DNA of 46,160 nucleotides from Oscillospiraceae bacterium (GTDB taxonomy: Bacteria > Bacillota > Clostridia > Oscillospirales > Oscillospiraceae): assembly GCA_009785525.1 (NCBI GenBank), contig WQWC01000012.1, positions 1-46,160 on the forward strand, written 5' to 3'. Of this stretch, positions 1 to 46,160 are shown piece after piece. Both the position numbers and the translations under genes were made by a program. How positions within the stretch are numbered: the stretch's first letter is position 1; every line of letters starts with the position of its first letter. Under the pieces are notes generated by a model that had not been told where the DNA came from, made no database searches, and worked only from the letters and a program-made list of their open reading frames with translations.

Positions 1-1
1 C

Positions 2-412
<411 letters not shown>

Positions 413-467
413 GTCAGTTGACAATATACAGCTGATAATTGACAGCGAATGGGGAGGAGCAAATCAG

Positions 468-2114
468 TTGAGAAGTGATGCGATAAAAGTCGGCGCGGAG
501 CGTGCGCCACAGAGGGCTCTTTTGAAATCTATGGGATATACCGATGGACAGTTGAAGAAGCCGCTGATTGGTGTGGTAAATTCGTTTAATGAGATTGCAC
601 CAGGGCATATTCATCTGCAAACTATTGCCCGGGCGGTCAAAGACGGTGTGCTGCAAAGCGGGGGATTGCCTGTAGAATTCAACACCATCGGCGTGTGCGA
701 TGGACTTGCGATGGGGCATGAGGGTATGCGATACTCTCTGTCCTCACGTGAGGTTATCACAGACAGCATAGAGTGCATGGTGCGCGCCCACGCGATGGAT
801 GCGCTGGTGTTTATACCGAACTGCGACAAGATAGTCCCGGCAATGCTTATGGCGGCCGCCCGGTTGAATCTGCCTGCGGTATTCGTTTCCGGCGGACCGA
901 TGCTGTCGGATGATGGACTTGACCTCAACAGTGTTTTTGAGGCCGTTGGCGCACATAAAGCCGGGAAAATTGACGATGAGGAATTGTTGAGAATCGAAGA
1001 CGGAGCATGTCCTGGATGCGGCTCATGCTCCGGCATGTTCACGGCGAATTCGATGAATTGCTTGTGCGAGGCGCTGGGGATTGCCCTGCCCGGAAACGGC
1101 ACGGTTCCCGCCGTGTATGCAGGGCGGATCAGGCTTGCCAAGACAGCTGGTGAGACTGTGATGGAGCTGTTCAATAAGAACATCAAGCCGTCCGACATTA
1201 TGACAGCGACGGCACTGAAAAATGCATTAGCTATCGATATGGCGCTCGGCTGTTCGACGAACTCCGTGCTGCATTTATTGTCTATAGCTAACGAGCTGGG
1301 ACACCCGCTTGACCTGAAAATGATAAACGAGATAAGTGCAAAAACCCCGAATCTCTGCAAACTTGCCCCGGCAGGGCCGCACCATATACAGGAGCTGTAT
1401 TTCGCCGGGGGAGTATACGCCGTGATCCGCGAGCTGATAAAATCAGGATTGATGGACGGTAGTGCGTTGACTGTCTCGGGTCAAACGCTCGGCGAAGCTG
1501 TGGGAAATGCGAAGATCAAAAACCCGGAAGTTATTAAGACATGCGCGGAGCCTTACTCAGCCACCGGCGGGATTGCAGTGCTGTTCGGGAACCTTGCCGA
1601 GCGCGGGTCGGTGGTCAAACGCAGTGCGGTTCGGCCTGACATGTTGAAATTTACCGGTACTGCCAGAGTGTTCGATTCCGAGGAGGATGGTATAAAAGCC
1701 ATCTACGGTGGCGAGATAAAGAAGGGTGACGTGGTTGTGATCCGCTATGAAGGTCCAGCCGGCGGCCCAGGAATGCGCGAAATGCTGGGGCCGACGTCGG
1801 CAATCGCCGGAATGGGGCTGGACGCTGACGTGGCACTAATTACTGATGGCAGATTCTCCGGCGCGACTCGCGGCGCCGCGATAGGGCATATCTCTCCGGA
1901 AGCCGCGGCGGGAGGGCTTATAGCCTATGTGAAGGACGGCGACAAAATCAGCATAGATATTGACAATTATTCTATTGAGCTTCATGTTGACGAAGAGGAG
2001 CTGCACAAGCGGCGCGAGACGATGGAGATAAAAGTAAAGACAGACCTCCGTGGGTATATCAAGCGTTACGCCAAAACAGTGTCGTCAGCGGATACAGGTG
2101 CGGTGATTGTGTAA
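468..2114 (+). CDS. ilvD: dihydroxy-acid dehydratase
   Basis: Iron-sulfur enzyme that dehydrates dihydroxyisovalerate and dihydroxymethylvalerate to the 2-keto acids, the third common step of valine/isoleucine synthesis. The 548-residue length is typical. Cluster-ligand cysteines are visible at about residue 119 (PNCDK) and in the 181-187 stretch ([11 protein letters not shown]); the C-terminal [18 protein letters not shown] motif is classic for the family. The start is TTG at 468, chosen because GGGGAGGAG at 451-459 is well spaced and because the protein begins as expected ([18 protein letters not shown]). It sits between ilvC and ilvA, and its TAA overlaps the ilvA ATG by one base, implying translational coupling. 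Confidence 0.97.
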
Positions 2115-3325
2115 TGGAAGTTGCTGATCTTACCCTGGAGAAAATCTATCAAGCTGCGCATGTGTTAAAACCGGTTGCGCGGAAGACAAGCGTTATCCGC
2201 GCTGTTAACATTGCGCCCAGATGTGAGCTTTATTTGAAAGCGGAGAACTTGCAGGTCACCGGTGCGTTCAAGGTTCGCGGGGCGTATTTTAAGATGTCAA
2301 TGCTTACCGATGAGGAAAAGGTGCGGGGCGTTGTAGCCTGCTCCGCTGGGAATCACGCGCAGGGAGTCGCATTAGCGGCGAAGGAAAACGGTATTAAATC
2401 GACCATTTTCGTCCCCAGCGCTGCGCCGATTTCAAAGATTGAGGCGGCAAGGAGCTACGGTTCTGAAATCCGGCTTGTAAACGGGGTGTATGACGACGCG
2501 TACAATGCGGCGCTAGAGTATCTTGAGGAATCCAACGCCGTTTTCGTCCATCCGTTTGAAGATGTTGACGTTATCGCGGGGCAGGGTACGATAGGGCTGG
2601 AGGTTTTAGAGCAATTGCCGGAAGTAGAGGCTATCATTGTCCCGGTTGGCGGCGGCGGTCTTATATCCGGGGTTGCTTATGCCGCGAAAAAGCTGAAGCC
2701 ATCCTGCAAAATCTACGGCGTTCAGGCGGCCGGGGCGGGGAGCATGTCGAAATCACTTGATGAGAATAAACTTTCAGCCTTGAATAGAGTATCGACTTTT
2801 GCCGATGGTATCGCGGTGAAGTCTCCGGGAAAGATGACGTTCGCACTATGCTCTGAGTATGTTGATGAGATTGTGACTGTGACCGACGACGAGATAGCAA
2901 CCGCTATTCTCACACTGATGGAAAAGCAAAAACTTGTGACAGAAGGTGCGGGCGCGGTTTCCGTCGCTGCCGTTATGTTCGGCAAGCTTCCGATTGATGG
3001 TAAAAAATGCATCTCTATCGTCTCCGGCGGGAATATTGATGTGAATATCCTCTCGCGTGTGATCAATCGCGGGCTGACGACCACCGGCAGGTTGACGGAG
3101 CTTACGATTGAGATGTTGGATATGCCGGGCCAACTCAGCGCGGTGTCGGGCATAGTCTCTGACCTGGGCGCAAATGTTGTAAAAGTCCGGCACGACCCGG
3201 CGGGGGAGAACTCTGATATAAACAGCTGTGTCCTGCACCTGAGTATGGAGACAAAAAACTTGGATCACTTGCAAGACATAAAAAAAGCGATGGCAAACGC
3301 GGGATACAAAATTCTGAAAGATTGA
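2114..3325 (+). CDS. ilvA: threonine ammonia-lyase (threonine dehydratase), ACT-type
   Basis: PLP enzyme that deaminates threonine to 2-oxobutanoate, feeding isoleucine synthesis. The PLP lysine is K53 in TGAFKVRGAYF; SAGNHAQG and the phosphate-cradle loop VGGGGLISG are present. At 403 residues it is the short form, with one C-terminal ACT-like domain from about residue 330 (LTIEMLDMPGQLSAVSGIV), rather than the two-ACT form of enterobacterial IlvA. The short form can be biosynthetic or catabolic (TdcB-like). The location directly behind ilvC and ilvD, with a one-base TAATG overlap, argues for the biosynthetic role. RidA follows immediately and deals with its reactive product. Confidence 0.94.
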   Translation: MEVADLTLEKIYQAAHVLKPVARKTSVIRAVNIAPRCELYLKAENLQVTGAFKVRGAYFKMSMLTDEEKVRGVVACSAGNHAQGVALAAKENGIKSTIFVPSAAPISKIEAARSYGSEIRLVNGVYDDAYNAALEYLEESNAVFVHPFEDVDVIAGQGTIGLEVLEQLPEVEAIIVPVGGGGLISGVAYAAKKLKPSCKIYGVQAAGAGSMSKSLDENKLSALNRVSTFADGIAVKSPGKMTFALCSEYVDEIVTVTDDEIATAILTLMEKQKLVTEGAGAVSVAAVMFGKLPIDGKKCISIVSGGNIDVNILSRVINRGLTTTGRLTELTIEMLDMPGQLSAVSGIVSDLGANVVKVRHDPAGENSDINSCVLHLSMETKNLDHLQDIKKAMANAGYKILKD

Positions 3326-3340
3326 CGGGAGGATTTGCCA

Positions 3341-3718
3341 ATGGCAAAAATCATATACTCAAAGAACGCGCCTGAGCCGATAGGGCCGTATTCACAGGCG
3401 GTTCTGGCAGGCGGAATGCTGTACTGCTCCGGCGCGGTTCCGCTTGACCCGGTAAGCGGCGATATCGTGGGGGATGCTATAGAGGAACAGACGGAACAGG
3501 TAATGAAAAACATATCAGCGGTGCTGGCGGCAGCGGGCGCCGATTTCACCGCCGTGGTTAAAGCCACCTGTTTCCTGAAATCCATGGATGACTTCGCGGC
3601 GTTTAACGGTATCTATGCAAAATATTTCACAGGCAAGCCCGCGAGGTCTTGTGTTGAGGTGTCAAGGCTGCCAAAGGATGTGCTGGTGGAGGTTGAGGTA
3701 ATAGCGGTAGTCGGATAA
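3341..3718 (+). CDS. ridA: RidA/YjgF family 2-iminobutanoate deaminase
   Basis: Small cytosolic trimeric enzyme that hydrolyses the reactive enamine/imine released by threonine dehydratase to the keto acid, protecting PLP enzymes. About 125 residues, typical length. Family motifs are clear: NAPEPIGPYSQAV at the N-terminus, LYCSGAVPLDP, and the C-terminal RSCVEVSRLPKDVLVEVEVIA with the substrate-binding Arg and the terminal Glu. The ATG at 3341 is preferred over the in-frame TTG at 3335 because GGGAGGA at 3328-3333 gives 7-base spacing. It follows ilvA by 15 bases, a direct functional link between the enzyme making the imine and the one removing it. Confidence 0.94.
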   Translation: MAKIIYSKNAPEPIGPYSQAVLAGGMLYCSGAVPLDPVSGDIVGDAIEEQTEQVMKNISAVLAAAGADFTAVVKATCFLKSMDDFAAFNGIYAKYFTGKPARSCVEVSRLPKDVLVEVEVIAVVG

Positions 3719-3731
3719 AGCGGCAGACGCT

Positions 3732-3783
3732 GTAGGGGCGGCCGTCTCGGTCGCCTGCGGGCGATCGGGGACGACATCCCTAC
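3732..3783. repeat. GTAGGGG...CCCTAC palindromic element
   Basis: Long imperfect inverted repeat after ridA: it opens with GTAGGGGCGGCCGTC and closes with GACGACATCCCTAC, with a further inner arm (GGTCGCC/GGGCGATC). A shorter element with the same ends lies at 40156-40185. GTAGGGG-ended palindromes of this kind look like dispersed intergenic repeats. It has no T-run, so a terminator role is uncertain. Confidence 0.55.
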
Positions 3784-3830
3784 GAGGTACTGTTGTGCAG
3801 AGCATTTATATTATCGGAGGAGGTGGTTGT

Positions 3831-3935
3831 ATGAATAAAAGCGATGTTAGTGATATTACCCCGATTATAAAATCAAAAAATAAAAGGAGATGCTTTTATG
3901 AGTTACAACCCCGATATACCAAGAAGCCGGTATGA
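3831..3935 (+). CDS. 34-residue upstream ORF overlapping the methyltransferase gene
   Basis: A short frame with one of the strongest ribosome sites in the window (GGAGGAGGTGG at 3816-3826) directly ahead of its ATG. It begins MNKSDVSDITPIIKSKNK and runs out of frame into the start of the next gene, ending at TGA 3933-3935. The methyltransferase's own ribosome site (AAAAGGAGA, about 3882-3890) lies inside it. It could be a leader whose translation opens the downstream start, or the leftover beginning of a lost gene. I do not recognise the peptide. Confidence 0.35.
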   Translation: MNKSDVSDITPIIKSKNKRRCFYELQPRYTKKPV

Positions 3936-4734
3936 TAATTATGGCAACCGTGAATGGACACGTCTTGAACAAGACGGACATGGTGAACTTTTATATCAGG
4001 TACATAATGATATTTTGAAGCGTTATATTAAACTAACCGATAAGGTTTTAGAGATAGGTGCGGGTTCGGGCAGATATACAAAGGATATTGTTGCAATGTG
4101 TGATGAATTAACCATTGCGGATATATCCAGCCATCAAATTGAGTTCAACAAGTCCAAAATGCGCGAACTGTCATTGATTGACAGAATAAAGGCATACCAT
4201 GTTTTAGATGTTCTTGATATGAGTGTTTTTGAAGATTCTTCTTTCGATTGCGTTGTTTGTATAGGCGGTGTAATCAATTATCTTTTGGACAGAGAGAAGG
4301 ATGGGATACAAGAACTTCTAAGAGTATTAAAAACGGATGGCGTATTGATTCTTGGAGCCATGAGTTTCATTGGCGCATCACTTTATCATCTTGAAGGCGT
4401 AAGGCATGAAAAAAATATATATGGAATTGAAGCGACAAGATGGCTTTTTGATACAGGTGTTCAAGACGGGGAACATTATCAGTCTGAAAGCAAACATTAC
4501 GTCCATATGATGAGAAGCGCTGAAATGGATGCCTTGTTTGCGCAGTTTCCTGTAAAGGTTCAAGAGAGAAGCTCTGCCGGTTTATATACGCAAGCAGGAG
4601 ATACGGCTTTAGAAAATGCCCGTAATGACAAAGAACTTTGGAAGTTAATTATCGAAAAAGAAATTGAGTTTACCAAATTACAGGGCACTCTTGATTGTGG
4701 AATGAATATCATCTATGTTGTGCAAAAGTTGTAA
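3898..4734 (+). CDS. class I SAM-dependent methyltransferase
   Basis: Cytosolic methyltransferase of unknown substrate, 278 residues. The Rossmann motif I is at residues 50-60 (VLEIGAGSGRY), followed by an acidic strand-2 end (LTIADISSHQIEF), motif II-like FDCVVCIGGVINYLLD and the post-motif LLRVLKTDGVLILG. The N-terminus SYNPDIPRSRYDNYGNREW is a conserved feature of a clostridial methyltransferase group. Its own start is supported by AAGGAGA a few bases upstream. The DNA is visibly richer in A and T than the ilv genes before it and the oxidoreductase after it, which suggests horizontal acquisition. Nothing in the neighbourhood identifies the substrate. Confidence 0.85.
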   Translation: MSYNPDIPRSRYDNYGNREWTRLEQDGHGELLYQVHNDILKRYIKLTDKVLEIGAGSGRYTKDIVAMCDELTIADISSHQIEFNKSKMRELSLIDRIKAYHVLDVLDMSVFEDSSFDCVVCIGGVINYLLDREKDGIQELLRVLKTDGVLILGAMSFIGASLYHLEGVRHEKNIYGIEATRWLFDTGVQDGEHYQSESKHYVHMMRSAEMDALFAQFPVKVQERSSAGLYTQAGDTALENARNDKELWKLIIEKEIEFTKLQGTLDCGMNIIYVVQKL

Positions 4735-4792
4735 TTTCCGCACCTAGAATAAACATTTTCTGCAGTTTACACAAAGCAAAACACCGCCGTAC

Positions 4793-4821
4793 TTGAAATT
4801 GCAAATAAATCCTGATATAGT
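4793..4821 (+). promoter_or_regulatory. predicted sigma-A promoter of the FAD oxidoreductase gene
   Basis: TTGAAA at 4793-4798 and TATAGT at 4816-4821 with a 17-base spacer, 33 bases before the ATG at 4855. It agrees with a separate transcription unit from the methyltransferase. Confidence 0.55.
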
Positions 4822-4854
4822 ATTCGTAAGATGAAATTGGGGGAGGAGCAAACC

Positions 4855-6096
4855 ATGGGAAGCTTTATTTTAGAGCCGCAGCGGCAACTGAATGTCGATT
4901 CTTCCTGCGACGTGCTTGTCGCCGGGGGCGGAATCGCCGGGATAGCCGCAGCTATGGCCGCGGCGCGCGCCGGGAAGAAGGTCACGCTGGTTGAGCGTGA
5001 GTATGCATTGGGCGGCATGGCAACGCTGGGCCTTGTAACAATCTACTTGCCGCTGTGCGACGGGGAAGGGAATCAGCTTATTTACGGCATTGCTGAAGAG
5101 CTGTTGAAGCTTTCTATAAAACATGTGGTTGAGGCGAATTACCCGAAAGCTTGGATCGAAGGCGGCAGTCTTGAGGAACGCCTGAAGGGACGGTATATCA
5201 CGCAATTCAATGCACATCTATTCGCGTTGAGCGCGGAGGAACTGCTGCTAGACCTTGGGGTCACGATATTGTACGGGACGCTGATCGCCTCGGTGGTAAA
5301 AGAGGGCGACTTCATCAGCCATGTCATAGTCGAGAACAAATCCGGCAGATCGGCTATTGCAGTGGATTCAGTTATCGATGCCACCGGAGACGCCGATATC
5401 TGCGAAATGGCCGGCGCGAAAACAGCGTTGCATGGGCGCGGTAATATACTTGCAAGCTGGTATTATTACTTTATGCAGGGCAAGGTATCATTGAAAATGT
5501 TCGGCCTGGCAGATTTGCCGCCGAACTTGGTTCCGCTGCCGAAAAAGGGCAATGACCCGTATAAAGCGGATAAAGTTGCCAAGCTTGACGAAAATCTGCG
5601 TTTTTCCGGCGTGGACGGCGTTGAACTCAGCAATGCGGTGATTGAGGCGCATAAAAAGATGTATGAAGACATATTAAAATTCCGTGAAGAGGATGATACA
5701 TATGTGCCGGTGACGATATCGACAATTCCGCTGGTGCGCATGTCACGCCGCCTTTGCGGGGCGTATACGATGGATGAGTCGGAGGAACGGAAATTTTTCC
5801 CAGACAGCATAGGTTTAACTGGTGATTGGCGCAAGAAAGGCCCCGCGTTTGAAATCCCGTTCGGGACACTGTACGGCCACGAGGTGAAGAATCTCCTCGC
5901 GGCGGGCAGGGATATTTCGGTAACTGACGCCATGTGGGATATAACCCGTGTAATCCCGCCGTGTGCCGTGACAGGCGAAGCCGCCGGAATCGCCGCCGCG
6001 ATGGGGAATGATTTCACAAAAACGGATATCAAAGAACTGCAAGAACGGCTGGTCGCCAACGGCGTAAAGCTGCATGTCAGTGATATCTATAAATAG
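4855..6096 (+). CDS. FAD-dependent oxidoreductase (FAD_oxidored family)
   Basis: Flavoprotein of about 413 residues. The N-terminal dinucleotide fold is clear (DVLVAGGGIAGIAAAMAAAR with the GxGxxG core, then an acidic residue in VTLVERE), followed by LGGMATLGLVTIYLPLCDGEG, typical of the fumarate-reductase-like/PF12831 flavoproteins. A second FAD contact is at the C-terminus (NLLAAGRDISVTDAMWDITRVIPP, then TGEAAGIAAAM). ATG 4855 was chosen over the in-frame ATG at 4831 because GGGGGAGGAG lies at 4839-4848. The substrate is not evident; it is monocistronic between its own promoter and a terminator hairpin. Confidence 0.85.
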   Translation: MGSFILEPQRQLNVDSSCDVLVAGGGIAGIAAAMAAARAGKKVTLVEREYALGGMATLGLVTIYLPLCDGEGNQLIYGIAEELLKLSIKHVVEANYPKAWIEGGSLEERLKGRYITQFNAHLFALSAEELLLDLGVTILYGTLIASVVKEGDFISHVIVENKSGRSAIAVDSVIDATGDADICEMAGAKTALHGRGNILASWYYYFMQGKVSLKMFGLADLPPNLVPLPKKGNDPYKADKVAKLDENLRFSGVDGVELSNAVIEAHKKMYEDILKFREEDDTYVPVTISTIPLVRMSRRLCGAYTMDESEERKFFPDSIGLTGDWRKKGPAFEIPFGTLYGHEVKNLLAAGRDISVTDAMWDITRVIPPCAVTGEAAGIAAAMGNDFTKTDIKELQERLVANGVKLHVSDIYK

Positions 6097-6121
6097 CAGA
6101 CGGATTTAAGTGTGAATTAAA

Positions 6122-6149
6122 ACGGCGCCCCCTTATTTGGGTGCGCCGT
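6122..6149 (+). terminator. hairpin terminator after the FAD oxidoreductase
   Basis: Stem ACGGCGC/GCGCCGT with an inner CCC/GGG step, 26 bases after the stop codon. The T-tract (CTTCTGTGT) is weak. Confidence 0.65.
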
Positions 6150-6179
6150 CTTCTGTGTATAAAAAATGTGAAAAAACTA

Positions 6180-6210
6180 TTGACCTGACTACGACTTCAT
6201 AGTCTATGAT
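6180..6210 (+). promoter_or_regulatory. MerR-type promoter/operator with 19-base spacer
   Basis: TTGACC at 6180-6185 and TATGAT at 6205-6210 are separated by 19 bases. The spacer contains an inverted repeat from 6187 to 6204 (GACTACGAC/TTCATAGTC, 7 of 9 positions paired). Overlong spacers with a central GAC...GTC dyad are the hallmark of promoters that MerR-family proteins activate by DNA distortion. The following gene encodes a MerR-family protein, so autoregulation is likely. Confidence 0.75.
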
Positions 6211-6228
6211 TTGAAAAGGTGAAGATAT

Positions 6229-6690
6229 ATATACACAATACGTGACCTGTGTAGGATTTCAAAGCTGTCGCGCAGCGCGATACTCTACTATGATTCGTTG
6301 GGGCTGTTGAAGCCCATTGGACGCAGCGCCGCGAATTATCGGCTCTATTCGGATGAATCGCTCGCAGCCTTAAATAAAATATGTCTTTACCGAGAAGCTG
6401 GGGTCAGCCTCGCGGATATTGGGATATTGCTTAGCGTGCCGGAAAGCGACAATAAGAGTATCGACGTTCTTGAAAAGACACTTTTTCGGCTCAATAGCCA
6501 AATGCGTCAAGTTCAGGAAATGCAGAAAACTGTTGTTGAAATGCTTAAAGCGGTTAATGACAGAACCTGTACTGACAACGTTGATGAGCTATCTGATGAA
6601 GAGCATAACGCACTTCGGGATAAAGCTGTTTCTATGTGGGCGTTTGATGTGTTAAAAGCAATAGGTTTCGGCGAGACGGAAGACGATTAA
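6229..6690 (+). CDS. MerR family transcriptional regulator, apparent ATA start
   Basis: DNA-binding regulator of about 153 residues. The N-terminal winged helix reads YTIRDLCRISKLSRSAILYY then DSLGLLKP and NYRLYSDESL, followed by a dimerising coiled coil (VLEKTLFRLNSQMRQVQEMQ) and a short C-terminal effector region. Homology requires the protein to begin at 6229, where the codon is ATA, not ATG/GTG/TTG; a stop lies just upstream at 6220-6222, and AAAGGTGA at 6215-6222 is correctly spaced for 6229. The first conventional start in frame (TTG 6298) would delete the DNA-binding helix. Either ATA is used as a rare start, or a start mutation has crippled the gene. A SnoaL-like gene follows. Confidence 0.75.
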   Translation: MYTIRDLCRISKLSRSAILYYDSLGLLKPIGRSAANYRLYSDESLAALNKICLYREAGVSLADIGILLSVPESDNKSIDVLEKTLFRLNSQMRQVQEMQKTVVEMLKAVNDRTCTDNVDELSDEEHNALRDKAVSMWAFDVLKAIGFGETEDD

Positions 6691-6720
6691 CCTTGCAGTA
6701 ATTTAAACGGAGGAATGAAA

Positions 6721-7161
6721 ATGGCGGAGATCAAAACTTTTTTAGGGCACCAAGAAAAAGACACGCAAAATGTAGTGAATGTAAAGGCATTATACAAGGC
6801 GATGGAAAGGCGTGATATAGCCGCGCTGCCAAAGCTGTTGACCGAGAACCCTACATGGAGTGTTTGCCCGGGATTCCCTGATGGCGGCGTATACTATGGC
6901 ATGGGAGAGGTCTTTGGCAAACTGTATGGTGAGCTTGTTCCAAACCGCTATCATTATCTAGGCGCGGAACCTGAGGTGTTTATTGATGGTGGGAATGTTG
7001 TTACCGTGCTTGGTCACTACATAATCACATTTAAAGAGGGCGCCCCTGTCACACGCGCTCGTTTTTCCCACACATGGAAAATCGCACCGGATGGACATAT
7101 CGAAGGAGTTTGGCAGGTTGCAGATTCCGCGGTTATTTGGGAAGGAGCAAGCGCTGAATAG
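6721..7161 (+). CDS. SnoaL/NTF2-like fold protein
   Basis: About 146 residues with the outline of the NTF2/ketosteroid-isomerase cone: N-terminal helices (VKALYKAMERRDIAALPKLL), a central glycine-rich turn, then long strands (VFIDGGNVVTVLGHYIITF, RARFSHTWKIAPDGHIEGV). Members are small-molecule isomerases, cyclases or ligand-binding proteins, so the reaction cannot be named. ATG 6721 is preferred to ATG 6715 because CGGAGGA ends at 6714 and would otherwise touch the start. It lies 30 bases after the MerR gene and before a strong terminator, so it is probably the target of that regulator. Confidence 0.75.
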   Translation: MAEIKTFLGHQEKDTQNVVNVKALYKAMERRDIAALPKLLTENPTWSVCPGFPDGGVYYGMGEVFGKLYGELVPNRYHYLGAEPEVFIDGGNVVTVLGHYIITFKEGAPVTRARFSHTWKIAPDGHIEGVWQVADSAVIWEGASAE

Positions 7162-7168
7162 GAGAAAG

Positions 7169-7196
7169 AAAAAAGCCTGCATTAGCAGGCTTTTTT
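7169..7196 (+). terminator. rho-independent terminator
   Basis: Stem AAAAGCCTGC/GCAGGCTTTT with a four-base loop and six T, just after the SnoaL-like gene. Confidence 0.9.
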
Positions 7197-7230
7197 GCGG
7201 AAGCGCATTTGCTAAAAATACACAGGAAAG

Positions 7231-8214
7231 TCAACCATAGTAGTATCTGACTTTTTCTTCATAGAATTTCTTCACAACCTCCTGCTTCGGGTTTGGATTC
7301 TGTCCGAACGGCCCCGCTGATGCCGAAAACACGAATCTGCCACCGGGGGCTAGGGTATTTGTGTATTCTTCCAGCGTGGCGATCAATTCGTCGTCTGAGT
7401 ACTCCACACCGCTGAACTTGCCTTGTGAATCCCAGCCGCCTTCAAGCGTCAATCTGTCGCCGTATTTCTGCTTGATTGCCTTGCAGTCGTTCGACACCTG
7501 GAATGGATTCCAAGACGCAACGCCCATCTCCAGCCAGTCTTCAACAAATTGTTCCGCCTTGCCGCAGTCATGCCGCAGAATCATACAGCCGTTTTCAAGT
7601 GCCAGGTCACAGTGCAGTTTGTGGAACGGCTTAAATATCTGCCGATAGATATCCAGCGAAAAGAACGGGGCGCGGTAGGCGCAGTCGTCGTCCATCAATA
7701 TGTAGACTTCCGGCTTGAGGTATTTCATCTGCTGTTTTGTCACCATTAGATAAAATTTGGATATTTCAGTCAGCAGCGCAATGACTTCATCCGGCTCTTC
7801 ATACAACGCAAGCAACGCACCCTCAAAGCCCATCAGGCTCACAAGCGTAAGGAAATAGTCGCCGCCGTCCACCACAAGGCAAAGATTTGCCCTGTCGACC
7901 GGCTCCTCGGCTTTTTTATAATACCCCTCCCAGTCGCGGCCGGTCACGTCCCGGATTTTCAGTTTGTCGCGCCACTTTGTGATATCGTCGATGATGATGT
8001 TCCCGGGTTCTGGCATGGCGCCGAAATTCAGGTCGGCTGATGCCACGTATGTGACGCCGAGGCCTGTGACAAAAGGCTTGCCGTCCGGCAGATTAACCGG
8101 AGTAAGCAATTCTTCCCGAGTCGGCATCATGTGCGGGTTAAACATAGACGGGACAAACTCCGGGATTTCCCCGCGCAATGTGCGCAGATAGTTCTCTTTC
8201 GGTGTCAATGTCAT
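7231..8214 (-). CDS. uroporphyrinogen decarboxylase (URO-D) family protein
   Basis: A 327-residue TIM-barrel protein of the URO-D/corrinoid methyltransferase superfamily, not a haem-pathway HemE: no other haem genes are near, and the N-terminus (MTLTPKENYLRTLRGEIPEFVP) resembles the methylcobamide:CoM methyltransferase-like branch. A possible zinc site is RHDCGKAE, with the HxC pair seen in MtaA/MtbA-type enzymes, but I cannot place the third ligand with certainty. ATG 8214 follows AAGGAGGCG at good spacing; the frame extends further upstream without a ribosome site. The gene stands alone under its own promoter. Substrate unknown. Confidence 0.8.
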   Translation of the reverse strand: MTLTPKENYLRTLRGEIPEFVPSMFNPHMMPTREELLTPVNLPDGKPFVTGLGVTYVASADLNFGAMPEPGNIIIDDITKWRDKLKIRDVTGRDWEGYYKKAEEPVDRANLCLVVDGGDYFLTLVSLMGFEGALLALYEEPDEVIALLTEISKFYLMVTKQQMKYLKPEVYILMDDDCAYRAPFFSLDIYRQIFKPFHKLHCDLALENGCMILRHDCGKAEQFVEDWLEMGVASWNPFQVSNDCKAIKQKYGDRLTLEGGWDSQGKFSGVEYSDDELIATLEEYTNTLAPGGRFVFSASAGPFGQNPNPKQEVVKKFYEEKVRYYYG

Positions 8215-8282
8215 TGTTACGCCTCCTTGAAATTTATTGAATTCGGACAAAATCCTTTGCTTTTGATCCTGTGTTTTAAGAC

Positions 8283-8311
8283 ATTATATATTAAGGAAGC
8301 GTGATTTTCAA
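8283..8311 (-). promoter_or_regulatory. predicted sigma-A promoter of the URO-D family gene
   Basis: On the minus strand, TTGAAA (complement of 8306-8311) and TATAAT (complement of 8283-8288) with a 17-base spacer, about 70 bases before the ATG. Confidence 0.7.
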
Positions 8312-8324
8312 GCAGGAAATCTTG

Positions 8325-8353
8325 TTGACGTTCAGGTGTCATCATGGTAGAGT
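8325..8353 (+). promoter_or_regulatory. predicted promoter of the small membrane protein gene
   Basis: TTGACG at 8325-8330, 17-base spacer, TAGAGT at 8348-8353. It diverges from the URO-D promoter. Confidence 0.45.
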
Positions 8354-8446
8354 TATCACTACAAACTATTTGCCGTCAAGGAGATAGCCTTGCTACATAT
8401 GCAAGGACAGGCGTGTTGGGTTTAAATTTGTATAGAAGGTCACAAA

Positions 8447-8665
8447 ATGAATTTTGAATGTTTAACCACATCTGATTATATTGCCATTATCGGAATTGCT
8501 ATAGGTGCGGTTTTGACGATTATAGGAATTATAGTTGGGATTATTGGAGGAAAAAGCCTTCGCATTGCATCTAATGTAAAAAACTCTGCTAAAAACACAG
8601 GGGCAGGGTCTTTTCAACAAGCACAATACATACATAATGGCTTGGATGCTGCGGATGCAGTTTAA
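8447..8665 (+). CDS. small membrane protein, N-terminal part of a frameshifted gene
   Basis: 72 codons: a short N-terminus, one strongly hydrophobic segment (YIAIIGIAIGAVLTIIGIIV, about residues 11-30) and a polar tail rich in Asn/Gln (FQQAQYIHNGLDAADAV). The tail stops abruptly at TAA 8663-8665, inside a TTT run, while the next ORF (8637-8831) carries on in the +1 frame. Removing one T from 8661-8663 would give a single continuous protein of about 127 residues. The ribosome site (AAGGTC) is weak. I do not recognise a function. Confidence 0.55.
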   Translation: MNFECLTTSDYIAIIGIAIGAVLTIIGIIVGIIGGKSLRIASNVKNSAKNTGAGSFQQAQYIHNGLDAADAV

Positions 8666-8831
8666 GATATCGCAAAATGAAATTCAAAACGCAACTGCGC
8701 AAATAAAGCCAAAGATTATAGAACACATTGTAAGAGATCTTGATAAATATATTCGTTTTAAAATTGACGGTGATGGGAATTTATTCGTAATATACGGCGA
8801 ATCAGAATCAAAAGACGAGGCATCAGAATGA
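8637..8831 (+). CDS. C-terminal part of the frameshifted small membrane protein
   Basis: This +1 frame continues the preceding protein as KISQNEIQNATAQIKPKI and then VRDLDKYIRFKIDGDGNL, a helix followed by a small strand-rich end. The first codons up to about 8660 overlap the upstream frame and are probably not real. There is no ribosome site before its ATG, which supports reading it as the displaced 3' half of one gene. The TGA overlaps the next ATG (ATGA at 8828-8831), a normal operon junction, so the original gene was followed closely by another. Confidence 0.5.
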   Translation: MAWMLRMQFKISQNEIQNATAQIKPKIIEHIVRDLDKYIRFKIDGDGNLFVIYGESESKDEASE

Positions 8832-8893
8832 AACTAAAATTCAAAGACCAAGACTTTCAAGCGAATGCAGTAAACCTTGAGTTTGGAGGATGA
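8828..8893 (+). pseudogene. 21-codon remnant resembling the start of a type III restriction subunit (Res)
   Basis: MKLKFKDQDFQANAVNLEFG, then stop. The first 15 residues match the usual opening of type III restriction endonuclease/helicase subunits (MKLxFKxQxFQxxAV...), which then continue for about 900 residues; here the match ends after AVN and the frame closes. It begins with an ATGA overlap on the preceding gene. I read it as the scar of a deletion that removed the restriction gene. The identification rests on recall of the family's N-terminus and on a short match. Confidence 0.45.
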
Positions 8894-8896
8894 CCG

Positions 8897-9118
8897 GTGA
8901 ACAAATATCACATCAACATATTCTACAGCGCGGAAGATGAAGGCTTTATCGCAGACATTCCTGATTTAAAGTTTTGCAGTGCGTTTGGTGAAACGCCTGA
9001 AAAGGCGTTGGCCGAGGTTATGATAGCACAAAAACTATGGCTTGAATCAGCGGCGGAAGCCAATAGAGATATCCCGGAACCCAAATATAAGCCAATGATA
9101 TATCAAGGAGTGGGGTAG
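8897..9118 (+). CDS. HicB-family (HicB-like antitoxin) protein
   Basis: 73 residues with the single partial RNase-H-like HicB fold: an N-terminal strand (YHINIFYSAEDEGFIADIPDL), the conserved turn (SAFGETPEKALAEV) and a terminal helix (AQKLWLESAAEANRDIPEP). HicB neutralises the HicA mRNA interferase, but there is no HicA-like ORF beside it, and no C-terminal DNA-binding domain is present. It is therefore a solitary HicB. GTG start at 8897 with GGAGGA at 8885-8890. Confidence 0.8.
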   Translation: MNKYHINIFYSAEDEGFIADIPDLKFCSAFGETPEKALAEVMIAQKLWLESAAEANRDIPEPKYKPMIYQGVG

Positions 9119-9132
9119 TCAAGTAACTAAAA

Positions 9133-9167
9133 AAGCGCCTATCGGTTGAAAATGCCGATAGGCGCTT
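9133..9167. terminator. terminator hairpin, copy 1 of the GCGCCTRTCGG family
   Basis: Perfect 13-base stem AAGCGCCTATCGG/CCGATAGGCGCTT around a nine-base loop (TTGAAAATG). It follows hicB and faces the minus-strand zinc-ribbon gene. Three relatives lie at 12834, 13899 and 16569. Confidence 0.75.
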
Positions 9168-9194
9168 CTTGTGAAACGCTATATACTTGTCTTT

Positions 9195-9443
9195 CTAAAC
9201 ATCAATAATTGTGCCACACTTTCTGCATGGGAGTTTTCCAAGTTCATTGGCAATTTTCCATCTGCTTCTACATATTGGACAAGTCACTATGCCAAATCTA
9301 CTAGTGAGAAACACATAACATACCAAAGTTGCCACGAGTCCCAATGCCACAGTCTCTGCACCACCAACGATGAGCATAATTATAGTGATAATGGCACCAA
9401 CAACGAGGCTGATTATCAATCTTGTACGCCTAAGTAAAATCAA
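9195..9443 (-). CDS. small membrane protein with C-terminal zinc ribbon
   Basis: 82 residues. The N-terminal half is hydrophobic, with two probable membrane segments (LIISLVVGAIITIIMLIV; TVALGLVATLVCYVFL). The C-terminal third holds a four-cysteine zinc knuckle, CPICRSRW then LPCRKCGTIID. The start is TTG 9443, preceded by AAAGGGTG; the ATG at 9447 is in another frame and soon hits a stop. The function is unknown. It is the last gene of a possible minus-strand operon of small genes (9.2-10.0 kb). Confidence 0.7.
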   Translation of the reverse strand: MILLRRTRLIISLVVGAIITIIMLIVGGAETVALGLVATLVCYVFLTSRFGIVTCPICRSRWKIANELGKLPCRKCGTIIDV

Positions 9444-9477
9444 TCATTTCACCCTTTCTCTTTCCTTGTTGCGTTTT

Positions 9478-9717
9478 TCATATCAATTTGCCGATTTTGA
9501 TTTGCAAAGAGAGGCACCTATCAGCCAGTTCGTCAGACTCCGAAAACCCTGCTTGTCGTAGCCTACTTTCCATATCACTCATACCCGAAAAAATAGTACG
9601 AAACAATTCCTTTACATCTTCTGCACCCGATAAACTCTCGTAATGAGCAACCGTTTGCTCAGCCTGTTCAATACCTTGTCTTATTTTTTCCCAAGGGTCA
9701 TCATATTCGTAGGACAT
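9478..9717 (-). CDS. small hypothetical soluble protein
   Basis: 79 residues, acidic and helical (WEKIRQGIEQAEQTVAHYES; MESRLRQAGFSESDELADRC), with no membrane segment and no motif I recognise. The ATG at 9717 has a strong ribosome site (AAGGAGG) and overlaps the TAA of the upstream repeat-peptide frame by one base (TAATG), so the two were co-translated. It is probably expressed with the zinc-ribbon membrane protein. Confidence 0.65.
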   Translation of the reverse strand: MSYEYDDPWEKIRQGIEQAEQTVAHYESLSGAEDVKELFRTIFSGMSDMESRLRQAGFSESDELADRCLSLQIKIGKLI

Positions 9718-9977
9718 TATAAATTCCTCCTTAACTCACAATCTGACGCCAGCCAGTTTCCGGCCGTGTCGAAAATTCTGTCTCCTCTGAGCTCGTACAA
9801 CCAGTTGCCGGATATATCGAATATACGGTCACCCCTAATCTCATACACCCAGTTGCCCATGGTATCTCAGATGCGGTCACCGCGGATTTCGTATACCCAA
9901 TTTCCGTAGTTGCCCCAAATCCTGTCGCCAACTCTCCTGGCGATTCTGTTTCCGTGTACATCCCTGAATTCTCCCAT
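9717..9977 (-). pseudogene. short-repeat protein gene interrupted by an in-frame TGA
   Basis: From ATG 9977 (AGGGGG eight bases before) the frame gives MGEFRDVHGNRIARRVGDRI and then a repeated unit of the form GNWVYEIRGDRI. It meets TGA at 9869-9867 after 36 codons and then continues in the same frame (MGNWVYEIRGDRIFDISGNW...LYELRGDRIFD) to TAA 9719-9717. The repeat period and the TAATG overlap with the next gene show that the original was about 86 codons. An earlier repeat has Trp after GDRI, so TGG-to-TGA is the simplest change. Function unknown; likely a small beta-repeat protein. Confidence 0.6.
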
Positions 9978-10276
9978 ACCAAGCCCCCTATTTATATTCC
10001 AAGAAACGAAAAATGCCATGCATGACCAAATCATACACGGCACGGAATATGCAACACAATTGACTAAATAAGCCCAAACACTTGCGCGGAACGCAAGATT
10101 GTCTTATAATAGTCTCCGGTGTAGCGGTTAGCTATTGTGTATGTGCTTCGGTCACATATGCAGGGCGGGAGAGGTGGCAGCCTCTTCCGCCTGCCGCCCA
10201 AAGATGGGCGGACACTTTCGTTTCTTGTTATGGTAAAGTATATAACGCCGTTGTCGAATTTGCAAGTATTTTTTGT
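9978..10276. other. intergenic stretch without a supported gene
   Basis: About 300 bases between the repeat-peptide gene and the spoIVA terminator. It includes a G/C-rich stretch around 10160-10210 with local inverted repeats (GGCGGGAG...; CCTGCCGCCC). A minus-strand frame ending at 10064 (CICDRSTYTIANRYTGDYYK...) runs through it, but it has no ribosome site and would start inside the terminator. I see no RNA gene. Confidence 0.4.
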
Positions 10277-10314
10277 AAAAAAGGTTTGGGAATCCACGTT
10301 TCCCAAACCTTTTT
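10277..10314 (-). terminator. rho-independent terminator of spoIVA
   Basis: Stem AAAGGTTTGGGAA/TTCCCAAACCTTT with a U-run on the minus strand (complement of A at 10277-10282), 14 bases after the spoIVA stop. The arms are A/T-flanked on both sides, so it may work in both directions. Confidence 0.9.
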
Positions 10315-10327
10315 GCCGTACAAACCT

Positions 10328-11806
10328 TTAAAGTATAATACAAATCAGCCCGCCGGAGCCTTCGTTGATTATCCGTTGCAGCGTTATTTGCAGCTTCGAC
10401 TGCGTTTCCTCCGGCATTTTTTTAATCTTTGCGTTCAAGCCCTCGCCCGCAATGTCGTACAGCGATTTACCGAACATGTTAGATTCCCAGATCTTGCTGG
10501 CATCACCCTCGAACTCTTGCAGTAGGAAGCTTATAATATCCTCCGACGACCGCTCTCCGCCGACGGCGGGGGAGACCTCGGTTTCTATGTTTGCCATAAT
10601 CATATGAATCGACGGCGCGGAGGCTTTAAGTTTTACGCCGTATCTGCCACCCTGTCGGACGATCTCAGGCTCCTCCAGCCGCAATTCTTCGCGGCTTGGC
10701 ATGACTATGCCGTAACCGTTTTCCTTCACATCCCGCAACGCCGAGTCAATCCTGTCGTACTCACGCTTTATTGTTGACAGCGCGGTCAACAGCGAGATTA
10801 GGTCGCCGTCGTCGTGGATTTCGAACCCGGATTGCTCGCTGAGTGTCGTGTAAAACAGCTCGCGCGGAATCTCCAGCGTTGTCATCACCACACCGCGGCC
10901 CAAGTCCATTTCGAGGACGGCGGCGAAACTTATATCTTCACTGGCCCCAATTTCGGCAATCGCACTCTGCACGTCCCTGATGCGATTTAGACTCAGCAGA
11001 CTTTTTCGAATGGTCTCCAGCAATGTGCTTTTTATCGAATGCTCCATAGGCAGCGCATCTACCCATGGCGGTAGGAAGATACCCAGCTCGTAAACAGGGA
11101 ACTCATACAGCACGGATTTGATGATGTTTTCAATATCAGAATCGGTCAGCGTCATGCAATTCGCGGCGATGCAGGTCACGCCGTGTTTTTCAGATAGTTC
11201 TTCGCGCAAGTTCTGTGCGTGCATGGATGATGGCTCGGCTGAGTTAATCAGGATTAGAAATGGCTTGTTGATTGCTTTCAGTTCATCTATCACCCGCGTT
11301 TCAGGCTCTATGTAGTCGTCCCGACCTATTTCGCCGATTGTGCCGTCGGTTGTGATTACCACGCCTATTGTAGAGTGTTCGGAAATCACCTTGTGCGTGC
11401 CTGTTTCAGCGGCCTCGGTCATTGGGATGTCATAATCGAACCACGGGGTCGTCACCATGCGCTCCTCATCACCCTCGAACTGTCCAACCGCACCCTCGAC
11501 CATGTATCCAACACAGTCAATCAGCCGCACAGAGAACATCGCGCCGCCGTCCATCGTTATTTGCACTGCCTCTTCGGGAACAAACTTCGGTTCCGCCGTC
11601 ATAATCGTGCGGCCGGAACCGCTCTGCGGAAGCTCATCCTGCGCCCGCTCTTTTTGATAGACGTTCTCAATATTGGGAATTACAAGCGTCTCCATAAATC
11701 GTTTGATAAAAGTGGACTTCCCCGTCCGCACCGGGCCGACTACCCCTATATATATATCGCCGCCGGTACGCAGCGCGATATCCTCATATATACTGCGTTC
11801 GTTCAC
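10328..11806 (-). CDS. spoIVA: stage IV sporulation protein A, spore coat ATPase
   Basis: SpoIVA forms the ATP-driven basement layer of the spore coat on the forespore surface in the mother cell. 492 residues, full length. The P-loop is at residues 24-32 (GPVRTGKST); the family core follows (RTIMTAEPKFVPEEAV; RLIDCVGYMVEGAVG; TTDGTIGEIGRDDY). The C-terminal third, including EDIISFLLQEFEGDASKIWE, is the part that drives polymerisation and SpoVM contact. GTG start at 11806 after AAGGAGGAG. Transcription by sigma-E is expected, but I could not fix a clear sigma-E box. This gene is the strongest evidence that the organism forms endospores. Confidence 0.98.
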   Translation of the reverse strand: MNERSIYEDIALRTGGDIYIGVVGPVRTGKSTFIKRFMETLVIPNIENVYQKERAQDELPQSGSGRTIMTAEPKFVPEEAVQITMDGGAMFSVRLIDCVGYMVEGAVGQFEGDEERMVTTPWFDYDIPMTEAAETGTHKVISEHSTIGVVITTDGTIGEIGRDDYIEPETRVIDELKAINKPFLILINSAEPSSMHAQNLREELSEKHGVTCIAANCMTLTDSDIENIIKSVLYEFPVYELGIFLPPWVDALPMEHSIKSTLLETIRKSLLSLNRIRDVQSAIAEIGASEDISFAAVLEMDLGRGVVMTTLEIPRELFYTTLSEQSGFEIHDDGDLISLLTALSTIKREYDRIDSALRDVKENGYGIVMPSREELRLEEPEIVRQGGRYGVKLKASAPSIHMIMANIETEVSPAVGGERSSEDIISFLLQEFEGDASKIWESNMFGKSLYDIAGEGLNAKIKKMPEETQSKLQITLQRIINEGSGGLICIIL

Positions 11807-11831
11807 GTAAGACTCCTCCTTATGGGTTGTT

Positions 11832-12036
11832 TGCTAATATACCTATGAGGATAAGCTTCATTTTATACTGCTTGTTTTGGTTTGTCTGAAGAAATATTCT
11901 AGGGTCAGCGCAGTTATCCAACGGTGTGTTAAGCTTTGTCTGTGATGTCATTTGTCAAAAATCGTTGAATGATTTTGTGTAATTTGTATGTTGACAATGG
12001 GTGGGGCGGCACGTAAACTGTGAATACAATACATGT
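11832..12036 (+). repeat. duplicated upstream region, copy A
   Basis: About 200 bases matching 12878-13066 almost throughout: TGCTAATAT, GATAAGCTTCATTTTA, GTTTGTCTG, AGAAATATTCTA, ATCCAACG, GTGTAATTTGTA, a TTGAC box, ATGGGTGGG and CTGTGAA are shared in the same order. It ends with the promoter at 11991-12019 and fills the space between spoIVA and the secreted-protein gene. Confidence 0.8.
11991..12019 (+). promoter_or_regulatory. predicted promoter of the duplicated secreted-protein gene
   Basis: TTGACA at 11991-11996 and TAAACT at 12014-12019, 17-base spacer. The equivalent bases in copy B are TTGACG and TAGGCT, also with 17 bases between. Confidence 0.5.
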
Positions 12037-12127
12037 AAAAAGGGGTGGTGTTTATGAGATGAGGGAAGGGAAACAGAGGAGTGCTCAATCATACCGTACA
12101 ATCAACTTAAAAAAGGATGTGACACTA

Positions 12128-12748
12128 ATGAAAAAAATAATAACAATTTGCTTATTAGTAGCAATGATTTTTGCCATTGGCATAAGCGCAATAGCGGACG
12201 AGGCTGCAACACCAGAGGTGGATTTAGTGGCTCTTGAGCAGAGTAGGTTACCGTTTGTAGACGGAAGTGAATATACCGTAATGGAAGTTTATCCTCTAAC
12301 CGATGAGAATGTTTATATATTCGATGGCATAAGTGTAATAGCGGACGAAGCTACAATACCAGAGGTGGATTTGGTACTTCTAGAGCAGAGTAGAGTACGG
12401 TTTGCGCCTGAAATAGAATACACCGTAATGGAAGTTTATCCTCCGACCGACGGGAATGTTTATATATTCGACGCTGCAACCAGAACCGCGCTTACAGGAG
12501 TGCTGAGGGCACGCTACCTCCACACGGAAGAAGCAGATATTGCAAGCTCAAGATTTGTTACTGTCACCGTCAGCTGGTGGTCAGTGCCTGCGACCTTTGT
12601 CCCTCCGTCTACAATGCCGTTCACGGAAGACCACGGGACGTTTCTATATTTTGGTATTTTGTCGTTAGTGCCGGGAACTTTTATTTGGACCATTACTACC
12701 GCTTCTGCAAATTACTCCGGAACTATAACGAGGCTACAAACTTGGTAA
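12128..12748 (+). CDS. secreted protein with an internal tandem duplication
   Basis: 206 residues. A signal peptide (KKIITICLLVAMIFAIGISA, then IA/DEA as likely cleavage site) leads to two tandem copies of a 49-residue unit (residues 18-66 and 67-115), each ending TVMEVYPxTDxNVYIFD. The copies begin within the signal peptide's end: GISAIADEA versus GISVIADEA. The C-terminal 90 residues (TGVLRARYL, FVTVTVSWWSVPATFVPPS, GTFIWTITTASANYSGTI) look like a beta-sandwich surface domain. ATG 12128 is chosen for the signal peptide and AAAAGGA; the frame is open further upstream without meaning. No family recognised. It shares its upstream region with the LRR lipoprotein. Confidence 0.7.
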   Translation: MKKIITICLLVAMIFAIGISAIADEAATPEVDLVALEQSRLPFVDGSEYTVMEVYPLTDENVYIFDGISVIADEATIPEVDLVLLEQSRVRFAPEIEYTVMEVYPPTDGNVYIFDAATRTALTGVLRARYLHTEEADIASSRFVTVTVSWWSVPATFVPPSTMPFTEDHGTFLYFGILSLVPGTFIWTITTASANYSGTITRLQTW

Positions 12749-12833
12749 GAACAAATAATCAAATTAAAACTATTGCACGTTACTCTGGACTTATTTTTAG
12801 AGTAGACCTTTGGTAGATTAGGTACATGCACGA

Positions 12834-12869
12834 AAGCGCCTGTCGGCCGAAAAATACCGACAGGCGTTT
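12834..12869. terminator. terminator hairpin, copy 2 of the GCGCCTRTCGG family
   Basis: AAGCGCCTGTCGG...CCGACAGGCGTTT followed by TTGC; loop CCGAAAAATA. It ends the secreted-protein gene on the plus strand and has the same loop orientation as copy 1. Confidence 0.8.
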
Positions 12870-12877
12870 TTGCTACT

Positions 12878-13066
12878 GCTAATATCTATGAAGATAAGCT
12901 TCATTTTATTTGGTTTGTCTGGAGAAATATTCTAAGAGCAACACAGTCATCCAACGATGTGTTGAGCAGTGGCGCGATGTTATTTGTCAAACAGTGTTGT
13001 AAAATTCTGTGTAATTTGTACATTGACGATGGGTGGGTGAAGGGATAGGCTGTGAACATAATACAT
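12878..13066 (+). repeat. duplicated upstream region, copy B
   Basis: Partner of 11832-12036, placed directly before the LRR lipoprotein gene. Differences are scattered substitutions and small gaps. Its last bases (CTGTGAACATAATACAT against CTGTGAATACAATACAT) lie about 30-100 bases before the respective genes. Confidence 0.8.
13023..13051 (+). promoter_or_regulatory. predicted promoter of the LRR lipoprotein gene
   Basis: TTGACG at 13023-13028, 17-base spacer, TAGGCT at 13046-13051; aligned base for base with the copy A promoter. The -10 box is weak, so an activator or another sigma factor is possible. Confidence 0.4.
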
Positions 13067-13093
13067 CTTTCAATTTGAGAGGAGTAAATTATA

Positions 13094-13852
13094 ATGAAGC
13101 GCATAAAAATCATTATGCTTGCGATTTCCGTAATCCTTTTTGCGGTAATCTTTACCGCTTGTGCAAACAGAGGCGGCGATGATACATACGACGACGATAT
13201 CACGGCGCTGATGGATGAAATCCTCGCGCACGCGGTGGAGGAGTACACTCCTATACCCGGATACATAAGAATCGGCGATGAGTATTTCAGCACGGAGTTG
13301 ACTGAGCTTGATTTGTTCGGAATGAATTTAACAGATGAAGAAATTGAGCTATTGCGGTATATGGTTAATTTGGAGAGTTTACGTTTACGCGGCCAGCAAA
13401 TCAGCGACTTGACGATGTTGTCCGGATTAACGAATTTAACGGACTTGAGTCTGAGCAACAATGAAATCAGTGACATTTCCCCATTGTCTGGATTAACGAA
13501 TTTGAAAAGTTTGGCTATAGGCGCGAGCGAAATCAGTGACTTGATGCCGTTAGCCGAATTGACGAATTTGGAAACGCTGCAATTGGGCGTGAACGAAATC
13601 AGCGATTTGACGCCACTGTCTGGATTAACAAATTTGTGGCTTTTGCGGTTGGACAACAACCAAATTAGTGATATAACGCCGTTGGCCGGATTGATAAATT
13701 TAAAGGGATTGGAATTAAATAACAATGAAATCAGCGACATAACACCACTGGCGAGCTTGACTAATTTGGAAACATTAGATTTACGCAGTAACCTAATTGC
13801 CGACTTTACGCCGTTAGACCACCTGCCTTTACTTACTTATTTTAGTAGCTAA
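13094..13852 (+). CDS. leucine-rich-repeat lipoprotein (internalin-like repeats)
   Basis: 252 residues. A lipoprotein signal (KRIKIIMLAISVILFAVIFT) ends at Cys23 (FTAC, a slightly weak lipobox), so the protein should be anchored outside the membrane. After an acidic linker come seven 22-residue repeats of the internalin type (pattern TNLxxLxLxxNxISDLTPLSGL), from about residue 90 to the end. The sequence before the repeats (STELTELDLFG and LLRYMVNLESL) closely matches the start of the LRR domain in the M56 protease encoded next. AGAGGAG lies before the ATG. Likely a ligand- or protein-binding surface protein; a co-receptor role with the protease is inference. Confidence 0.88.
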   Translation: MKRIKIIMLAISVILFAVIFTACANRGGDDTYDDDITALMDEILAHAVEEYTPIPGYIRIGDEYFSTELTELDLFGMNLTDEEIELLRYMVNLESLRLRGQQISDLTMLSGLTNLTDLSLSNNEISDISPLSGLTNLKSLAIGASEISDLMPLAELTNLETLQLGVNEISDLTPLSGLTNLWLLRLDNNQISDITPLAGLINLKGLELNNNEISDITPLASLTNLETLDLRSNLIADFTPLDHLPLLTYFSS

Positions 13853-13898
13853 ATCGGCGATATGGTGGAAAACAATGGTATATACGTTGCACGCAAAG

Positions 13899-13936
13899 AG
13901 CGCCTATCGGTATTTTCAACCGACAGGCGTTTTTTG
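13899..13936. terminator. terminator hairpin, copy 3 of the GCGCCTRTCGG family (inverted orientation)
   Basis: AGCGCCTATCGGT...ACCGACAGGCGTTTTTT. The loop (ATTTTCA) is the reverse complement of that in copies 1 and 2, so the element sits the other way round. It terminates the LRR lipoprotein gene. Confidence 0.85.
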
Positions 13937-13974
13937 CTATACACGTCCAAAATCCAAAAAAATAAAATCTTCTG

Positions 13975-14030
13975 TTGACAGCAAGTTCACTGTTGTAGTA
14001 CAATATTTACACAAGTAGCACGATGGCTAC
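13975..14030 (+). promoter_or_regulatory. promoter and probable BlaI operator
   Basis: TTGACA at 13975-13980 and TACAAT at 13999-14004, 18-base spacer. A perfect dyad, TTGTA-G-TACAA (13993-14003), overlaps the -10 box, and a second dyad GTAGC/GCTAC lies at 14015-14030. BlaI/MecI repressors bind TACA/TGTA-type dyads overlapping their own promoters, so autorepression of this blaI-protease operon is likely. Confidence 0.6.
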
Positions 14031-14056
14031 ATTCGTAAACAAGGAGGGGTTTTATT

Positions 14057-14431
14057 ATGATCCGTAAGATAGCCGATTCAGAGCTTGAGGTAATGCGTAT
14101 TCTTTGGCACGAGGGGCGGGCATTGTCCTTTGCCGAAATACGTACAGCAATAGAAAGCAAAACCGACTGGAAAAAATCAACCATTCAAACCCTTTTGGGG
14201 AGATTGCGGGACAAAGGCATTATTAGTGCTGAAAACCATTATGTTACGCTGTACAGTCCCAATATCAGCGAGGAAGAATTTATCAAAGAAGAAGAACAGC
14301 ATTTTATTGATAAACTGTTTGACGGCAATGCAATGAAGCTTGCGGCAGCCCTATGTAGGCACGGGCAGCTGGATGAACGCGATGTTGATGAACTCAAAGA
14401 ATTTTTTAAGATAGGGGGCAATGACACATGA
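14057..14431 (+). CDS. BlaI/MecI/CopY family transcriptional repressor
   Basis: 124 residues, cytosolic dimeric winged-helix repressor. The N-terminal domain has the family pattern IADSELEVMRILW, LSFAEIRTAI, WKKSTIQTLLGRLRDKGII and a wing (HYVTLYSPNISEEEF). The C-terminal helices (EEQHFIDKLFDG, ELKEFFKIG) form the dimer interface; in BlaI/MecI the protease-triggered cleavage occurs near the domain junction. AAGGAGG precedes the ATG. Its TGA overlaps the next ATG (ATGA at 14428), so repressor and protease are translationally coupled, the standard blaI-blaR1 arrangement. No beta-lactamase gene is nearby. Confidence 0.93.
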   Translation: MIRKIADSELEVMRILWHEGRALSFAEIRTAIESKTDWKKSTIQTLLGRLRDKGIISAENHYVTLYSPNISEEEFIKEEEQHFIDKLFDGNAMKLAAALCRHGQLDERDVDELKEFFKIGGNDT

Positions 14432-16527
14432 TAATACCGGCGTTTTTAAGCGGACTTGTCCGTGCAGTTATTATTATGACTCTGACTGGCGGATTGCTTG
14501 CATTATTGCTTCTGGTAATCAAACCGATTGTACGCAGTCGTCTGCCGAAAACGGCGCAATATTTTTTCTGGCTTGCGGCGCTTGCTTCGTTTTTGATTCC
14601 CGTATCACAGATAAATACCCCAACACCCGCGGCTAATATTCCAACGCCGATTCACAGCGTTGTGGAGCGTAATGTCATTTCCGTATTTGAGGATACAGCC
14701 CGCTTTTATGCGGAAATTGAGCGGATAAACGCATACAATGCCGCTGTTTCCGAACGTGAAGTTGCTAATAACCGCGAACCCAATACCATAATGACAGTGA
14801 CACCCGCGCCGCCAACATTGTCAGTGAGAGCAATCACCGTTTTCATGTTCGTCTATCCGTGGGCAGCCCTGCTCGTTCTGCTCTACAGCTTGATAGGCTA
14901 TGCTCGCTTTGTCAGAAAACTGCGCTGGAGCCATGCCGAGTCTCCTGATTTTGCAGTGGATATACTCCGCGAACTGACAGCCGGCCACCGCACGCCACGG
15001 CTAATCGTGAGTGATTACGCGGCAACACCTATGTTGATCGGGGTTTTCAGGCCAGCAATCATCCTGCCTGACCGCGAATATACCAACGAGCAAATGCGAA
15101 GCATCCTGCTGCATGAGCTGACGCATATGCGGCGGTTTGACGTAACTGTGAAGTGGCTGTCCCTCTTTGCCTGCGTCGTACATTGGTTTAATCCGCTTGT
15201 GTGGATTGCAAGGCGGGAAATAGACCGTGCATGTGAACTCTCCTGCGATGCGGCGGTTATCCGCAACATGGACGCATACGGAAAGCAGATTTATGGTGAA
15301 ACACTGATTTCCGTGGCAAGTGACAGAAAAATACCACTGCCTGTGCTTTCAACGACGATGTGCGAGGAAAAGCGGGCGCTGAAAGAAAGGTTAGGTGCTA
15401 TTATGAAAAACAAAAACTACACAAAACTGACGATTTCAATATCCGCCGTCATCTTTCTGGCAGTGGTATTAATCGCTTGTGCTACAGGTGCGAGCACCAG
15501 TGAGCAGAACATCGCCACTTACCCCGAGCAGTCCGCGGAGACAGACGCCATTGATACCGACCAACACGAAGCCGACACAACATCGGACGCATTGCCGACA
15601 AACGATGATGAACTGGTAATCCCTGAATATATCACTATCTATGGTCTCGGCGGCGGTATCAGCCGGCAAATCAGCACAGAGTTGACGGAGCTTGATCTGG
15701 GTGCTTTTACGGCAACATGTGAAGATATTGTGCCATTGCGGTACATGGTGAATTTAACGAGTTTGCAACTAGGCGGCAACCGGATCAGCGATTTGACGCC
15801 ATTGGCAGAGTTGACAAATTTGACGCACTTGAGCTTGTCAGGCAATGAGATCAGTGACTTGACACCTCTTACCGAATTGACAAATTTAACGGAACTGAAT
15901 TTGGTAAATAATCAAATCAGCGACTTGATGCCTCTTGCCGGACTGACAAATTTGACGGAACTGGACTTGAGGTGGAACGAAATCAGTGACATTGCACCGC
16001 TTGCCGGGTTGACAAGTTTGACGCACTTGGTCTTGTGGCGCAATAATATCAGCGACATTGCGCCCCTTGCCGGATTGGCAAATTTGACGGAACTGAACTT
16101 GGAGGAGAACGAAATCAGCGACATCGCGCCCATTGCCGGGTTGACGAATCTGACTGTATTGAACTTGGCGGCAAATGAAATCATTGACGTTGCGCCCATT
16201 GCCGGGTTGACTAATCTGGAGATTTTGGTCTTGGGCGTTAACCCGATCAGCGACATAACACCGCTGGCCGGGTTAACTAGTTTGACAATATTGAACTTGA
16301 TGGACAATGATATCAGTGATATATCTCCATTAGCCGGATTAACACGATTAACGCATCTGATGTTGCTGAACAACAAGATCACTGACATTACTCCCCTTGC
16401 CGAACTACCGGAATTGACGGAATTGTTTTTGGCAGGAAACCCCATTGAAGACTGGTCTCCTGTAGATCATATAGAGTTTGATTGGATCAGAGAAGATCCC
16501 ATGGGAAGATCATCTCACGGCAGGTAG
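14428..16527 (+). CDS. M56 (BlaR1-type) membrane metalloprotease fused to an LRR ectodomain
   Basis: 699 residues. The N-terminal half is an M56 antirepressor protease: membrane segments near residues 10-30, 45-62 and 134-156, then the zinc site HELTH at about 229-233 and the downstream glutamate in ACELSCDAAV near 270. A further hydrophobic segment at about 332-350 (ISISAVIFLAVVLIAC) places what follows outside the cell. In BlaR1 that exterior part is a penicillin-binding sensor; here it is a linker followed by eleven 22-residue LRRs (about residues 445-690, TNLTELNLxxNxISDIAPLAGL). Ligand binding by the LRRs would activate the protease and inactivate the co-encoded BlaI; this is inference from BlaR1. 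The fragment from 15403 also resembles a complete lipoprotein start, hinting at how the fusion arose. Confidence 0.92.
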   Translation: MIIPAFLSGLVRAVIIMTLTGGLLALLLLVIKPIVRSRLPKTAQYFFWLAALASFLIPVSQINTPTPAANIPTPIHSVVERNVISVFEDTARFYAEIERINAYNAAVSEREVANNREPNTIMTVTPAPPTLSVRAITVFMFVYPWAALLVLLYSLIGYARFVRKLRWSHAESPDFAVDILRELTAGHRTPRLIVSDYAATPMLIGVFRPAIILPDREYTNEQMRSILLHELTHMRRFDVTVKWLSLFACVVHWFNPLVWIARREIDRACELSCDAAVIRNMDAYGKQIYGETLISVASDRKIPLPVLSTTMCEEKRALKERLGAIMKNKNYTKLTISISAVIFLAVVLIACATGASTSEQNIATYPEQSAETDAIDTDQHEADTTSDALPTNDDELVIPEYITIYGLGGGISRQISTELTELDLGAFTATCEDIVPLRYMVNLTSLQLGGNRISDLTPLAELTNLTHLSLSGNEISDLTPLTELTNLTELNLVNNQISDLMPLAGLTNLTELDLRWNEISDIAPLAGLTSLTHLVLWRNNISDIAPLAGLANLTELNLEENEISDIAPIAGLTNLTVLNLAANEIIDVAPIAGLTNLEILVLGVNPISDITPLAGLTSLTILNLMDNDISDISPLAGLTRLTHLMLLNNKITDITPLAELPELTELFLAGNPIEDWSPVDHIEFDWIREDPMGRSSHGR

Positions 16528-16568
16528 GCACCCTAATCCCGATAGACTGGCATTGAATAGTCTCCCAA

Positions 16569-16602
16569 AGCGCCTGTCGGTATTTTCCAACCGACAGGCG
16601 CT
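16569..16602. terminator. terminator hairpin, copy 4 of the GCGCCTRTCGG family (inverted orientation)
   Basis: AGCGCCTGTCGG...CCGACAGGCGCT, loop TATTTTCCAA, same orientation as copy 3. It lies between the convergent LRR-protease gene and the small membrane protein gene and could serve both. Confidence 0.8.
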
Positions 16603-16938
16603 CTATATTACACGCCATAGCACCAACACCAATCCCACAGTGAACAAACACGAAAAAATCAGTTTGTTATTTTTCGCCAGCCACACGGGAAGGAAGATAT
16701 CAAATCCGACACCGGTGTTATCTGTATATTTCCGACCCAACAAAGTCAGCGGGCATTTCCATTTGAAAATCAGCAAGACTATGGTTTCAACGAAAATCAA
16801 TCCTACGCAAAACCAGACCAGCAGATTTATGCGGTCAAATATCCCTGCATGGAGTATGTAAAAAACGGCGGCGGCCATCACGCACCATATTGCCGTATGA
16901 AGAAGCTTTATCAAAATAAGCTTTGTATTGTTTCGCAT
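16603..16938 (-). CDS. small integral membrane protein, DUF2784-like
   Basis: 111 residues with three to four membrane segments (LLHTAIWCVMAAAVFYILHA; LLVWFCVGLIFVETIVLLIF; LIFSCLFTVGLVLVLWRVI). The segment between them, CPLTLLGRKYTD, is a conserved signature of small membrane proteins in Firmicutes and Bacteroidetes, and FDIFLPVWLAK is another shared stretch. The function is unknown. GGTGAG lies before the ATG. It is alone on the minus strand inside the LRR island, and its stop abuts hairpin copy 4. Confidence 0.7.
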   Translation of the reverse strand: MRNNTKLILIKLLHTAIWCVMAAAVFYILHAGIFDRINLLVWFCVGLIFVETIVLLIFKWKCPLTLLGRKYTDNTGVGFDIFLPVWLAKNNKLIFSCLFTVGLVLVLWRVI

Positions 16939-17009
16939 CTTTGCTCACCGTCCAGTGTACAAACTATACACTAAGCTTTTATACAGTGCAAGACCGACAA
17001 TGCCGAGTG

Positions 17010-17038
17010 TTGCGAATCAGGCATTACCATGCTATAAT
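17010..17038 (+). promoter_or_regulatory. predicted sigma-A promoter upstream of the LRR remnant and ABC export operon
   Basis: TTGCGA at 17010-17015, 17-base spacer, perfect TATAAT at 17033-17038. I find no other good promoter before the ABC operon at 17447, so this may now drive the operon through the remnant. Confidence 0.6.
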
Positions 17039-17075
17039 TGGCAATATATTGAAAGTTAAGCAGGAGATTCTTGCA

Positions 17076-17187
17076 ATGAGGAAAAAGCTTATTATACTTG
17101 CATTTGCCGTATTTGACTTGTGCGAACTTGTCTTTACTCAACAACCCGATTGCCGACTTTAATTGGCAGCAGACACGCTAAAATTGG
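17076..17187 (+). pseudogene. frameshifted LRR lipoprotein remnant
   Basis: A good ribosome site (CAGGAGA) and ATG 17076 start a lipoprotein-like signal (MRKKLIILAFAVF), but that frame ends at 17162. From about 17101 the +1 frame instead encodes a terminal LRR, LPYLTCANLSLLNNPIADF, up to TAA near 17187. Start and end of an LRR lipoprotein gene have been joined out of frame, with all central repeats lost. Confidence 0.6.
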
Positions 17188-17219
17188 CGGTATATACAAA
17201 AAAACAGTTGAAAAACGGA

Positions 17220-17404
17220 TGTTTATGCTTTATACTGATGAGAACAAGTGTCTTGAGCTTGCCAATTTGACATATTTGAGCCGAATATTTTTGTCGTTGG
17301 ACAGTAACCCGCTTGACGATTTTGCACCTATAGAGCATTTGCCTTTTACTCCCGATGTCACGATTGAGGAGCTTTTGCGGCCCCAGGTGGCTAAGTTCGC
17401 ATAG
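17220..17404 (+). pseudogene. second LRR C-terminal fragment
   Basis: MFMLYTDENKCLELANLTYL leads into one LRR and a cap (SLDSNPLDDFAPIEHLPFTP, then VTIEELLRPQ). It corresponds to the last repeat and cap of the neighbouring LRR proteins (compare NPIEDWSPVDHI). It has no signal peptide and no clear ribosome site, so it is probably a deletion remnant rather than an expressed gene. Confidence 0.55.
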
Positions 17405-17446
17405 TTTAAATCAGTAATTTAACAGAAAGAAATGGTCTGTAATTAT

Positions 17447-18499
17447 ATGAAAAAGCTTCTGTCTTTAATAGGTTTATCACTGGCTCTATTGCTTCTTTCC
17501 GGCTGTTTTATATTGCCTGTGGAGGCGCCGGTCTTGCCGCCGCCTACTATCACTATGCCGGAGCAGTTGGAATTTGTCACAGTGCCTGTGACACGCGGTG
17601 ACATAATACTCGAATCATTCGCCACAACGCGTTATGTATCCACCAGGATAGAGCGGCATTATTTTACCGAGGACGGCATTCCTATACTCGGGATATATGT
17701 CACCGTAGGGGATGAGGTTTTGGAAGGCGACATTATTGCCGCGCTGTATATACCGGAGATTCAGGATGAGCTTGAAGAACTCAGCCGCAGACGTGCAAGG
17801 ATATTGCTTGATATCGGAAGAGAAAATGACAGACGGGCGACAACTTACCGTATCGCGGCAGATTCCGGTGTACCTTTTAACAGTGCGCCTTTTGACGTGG
17901 CATTGAGGGCCTTGCGTGAGGATCTTACGCTTCTGGACAGACTGATCGCGCATGTGGAAGACCTCAACGAAGGCAGGTATTTGCGCGCCGTTATGGATGG
18001 CGTTGTCACCAGCGCAACGGCGTTTGAAGAAGACATGCGCTCAATTTTCGGCCGTGATATCGCGAGGATTTCAGACTTTTCAACCACGGCGTTTGTAGTG
18101 CAAGGCACGTGGGCTATGGGAATGTATCCCGGTGACCGGCTTGAAATGGCACTGGGGGATGAAATGTTCCTTATGGAAGTTGTTGACCCGTACGAAGCGG
18201 GGATTTACGAGGAAGATCAGCCCGACCCGGGATTTACGACAGCTTATCTCGCCTTTGTGGGCACGCACCCCGGCCCCGGCTTTGAAGAGACCGGAAGTAT
18301 ACATATACCCCTTGAAGAAGCTATTGACGTGCTGATAATACCTGTTTCCACCTTGCGGCAAGTTCAAGACCGCAGTTTTGTCTATGTGCTTGGCGAGCAT
18401 AACCTGCGTATGATTCGGGAAGTTGTCCCGGGTATTGAAGGTGAGGGTTACATTGAAATAGTAAGCGGCCTCACAGAAGGTGAGCTGATAATATTATGA
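17447..18499 (+). CDS. ABC exporter adaptor lipoprotein 1 (HlyD/MacA-like)
   Basis: About 350 residues. Signal peptide with a perfect lipobox (LSGC, Cys20), so membrane-anchored and outside the cell. The adaptor fold is visible: lipoyl-like half (PILGIYVTVGDEVLEGDIIAAL), a coiled-coil hairpin (EIQDELEELSRRRARILLDI), the second lipoyl half (GRYLRAVMDGVVTSA), and a terminal barrel (VYVLGEHNLRMIREVVPGIE, then GLTEGELIIL). In diderms such proteins bridge to a channel; in monoderms they work with MacB-like permeases. ATG 17447 fits the signal peptide; ATG 17432 is in frame and also possible. The stop overlaps the next ATG (ATGA), the first of several overlaps in this operon. Confidence 0.85.
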   Translation: MKKLLSLIGLSLALLLLSGCFILPVEAPVLPPPTITMPEQLEFVTVPVTRGDIILESFATTRYVSTRIERHYFTEDGIPILGIYVTVGDEVLEGDIIAALYIPEIQDELEELSRRRARILLDIGRENDRRATTYRIAADSGVPFNSAPFDVALRALREDLTLLDRLIAHVEDLNEGRYLRAVMDGVVTSATAFEEDMRSIFGRDIARISDFSTTAFVVQGTWAMGMYPGDRLEMALGDEMFLMEVVDPYEAGIYEEDQPDPGFTTAYLAFVGTHPGPGFEETGSIHIPLEEAIDVLIIPVSTLRQVQDRSFVYVLGEHNLRMIREVVPGIEGEGYIEIVSGLTEGELIIL

Positions 18500-19665
18500 G
18501 AAAAAAAAGATGTGTGATTTACGCGTTTCTCTTCACCGCGGTTTTGCTGCTGATTTCGGCCTGTGCCTCAAACCCGTCGAATACCGCGCCTGTCCTGCTT
18601 GAACCCGTGGCCGGGCGGATAGATACCGCGTTTGTCACACGGGGCGTTGTTGAAGAAGTGGAAATACTGTCCGGCATAGCGCGATTACCGACGGCGGCCG
18701 CATATACTGAGACCGGAAGCGGGCGCATCGGGGGCATATATGCCTGGCCTGGCGACATTGTATACGAAGGCCAGGTAATCGCCAGACTTGATACGTCCCG
18801 CATAGACGCTATGATTGATAATCTTGAGCGGTCTATGGAACTTTCCCGCACCATGCACAGATTACAAGCGGAAGAATTATCCGTGCGGATAAATATGCTG
18901 GAACTTGCGTATTCAGCTGCCGTTGCCGATGCGGAGCGCGACGTGGGGTATTATGAGGAGTACGATACGGAATACGGCGAAGCCGCCGTCGGAATCGCTG
19001 TCGATACCGCCGGCTTGCGCGGGCAGATAGAATTGTTAAGGATTGATCTGGACCATATCACTCGCCGGCATCGGCTTGATGCGGCAGATTCGGCAATCGC
19101 ACTTGCAGAGCTGCGTGAATATTTAGCGCAGGCGGAGATTAGAGCGCCTTTTGCCGGGGAAGTTGTATTTACGCTCCTGCCAGGAACATGGGTAAATCCC
19201 CTTGACCCTGTTGCATATATTTCAAGTCCAGATGGGGTGTTTGTTGAGTATGTCGGGATGGTACTGTCACCGCAAACGCTGCAGTGGAACGCGGAGCGGA
19301 TACACGGAACTATCGGCAGGAGAAGCTATCCTCTGGAGCGGATCATACTGAGTATAGAGGAACAGAATTATTATAGAAACCGCGGCCTTACCCTACCTAT
19401 CCGGTTTGATATACAGGCGGAACCGCACAATCTGCCGTCTTCAGGGGAAACGGTATTTATACGTCTGTACAGCATTTGGACAGAGGATGTGTTGCGTATA
19501 CCGTCAAACGCCCTGTTCCAATCCGGGGCGGATTCGGCCTTTGTATACCGCATTATAGACGGCAGACAAGAGCATGTATATGTGACCATCGGTGCTCTTA
19601 CGGATATTTATACAGAGATATTATATGGGCTAAATGAGGGGGATGAAGTATTTGTCAGACCATAG
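18496..19665 (+). CDS. ABC exporter adaptor lipoprotein 2 (HlyD/MacA-like)
   Basis: 389 residues. Signal peptide with lipobox ISAC (Cys23). A lipoyl half (RIGGIYAWPGDIVYEGQVIA) is followed by a longer helical hairpin than in adaptor 1 (about residues 100-215, with RLDTSRIDAMIDNLERSMEL and HRLDAADSAIALAELREYL), then LAQAEIRAPFAGEVVFTLL and a C-terminal barrel (NALFQSGADSAFVYRIIDG; GLNEGDEVFVRP). It starts in an ATGA overlap with adaptor 1 and its end overlaps the start of adaptor 3. The three adaptors differ enough to be non-redundant parts rather than a recent triplication. Confidence 0.87.
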   Translation: MRKKRCVIYAFLFTAVLLLISACASNPSNTAPVLLEPVAGRIDTAFVTRGVVEEVEILSGIARLPTAAAYTETGSGRIGGIYAWPGDIVYEGQVIARLDTSRIDAMIDNLERSMELSRTMHRLQAEELSVRINMLELAYSAAVADAERDVGYYEEYDTEYGEAAVGIAVDTAGLRGQIELLRIDLDHITRRHRLDAADSAIALAELREYLAQAEIRAPFAGEVVFTLLPGTWVNPLDPVAYISSPDGVFVEYVGMVLSPQTLQWNAERIHGTIGRRSYPLERIILSIEEQNYYRNRGLTLPIRFDIQAEPHNLPSSGETVFIRLYSIWTEDVLRIPSNALFQSGADSAFVYRIIDGRQEHVYVTIGALTDIYTEILYGLNEGDEVFVRP

Positions 19666-20929
19666 CCGTATTGGTAAATCGAGAAACTCGACACATAAAG
19701 CGTGCGCTGGATACAGACTTGCCCTTATTGCGGCGATTTTGATTATCGGCTCAATTTTTCTTGCCGCGTGCGGAACTTCCGGGGAACAGTTGCACGATGT
19801 CGCCGCCGCTGTGGAGGCCGGGATAATTATGCAGATGCCGCTGGGAGATGCCACGGACGCTGAGGAAGCGGAAGTACGAATAGTTCAGGCATCGGTGCAG
19901 GACATGGCAATAAACACAGCGATCCCGGCAACGCTTGTATTCCCTATATATCAGATGTTGTTTTTTGAGAGTAATGAAGGATACGTAACCATGCTTGTGG
20001 AAGAAGGGCAGCTTGTAAGAGAAGGCGACGCGCTGGCGCAGCTGACATTCAGCGCCGATGTCAAGACCCGCCATGAAATAGCCTACGACACCGCTAGAGT
20101 ACGTTTAAGGCGGCTTGAAAATGAACTTGCAGAGGAACGGGGACGGCGGCTGGCAGAAATTGAAGAAGCCCGAAGAGCGGTCGCTTACGCGCCTGATGGA
20201 ACTGCGGCACAGCAGGCGGCGCTTAATGCAAGGCAGCTTGAGATAAGGCTGGAGCAATTTACGCGTAGCAGCGCCAGTATGCGTGACGCACTAAGGGCAG
20301 AAATTGCCGCAATGGCACATACAATTGAGAGCGAGACAATTATCGCCCCGTTTGACGGAATGATTACCGCGCCTGCTAATATAACCGGAAGCATCAGCGG
20401 GAACCCCCGCATAATGACGCTTGTGGATTACAATGTTTTCTTCTATGAATTTACCTTAACGCCCAATCCGCTGGTACCAAGTCTTTACAGCGTGCTGGGC
20501 CATGGTGACATTATAACATTACGCGCCACCAGCAGGCCCACCGAAGATCCGGACGCCCCCCCTCTACTGGAGTTTCCGGTACGTGTCGTCTCAGAATTTT
20601 GGGCGGCAGGGCAGCGGGCTAATTTCGTCTATTGGTTTAAGCCTGTGGATATGGAAAGATTGATGGCAGATCTTCGCGAGCATGATGAGAGCAACCCGAT
20701 GAATGTTTTGCGAGGCAAAACTATTATGGCGGAGCTGGAGATAATTACCGCCCCTGACGCGGTAACATTGCCTCTGGCGGCAATTCGTCTGGAAGGCAAC
20801 CGGCAATTCGTACTTATTAATACCGAGAACGGACCGGGCAAGCGTTTTGTCCACGCAACGACCCGTATGGATAGATACATACACATTGTCACCGGTATTG
20901 AGGCCGGGACGGAGGTGATTCTGCCTTGA
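19634..20929 (+). CDS. ABC exporter adaptor lipoprotein 3 (HlyD/MacA-like)
   Basis: 431 residues, with an unusually long polar stretch before the hydrophobic core of its signal (YRLALIAAILIIGSIFLAAC; lipobox LAAC, Cys46). The lipoyl half (EGYVTMLVEEGQLVREGDAL), coiled coil (RVRLRRLENELAEERGRRLA) and second half (SETIIAPFDGMITAPANI) are in order; the barrel ends TGIEAGTEVILP. The start is uncertain: ATG 19634 or 19643, both inside adaptor 2, with the GAGGGGG sequence too close to the second. Its TGA overlaps the permease TTG start (TTGA at 20926-20929), so the permease is tightly coupled to it. Confidence 0.85.
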   Translation: MRGMKYLSDHSRIGKSRNSTHKACAGYRLALIAAILIIGSIFLAACGTSGEQLHDVAAAVEAGIIMQMPLGDATDAEEAEVRIVQASVQDMAINTAIPATLVFPIYQMLFFESNEGYVTMLVEEGQLVREGDALAQLTFSADVKTRHEIAYDTARVRLRRLENELAEERGRRLAEIEEARRAVAYAPDGTAAQQAALNARQLEIRLEQFTRSSASMRDALRAEIAAMAHTIESETIIAPFDGMITAPANITGSISGNPRIMTLVDYNVFFYEFTLTPNPLVPSLYSVLGHGDIITLRATSRPTEDPDAPPLLEFPVRVVSEFWAAGQRANFVYWFKPVDMERLMADLREHDESNPMNVLRGKTIMAELEIITAPDAVTLPLAAIRLEGNRQFVLINTENGPGKRFVHATTRMDRYIHIVTGIEAGTEVILP

Positions 20930-23850
20930 TTGGATTCCTATGGCGAAAAATCTGGAAAAACAAATGGCTGATGCTCTGTCTGATTTTTGGCAACATCATC
21001 CTTATCGGCATGGTGGCGGTTGTGCCGTTATTCACCACAGCGACCACGCAGCGCTTGTTTCAGGGGGAGTTCCGGCACGTGCAAGAGACACGGAACATAT
21101 TCCCCGCCATTATGCAGCTGCGCTATAACTTCACCGCCGTTGGGGAAGACCAGCGCTTCGGCGGGTATCTATTGGCAAGGGAGATACTATGGCCCGAAGC
21201 AATAGAGGATCTAGGTATCCCGGATGTCTTTGGGATGCACACATACGCTATGAACAATTTGTTGATACGACCCGCTGTGGCGCGTGCGTATCCAAACCGG
21301 GATCGTACAATCAGCCTGGTCGCGCCCGAGGGGTTTAGAGATAATATAAACCTTGTGTACGGCAGGATGCCGGCCGACGAGCTTGTGGACGGATTTATAA
21401 TCGAAGTTTTGGCAATGAATTCTACACTGCACCGCCATAATTTGGTGTATGGCGAACTGCTGGAAGTGCACGGCGCAGTGAACGTGAGAGCAGAGCACCA
21501 ACATGTCAGAGATCGAGAAGTACGATATGGAGTACGGGATGCACGCGCGGGCAATCCCGACTATATTCACGTCATGGTTGTAGGCATATTTGAGCTGGCT
21601 GAAGACGCTGAGACATATTGGTCAGCAGTACCGATCACATTTGCCAACTCAATGCTGTTTTCAGACAACCTGATGTCCAGGGAATTTATTGAAGACTTTG
21701 ATTCTGAGTACTATATGATGCATGTGACATGGACACAAGTGCTGGACGCGGAAGCAATGAGAGCAAACCGTGCGGAGCATTATGTCCAAACGATAAATGA
21801 CGCTAGGGATCGCTTCAATACCGGCAATAACATTTGGCATTATAGCGTGAATTTCTATGACATAATCAGCCAGTTTGCCGGCGGACCAGATCAACTGGAA
21901 GTCACTGTTTTGGTACTCCAAATCCCGATTTACGTGATGCTGGCGCTCTTTATGTACATGGTGACAAGGCAGATATTGCTTTTGGATAGCAATGATATAT
22001 CGGTTTTGAAGAGCAGGGGCGCAAGTCGGCGTCAAATCATGGGGGTTTATGCGCTTCAAGGTCTGTTTGTCGGGGCTGTCAGTTTTCCGTTTGGAATAAT
22101 GCTGGGCGTGGGGCTATGCCATCTCATCGGTTCCAGCAGCGGATTTTTGGAAATGGTGAATAGGGCCGCGCTTGATGTGGAAATCACCGGTCAGGCTATT
22201 TTGTTCGGCGCGATTGGCATGGGAATATCTTACCTGTATCTGCTTCTTCCGGTAATCGGACTGTCCAAGGTTGCAATTGTTGACCATAAGCGGGCCAAGG
22301 TCAGAAAGACCCAAAAGCCGGTATGGCAGAAATATTTTATTGATATTCTCACCCTTGCCTTGGCGATATATTTGCTGTACAGCTTCAATCTCCAGCGTGA
22401 GCAGATGATGATTACGATGCCGGAGGCCAGGGTTTTCGATCCGCTGCTTTTCGCAGGCTCCTCGTTATTCATAATAGGCACTGCCTTGATATTACTGCGT
22501 TTGTATCCATATCTTTTGAAGTTAGTCTTGATTATAGGGCGCAGACGATTTGGCCCAGCCTTATATACATCTGTGGTAAAAGTCAGCCGCAGTGCGGGTG
22601 GGGAACAGTTTATCATGCTGTTTCTGGTGTTCACAGTGGCCGTTGGAATATTCAGCGCACAGGCAGCAAGGACGCTTAACCTAAACAACGCCCATCGTAT
22701 ACAGTATTTGGGCGGTGCGGACTTGATGCTCAGAGAATTCTGGCCGGATAACCAATTTACTGCGGTGGAGTTAGAGTTGGGGGCGGGTCCGCAGCCGCCG
22801 ATTGCGTTTGTTGAACCGGACTTTAACCGCTTTACTCACTTTGAGGAAGTGGATGCCATCACCCCTGTCTTGGTGAGTCCGGACGCGTCAGTTCGGATGG
22901 GCGTCGGGTTCGGGGTAGATAGAATTACGCTTATGGGTATAGAAACAAATACCTTTGGGGAGACTGTGTGGTTTCGGGATGATCTGCTCTCGATTCATAT
23001 AAACCATTTTCTTAATATATTGTCAAGGCATCCTGATGGTGTGCTCCTCTCGTCAAACTTCAGTAATTTGGGGTACAGTATCGGGGACGAGGTGTTAATT
23101 TCAACGGCACGGACACATGGGAACCCGCACACAGGGCGGTTTACGATAGTTGGGTTTATAGACCACTGGCCCTCTTTCAATCCTGTGAGCGTGACGCGGC
23201 TTTCCACAGGAGAAATTCGGCAAGAGGCGCAGTTCCTGGCAGTTGCCAACTTAGGGCAACTGCGGATGAATTGGGGAGCCATACCGTATCAGATTTGGAT
23301 GCGTACAAACGGCGCGTCACATCAGTTCATACATGATTTCATAAGAGAGGACGGGCTAACAGTCTCCGCATTTAACGACACGGTCGGCACTTTGGTTGAG
23401 ATATTGTCTGACCCAATCGTGCAAAGCACTAACGGAATGCTGACAATAGTCTTTATTATGACGATGCTGCTGTGCTTTACAGGGTTCCTGATTTACTGGA
23501 TTTTATCAATAAAGGGACGTCTTTTGCAATTCGGCGTCTTCCGTGCCATGGGCATGGGGATGCGCGGGATAATGAGCATATTGATAAGCGAGCAAGGGTT
23601 GATTACGATTTCTGCGCTGATTATCGGCGGGGTGATCGGCGGGGTGGCTTCGCGTCTGTTTGTACCGCTGGTTCAGCTGTCTTACACAGCCGCTGACCAG
23701 GTGATACCTTTGCTGGTAGCGATGGAGCCCAGGGATTACATGATGATTTACGGTATTTGCGGATTCATGCTGGTGCTGTGTGTTACGATTTTAGTCAGAT
23801 ACACCCTGCGTGTTAATGTATCGCAAGTTCTGAAGCTCGGGGAGGATTAG
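20926..23850 (+). CDS. ABC transporter permease, FtsX/MacB-like, two FtsX domains
   Basis: 974 residues, the only permease of the operon. The first membrane segment is near residues 14-35 (LMLCLIFGNIILIGMVAVVP), followed by an exterior domain of about 280 residues, three FtsX segments (about 335-450, with LLLDSNDISVLKSRGASRRQ), two more segments, another core segment near 560 (FIMLFLVFTVAVGIFSAQAA), a second exterior domain and a second FtsX trio (about 845-965). The loop KGRLLQFGVFRAMGMGMRGI contacts the ATPase in this family. TTG 20926 has a near-perfect GGAGGTGA site. Such permeases move periplasmic or extracytoplasmic substrates (peptides, lipoproteins, antibiotics) mechanically; the substrate here is unknown. 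Confidence 0.9.
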   Translation: MIGFLWRKIWKNKWLMLCLIFGNIILIGMVAVVPLFTTATTQRLFQGEFRHVQETRNIFPAIMQLRYNFTAVGEDQRFGGYLLAREILWPEAIEDLGIPDVFGMHTYAMNNLLIRPAVARAYPNRDRTISLVAPEGFRDNINLVYGRMPADELVDGFIIEVLAMNSTLHRHNLVYGELLEVHGAVNVRAEHQHVRDREVRYGVRDARAGNPDYIHVMVVGIFELAEDAETYWSAVPITFANSMLFSDNLMSREFIEDFDSEYYMMHVTWTQVLDAEAMRANRAEHYVQTINDARDRFNTGNNIWHYSVNFYDIISQFAGGPDQLEVTVLVLQIPIYVMLALFMYMVTRQILLLDSNDISVLKSRGASRRQIMGVYALQGLFVGAVSFPFGIMLGVGLCHLIGSSSGFLEMVNRAALDVEITGQAILFGAIGMGISYLYLLLPVIGLSKVAIVDHKRAKVRKTQKPVWQKYFIDILTLALAIYLLYSFNLQREQMMITMPEARVFDPLLFAGSSLFIIGTALILLRLYPYLLKLVLIIGRRRFGPALYTSVVKVSRSAGGEQFIMLFLVFTVAVGIFSAQAARTLNLNNAHRIQYLGGADLMLREFWPDNQFTAVELELGAGPQPPIAFVEPDFNRFTHFEEVDAITPVLVSPDASVRMGVGFGVDRITLMGIETNTFGETVWFRDDLLSIHINHFLNILSRHPDGVLLSSNFSNLGYSIGDEVLISTARTHGNPHTGRFTIVGFIDHWPSFNPVSVTRLSTGEIRQEAQFLAVANLGQLRMNWGAIPYQIWMRTNGASHQFIHDFIREDGLTVSAFNDTVGTLVEILSDPIVQSTNGMLTIVFIMTMLLCFTGFLIYWILSIKGRLLQFGVFRAMGMGMRGIMSILISEQGLITISALIIGGVIGGVASRLFVPLVQLSYTAADQVIPLLVAMEPRDYMMIYGICGFMLVLCVTILVRYTLRVNVSQVLKLGED

Positions 23851-23851
23851 G

Positions 23852-24535
23852 TTGGAAAAGATGCTGATTCAAGCAATAGACATTAAGCGCGGTTTTCCGA
23901 TGGGTGGGGGGACTTTTTGGGCGCTTAACGGGATATCTTTAAATGTGGCTGAAAGCAAGCTCACTATTCTCAAAGGCCGCTCAGGCAGCGGCAAGACCAC
24001 TATGATGAACTTACTCGGCGCGCTTGATTATCCGACGGAGGGCGAAGTTATCTTCAACGGCTTGCCAATTTCAAGCGCAAGTGAAAGATTGCGCGGAAAT
24101 TTGCGCCGCCGCGAAATCGGATTTGTGTTTCAGTCTGTGGCGCTGATAGGCATGATGACGGCTTTTGAAAATGTCGAGTTCGCCCTGCGTATAAGCGGAT
24201 ATCCTGAGAGGGGGCGCAAAAAGCGGGTGGAAGCCTGCATGGATTTGGTCGGGCTTTCATCGCGCATGTATCACATGCCTGCCGAGCTTTCGGGAGGTGA
24301 GCAGCAGCGCGTGGCGATAGCGAGGGCAATAGTGCATGAGCCGAAAGTGATTTTCGCGGATGAGCCAACGGCAGAGCTTGATACGAATACCGGACTGCAA
24401 GTCGTGAAGATTTTCAAGGACCTCATCGATAGTGAAGGAACTACCGTGGTTATGACTACGCACGACCCGGATCTGATGGATGTAGCGGACAGGGTATACG
24501 AGTTGGCGGACGGGAGGATTATAAATGAATACTGA
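23852..24535 (+). CDS. ABC transporter ATP-binding protein 1 (LolD/MacB type)
   Basis: 227 residues. Walker A GRSGSGKTT, Q-loop region GFVFQSVALIGMMTAFENVE, signature LSGGEQQR, Walker B VIFADEPTAELD and switch His (TTHDP) are all intact, so it should be an active ATPase. It is most like the MacB/LolD class that pairs with FtsX permeases. TTG 23852 is preferred because GGGGAGGA ends five bases before it; the ATG at 23861 would be too far. It starts one base after the permease stop and overlaps ATPase 2 by 11 bases. Confidence 0.93.
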   Translation: MEKMLIQAIDIKRGFPMGGGTFWALNGISLNVAESKLTILKGRSGSGKTTMMNLLGALDYPTEGEVIFNGLPISSASERLRGNLRRREIGFVFQSVALIGMMTAFENVEFALRISGYPERGRKKRVEACMDLVGLSSRMYHMPAELSGGEQQRVAIARAIVHEPKVIFADEPTAELDTNTGLQVVKIFKDLIDSEGTTVVMTTHDPDLMDVADRVYELADGRIINEY

Positions 24536-25436
24536 GAATGAAGTTATAGTGGCCGAAAACCTAGTCAAGATATACAAGACCCGTGACCTTGAGGTGTTGG
24601 CGCTTCAAGGTCTTGATTTAATAATCAAGCGCGGCGAGGTAATGGCGATAATAGGAAACAGCGGAAGCGGTAAGTCAACCCTTCTTAATATGATCGGCGG
24701 GTTGGACAGACCTTCTGCCGGGAGTCTTATTGTTGATGGCAAGGATTTGTTCAAACTCAGCGAGAAAGACTTGGTGGACTATAAAACTGTCACTGTCGGC
24801 TTTGTGTGGCAGAATAATGCCCGTAACCTTATCCCGTATCTCAGCGCAATGGAAAATGTAATGATGCCTATGCAATTTAACACGGTAAACCCGATTAAGG
24901 ACAAAAGGATACGGGCGATGGAATTGCTTGAGCTTGTGGAAATGAACGGCCGCGCAAATCATCGGCTGAGCCAACTTTCCGGGGGAGAACAGCAAAGGGT
25001 TGCCATTGCAACTGCGATGGCCAACCACCCAGCCGTGCTTCTTGCTGACGAACCCACTGGGAACGTTGATACGCGCACCACAGAGGTCATTTTGGACATG
25101 TTCCGGACAGTAAACAAAGCGCTTGGCACAACTATTGTAATCGTCACCCATGACCGGGAAATTTCAAAGAGGGTGGAGAGGGTCGTTGCTATACGCGACG
25201 GAAAGACTTCCAGCGAGTTTGTACTGAGCGCCGGATATGCCGACAAGCTATCAGGCATCGAAGGGTTCAGCACCGGAGAGCAAGTTGAGCTTGCCGTACT
25301 GGACCGCGCTGGCCGCGTGCAGATCCCGCGGGAGCTGCTGGACAAAATCGGCGAACACAGCAATCGTCTGCACATACATATGGATGACGAAGGGCGCATT
25401 ATCCTAAATGCGCTGGAGGAAGAAGCGGGAAACTGA
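24525..25436 (+). CDS. ABC transporter ATP-binding protein 2 with C-terminal AbrB-like domain
   Basis: 303 residues. The ATPase core (about residues 1-225) is complete: Walker A GNSGSGKST, GFVWQNNARNLIPYLSAMEN, LSGGEQQR, LLADEPTGNVD, VTHD. About 75 extra residues follow. Within them, AVLDRAGRVQIPRELLDKIG followed by LHIHMDDEGRIILN has the strand-GR-hydrophobic-P-helix pattern of the AbrB/SpoVT swapped hairpin. ATPase 1 lacks this. The pair may form a heterodimer on the single permease, with the extra domain for dimerisation or regulation; both are inference. GGGAGGA precedes ATG 24525, which lies inside ATPase 1. It is the last gene of the operon. Confidence 0.92.
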   Translation: MNTENEVIVAENLVKIYKTRDLEVLALQGLDLIIKRGEVMAIIGNSGSGKSTLLNMIGGLDRPSAGSLIVDGKDLFKLSEKDLVDYKTVTVGFVWQNNARNLIPYLSAMENVMMPMQFNTVNPIKDKRIRAMELLELVEMNGRANHRLSQLSGGEQQRVAIATAMANHPAVLLADEPTGNVDTRTTEVILDMFRTVNKALGTTIVIVTHDREISKRVERVVAIRDGKTSSEFVLSAGYADKLSGIEGFSTGEQVELAVLDRAGRVQIPRELLDKIGEHSNRLHIHMDDEGRIILNALEEEAGN

Positions 25437-25452
25437 TTGGTTAAGCACCGCG

Positions 25453-25509
25453 CAAATGACAATAATAGACCCGCATCTGTATAACAGACGCGGGTCTATT
25501 TGTCATTTG
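25453..25509. terminator. bidirectional terminator between the ABC operon and the lyase gene
   Basis: AATAGACCCGC/GCGGGTCTATT stem, extended by AAATGACA/TGTCATTT on the outside, with T-rich sequence on the plus side. The two units are convergent. Confidence 0.85.
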
Positions 25510-25528
25510 TGTTTTTTGAAACGTTTCT

Positions 25529-26977
25529 CTATAAGCTTCCGCCGAAATCTTCGGCAAACTTCTTTGCCAGCGCCTGCGGCCAGTCACCGATCGCCTCCAG
25601 CTGGCCTATGAAGAACCTCAGAACTTTTGGCTCGTCGGTGAATCTTAACCCGCCGATCATATGTCGGTTCTCAAAGAGCCATGCAAAACGGTCGGCAACG
25701 AATTTTATTTGCGACAATGTATACACGCGCCGGGGCAGGGCCAATCGCACAAGCTCCATTTCCGCCAAGCGCTCGCTTCCGTCCGGATTGCGCTGTTCGC
25801 TGAGTGTGCCGCGCTCCATGCCGCGCACTCCACTTACGATGAACAGTGCCGCAGCCAGTGCGCCAGCCGGGTATTCCTCCTGCGGAATGTGATTGCAGAA
25901 TTCCCGCGCGTCAACGTGACAGCCCAGTCCGCCGGGCGGCAGCACAACGGGGACTCCGTTTGCCTGCATTTCGTTGCACAACGCCTCAACAAAAACCGGG
26001 GTCTGGCTGATAACACCCATGTCCAGTGTCTCGATGAGACCCACCGCTGTAGCCTCCATATCGCGTACCGACATTCCGCCGTAAGTCAGGAATCCCTCGA
26101 AAAGCGGCACCAGTTCGCGCATTTGCGAAAAAATCTCGTCATCAGAAGTGAGGATGCCTCCGCCGCGTGACGAACCCAGCTTACGTGCCGAGAAGTAGAT
26201 AATATCCATTAAACGGCCAATTTCCAGCATGATTTCCTGAATATCAACGTCCCGAAACTCTTCGTCACGGGTTTTTATGAAGTACAGGTTATCCGCTAAA
26301 AGGCTTGCATCGTATACAAGCTTTATGCCCAAAGCGCGGCAGATTGCGGATACTTCGCGCATATTTTTCATTGATACGGGCTGCCCGCCGACAAGGTTTG
26401 TTCCCGCCTCGATACGGACGAACGAGATATTTTCCGTGCCAATTCTCTTTATCGCCTCGTTTAGCTTGTCGATATCAATATCGCCCTTGAAAGGTGCGTC
26501 GCTTTTGACTTTCAGCCCTTCGTCGCTGATGATTTCCTCAATACCGCCGCCCATCAGAGTGATGTGCGCCTTTGTGGTTGTGAAGTGATAGTTCATAATA
26601 GCGACCGAGCCCGGTTTAACGAGAGTACGCGCTATAATATGCTCACACGCGCGGCCTTGGTGGGCCGGAAGAAAGTGCTTCTTACCGAACAAATCCACAA
26701 GAACCTTTTCCAGCCGAAAAAAAGTCTCCGACCCCGCGTAGCTGTCATCCGCCTGGAACATGGCGGCAAACTGATTGTCACTCAATGCATTAGTGCCGCT
26801 GTCTGTGAGCATATCGAGGAAGACATCGCGGTTTCTTAGCAGGAAAGTGTTGAATCCCGCCTCTTGGATTTTTTCCAGCCGCTCATTCACCGGCAGAAGA
26901 TTTATTTTTTGTACCATGCGGGCCCTGTGCATTTCAAGCGGGATAGTTCCGCCTGAGCGAAGTTTTATGTTTGACAT
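25529..26977 (-). CDS. tpl: tyrosine phenol-lyase-like PLP enzyme (beta-eliminating lyase)
   Basis: 482 residues of the tryptophanase/tyrosine phenol-lyase family, which cleave the amino acid to phenol or indole, pyruvate and ammonia. The C-terminal GVRGMERGTLSEQR has Met387 and Arg389 at the positions of Met379 and Arg381 of Citrobacter TPL; tryptophanase has Val and Ile there, so tyrosine (or a phenol) is the likelier substrate. The PLP lysine is K266 (SARKLGSSRGGG), a divergent motif, and Asp223 is kept, but the nearby Arg (217 in TPL) is Leu226. ATG 26977 follows AAAAGGAG; an N-terminal extension to 27127 would run through the T-box and is rejected. Activity is uncertain because of the substituted active-site residues. 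Confidence 0.8.
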   Translation of the reverse strand: MSNIKLRSGGTIPLEMHRARMVQKINLLPVNERLEKIQEAGFNTFLLRNRDVFLDMLTDSGTNALSDNQFAAMFQADDSYAGSETFFRLEKVLVDLFGKKHFLPAHQGRACEHIIARTLVKPGSVAIMNYHFTTTKAHITLMGGGIEEIISDEGLKVKSDAPFKGDIDIDKLNEAIKRIGTENISFVRIEAGTNLVGGQPVSMKNMREVSAICRALGIKLVYDASLLADNLYFIKTRDEEFRDVDIQEIMLEIGRLMDIIYFSARKLGSSRGGGILTSDDEIFSQMRELVPLFEGFLTYGGMSVRDMEATAVGLIETLDMGVISQTPVFVEALCNEMQANGVPVVLPPGGLGCHVDAREFCNHIPQEEYPAGALAAALFIVSGVRGMERGTLSEQRNPDGSERLAEMELVRLALPRRVYTLSQIKFVADRFAWLFENRHMIGGLRFTDEPKVLRFFIGQLEAIGDWPQALAKKFAEDFGGSL

Positions 26978-27018
26978 AACAATTCTCCTTTTATTTTTTT
27001 GAATTTGCTGCCCATGAA

Positions 27019-27062
27019 AAACAAAAACGTCCATGAGCAAGATATAAACTTGCCCAAGGACG
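27019..27062 (-). terminator. T-box-controlled terminator
   Basis: Stem CGTCCTTGGGCAAG/CTTGCTCATGGACG on the minus strand, loop of seven, followed by GTTTTTGTTTTT. Its 5' arm begins just after the T-box, as expected for an attenuator. Confidence 0.9.
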
Positions 27063-27330
27063 AGAGAAATCCCCCGCGGTACCACCTTGGTTGCGGCTTT
27101 ACAAGGCAAAACCGCCGCTTCATGCATTCGGGACGTTATAATCCCTGAACCCCTGTAACGGTGGGCTTCCGGATGCTCCTACTAAGCTAATCAGCCGTTC
27201 AAAACATCAGCTCCGGAGTGTATATTGTATATCCGCCGACACCTGCTTGCACCAACCGCAGTATCTCTGTCGTCCGAATAAAACCGGACTGACGGCACAG
27301 GATATTTTTCTCTCCATCACAGCTAGTCTG
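27020..27330 (-). ncRNA. T-box riboswitch leader, tyrosine specifier (UAC)
   Basis: On the minus strand the leader carries the canonical T-box AAGGTGGTACCGCGG (complement of 27074-27088), a stem I with GGAGAGAAA near its 5' end, and the specifier UAC (complement of 27220-27222) directly before ACTCCGGAGC, the same position as GGC in glyQS. UAC is a tyrosine codon. Uncharged tRNA-Tyr should stabilise the antiterminator and allow transcription into the lyase gene. The competing terminator is at 27019-27062. Registers giving Ile (AUA) or His (CAC) would be off by one or two bases and fit less well. Confidence 0.9.
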
Positions 27331-27333
27331 TGC

Positions 27334-27362
27334 ATTGTATCAAAAGAGATTGAGTTTGTCAA
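27334..27362 (-). promoter_or_regulatory. sigma-A promoter of the T-box/lyase unit
   Basis: Minus-strand TTGACA (complement of 27357-27362), 17-base spacer, TACAAT (complement of 27334-27339). It places the start of transcription just before the T-box leader. Confidence 0.8.
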
Positions 27363-27432
27363 TGCTTTGCGCATATTTTTGCGCTTGATTTAATTTTTCG
27401 CGTATATCCTGAAAGCTTGGACCTGAATAATT

Positions 27433-28548
27433 TTACCGTACCGCTCTATCTTCCACAAGGGAGACGAATGGATACAGTTCGTTGTAATGCTTGTGCATAA
27501 ACATGGCGTTATGTTCGTTGTAAAGCTTTTCCGCGGCATAATCGGCAATAGGTGTAATCAGCTGCTCATGTGCGCACTGTACCGGCGATACGTCGGGAAC
27601 AATATCCGATCCTTGGCAAACCAAACTGTCATATGCATAATTGCAGCGGGTTCTGATGGAGCAGTTCCGGCAAACCTCGGCAGGTGCGGCACTTTTTTCA
27701 TATATGAGCTTCTGCTTTGCCGAGTCGATACCGGAAAAGACATCCCCGACTTCAAACGCGGGGTCACCCAGATATTTTGAACTGTAATAAATCTTACCAT
27801 CTGGAGTCACGGATGGCTGGTTCTGCGTCATTCGCAGTCTGTCCGTGTTATATGCCTCACCCTTAAGGTGTGACAAGATTTTCATATCAAACGGTGAAAG
27901 GTAAAACTTTTCCTCAGCTTTTGTCCACTCAATATACATCTCGGCCATTTTTTTGTACTCTGCTTTAAAAATTGACAAGCGTTCCCTTGTCCACGGGGCG
28001 GTTCTTGAATAATTCACGCCGACGGTGATGTACCGAAATCCCTTATCAAACAGATACTTGACGATTGACGCGGCCTTGTGTACAGTTGACGGATCCACGA
28101 CGCTCAAACCAATTGCGTACGGCTGATATTTCAGCAATAACGGTATTTTTTCTTCAAGCATCGCAAATGAACCGCCGCCGTCAGGGAATAGGCGACAGTC
28201 ATCCTGCGCCGGACCGTCGTGGGAAAAGCCTATCGTCAGATTGACAGCCTCTGAAAATTTGAGGAATTCTTCGTCCAACAGTACGCCATTTGTCGTCATC
28301 TTGTAGTAAAAAGTATGCCCGGTCTTTTTTGTGATCGCCTTTGTGTAATCGACAATGTCGTATATCAGCTGCCTTTCAAGAAGCGGTTCACCACCGTAGA
28401 AAAGCAATCCCGACGTTTTCGTATTCTTCATGCCCAATTTCACCGCCGCAAAGGCGACGTCCTGCGACATGATTTCCGGCCCGCGTGCGACAACACAGTA
28501 CCCGCAATTCAGATTGCATTGATTTGTAAGGTGCAGTGTTAATTGCAT
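27433..28548 (-). CDS. radical SAM/SPASM peptide maturase-like protein
   Basis: 371 residues. The radical SAM cluster motif CX3CX2C is at the extreme N-terminus (CNLNCGYC, Cys11/15/18), followed by LLFYGGEPLL (the GGE SAM contact) and a barrel. A C-terminal SPASM-like cysteine set (about residues 300-345: VCRNCSIRTRCNYAYDS, VCQG, PVQCAHE) should hold auxiliary clusters. The layout matches anaerobic sulfatase maturases and RiPP maturases, which modify peptide or protein side chains. No sulfatase is near. The start is ATG 28548, just 16 bases after the stop of the membrane-anchored protein, so the two form an operon, making that protein its candidate partner or substrate. Confidence 0.87.
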   Translation of the reverse strand: MQLTLHLTNQCNLNCGYCVVARGPEIMSQDVAFAAVKLGMKNTKTSGLLFYGGEPLLERQLIYDIVDYTKAITKKTGHTFYYKMTTNGVLLDEEFLKFSEAVNLTIGFSHDGPAQDDCRLFPDGGGSFAMLEEKIPLLLKYQPYAIGLSVVDPSTVHKAASIVKYLFDKGFRYITVGVNYSRTAPWTRERLSIFKAEYKKMAEMYIEWTKAEEKFYLSPFDMKILSHLKGEAYNTDRLRMTQNQPSVTPDGKIYYSSKYLGDPAFEVGDVFSGIDSAKQKLIYEKSAAPAEVCRNCSIRTRCNYAYDSLVCQGSDIVPDVSPVQCAHEQLITPIADYAAEKLYNEHNAMFMHKHYNELYPFVSLVEDRAVR

Positions 28549-28563
28549 ATAAATCGCCCCCCG

Positions 28564-29418
28564 TTACAAAACGCCCATGGATTGTAGAAAGCCTAGAAAA
28601 TTCTGTACTTGTACGGTAAGATGGTCGTGAAGAATCGGACGCACCGTTGTATTTGCCTCTTCGATTTCTTCGTCGGTCGGTTCTTGCCAAATCCGTTCGC
28701 CATCGTCTGTTACCACCCAAGGTTTCCGCAATGAATGAGACGGGTTGTAAAACGCACCCATAAAGATATCATCATGCTGCACAAAAAACTCTCTCGCTGC
28801 TTGGGGAGCAATCCCTACGCTAACATGGGATATTCCAACGCCTCTCTCCCTGTCAAATAAATCAATACCAATGGTGATATCATCCGACACCCCCCAGCCG
28901 AAGTCCTCCAAATCCTGAAAGGTAATGGTAACGGTATGTTCGGGCGGATCGTCGTTGAAGTTAAGACCCGCGGCTTCCAGCTGTGCGCGGATGATGCCGA
29001 ACGCCTCTTGCTCAGTCAGGTATACAACATAAATGGCAAATCCGGAGCCGCCGTGATGGGTTCTGAACTCCAAGTCAAGTTCAGTGTATCCATTGTAGAT
29101 GTCTGGAAATCCTCTATTTCCTCTATCGTTGGGGAGGGTCTCTATCGACGGGAGGGTGTAGCCGTTGTAGTTGTTATAATATCCGCCACTCCCGCCGTTT
29201 TCCGGCAGATTTTCCCCCGGTGGAGACGCGCAGGCCGCGAGAGCACTCACGCCGATGATCCCGATGCAGGTGATAACCGCCGCGTTTTTCCGCCATCTTA
29301 GGGGCAGCTTTTTCAGCAACGTGGGATTGCTGCGAGTGTCGCTCAACGTCGGGATTTTTGGGGCCTCATAGTTTGCAACCGGGGTTACGCCTTGTAGATC
29401 GTCTCTGTTATTATTCAT
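28564..29418 (-). CDS. membrane-anchored lipoprotein-like partner of the radical SAM enzyme
   Basis: 284 residues. A long, conserved-looking N-terminal stretch of about 44 residues (DDLQGVTPVANYEAPKIPTL, then TLLKKLPLRWRKN) precedes one hydrophobic segment with a lipobox-like end (IIGVSALAAC, Cys63). Outside follows a Gly/Asn/Tyr-rich linker (GGSGGYYNNYNGY, later FPDIYNGY) and a soluble domain (about residues 115-284, TELDLEFRTHHGGSGFAIYV, YLTEQEAFGIIRAQLEAAGL). Such a long leader before a signal is unusual and could be what the maturase recognises; the Tyr/Asn/Gly linker could be the modified part. Both are inference. GAGGTGAG precedes the ATG. Confidence 0.7.
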   Translation of the reverse strand: MNNNRDDLQGVTPVANYEAPKIPTLSDTRSNPTLLKKLPLRWRKNAAVITCIGIIGVSALAACASPPGENLPENGGSGGYYNNYNGYTLPSIETLPNDRGNRGFPDIYNGYTELDLEFRTHHGGSGFAIYVVYLTEQEAFGIIRAQLEAAGLNFNDDPPEHTVTITFQDLEDFGWGVSDDITIGIDLFDRERGVGISHVSVGIAPQAAREFFVQHDDIFMGAFYNPSHSLRKPWVVTDDGERIWQEPTDEEIEEANTTVRPILHDHLTVQVQNFLGFLQSMGVL

Positions 29419-29453
29419 GGAAGCTCACCTCAATATTGCAATATATTGTGTAT

Positions 29454-29481
29454 ATTATACCACGTTCAGACAAATTTTCAA
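29454..29481 (-). promoter_or_regulatory. predicted promoter of the lipoprotein-radical SAM operon
   Basis: Minus-strand TTGAAA (complement of 29476-29481), 16-base spacer, perfect TATAAT (complement of 29454-29459), 36 bases before the ATG. Confidence 0.7.
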
Positions 29482-29484
29482 GCA

Positions 29485-29517
29485 AAAGGATCGACGTGAT
29501 ACAGACGCCGATCCTTT
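29485..29517 (-). terminator. terminator of the flavin/iron-sulfur operon
   Basis: Stem AAAGGATCG/CGATCCTTT with an inner ACG pairing, followed on the minus strand by TTTTGC, about 35 bases after the GltD-like gene. Confidence 0.7.
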
Positions 29518-29551
29518 AATACAGAAATGATGTTCCATGCACGCGGGATTT

Positions 29552-31699
29552 TCATCGCCGATTTTTCTCCGCTTGTGCCAGCGCATCTTCGATGGAAGTC
29601 ATTTGCACGCCGTCTAAATCCAGATATGCCGTGGTTGGAAGTACAACGCCGTCTTTTGGGCAGAGCGCCCCGACGGGGCATGTGGATACGCACAATCCGC
29701 AATCAACGCAATTCTGTTCCTGACCCAGCGGCGCGGAGAAAGATGGTTCAACCACGGTGTCAAATCCCCGACCCACAAATCCCAGAACGCCAGCACCAGC
29801 CGCGGTGCAGATTCTTACACAGCGCCCGCAGAGGATACACTTGTTCTGGTCGCGGACGATGTATCGGTGACTTTCGTCAATCGGGTGCGTGGTCTGCGCC
29901 CCGGACAGGGCGAATTGGTCTGCACCATAGACGCTTGAAAATTGCCGCAGCTTGCACTCTTCAACATCGGCGCAACCGCAGGATAGGCAGCGGGATGCCT
30001 CAAGCTTTGCCTGCGCTTCCGTGAATCCCAGCTCGACCTCGTTAAAGTTATGGTGCCGCTCAGCCTCGGTGAGCATTGGCATGGGGGTTTTTACAATTTC
30101 TTCCCGCTCCCCGAATGCCGCTATATCAATATCGTCATTTTCACCACGCACGTGATTGTAGAGTTCCGGTTCGTGCGAAAAAGCCTTGCCTAGCATGAAT
30201 TCATCCATCGCAACTGCCGCCCGCTTGCCACCCGCAATTGCGCGGATTGCCGTCAACGGACCTGATACCGCGTCACCGGCGGCGAAAATCCCGTCAACAT
30301 TGGTCGCCATCGTCAGCGGATCGGCCGCCAGGCAGTCACGATTTGTCGCCACATCGCAGTCAGGGCCGATGAATCGCAGATCCTGCGTCTGACCGATGGC
30401 GGAAATCACATAATCAAAAGCGGCGGTATATTCCGAACCTGCCACAACCTGCGGCCTACGCCTGCCAGATTCATCCGGCTTGCCGAGTGCCATCTTGGTG
30501 AGCGTGAGGCTCACCGTGCCGCCAGTCTGCGTCACACCGACTGGATTGGTGAGTGTGGAAAACTGCACGCCCTCGTGCTGGGATTCTTCAATTTCCATCG
30601 CGTCGGCCGGCATTTCCGCCACGGTGCGTCGGTAGATCAGCTCAACACGTTCTGCGCCAAGCCGAAGAGCTGTTCGTGCGCAGTCCATCGCGGTATTGCC
30701 GCCGCCAACCACGGCAATTTTTTTGTGCTTAAAGTCTGGTTGCGTTCCACGGGTTACAGTGCCTAAGAACTCCACACCAATCAATACGCCGGGACAGTTC
30801 TCCTCGCCATCCAGTCCCAGTGGCCAACCCACCTGAGAGCCTACAGCCAGCAGGATTGAATCAAAACCCGCCGCTTTCAGGCTCTTCGCCGTGATGTTTT
30901 TTCCAAAGTCCACGCTGAAGTAAATTTCCACGCCCAGCGACTTGATGATGTCAATCTCTGCGTCCAGCGTCTCACGCGGCATACGGTATGACGGGATGCC
31001 GTACCGAAGCATTCCGCCGGGGTGTTCTTGCCGCTCATAAATCGTTACGTTATGCCCTCTCCGCGCCAGGAACCACGCCGCAGTAAGCCCAGCAGGACCC
31101 GCGCCAATGATTGCTGCCTTTTTTCCGGTGGCAGGGGATTTTTCAGGCAGATAAGGCTGGGACTTCGCCAAATCAATATCCGCCGCAAACCGCTTCAGAT
31201 AGGCAATACCAAGTGGGCCTTCAAACGCGTTTCTGCGGCATTTTGTCTCACAGCTTCTCGTACAGATTCTGCCGCAAACCACAGGGAGGGGATTAGTCGC
31301 TTTCATCAGCCTGACAGCTTCATCGTACTGTCCTTTTGCGATATGGGCAATATATCCCTGTACATCCATATGCGCCGGGCACTCCAGTACACAGGGGGCT
31401 GTGCAATCGCCGTAATGCTGGGATGCCAGCAGCTCAAGACATGTCCGCCGGGCCTCGCTGATAGCCTCGGACTCGGTGGTGATTACCATACCATCAGCAA
31501 CAGTCGTGCCACAAGCTAACGGCACACCGCGCTGACCTTCGATTTCCACTCGGCAGATCATGCATGACCCAAAGGGAACCAGCCGTGGATCGTGGCATAG
31601 GGTGGGGATAAATACACCGTTTTCCCGGCACGCATCCAGAACTGTTTGGTTTACTGTTGCCTTGCAGTTTCTTCCGTTAATCGTAATATTCACACTCAT
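29552..31699 (-). CDS. NuoG-N/GltD-like iron-sulfur flavoprotein subunit (StnC-like)
   Basis: 715 residues. The domains in order: an N-terminal [2Fe-2S] ferredoxin (LCHDPRLVPFGSCMICRVE with later Cys), a GltD-type Cys region (GDCTAPCVLECPAHMDVQGY; CGRICTRSCETKC), a FAD fold (KKAAIIGAGPAGLTAAWFL), a second dinucleotide fold (IAVVGGGNTAMDCARTAL followed by RR, which favours NADP(H)), and two C-terminal [4Fe-4S] clusters (NKCILCGRCVRIC; NCVDCGLCVSTCPVGA). There is no H-cluster domain, so it is not a hydrogenase subunit. With the NuoE- and NuoF-like genes upstream, the composition fits the Sporomusa-type Nfn (Stn) complex, which couples NADH, NADPH and ferredoxin. The subunit assignment is inference from architecture. 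Confidence 0.83.
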   Translation of the reverse strand: MSVNITINGRNCKATVNQTVLDACRENGVFIPTLCHDPRLVPFGSCMICRVEIEGQRGVPLACGTTVADGMVITTESEAISEARRTCLELLASQHYGDCTAPCVLECPAHMDVQGYIAHIAKGQYDEAVRLMKATNPLPVVCGRICTRSCETKCRRNAFEGPLGIAYLKRFAADIDLAKSQPYLPEKSPATGKKAAIIGAGPAGLTAAWFLARRGHNVTIYERQEHPGGMLRYGIPSYRMPRETLDAEIDIIKSLGVEIYFSVDFGKNITAKSLKAAGFDSILLAVGSQVGWPLGLDGEENCPGVLIGVEFLGTVTRGTQPDFKHKKIAVVGGGNTAMDCARTALRLGAERVELIYRRTVAEMPADAMEIEESQHEGVQFSTLTNPVGVTQTGGTVSLTLTKMALGKPDESGRRRPQVVAGSEYTAAFDYVISAIGQTQDLRFIGPDCDVATNRDCLAADPLTMATNVDGIFAAGDAVSGPLTAIRAIAGGKRAAVAMDEFMLGKAFSHEPELYNHVRGENDDIDIAAFGEREEIVKTPMPMLTEAERHHNFNEVELGFTEAQAKLEASRCLSCGCADVEECKLRQFSSVYGADQFALSGAQTTHPIDESHRYIVRDQNKCILCGRCVRICTAAGAGVLGFVGRGFDTVVEPSFSAPLGQEQNCVDCGLCVSTCPVGALCPKDGVVLPTTAYLDLDGVQMTSIEDALAQAEKNRR

Positions 31700-31713
31700 T
31701 GCGGCCGCCCCCT

Positions 31714-33483
31714 CTATTCCACCACCACAGCGTCAAATTTGCAGACAGACCTGCAAATTCCGCACTTGGTGCAATTATCTTGATTTATTGAATGCGCCTC
31801 TTTAGCATTGCCGAGAATCGCTCCCACTGGGCATTTCTTCGCGCACAGCGTACAGCCGGCGCACTTGTTCGGCGCGATGCCAAAGCGTATCAATGCCTTA
31901 CATTGGCTGGTGAGACACTTTTTGTCACGTATATGGGCGTCGTACTCATTCCGGAAATAGCGGATGGTTGTCAGTACCGGATTCGGCGCTGTTTGCCCGA
32001 GGCCGCATAACGCGTTATTTTTAATCTGATGGGCCAAACGTTCCAGCTTTTCCACGTCACCCTCAACACCCTCGCCCTGGGTGATACGTTCCAGTGTCTC
32101 CAGCATCCGCTTGGTGCCGATTTTACAAAACGTACACTTCCCGCAGGATTCAGACTGGGTGAATTGCAGGAAATACCGCGCGATATCCACCATGCAATTG
32201 TCCTCGTCCATCACAATCATGCCGCCGGAGCCCATGATCGCGCCGGTTTCAGCGAGTGACTTGTAATCAATAACTGTATCCAGCAATTCAGCCGGGATAC
32301 ACCCGCCGGACGGGCCGCCCATTTGCACAGCCTTTAGGGATTTGCCGGACAGCGTTCCGCCACCGATATCGCAGACGACCTCTCGTATCGTCATCCCGAT
32401 GGGGATTTCTACCAATCCGCCGCGCTTGACTTTGCCCGCCAGCGCGAACACTTTGGTGCCGTTGCTCTCGTCAGTGCCGTATTCTGCGAACGCCGCCGCG
32501 CCTTTACGGATAATCCCGCCGATATTGGCCAGCGTTTCAACGTTATTGATGTTGGATGGCTTGTCAAACAACCCACGCTCAGCAGGGAAGGGGGGGCGTA
32601 TCCGGGGCATCCCTCTGTTGCCCTCTATCGATTCAATAAGTGCCGTCTCTTCACCGCAAACAAACGCGCCCGCGCCTTCTTTAATGATAAGGTTGAAGTC
32701 AAAGCCGGAGTTCAATATGTTTTTGCCCAAATATCCGCGCGATTCCGCCTGCTCAATCGCGATTTTCAGCCGTCGGATAGCGATGGGGTATTCTGCTCTT
32801 GCATACACATAACCCTTCGTCGCACCGATGGCATAGCCACCAATGATGAGTCCCTCAATAACGCTGTGGGGATCGCCTTCCAGAATGCTTCTGTCCATGA
32901 ACGCTCCGGGGTCGCCTTCGTCGGCGTTGCAGATGATATATTTTTGATCGGCATCATACCCAGCCGCGAATTTCCACTTCAGGCCAGTGGGGAAGCCCGC
33001 ACCGCCGCGGCCTTTGATGCCTGAGTCCAGAATTTCTTCAATGACTGCCGCTGGAGTCATGTCTCCCAGCGCTTTATGCAAACCTTCATACGCGCCCATT
33101 CCAATGGCGTCATCGATAGACTCCGGGCTGATTGCCCCACAGCGTTCCAGCACAAGCCGTACCTGATTAGAGAGAAAATCTTTTTCCGACCCCGCGCTGC
33201 TGGAATCCCACGCAACGGACGCTGTCAACGGTGCGCCGCCTATAATATGATGCTCGAATATCTTGCGGGCCTTTGCTTCGTCCACGCCGCCATAGATGGT
33301 TCTATGGCCGTCCTCATCAGTGATTTCCACCATGGGTTCAGCATAACACATGCCCATGCAGCCGGTCTCACCCACGATGAGTCCGGGGGTTGCTTGATCC
33401 GCGAGGGATTGCAGTGTTTCTTTTACTTTCAGCCCCCCGGCGGCAATACCGCATGAGCCAAGACCGATTATTACCTTTTTCAT
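31714..33483 (-). CDS. NuoF/HydB-like FMN and NADH-binding subunit
   Basis: 589 residues. An N-terminal thioredoxin-like [2Fe-2S] domain (GSCGIAAGG, GETGCMGMCYAEP) precedes the FMN/NADH core (GRGGAGFPTGLKWKF; CNADEGDPGAFMDRS; EETALIESIEGNRG), the [4Fe-4S] site ESCGKCTFCKIGTKRM, and a C-terminal 2x[4Fe-4S] ferredoxin (CAGCTLCAKKCPVGA; CTKCGICRSVC). These are the marks of the bifurcating HydB/StnB-type subunit rather than respiratory NuoF. It overlaps the NuoE-like gene by four bases (33480-33483) and is followed after 14 bases by the GltD-like subunit. Confidence 0.92.
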   Translation of the reverse strand: MKKVIIGLGSCGIAAGGLKVKETLQSLADQATPGLIVGETGCMGMCYAEPMVEITDEDGHRTIYGGVDEAKARKIFEHHIIGGAPLTASVAWDSSSAGSEKDFLSNQVRLVLERCGAISPESIDDAIGMGAYEGLHKALGDMTPAAVIEEILDSGIKGRGGAGFPTGLKWKFAAGYDADQKYIICNADEGDPGAFMDRSILEGDPHSVIEGLIIGGYAIGATKGYVYARAEYPIAIRRLKIAIEQAESRGYLGKNILNSGFDFNLIIKEGAGAFVCGEETALIESIEGNRGMPRIRPPFPAERGLFDKPSNINNVETLANIGGIIRKGAAAFAEYGTDESNGTKVFALAGKVKRGGLVEIPIGMTIREVVCDIGGGTLSGKSLKAVQMGGPSGGCIPAELLDTVIDYKSLAETGAIMGSGGMIVMDEDNCMVDIARYFLQFTQSESCGKCTFCKIGTKRMLETLERITQGEGVEGDVEKLERLAHQIKNNALCGLGQTAPNPVLTTIRYFRNEYDAHIRDKKCLTSQCKALIRFGIAPNKCAGCTLCAKKCPVGAILGNAKEAHSINQDNCTKCGICRSVCKFDAVVVE

Positions 33484-33980
33484 ACAGCAGCCGCCTTTCT
33501 TGCCTTAAAGTCCTGTATGACCGCCCGGGCTGTGTCGGGCGTCAACCGCCCGTGAGTCTCTTCATTTATCATTATAACAGGCGCCAGCGAACAGCATCCG
33601 AGACAGGCAACGGATTCCACCGTGAACAGCCTGTCCTCCGTCGTCCCGCCCAGCGTGGTTCCAAGTTCACGGCAAATGGCGTCAGCGATATTTTCCGCGC
33701 CGATGACGTGGCAGGCAGTGCCGAAGCAAATTTTCACCACGTTTTCACCGACAGGCTCCAGCCGGAACTGGGAGTAAAACGTTGCCACACCCATGATCTG
33801 GCTTACAAAAATCCCTGTCCGCTCGGACAATCGGGAGATCACATCCTGCGGCAAATATCCATAGGCGTTCTGCAGTTTTTGCAGCAATGGAATCAATTGA
33901 GAGCGGTCGCCGGCATAATCCGACATGACAGCCTCAAAGAAATCCCAGTATTTGCTGTTTTGTGCGCAATTATTACACAT
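33480..33980 (-). CDS. NuoE/HydC-like [2Fe-2S] subunit
   Basis: 166 residues, typical for a thioredoxin-like [2Fe-2S] NuoE/HydC subunit. The four cluster cysteines are visible in CFGTACHVIG and VESVACLGCCSLAP; upstream motifs are LIPLLQKLQNAYGYLPQDV and SQIMGVATFYSQFRLEPVG. It is the first gene of the operon; GGGGTGA precedes ATG 33980. An early CNNC (MCNNCAQNSK) is an addition that could bind metal, but this is not certain. Confidence 0.93.
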   Translation of the reverse strand: MCNNCAQNSKYWDFFEAVMSDYAGDRSQLIPLLQKLQNAYGYLPQDVISRLSERTGIFVSQIMGVATFYSQFRLEPVGENVVKICFGTACHVIGAENIADAICRELGTTLGGTTEDRLFTVESVACLGCCSLAPVIMINEETHGRLTPDTARAVIQDFKARKAAAV

Positions 33981-34015
33981 CTTTTCACCCCACGTAAATA
34001 AAATTGGCCGGAGAT

Positions 34016-34044
34016 ATTATAGCATGATTTGAATTGCAAAACAA
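34016..34044 (-). promoter_or_regulatory. predicted promoter of the NuoE-NuoF-GltD-like operon
   Basis: Minus-strand TTGTTT (complement of 34039-34044), 17-base spacer, perfect TATAAT (complement of 34016-34021), 36 bases before the ATG. Confidence 0.65.
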
Positions 34045-34176
34045 GTCGCAGAGGTTGGGATAATATTAGAAAATGTTATTATTGGTGCCAGCCCTCTTCT
34101 CTCTTCGTTTGAGAAAGGGGATGCCCCCAATAGATTTGACATATTATGCAGTGGGCGGTTAATTTCATTAAACATA

Positions 34177-34205
34177 TTGCAATAACACCAAACCGGTGGT
34201 ATGAT
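34177..34205 (+). promoter_or_regulatory. predicted promoter of the glycosylation cassette
   Basis: TTGCAA at 34177-34182, 17-base spacer, TATGAT at 34200-34205, about 50 bases before ATG 34257. A second candidate, TTGACA at 34136, has only a poor -10 box. Confidence 0.6.
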
Positions 34206-34256
34206 TGGCAAATAAAGTCACTGTCAAAGGACATGCTATTTTGCAGAGGTGAGGAA

Positions 34257-35219
34257 ATGTCTGGTACAAAAAACGCGAAAATCAGTATTGTAGTGCCTTG
34301 CTACAACGAAGAGGAGAGCATTCCTCTGTTTTTAAGCCGGATTACAACAGTTGCCGCTGATATGCCATCCGTTGATCTCGAGCTTATTTTTGTTGACGAC
34401 GGTTCGACCGATCGCTCTCTGGAAGTGATGCGGTCACTGGCGAAAGATAATCCGCAAGTCAGATACATTTCTTTTTCCCGCAATTTCGGCAAAGAGGCCG
34501 CTTTGCTTGCCGGGCTTGAAGCGTCCACAGGGGACTTTGTGGCGGTTATGGATGCGGATTTGCAGCATCCCCCAGAATTATTGCCGCAAATGTACATGGG
34601 GATTGTAGACGAAGGCTTTGATTGTGTAGCGACAAGGCGGGTCAACCGCAAGGGGGAGCCGCCGATACGTTCATTTTTCTCAAAAAGATTCTACCGCCTG
34701 ACAAACAGGATTTCGCAAACAGAAATAGTTGACGGGGCAACAGATTATAGACTGATGACCAGACAGATGGTAGATGCAATTCTCTCGCTGAAAGAATACA
34801 ACAGATTCTCCAAGGGGCTGTTCAGCTGGGTTGGATTCTCGACAAAATGGATAGAGTTCCAAAACGCGCCCAGGATAGCGGGGAGCACGAAGTGGAACTT
34901 TTGGCAATTGTTTTTATATTCTTTGGACGGCATAGTTGCCTTTTCTGTGAGACCGCTTGCTATTTCGTCATTTTTCGGAATGTTGTTCTGCTTGATAGCT
35001 ATTTTGGGCGCGGTATTTATTGTTGTGCGCTGGCTGGTCTTAGGCGACCCGGTGCAGGGCTGGGCCTCCACGGTGTGCATAATCCTGTTTGTTGGCGGTA
35101 TTCAGTTGTTCTGCGCCGGTATTTTGGGGCAGTATGTGGCAAAATCCTATTTAGAAGCGAAGGGCAGACCTGTCTATATCGTAAAAGAAAAAAGTGCGGA
35201 GGACTCACAGAATGCATAG
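34257..35219 (+). CDS. GT2 glycosyltransferase, GtrB/DPM1-like
   Basis: 320 residues. The GT-A domain (ISIVVPCYNEEESIPLFLSR, IFVDDGSTDRS, DADLQHPPELL with the metal-binding DxD, ATRRVNRKGEPPIRSFFSKR) is followed by two C-terminal membrane segments (about residues 235-295). This is the layout of bactoprenyl-phosphate glucosyltransferases (GtrB, YkcC-like), which charge undecaprenyl phosphate with a sugar on the inner face. ATG 34257 is chosen for AGAGGTGAGG just upstream. It is the first of three genes matching a Gtr cassette: GtrB-like, large membrane transferase, GtrA-like. Confidence 0.9.
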   Translation: MSGTKNAKISIVVPCYNEEESIPLFLSRITTVAADMPSVDLELIFVDDGSTDRSLEVMRSLAKDNPQVRYISFSRNFGKEAALLAGLEASTGDFVAVMDADLQHPPELLPQMYMGIVDEGFDCVATRRVNRKGEPPIRSFFSKRFYRLTNRISQTEIVDGATDYRLMTRQMVDAILSLKEYNRFSKGLFSWVGFSTKWIEFQNAPRIAGSTKWNFWQLFLYSLDGIVAFSVRPLAISSFFGMLFCLIAILGAVFIVVRWLVLGDPVQGWASTVCIILFVGGIQLFCAGILGQYVAKSYLEAKGRPVYIVKEKSAEDSQNA

Positions 35220-36858
35220 TTTGGCGCGGTGGAGAGAGAAAGTAACATGCTTTTTTGAGAGTAAGCGAAATTTCTACATCGTCCTTTTTGCCGCGATGCT
35301 TCTAAAAAACTTCCCCTTCGGTTTTCGGTATTTTCGCTTTGCCGATGATTACATTCAATTTCGCGGCTATTTTTTCGGCTATGAAAGCCTTTGGCGAGAT
35401 GTGTTCGTGCACCATGAACTGTATGGATACCGCCCTTTAGCAGGCCTCACAGATGTGTTCATTATCTCCAGATTTTGGGACAACCTGGCAATTGTTCTGC
35501 TGGCTATAGTGATTCTGCACTTTGTGACAATCTATCTGTTAGGCAAGCTTTTTGAGAGAAGCAATATCATCTGGGGCAGGGCGGCGGCTGTATTTTTTGC
35601 ATTGTATCCCACCTTGACGGAATCGGCCTATTGGATCAGCGCTTCATCAAGAATCGTAACTTCCGCTTTTTTTGCCGTTGCCGCAGCTTTTGCAATTGTG
35701 AAGTTCATCTATAAAGAAGGCAGGCACTGGATTTGGTTTACAGCGGCTATGCTCTCCGGGCTCCTGGCGCAAGGATTCTATGAGCAGGGCATAGTATTTG
35801 CTTTTGTGCTTACACTCGGCGTCTTGATCATATACAGGAAAGCGGTAAAGCACAAGATACTCTTTGCCTGGCCGTTTGCAAACCTTGCCGTCATAGCGAC
35901 GCATTATTATATCTTCCGCAATACGGGTCTGCTTGGCCGCAGGGCGAACGTCGTACAGCAAAGTCTCTTCCAGCAAATTCCCGAAATAGCCGGAAGAATC
36001 GGCAGGACGTTTGTAATGGAGCAGATGCCGACCATCGGAAACACTCTAAGATTGGGAATCAGACAGCTTTTTACGGAACATCTGGTTTTGACAATCTTCG
36101 TGGCGATTTTCGCATTGCTTTTATCCTTATTTATTGTCTTTGAAAAATCCGGAAATGCCGAGTATCACGGAAGCATTGGTGCGGACAAAAGAACGGCCAG
36201 ATCATTACTTGCGGCGTTCATTTTGACGGTCTGCACTCTTATGATTTATTTTTTCCTGGCAAACCCGTGGATATGGGTACGCAATTTCTTCTTTGCCGTA
36301 ATTGGCCTCGCAATATTTGTTGAAATCGGACTACGCTGTATAAGGCAAAACAAAAACAAGCTGATAGCTACGGGTTTGAAGATTGGCAAAACTGCCGTAG
36401 TGTTTTTTGCTTGCTTCGTGTTTTTCTGCGGATTTATTCTTGAGGTAAATAGCCTGCGCCTGGTTGAAAAGTATGACAATATCATAGTTTCAAATCTGGT
36501 TAAAGAGGTGGGGCGTTTGGAATTAGCGGAAGAGGTTGAAATCGTTTGGTTCTTTGGCCCGCGCTGGACTTATGCCCGCAAAATCAACCCCAGGATAACG
36601 AGCCAATTACGGATAAACTGGGCATTAAACGGTCATTTCACCGTAGTTTCAGATGGCAACCGCAATCAGCGGTTTATCCCGGTTATGGCCGGCGGCACAT
36701 CAAATGTGGATTTTGAGCATGATATTTTGCTCGGCCTGGACAGCAGCTTAAACGTCAGGAAACTGCGCTTTGACGGACGTTACCTGATTTTCACCGACAC
36801 CGGCACGATATTCGGCAGCATAGATATTGAAGAAAACGGCAGATTTACCCCGAAATAG
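35212..36858 (+). CDS. polytopic membrane glycosyltransferase-like protein (Gtr type)
   Basis: 548 residues with about ten membrane segments. The first exterior loop contains RFADDYIQFRGY, the acidic DD site typical of GT-C enzymes, and a C-terminal soluble part (IVWFFGPRWTYARKI) follows the last segment near residue 420. GT-C proteins use polyprenyl-phosphate sugars as donors outside the membrane. In a Gtr cassette this gene is the variable one that sets acceptor specificity. ATG 35212, with CGGAGGA at 35197-35203, lies inside the end of GtrB (8-base overlap). Exact family uncertain. Confidence 0.75.
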   Translation: MHSLARWREKVTCFFESKRNFYIVLFAAMLLKNFPFGFRYFRFADDYIQFRGYFFGYESLWRDVFVHHELYGYRPLAGLTDVFIISRFWDNLAIVLLAIVILHFVTIYLLGKLFERSNIIWGRAAAVFFALYPTLTESAYWISASSRIVTSAFFAVAAAFAIVKFIYKEGRHWIWFTAAMLSGLLAQGFYEQGIVFAFVLTLGVLIIYRKAVKHKILFAWPFANLAVIATHYYIFRNTGLLGRRANVVQQSLFQQIPEIAGRIGRTFVMEQMPTIGNTLRLGIRQLFTEHLVLTIFVAIFALLLSLFIVFEKSGNAEYHGSIGADKRTARSLLAAFILTVCTLMIYFFLANPWIWVRNFFFAVIGLAIFVEIGLRCIRQNKNKLIATGLKIGKTAVVFFACFVFFCGFILEVNSLRLVEKYDNIIVSNLVKEVGRLELAEEVEIVWFFGPRWTYARKINPRITSQLRINWALNGHFTVVSDGNRNQRFIPVMAGGTSNVDFEHDILLGLDSSLNVRKLRFDGRYLIFTDTGTIFGSIDIEENGRFTPK

Positions 36859-36868
36859 AGGACGTGGA

Positions 36869-37294
36869 ATGAAAGCTATCAAAGCCCTGGCGGAAAAAAT
36901 ACTGAAAAAACCGCTGACACGCGAACTTATATCTTACGGCATCTTTGGCGCGGCAACCACGGTTGTCGGATTTGGATCTTATGTTCTGTTTCTGCATGTC
37001 ATTGGTTTTAGCCTTTTGTTGTCGAATATCCTTTCTCACTTTTTAGCAATTATATTTGCTTTCATAACAAATAAGATTTGGGTATTTAAGGCGTTAAATT
37101 TTTCGACAGGAAACATCGCAAAAGAATTTTTTAAATTTTTATCCAGCAGACTTGCAGCGCTTGTCATAGACACAGTGTTGTTGAAAATTTTAGTTGATGT
37201 GTTATCTTATGATCCTATTATATCCAAGCTGGTTACGTCTGTAATCGTGGTTATAATTAATTATCTGACAAGCAAGAAGATAGTATTTAAATAG
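36869..37294 (+). CDS. GtrA family membrane protein (flippase-like)
   Basis: 141 residues, four membrane segments: LISYGIFGAATTVVGFGSYV, LLLSNILSHFLAIIFAFITN, a third around residues 93-112 and a C-terminal VIVVIINYLTSKKIVFK. NKIWVFK and the terminal SKKIVF are GtrA signatures. GtrA-family proteins are thought to flip the polyprenyl-linked sugar made by GtrB. ATG 36869 is preferred; the frame is open upstream within the transferase gene. Its TAG (37292-37294) overlaps the last codons of the convergent YfhO gene by eight bases. Confidence 0.9.
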   Translation: MKAIKALAEKILKKPLTRELISYGIFGAATTVVGFGSYVLFLHVIGFSLLLSNILSHFLAIIFAFITNKIWVFKALNFSTGNIAKEFFKFLSSRLAALVIDTVLLKILVDVLSYDPIISKLVTSVIVVIINYLTSKKIVFK

Positions 37295-40004
37295 GATTTG
37301 ACGCAATAAAGGGCGCAAGATATCTTGCGCCCTTTAACGATGATTTTATTAACTCTCTATTATGATTCCCGCCAGCCTTTTTGCGCTTCAAAAAACCCAA
37401 GCTGACAGGAATTAAAAACGCTATAAGTGAAACTGCGCTGACAATGACTCCAATTACAAAGTTGCTGTTATAATGTCTGAACTCTACAACATACTCTCCG
37501 GATTCAAGCCTAATTGCGGCCATAGCACCGTCGATTGTTATGATTTCGGTCTCTTCGCCGTTTACAAACGCCCGCCAATTCCCCGCGTGGGGTATGGATG
37601 TGTACAGCAAACCACCGTTTAATACTGTTATATTTCCTGTTATTCTTGTGTCTGAGAATTCAGTCAGCACTAAAGGCTCACGATATAAACGCTCAAAACC
37701 CTGCAGGAAGAGATTGTGGTTAAAGACAGCCATAAAAACATATGCAGTTCCTCTGTGTGCGGTGGAATCAGTTTCTATAGAAACTATCTGCCCTTCCTGA
37801 AAGTTCCCCACGCGGAAGATATGCGGTTCCCTGTGATCTATATTTATATTGTGCAAGACAGAATAATCGCGCAAAATTCTGGCATTATTTGTGCCGGATA
37901 TTCTAGCGAACGCGTAGAGAGAGACATCGGCGGGCATTTCGTAATTCCACCTGAACATGCCGTCCGGCTCACCCTCGTTCAGTTCAAAGCGATACTCCCC
38001 CAAACCATTGCGTACAACATGATAATTTCGATGTCCCACGTGGATAATGTCGATAATAGTAAATAGATTACCCTCAAGGCCGGTGGCCCGGCGGAACAGG
38101 TCGTTTTGGGAGTTAAAAGGATTTCTGCTGTCACTTACATAGCCGGAGACCTCGTCATTCACCATAAATCCAAACGGCAGGCAGTAATTGTTTCTATACA
38201 GAGTAACGCCATCTATAGAGGAAACTGCACCCCAATGTGTGCCGTCATCTATAAGATTACCCTGACGGTCGATCAGATATCGTACATTTAAGAAAGCATC
38301 TGTCAGGGGGGAAGTTTCTGCGTAATAAAACCGATTGGCTCTGTCCCAACCGGGCAGTCCGAGGCCCCTCATAAAATCATTTGCACCTACATTTACAAGT
38401 GAAGAGAATAAAGATATACCGTTGTATCCATAGAGGGAACTGTCATTTAATGTTAGCCGCCTGACTGTTTCCGTCCTGAAAAAATCATTTTCCGACATTT
38501 GGCGTTTTTGCAGTAAATGCTGTACCTGTTCGTATTGAGCGGGGAAAGAGTCTCTGTCCGTGGTTGCTACTGTCCGTCCCCCCAAATAAGCGGTAAATGA
38601 TAGTTCTGCAACGATTACAACAAGAAGCGCAATCTGTATAATCCGGCTGTAATTGTGAGCAAAGACATTTTTATCAGCACGGTTTTTCCCCTGTTTTTTC
38701 AAAACTATTGATATGACGAATATGCCTATATAAACTGCGGATAAGATCGCACTCCACAGAACATGCGTATTTTGTTGCTGCCCGCGTAAAGCCATAAAGA
38801 GGACTACAAGCGCGATTCCAATCATAGCTAAAACATCCCAAAGTCTGAAACTATCTTCATCCATCATGGAATATGCCCTGTAAGCCATGGTGATAAGCAT
38901 AAAAGAAGCAAGGAAAGAAAACCGAAAAGGTAGCATGTTAGTAAAGCTAAAACCATGCCAAATATAGTCCAGAACATTCACATTTGTGCTTATCACTATA
39001 AACAAAGTAACGGCCAGATAAGCGATTCGTTCCCTAACGGACACTTTTTTTGAAAGCAGGAACACCGGCAGAAGAATAATACTGATCATGCCGCTGTACA
39101 AGTTGGGCAAACCCTCTCTGCTGGTAGGCGGAGTAAACGCAATGAAATTACCCAGGACATCGGGAAAACTGTTTAAAAAGCGCCATGAAGACGGGAAGGC
39201 GCTTCCAACGCCAAACGTGCTTTGCAACGCGCTAATTGTCGGAAGAGTCAAAAATGCCGTTAAACCGATGGCAACAGCAGTCCAGAGCGCGACCATGCCC
39301 AGCCGCCTGAGCGTCTCATCCATGTTAAGTTTATATATAAAGCACAGGATAAAAAACAGAATGGCCACAAAAATACATACAAACATGCCCATGTAGAAGT
39401 TGAAGAGAACTGCTGCTGCCAGAGACAGAACATAGAGCCGGTATTTACCCTCGCGCACAAGTTTATGCACCCCCAACAGAACAAGGGGCATAAGGGCGAA
39501 AGTGTCAAACCACATAATGTTCCAATAGTAACCGAGCGTAAAGGCGCACAGCGCATATAAAGACGCGAAAACCGGCATAGACATATCAAAACGATTTGTC
39601 ACATACTTAAGATACATGCTCATAAAAAGCCCCGCAAAGCCGATCTTAACTATTAAAAATGCTGTTAAAACTTCACGCAGTATAGAGTGGGGGAACAAAA
39701 CAGTCAAGAGATTGAATGGACTTGCCATATAATACGCTATATGCGCTAGATAGTCATGCCCGCCGCCGGCAGTCCATGACCATAGCAGAGAACCACCTTC
39801 TCTGAGTTTATGCCAATAGTCGCTGAGAAAGGGATAATACTGATGCCAAAAATCGGTTATCAGTATTTGCCTGTTACCGAAAGGATATATATCGCGCAAG
39901 GCGAATACAGTGCCAAAAATAACCATCGGCAGCAGCATGGATAGCGTATATATTGTTATTTTTCTTTTTTTATCGTTACGCAAACTGTCTACTTTACTGT
40001 CCAT
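37287..40004 (-). CDS. yfhO: YfhO family membrane protein
   Basis: 905 residues. About twelve membrane segments in the N-terminal 500 residues (ITIYTLSMLLPMVIFGTVFA; LTAFLIVKIGFAGLFMSMYL; LFIVISTNVNVLDYIWHGF) are followed by an exterior domain of about 340 residues and a last segment near 855 (FVIGVIVSAVSLIAFLIPVS). LITDFWHQYYPFLSDYWHKL and SWTAGGGHDY are characteristic. YfhO proteins are GT-C-like and have been linked to glycosylation of lipoteichoic acid, so its position facing the Gtr cassette is sensible. ATG 40004 with GGGGTGAT. The last 15 or so codons cross the terminator palindrome, so the original stop may have been elsewhere. Confidence 0.9.
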   Translation of the reverse strand: MDSKVDSLRNDKKRKITIYTLSMLLPMVIFGTVFALRDIYPFGNRQILITDFWHQYYPFLSDYWHKLREGGSLLWSWTAGGGHDYLAHIAYYMASPFNLLTVLFPHSILREVLTAFLIVKIGFAGLFMSMYLKYVTNRFDMSMPVFASLYALCAFTLGYYWNIMWFDTFALMPLVLLGVHKLVREGKYRLYVLSLAAAVLFNFYMGMFVCIFVAILFFILCFIYKLNMDETLRRLGMVALWTAVAIGLTAFLTLPTISALQSTFGVGSAFPSSWRFLNSFPDVLGNFIAFTPPTSREGLPNLYSGMISIILLPVFLLSKKVSVRERIAYLAVTLFIVISTNVNVLDYIWHGFSFTNMLPFRFSFLASFMLITMAYRAYSMMDEDSFRLWDVLAMIGIALVVLFMALRGQQQNTHVLWSAILSAVYIGIFVISIVLKKQGKNRADKNVFAHNYSRIIQIALLVVIVAELSFTAYLGGRTVATTDRDSFPAQYEQVQHLLQKRQMSENDFFRTETVRRLTLNDSSLYGYNGISLFSSLVNVGANDFMRGLGLPGWDRANRFYYAETSPLTDAFLNVRYLIDRQGNLIDDGTHWGAVSSIDGVTLYRNNYCLPFGFMVNDEVSGYVSDSRNPFNSQNDLFRRATGLEGNLFTIIDIIHVGHRNYHVVRNGLGEYRFELNEGEPDGMFRWNYEMPADVSLYAFARISGTNNARILRDYSVLHNINIDHREPHIFRVGNFQEGQIVSIETDSTAHRGTAYVFMAVFNHNLFLQGFERLYREPLVLTEFSDTRITGNITVLNGGLLYTSIPHAGNWRAFVNGEETEIITIDGAMAAIRLESGEYVVEFRHYNSNFVIGVIVSAVSLIAFLIPVSLGFLKRKKAGGNHNRELIKSSLKGARYLAPFIASNPI
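37308..37335. terminator. perfect 28-base palindromic terminator inside the end of yfhO
   Basis: AAAGGGCGCAAGAT/ATCTTGCGCCCTTT, no mispairs. It lies 13 bases after gtrA but within the last codons of the minus-strand YfhO frame (…GARYLAPF…). Confidence 0.85.
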
Positions 40005-40072
40005 TATGAAGTATCACCCCTGTAATTTTTCGCTGAGTTTAGCGGTATTTTCGGACTGTCGGCGTTTTGTTA

Positions 40073-40101
40073 ATATTATATGACCCCCTGTGAAAAGTCA
40101 A
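40073..40101 (-). promoter_or_regulatory. predicted promoter of yfhO
   Basis: Minus-strand TTGACT (complement of 40096-40101), 17-base spacer, TAATAT (complement of 40073-40078). A TATAAT overlapping this has a 15-base spacer and could be the true -10. Confidence 0.5.
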
Positions 40102-40155
40102 GGCATGTTATCCGTTTTATACGTCCCCGGATGGCGTAATATATAGCATCCCCGT

Positions 40156-40185
40156 GTAGGGGATACCGGGACAGTCGGCCCCTAC
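40156..40185. repeat. short GTAGGGG...CCCCTAC palindromic element
   Basis: GTAGGGG and CCCCTAC arms around ATACCGGGACAGTCGG. Same ends as the longer element at 3732-3783; a likely shortened member of the same dispersed family. Confidence 0.5.
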
Positions 40186-40206
40186 ATGGCAGCACATGCA
40201 CAACGC

Positions 40207-40233
40207 AAAAACAGCCCTATCAAGGGCTGTTTT
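40207..40233 (-). terminator. terminator of the butyrate operon
   Basis: Stem AAAACAGCCC/GGGCTGTTTT with a short ATCAA-type loop, followed on the minus strand by TTTTTGCG, 13 bases after the hbd stop. Confidence 0.9.
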
Positions 40234-40245
40234 GTAAGACAAATC

Positions 40246-41079
40246 TTAATACGAGAAGAATCCCTTACCGGTCTTTCTGCCGAGTTGACCGGCGCGGACC
40301 ATTTGACGCAGCAGGGGACTGGCGCGATACTTGGAATCAAGCGTATCGGTATATAGCACGTCCATGATAGCCAGGCATACGTCCAAGCCAATGAGGTCGC
40401 CGAGCGCCAAGGGGCCCATCGGGTGATTCGCGCCCAGCTTCATTGCGGTGTCGATATCCTCTGCAGAGGCGACACCGTCAGCGAGTACGCCGATGGCCTC
40501 GTTAATCATCGGGACAAGCACACGGTTGACCACAAAGCCCGCGCTGTCTTTGACTTGTACGGGTTCTTTGCCCAGGTCACGGGCGATTTCCGTCACTTTT
40601 TCCGCAAGCTCCGGCGGGGTATTCAGGCCGCTGATGACTTCCACAAGCTTCATCACCGGGGCAGGGTTAAAGAAGTGCATCCCCACCACCGGCCTATCCA
40701 GACCGGCCGAAAGCTCAGTAACAGACAGGGAAGAGGTGTTGGTCGCGAACATCGTCTCAGGCTTACAGATTGCCTGCAAATCTTTGAAAAGCTGCTTTTT
40801 GATTGTCATTACTTCAAGCGCGGATTCGACAACCAAGTCAGCGTCAGCCGCCGCGTCGTTCAGGCCCGGGGTGACTCTTGCCAGAGTTGCGTCCATATCT
40901 GCCTGAGTCATCCTCTCACGGGAGACCAGTTTGGCGAGGTTCTTTTGTATTATCTGTTTGCCGTTTTCGGCAAATTCGATTTTGATATCGCACAATATCA
41001 CCTGGTAATTTCCATGCACAGCAAAAGCCTGCGCAATGCCGGAACCCATCGTTCCAGCGCCGATAACCGCTACTTTCAT
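40246..41079 (-). CDS. hbd: 3-hydroxybutyryl-CoA dehydrogenase
   Basis: Reduces acetoacetyl-CoA to 3-hydroxybutyryl-CoA with NAD(P)H. 277 residues, near the usual 282. The N-terminal dinucleotide fold starts at once (VAVIGAGTMGSGIAQAFAVH), the catalytic region is MHFFNPAPVMKLVEVI with the active-site His, and the C-terminal dimer domain has GFVVNRVLVPMINEA, NHPMGPLALGDLIGLDVCLA and GRKTGKGFFSY. It is the last gene of the six-gene operon, after crt by 23 bases, before a clear terminator. A thiolase gene, the step before it, is not in this window. Confidence 0.97.
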   Translation of the reverse strand: MKVAVIGAGTMGSGIAQAFAVHGNYQVILCDIKIEFAENGKQIIQKNLAKLVSRERMTQADMDATLARVTPGLNDAAADADLVVESALEVMTIKKQLFKDLQAICKPETMFATNTSSLSVTELSAGLDRPVVGMHFFNPAPVMKLVEVISGLNTPPELAEKVTEIARDLGKEPVQVKDSAGFVVNRVLVPMINEAIGVLADGVASAEDIDTAMKLGANHPMGPLALGDLIGLDVCLAIMDVLYTDTLDSKYRASPLLRQMVRAGQLGRKTGKGFFSY

Positions 41080-41102
41080 AAAACTCCTCCGTTTTTTATT
41101 GC

Positions 41103-41879
41103 CTATTTACCCGCAAAAGGCTCGGGCTTTCTTTTTTCTACAAAAGCTGTCATGGCCTGTTTCTGGTCGGTAGTGCCGAAGCACTCGCCAAACAGTGGGG
41201 TTTCCAGCCCGGCGGCCTTGGTTAAAGGCATTCCGACACTGCTGTTAGCCACAACCTTGGCAGCCCACACGCCCATTGGGGAATTAGCCGATATCTTCTC
41301 CGCCATCCGCATAGCAGCGTCCATCAACTCTTCGATTGGATAAACTGCACTCACAAGCCCTAGCGCCAAAGCCTCCGGTGCCTTAATACGGTCGGTGGTA
41401 AACGCCAGCTCTTTGGCTTTCGCAATGCCTATGATCCGCGCCAACCGTTGCACACCGCCGTATCCCGGCGGAATGCCGAGTCCAACCTCCGGCAAGCCGA
41501 ACACCGCATTTTCCGAGCTGATTATTATATCGCAAGCGAGGGCGAGTTCAAGCCCACCGCCCAATGCAAACCCGTTAACCGCGGCGATAACAGGCATTGG
41601 CAGTCTCTCGATTTTCTCCATCGCGGCGTTACCGGCGGCGGAGAAATTTTCGGCCTCTTCACGCGTCATATCCTTCATCTCACTGATATCCGCCCCGGCG
41701 ACGAAAGATCTCTCACCGGAGCCAGTGACGATCAGACAGCGGATTTTTGACAGTGCGATTGCGTCAATCTTTGCCGACAATTCATCAATTACTGCGCTGT
41801 TTAATGCGTTCAAAGCCTCAGGGCGGTTGACTGTCAATATACCCACATGGCCTATTTCTTCGTACAATAAAAGTCCCAT
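41103..41879 (-). CDS. crt: 3-hydroxybutyryl-CoA dehydratase (crotonase)
   Basis: Dehydrates 3-hydroxybutyryl-CoA to crotonyl-CoA. 258 residues, standard length. The oxyanion hole and the two catalytic glutamates are visible (GSGERSFVAGADISEM; FALGGGLELALACD; GLPEVGLGIPPGYGG). ATG 41879 is chosen: GTAAGGAGGGT precedes it and homologues begin there; the frame runs on upstream into the CoA-transferase. It lies 23 bases before hbd and 11 bases after the CoA-transferase stop. Confidence 0.95.
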   Translation of the reverse strand: MGLLLYEEIGHVGILTVNRPEALNALNSAVIDELSAKIDAIALSKIRCLIVTGSGERSFVAGADISEMKDMTREEAENFSAAGNAAMEKIERLPMPVIAAVNGFALGGGLELALACDIIISSENAVFGLPEVGLGIPPGYGGVQRLARIIGIAKAKELAFTTDRIKAPEALALGLVSAVYPIEELMDAAMRMAEKISANSPMGVWAAKVVANSSVGMPLTKAAGLETPLFGECFGTTDQKQAMTAFVEKRKPEPFAGK

Positions 41880-41889
41880 ATTACCCTCC

Positions 41890-43212
41890 TTACCGATCTG
41901 CCTTGGCATTGAAACGCTCTTCAAAAGCGTCCCAAAGTTGGTCGCGGAAATCGGGGTGCGCTATCCTAATCAGAGACTTCGCCCTGTCCCGCATGGTACG
42001 GTAACGCAAGTTAGCGATTCCATGCTCCGTGACAACGTATTCCACATCATTGCGGCTGGTGGTTACTGCCGCACCTTGATCAAGGAACGGCGCAATCTTG
42101 GATATCTTGCCGCCCGAAGCAGTGGATGGCATTGCGATTATTGAACGCCCGCCTTTACTTATAGCGGCCGCCCGCACAAAGTCCACCTGGCCGCCAACGG
42201 CACTGTATTGGGCGGTGCCGATTGTTTCGGCGCATACCTGCCCTAAAAGGTCGATTTGTATAGCGGAATTGATGGATACAAGATTGTCATTTTGTCCGGC
42301 GATATACGGGTCATTGGTATAGGTTGACGGGGCCATATACACCACGGGATTGTTGTTGACAAAATCGTAAAGCCGCTGCGTTCCCATCAAGAAGGTCGCC
42401 ACCATTTTGCCATTGTTGAAGTTCTTGGCGCTATTATCAATGACACCCGATTCCACCAGCTCCACGACACCGTCAGAGAACATTTCGGTGTGTATGCCGA
42501 GGTGCTTTTTATCTTTCAGGAACAAAAGCACCGCGTCCGGGATTGAGCCGATACCTAGCTGCATACAATCGCCGTCTTTGATAAGGCTGGCGCAATGCCT
42601 GCCGATTTCGCGCTCCACATCGGATATGACAGGGAGAGGCAGCTCAGTCAAAGGCTCATTATGCTCCACAATGCAGTCTATTTCCGACACATGGACAAAG
42701 CTTTCCCCCAAAGTACGGGGCATGTGCTTGTTCACTTGCGCAATAACTATACCATCGTTTTCACGGGCGTTTTTTGCAGCGTGTATAGAATAGTCCACAG
42801 ACACGCCGCAGCTCATATACCCGTGCTCATCGGGCGGGGAAACGTGGATTATGGCAACGTTCAGCGGCAAGGTGCGGCCCCAGAGATTGGGGATTTGCGA
42901 GAAGTAGCACGGCGTATAATCTCCATGACCCGCCTTTATAGTCGCACGTGTCTGCCCGCCGACAAACTGTGAAATGTGCCTGAAATGTTCTTCATATCCC
43001 GGCTCGGCATATGTTGAACCGCCCATCGGCAGCATCTGGCAAATTTCCACGTCTCGATAATCATCCTTATTTTCCACCAACGCGCGGATGATTTCCTTGG
43101 CTTCACCCGCCGCATGGGAGGCGGCCACCCGATCTCCGGATTTAATACGCTTCACCGCGTCTTTTGCTGTGCAGAGCCGTTCTTTATATAGAGATTTCCA
43201 ATCATTTTCCAT
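41890..43212 (-). CDS. butyryl-CoA:acetate CoA-transferase (acetyl-CoA hydrolase/transferase family)
   Basis: 440 residues. Transfers CoA from butyryl-CoA to acetate (or, in close relatives, 4-hydroxybutyrate), the usual last step of butyrate formation without a kinase. Marks of the family are SGDRVAASHAAGEAKEI, LQLGIGSIPDAVL-like GIGSIPDAVLLFL, VYMAPSTYTNDPYIAG, GGQVDFVRAA and VVTEHGIANLR. The exact acyl specificity cannot be fixed from sequence alone, but the company of crt, hbd, bcd and etf points to butyrate. ATG 43212 with GGAGA is preferred over GTG 43251, whose leading sequence runs through a hairpin. Confidence 0.87.
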   Translation of the reverse strand: MENDWKSLYKERLCTAKDAVKRIKSGDRVAASHAAGEAKEIIRALVENKDDYRDVEICQMLPMGGSTYAEPGYEEHFRHISQFVGGQTRATIKAGHGDYTPCYFSQIPNLWGRTLPLNVAIIHVSPPDEHGYMSCGVSVDYSIHAAKNARENDGIVIAQVNKHMPRTLGESFVHVSEIDCIVEHNEPLTELPLPVISDVEREIGRHCASLIKDGDCMQLGIGSIPDAVLLFLKDKKHLGIHTEMFSDGVVELVESGVIDNSAKNFNNGKMVATFLMGTQRLYDFVNNNPVVYMAPSTYTNDPYIAGQNDNLVSINSAIQIDLLGQVCAETIGTAQYSAVGGQVDFVRAAAISKGGRSIIAMPSTASGGKISKIAPFLDQGAAVTTSRNDVEYVVTEHGIANLRYRTMRDRAKSLIRIAHPDFRDQLWDAFEERFNAKADR

Positions 43213-43235
43213 TTTCAATTCTCCATTTTCAATTT

Positions 43236-43255
43236 GGGCGTGATTAACCACGCCC
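43236..43255. other. intergenic hairpin between bcd and the CoA-transferase gene
   Basis: Perfect seven-base stem GGGCGTG/CACGCCC with a six-base loop, touching the bcd stop and 24 bases before the CoA-transferase ATG. There is no T-run, so it is more likely an mRNA-stabilising or processing structure than a terminator. Confidence 0.45.
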
Positions 43256-44397
43256 TATTTAACGCCCATCCAGGCAGAGATGACCATTTTCTGCACCTCG
43301 CTGGTTCCTTCGTATATCTCGGTTATCTTCGCGTCGCGCATCATCCGCTCAATAGGATATTCACGCGTGTAGCCATAGCCGCCGAACAGCTGCACACAGC
43401 GCCTTGTGACGTCACTTGAGACCTCTGACGCGAACAATTTAGCCATCGCGGCCAGGTGAGAATAAGGTTCACCGGCGTCTTTCGCGCACGCGGCGCGGTA
43501 AATCAGCAGGCGCGCGGCATCCACGTTAGTTTGCATATCAGCCAGTTCAAACTGAGTATTCTGGAACTGCGATATCCGCTGATTAAACTGCACACGGGTA
43601 TTGACATATGGCACAGTCTCGTCAATAGCACCCTGTGCAATACCCAATGCTTGTGCTGCGATACCAATACGACCGCCGTCCAATGTCATCATAGCGATTT
43701 TAAAGCCCTTGTTTTCTTCGCCCAGCAGATTCTCTTTCGGGATTCTGCAATCTTCAAACACAAGTTCCGCCGTGGCGGAAGCGCGGATGCCCATTTTCTC
43801 TTCTTGTTTGCCAATCGAGAATCCAGGCGTACCTTTTTCCACGATAAAAGCCGATATGCCGCGTGTACCTTTTTCTTTATCGGTCATCGCAAAAACGACA
43901 TAGGTTTCAGCAGGGCCCGCATTGGTGATAAACAATTTCGACCCGTTGATGACATACGAATCCCCATCTAATACCGCTGTGGTTTTCTGCATAGCCGAGT
44001 CAGTGCCGGCGTTAGGCTCAGTTAAGCCAAATGCGCCGAGCTTTGCGCCGGAGGCCAGCGGGGTCAGATACTTCTGCTTCTGCTCATCGGTACCGAACGC
44101 ATAGATAGGCCATGCGCACAGGGAAGTGTGAGCCGACACAATAACGCCGGTGGTGGCGCACACTCTGCTTAATTCCTCCACACATTGGGCGTAGGACAGG
44201 TTATCCATCCCGGTTCCGCCGTATTCTTCCGGGAACGGGATGCCCAACAGTCCCATCTCCGCCATTTTTGCCACTGTTTCATCCGGGAACCGCTCGTTTT
44301 CGTCGATTTCAGCGGCTAACGGCTTGACCTCGTTTTCCGCGAAATCGCGGTACATATCAATTAGGTCCTGGTGCATTTCATCTTGTTTGAAATCCAT
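43255..44397 (-). CDS. bcd: butyryl-CoA dehydrogenase (acyl-CoA dehydrogenase)
   Basis: Reduces crotonyl-CoA to butyryl-CoA; with EtfAB in anaerobes it can bifurcate electrons from NADH to ferredoxin as well. 380 residues, standard. FAD/substrate motifs are in order: FGLTEPNAGTDSAMQKT, YVINGSKLFITNAG, DGGRIGIAAQALGIAQGA, QLFGGYGYTREYPIERM and, at the C-terminus, the catalytic Glu in IYEGTSEVQKM. GGAGGG precedes ATG 44397. It sits between etfA and the CoA-transferase; the direct pairing with etfAB supports the bifurcating complex. Confidence 0.96.
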   Translation of the reverse strand: MDFKQDEMHQDLIDMYRDFAENEVKPLAAEIDENERFPDETVAKMAEMGLLGIPFPEEYGGTGMDNLSYAQCVEELSRVCATTGVIVSAHTSLCAWPIYAFGTDEQKQKYLTPLASGAKLGAFGLTEPNAGTDSAMQKTTAVLDGDSYVINGSKLFITNAGPAETYVVFAMTDKEKGTRGISAFIVEKGTPGFSIGKQEEKMGIRASATAELVFEDCRIPKENLLGEENKGFKIAMMTLDGGRIGIAAQALGIAQGAIDETVPYVNTRVQFNQRISQFQNTQFELADMQTNVDAARLLIYRAACAKDAGEPYSHLAAMAKLFASEVSSDVTRRCVQLFGGYGYTREYPIERMMRDAKITEIYEGTSEVQKMVISAWMGVK

Positions 44398-44423
44398 ATT
44401 TTTGCCCTCCTATTATTTATATG

Positions 44424-45434
44424 TTATGCCTTATCAGCCTTAATGCGTTTAACTTCTTCAGTCAAAGCGGGAAGCACTTCCAAAAGATCCCCGACAATCG
44501 CGTAGTCCGCCACTTCAAAGATAGTGGCGTCCGGGTCATTGTTGATTGCAATAATGGTATCAGACTCGCTCATCCCTGCCAAATGCTGGATCGCCCCGGA
44601 TATACCACAGGCCACATACACTTTCGGCCCGACAGTTTTGCCGGTTTGCCCGACTTGGTGCGCGTGAGGAATCCACCCCGCGTCAACCGCCGCGCGGGAT
44701 GAGCCGACAACGCCGCCCAAAGCGTCTGCCAGCGCCTTGACCAGCGCAAAATTCTCCGGCTTTCCAAGTCCGCGTCCGCCTGAGACTATAATCTCCGCTT
44801 CTTCCAGATTTACCATACTCTCAGCGGAATCAGCCAGGAATTCAATCATCTTCGCCCGGCTTTCCGCCGGAGGCTTGACTGTTTCTTTTATAATTTCAAC
44901 GCTTCTGCCATCTTCAAAAACGCCTTTCTTGAACACACCGGGACGGACAGAACCCATCTGCGGTCTTGTGTCCGGGCACTCGATAACCGCCATCAAGTTT
45001 CCGCCGAAAGCCGGGCGTGTCCATTGGACGTTGCCGGACTCGGCGTCAATAGACAGCTCCGTACAATCCGCCGTGAGGCCGGTATGCACACGACTTGCGA
45101 TACGGGGGGCCAAGTCACGTCCGTTCGCAGTCGCGCCGAAAAGCACGGTATCGGGTTTGTATTTTTCCACCAATTCTTGCAACGCATTGGTGTAAACCTC
45201 GGTATTATATTGCGCGAAACACTTGTCATCCAGCAGAATTACTTGATCCGCACCGTAAGCGGAGGCGCTTTTCACGGCGGCATCTGCACCGCTGCCGATA
45301 ACCAACGCGACGAGCGAGTGGCCTATAGTATCGGCCATTTTGCGGCCGGGAGACAGTAACTCAAGTCCTACATTTCTGGCGGTGCCTTCAGGGGAGGTTT
45401 CGATCCATACCCAAATATTTTTATATCCTTCCAT
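44424..45434 (-). CDS. etfA: electron transfer flavoprotein alpha subunit
   Basis: 336 residues, typical. The N-terminal alpha/beta part (VWIETSPEGTARNVGLELL, DTVLFGATANGRDLAPRIA) and the FAD-binding C-terminal signature (VVGSSRAAVDAGWIPHAHQV, then GQTGKTVGPKVYVACGISG and IQHLAGM) are complete. It forms the heterodimer with EtfB, encoded 15 bases upstream, and passes electrons to or from Bcd. GGAGG precedes the ATG at 45434. Confidence 0.97.
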   Translation of the reverse strand: MEGYKNIWVWIETSPEGTARNVGLELLSPGRKMADTIGHSLVALVIGSGADAAVKSASAYGADQVILLDDKCFAQYNTEVYTNALQELVEKYKPDTVLFGATANGRDLAPRIASRVHTGLTADCTELSIDAESGNVQWTRPAFGGNLMAVIECPDTRPQMGSVRPGVFKKGVFEDGRSVEIIKETVKPPAESRAKMIEFLADSAESMVNLEEAEIIVSGGRGLGKPENFALVKALADALGGVVGSSRAAVDAGWIPHAHQVGQTGKTVGPKVYVACGISGAIQHLAGMSESDTIIAINNDPDATIFEVADYAIVGDLLEVLPALTEEVKRIKADKA

Positions 45435-45449
45435 TAACTTGCCCCCTCC

Positions 45450-46160
45450 TTAAACCAATCCGGCATCGCTGAGCAATCCGGCTAACTTTTTGGCGGAATC
45501 TGCCGCCATATCTTCTTTTATGATAATGCCGTTTTTGTTGCGCACAGGCACATAAGTCTTTTTAACTCTGGTGGGGGAGCCTTTCAGTCCGCTTTTCTCC
45601 GGGTCTGCTTTTACCTCGGCTATTGTCAGTACCGGGATTTCAGCTTTATTTGCAGCCATTTTGGTTTTGACGGTGGGGTATCTCGCGTCATACGGGGTCT
45701 TGGTCACTGTCACCAAAACAGGCATAGAAGATTCCCAGATTTCTTTGCCGTATTCAGTCTCCCGCACGGTTCTGACTTTGCCGTTTTCCACCGTGATGTC
45801 GTTGATACAGGTGATCTGCGGATAATCCAAGTGTTCCGCGAGCTGCGGGCCGGTTTGCGCGGTGTCTCCGTCTATCGCTTGCTTGCCGCAGAAAATGATG
45901 TCGAACGGCCCTTCCTGTGCCTCAACGGCTTTCATCGCCTCAGACAATATGTATCCGGTGGCGAGAGTATCAGAGCCGCCGAAGGCCCGGTCACTGACCA
46001 AATATGCTTTGTCCGCGCCGACTGATAAGCACTCTTTCAACGCTTTTTTCGCCTGCTCCGGCCCCATGGACATAACGACGATTTTTGCCTCCTGAGTGTC
46101 TTTGATCCTCGCCGCCATCTCTAAGGCGAACGCATCAAAAGTGTTTACAATGCTGGGGAC
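45450..46160 (-). CDS. etfB: electron transfer flavoprotein beta subunit (cut by window edge)
   Basis: At least 236 codons; the frame is open to the last base of the window (reading VPSIVNTFDAFALEMAARIK at the edge), so about 25 N-terminal residues are outside. It holds the AMP/FAD region with VGADKAYLVSDRAFGGSDT, the conserved GKQAIDGDTAQTGPQLAEHL, and PVLVTVTKTPYDARYPTVK. Together with EtfA it makes the FAD heterodimer. It is upstream of etfA on the minus strand, so the operon promoter and possibly a thiolase gene lie beyond the window. Confidence 0.96.
   Translation of the reverse strand, partial: VPSIVNTFDAFALEMAARIKDTQEAKIVVMSMGPEQAKKALKECLSVGADKAYLVSDRAFGGSDTLATGYILSEAMKAVEAQEGPFDIIFCGKQAIDGDTAQTGPQLAEHLDYPQITCINDITVENGKVRTVRETEYGKEIWESSMPVLVTVTKTPYDARYPTVKTKMAANKAEIPVLTIAEVKADPEKSGLKGSPTRVKKTYVPVRNKNGIIIKEDMAADSAKKLAGLLSDAGLV

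Follow-up and report, generated by a model that had tools for sequence, protein, structure and literature searches.

A BlaI/M56 gene pair with a leucine-rich repeat outer domain in an Oscillospiraceae genome

The window (the whole stretch of 46,160 nucleotides analysed, which is the complete contig C12 of an Oscillospiraceae genome of 70 contigs and 2.16 Mb) contains a gene for a BlaI-type repressor followed by a gene for a BlaR1-like M56 protease that carries a leucine-rich repeat (LRR) domain behind its last transmembrane segment. Judged by sequence comparison, the LRR part is a domain swap, and its likely donor can be named within the same genome. The pair may form a two-gene BlaI/M56 proteolytic switch with an exchanged outer domain, in which the LRRs serve as input, a reading to which about an even chance is given; its best-supported part is the BlaR1-like protease that would act on BlaI.

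Gene pair and protease half

The blaI gene (14057–14431, + strand) encodes a BlaI/MecI-family repressor of 124 amino acids. Its Penicillinase_R domain (PF03965, E 3.4e-26) spans the full length, as a BlaI/MecI repressor requires, and residues 5–116 align with residues 8–119 of the penicillinase repressor 1sd4 (E 7.6e-11). The 3' end of blaI overlaps by 4 nt the M56-LRR gene (14428–16527, + strand; ORF and Pfam), which starts with ATG, has zero internal stops across 699 codons and encodes a fusion protein of 699 amino acids. This overlap agrees with the coupling of the two genes proposed in the initial annotation, and blaI adjoins the M56-LRR gene in both fusions found. A terminator-like hairpin, GCGCCTGTCGG ... 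CCGACAGGCGC, is located downstream (16570–16601, + strand); a search of Rfam at gathering thresholds gave zero matches.

Two M56 matches and two BlaI matches are present in the genome. The second blaI-M56 pair (L002:839–2391, contig C25) encodes an M56 protein of 378 amino acids, with little room for an outer domain, and is adjoined by short secreted-looking Cys peptides. Elsewhere in the window, ORF 12020–12748 (242 aa) contains an internal near-duplicate stretch, ISxIADEAxxPEVDLVxLEQSR, and has zero Pfam or NCBIfam matches. The gene run 17432–25436, comprising three proteins without Pfam match, an FtsX permease (20926–23850) and two ABC ATPases, looks like an export system.

The protease half of the fusion protein is of the BlaR1 type, as had been annotated from its HELTH motif and downstream glutamate: Peptidase_M56 covers residues 14–325 (Pfam, E 2.4e-47, 162 bits against a cut-off of 31). 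The zinc site, located by alignment of relatives (15112–15237, + strand), consists of HELTH (aa 229–233, 15112–15126) and the third ligand E270 (15235–15237), at a spacing of 41 that equals that of H201 and E242 in BlaR1. HELTH and E270 are invariant in the 36-row and 44-row alignments of relatives; across the 44 rows H229, E230, H233, E270 and D274 do not vary, and both the HEXXH and the EXXXD zinc motifs are present, the invariance of E270 being partly built in because it lies, together with D274, within one pattern used to fetch the relatives. Upstream (14464–14895, + strand) are TM1 (aa 13–31), the TM2 helix (aa 41–56), an outer loop and TM3 (aa 138–156), as indicated by hydropathy, which exceeds 1.6 for TM1 and TM3 only, and by AlphaFold helices, from which TM2 is taken. 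The transmembrane and protease part has the BlaR1 fold; the superposition with BlaR1 computed by Foldseek itself is a loose one (TM-score 0.55, rmsd 14.8).

A predicted autocleavage loop, LSTT↓M (aa 307–311, 15346–15360, + strand), is aligned by the family profile with LSHS↓F of Staphylococcus aureus BlaR1, and R321 corresponds to R294. Both the loop and the conserved arginine after it are thus present, and cleavage is a prediction: two specificity positions differ, P2 His282 of BlaR1 being replaced by T309 and P1' Phe284 by M311.

The NCBIfam profile blaR1_generic matches residues 23–351 with its positions 10–326 of 585 (112.8 bits against a cut-off of 400). Because the match stops at 326, the protease half of BlaR1 is present and the sensor half is absent. 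Pfam likewise gave no match to a penicillin-binding sensor domain in this protein, and the LRR_4 match found behind the protease bears out the proposed replacement of that sensor by LRRs.

Promoter and candidate operators

The blaI promoter (13975–14004, + strand), recognised by eye and with the help of relatives, comprises a -35 box TTGACA (13975–13980), an 18-bp spacer and a -10 box TACAAT (13999–14004). TTGTA-G-TACAA had been put forward as the operator. This sequence, TTGTAGTACAA, occurs exactly once in the window with zero mismatches (13993–14003), at the meeting point of an O1 half-site (see below) and the -10 box, TGTAG belonging to the former and TACAA to the latter. Genome-wide there are 5 copies of the 11-mer and 4 of a reversed-pattern control; with at most one mismatch the 11-mer has 4 matches in the window against 1.45 expected, a number reached by 7 shuffles. 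It is probably not the operator.

The operator is probably formed by two imperfect TACAnnTGTA-like dyads, for which BlaI binding is predicted. Candidate O1, CACTGTTGTA (13988–13997, + strand), lies in the promoter spacer and has two mismatches to TACAnnTGTA, and candidate O2, TACACAAGTA (14008–14017, + strand), lies just past the -10 box and has one. The offset of O1 from the -35 start is 13, identical to that in the sister locus L036; that of O2 is 33, and L036 has TACAAGTGTA at 34. The best fit to TACAnnTGTA at two places behind the -35 box was determined in 68 TTGAC-containing promoters of blaI genes, that of the window among them. The mismatches of the two dyads sum to at most 2 in 32 of the 68, with the first dyad at 15 in 30 of these 32 and the second at 34–46, and to at least 4 in 29, many of which show the longer spacing TACA-NNN-TGTA. 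For the dyads of the window the sum is 3, and 19 of 5000 shuffles of the window's stretch fitted equally well. Two inverted-repeat pairs are described at BlaI promoters of Clostridium thermocellum (PMC8457756, excerpt), and TACANNTGTA is the reported core of this repressor superfamily, necessary, insufficient and on its own a poor predictor of binding (PMC7253601, excerpt).

As a marker of a regulon, TACAnnTGTA was rejected, since the genome contains 23 perfect sites, none of them on this contig, against 34 in the reversed control. The pattern combining the -35 box with the first dyad has one match in the genome, here, and zero in the reversed control; across the genome, this one strict pattern found no target beyond the operon itself. 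Weaker BlaI targets may exist, because the pattern is strict and drawn from this promoter and its relatives.

Relatives and origin of the leucine-rich repeat domain

The outer domain comprises an N-cap and internalin-type LRRs (15682–16479, + strand; Pfam LRR_4, E 7e-52, 172.7 bits against a cut-off of 27). A regular expression counts 11 repeats, the number first annotated, in a 22-residue LRR solenoid that is 53% identical to the Chlorobium Roco LRR 5il7 over 263 columns. At the DNA level the segment 15599–16552 (+ strand) is homologous, in blastn pieces of 75% and 71%, to a free LRR lipoprotein gene on contig C57 of the same genome (L262:2182–3030), which has its own signal peptide and is without a protease. 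The first homologous base, 15599, falls within the linker that follows TM4, and the last one lies 25 bases beyond the stop codon; in C57, the homologous stretch starts immediately after the signal-peptide Cys. Among 25 LRR ORFs compared, including 8 other LRR proteins of the same genome, the C57 lipoprotein is closest, with 67% identity in the cap over 89 aa and 87% in the tail over 54 aa. Because the homology runs from the linker past the stop, the end of an LRR gene appears to have been placed behind TM4 of an M56 gene. The LRR domain looks copied from this resident lipoprotein, so that a well-known antibiotic-sensing switch seems to have acquired an outer domain of another kind.

Another free LRR lipoprotein gene is located just upstream of blaI (13094–13852, + strand; Pfam); it was rejected as donor, its cap being 58% identical to that of the fusion against 67% for C57. 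The 3' hairpin was set aside as a sign of joint transfer because its core recurs within the window. Four + strand copies of this core, CGGTATTTTC, are found at 13908–13929, 16570–16601, 35326–35335 and 40043–40052; those behind both LRR genes carry hairpin arms, and a looser inverted copy is located at 12837–12859 (- strand).

The similarity of LRR genes within this genome, together with the longest exact match to C57 (54 nt, at 16444), could point to an M56 gene and an LRR gene joined by the assembly, which is nevertheless highly improbable. The initial annotation had considered an assembly join or frameshift near 15400, and neither was found: the frame is open, and near the M56/LRR boundary (15400–15800, compared with 13 loci of the same genome and the upstream LRR gene) the longest exact match is 26 nt, the 54-nt match lying at the 3' end. 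Moreover, the fusion recurs in a second genome, with its parts arranged alike and preceded by that genome's own blaI.

This second fusion (L066, genome G299), from another genus, encodes 644 amino acids (L095:8532–10466), overlaps its blaI by four bases and has an M56 part 43% identical to that of the window. A Beta-lactamase2-family gene (PF13354, E 1e-27) starts 44 bases after its stop codon; in the genome of the window, PF13354 matches three times on other contigs, twice above cut-off. The nearest M56 protein is encoded by L036 (the same gene as L098 and L115), is about 56–57% identical and ends in a C-terminus that contains no LRRs. The M56 tree comprised 114 rows, 4 of the 118 M56 proteins being left out; in it the window is sister to L036 (support 95) and the L066 fusion branches elsewhere. 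On the supported branches the LRR label must change twice, and two separate grafts are the simplest account of both genes; a single old gain of LRRs followed by losses would be an alternative. The nearest named relative is the Oscillospiraceae MAG Co191P1bin31, a kind of bin name that presumably derives from termite guts.

Several searches indicate that such fusions are rare. Of 400 family genomes, 2 (one being the window's own) gave a match of the full-length query that covered both parts, among the matches listed and with at most two candidates scored per genome. A boundary profile gave no further fusion among the matches listed for 394 order and 398 phylum genomes (own genome in each), with at most eight candidates scored per genome, and may have missed some. 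Relatives were taken as the best 80 of 588 loci found with an alignment query; when named genomes were scanned with P0001 alone, no relative was confirmed. An M56 ORF was found in 78 of 80 named loci (not in L138 and L191), several ending at the locus boundary, and none of the 78 has more than one LRR-like match. In none of 11 further possible-fusion stretches did regular expressions place M56 and LRRs within a single ORF, the script giving zero LRR ORFs for L273, L274 and L278. Among 283 loci, many of them overlapping, M56 and LRRs share an ORF only in these two genes. Plasmids gave 70 records with a match, none with a place covering 80% of the query. The short contig of L281 (G576:C129) carries an M56 gene on one strand and a free LRR gene on the other.

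These M56 proteins have a plastic outer part, for which LRRs are seldom chosen. Across 116 non-redundant M56 C-termini, some of which end at a locus boundary, the Pfam matches obtained are spread over beta-helix (4), WG repeat (3), LRR (2), M23 (2), DUF4825 (2) and others. Since the M56 set was gathered by likeness to the M56 protein of the window, it represents a neighbourhood and not the family. A script found blaI for 76 of 123 M56 genes, which is an undercount because it missed the blaI of L066 and because contig ends cut others.

The LRR part changes fast. Relative to C57, changes at the three codon positions number 15/18/28 in the cap and 4/3/5 in the tail, and those of the M56 part relative to its sister 112/68/204. 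The weak codon-position bias of the LRR part would fit a recent recombination that put the 3' end of an LRR lipoprotein gene behind an M56 gene whose own outer domain had been lost, with no selected function, as would the different C-terminus of the sister, the match to C57 that includes the 3' flank, and the total of just two M56-LRR genes across all searches made, among the matches listed. Such an accident is nonetheless quite unlikely, given that the frame stays open for 699 codons, that the M56 half shows third-position bias, that blaI and its dyads are retained, and that a second fusion exists in another genus, elsewhere in the tree.

TM4, the proposed mechanism and known systems

In the proposed switch, BlaI would bind the two dyads at its own promoter and repress the blaI-M56LRR operon. 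The M56 protein would be membrane-embedded, its zinc site facing the cytoplasm and its LRR solenoid, grafted behind TM4 from the resident lipoprotein gene, held outside on a flexible linker of about 60 residues. An outside ligand (protein, peptide or wall glycan) met by the LRRs would change TM4 and the helix before it; the activated protease would then cut itself in the LSTT↓M loop and cut BlaI, thereby derepressing the operon. Architecture, catalytic residues, gene overlap, the layout of the candidate operators and donor homology can be read from the sequence. The AlphaFold models do not tell membrane sides; these, including the position of the LRR domain outside the membrane, and the action of the protease on BlaI are proposed by analogy with BlaR1. 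Ligand sensing by the LRRs is a plausible proposal.

The further hydrophobic segment annotated between protease and LRRs is confirmed by hydropathy as TM4 (aa 334–352, 15427–15483, + strand; hydropathy 2.75, AlphaFold helix 333–355). It is signal-peptide-like and ends in a lipobox, LIA↓C351 (aa 348–351, 15469–15480, + strand), which is internal to the protein and not part of an N-terminal signal peptide. The motif is enriched in relatives, and a TM4-end lipobox may be a wider feature of clostridial M56 proteins (118 proteins, loci L035–L194). After removal of rows cut before TM4, 118 non-redundant M56 relatives were kept, which, being related and selected for their similarity to the window, do not count as independent; the strict lipobox [LVI][ASTVI][GAS]C ends TM4 in 29 of them, against a mean of 4.0 and a maximum of 9 in 1000 rounds of shuffling the same letters. 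It is absent from all 303 other TM segments of these proteins, although 66 of them contain a Cys. With a looser pattern the numbers are 44 of 118 at the TM4 end, against 14.8 after shuffling, and 5 of 303 in other segments. On the tree, the strict label changes 16 times, at least 14 of them required by supported branches. A lipobox common to both LRR fusions was considered and rejected, the second fusion having no Cys. In S. aureus, the signal peptidase SpsB cuts BlaR1 between the last TM helix and the sensor, and a role in turnover has been proposed (PMC9834060, excerpt). Because of the lipobox enrichment and this SpsB cleavage, the data suggest that TM4 behaves as a signal peptide, in the window of the lipoprotein kind. 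Given the lipobox that closes TM4, cleavage may free the LRR domain from the protease and leave it anchored by a lipid.

The TM4 lipobox and the lack of another strict-pattern target thus raise the possibility that the LRR domain is output rather than input: Lgt would modify Cys351, LspA would cut before it, and the LRR domain would be a surface lipoprotein and not a sensor. BlaI/M56 would then mainly set the amount of its own outer domain, with the trigger read elsewhere, e.g., in the TM2–TM3 outer loop. Besides the lipobox counts and the SpsB precedent, this is favoured by the other 8 LRR proteins of the genome, of which 4 have a strict lipobox ending the signal peptide and 2 a looser one, by the start of the C57 homology directly behind a signal-peptide Cys, and by the 2 of 116 M56 C-termini that match M23 peptidase, an enzyme (L049 is one M56 protein with a C-terminus resembling this enzyme rather than a receptor domain). 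The account appears somewhat unlikely, however, as Cys is absent from the second LRR fusion and from most relatives, the SpsB cleavage is thought to serve turnover, and the unit is not always free-standing. Of 20 clade loci, two are too short behind M56 to be judged; a same-strand ORF of at least 70 aa starts within 260 bases behind M56 in 6, and within 60 bases in 1 of these; because of these ORFs, a free-standing two-gene unit is common and not the rule.

The lipobox speaks against sensing by the LRRs: Cys351 hints at a possible cleavage that would separate the LRR domain from the protease and interrupt direct signalling. As a tentative, doubtful generalization, TM4 might function as a genuine lipoprotein signal peptide inside a membrane protease in many BlaI/M56 systems of clostridia, the present pair among them, with the outer domain cut off and lipid-anchored. 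One frame would then encode a regulator and its surface output, and outer domains would therefore be freely exchangeable with secreted lipoproteins, as happened here.

The known role of BlaR1 is that of a beta-lactam receptor; in the present pair, its protease/repressor core comes with a kind of outer domain made for binding proteins or surfaces. If the LRRs do sense, a protein or surface ligand would be detected by a proteolytic receptor that works in one step. Should the lipobox reading hold, it would give a reason for the swapping of M56 outer domains, and the signal-peptidase cleavage of S. aureus BlaR1 would become a wider, testable rule. In the open-licence PMC literature, nothing was found that joins M56/BlaR1 to a leucine-rich repeat or a lipobox, or that concerns an internal lipobox.

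Overall, the pair shares with BlaR1/MecR1 and BlaI/MecI of S. aureus and Bacillus licheniformis (standard BlaR1 account: PMC7593790, excerpt) the membrane-bound gluzincin site, the autocleavage-type loop, the coupled repressor gene and the operator dyads, here imperfect and predicted. It differs in lacking the penicillin-binding sensor and in having an internalin-type LRR domain and a TM4-end lipobox. With other clostridial M56 proteins it has in common the protease half, the TM4 junction and, beside many of them, blaI, whereas their C-termini differ (beta-helix, WG repeat, M23, DUF4825, BNR and others). The 22-residue LRR solenoid is shared with internalin-type LRR proteins and the Chlorobium Roco protein, the matched LRR chains being annotated as internalins or Roco and not as M56 proteases. 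For the LRR domain, the closest likeness is to the free LRR lipoprotein of C57, in cap, tail and DNA past the stop codon.
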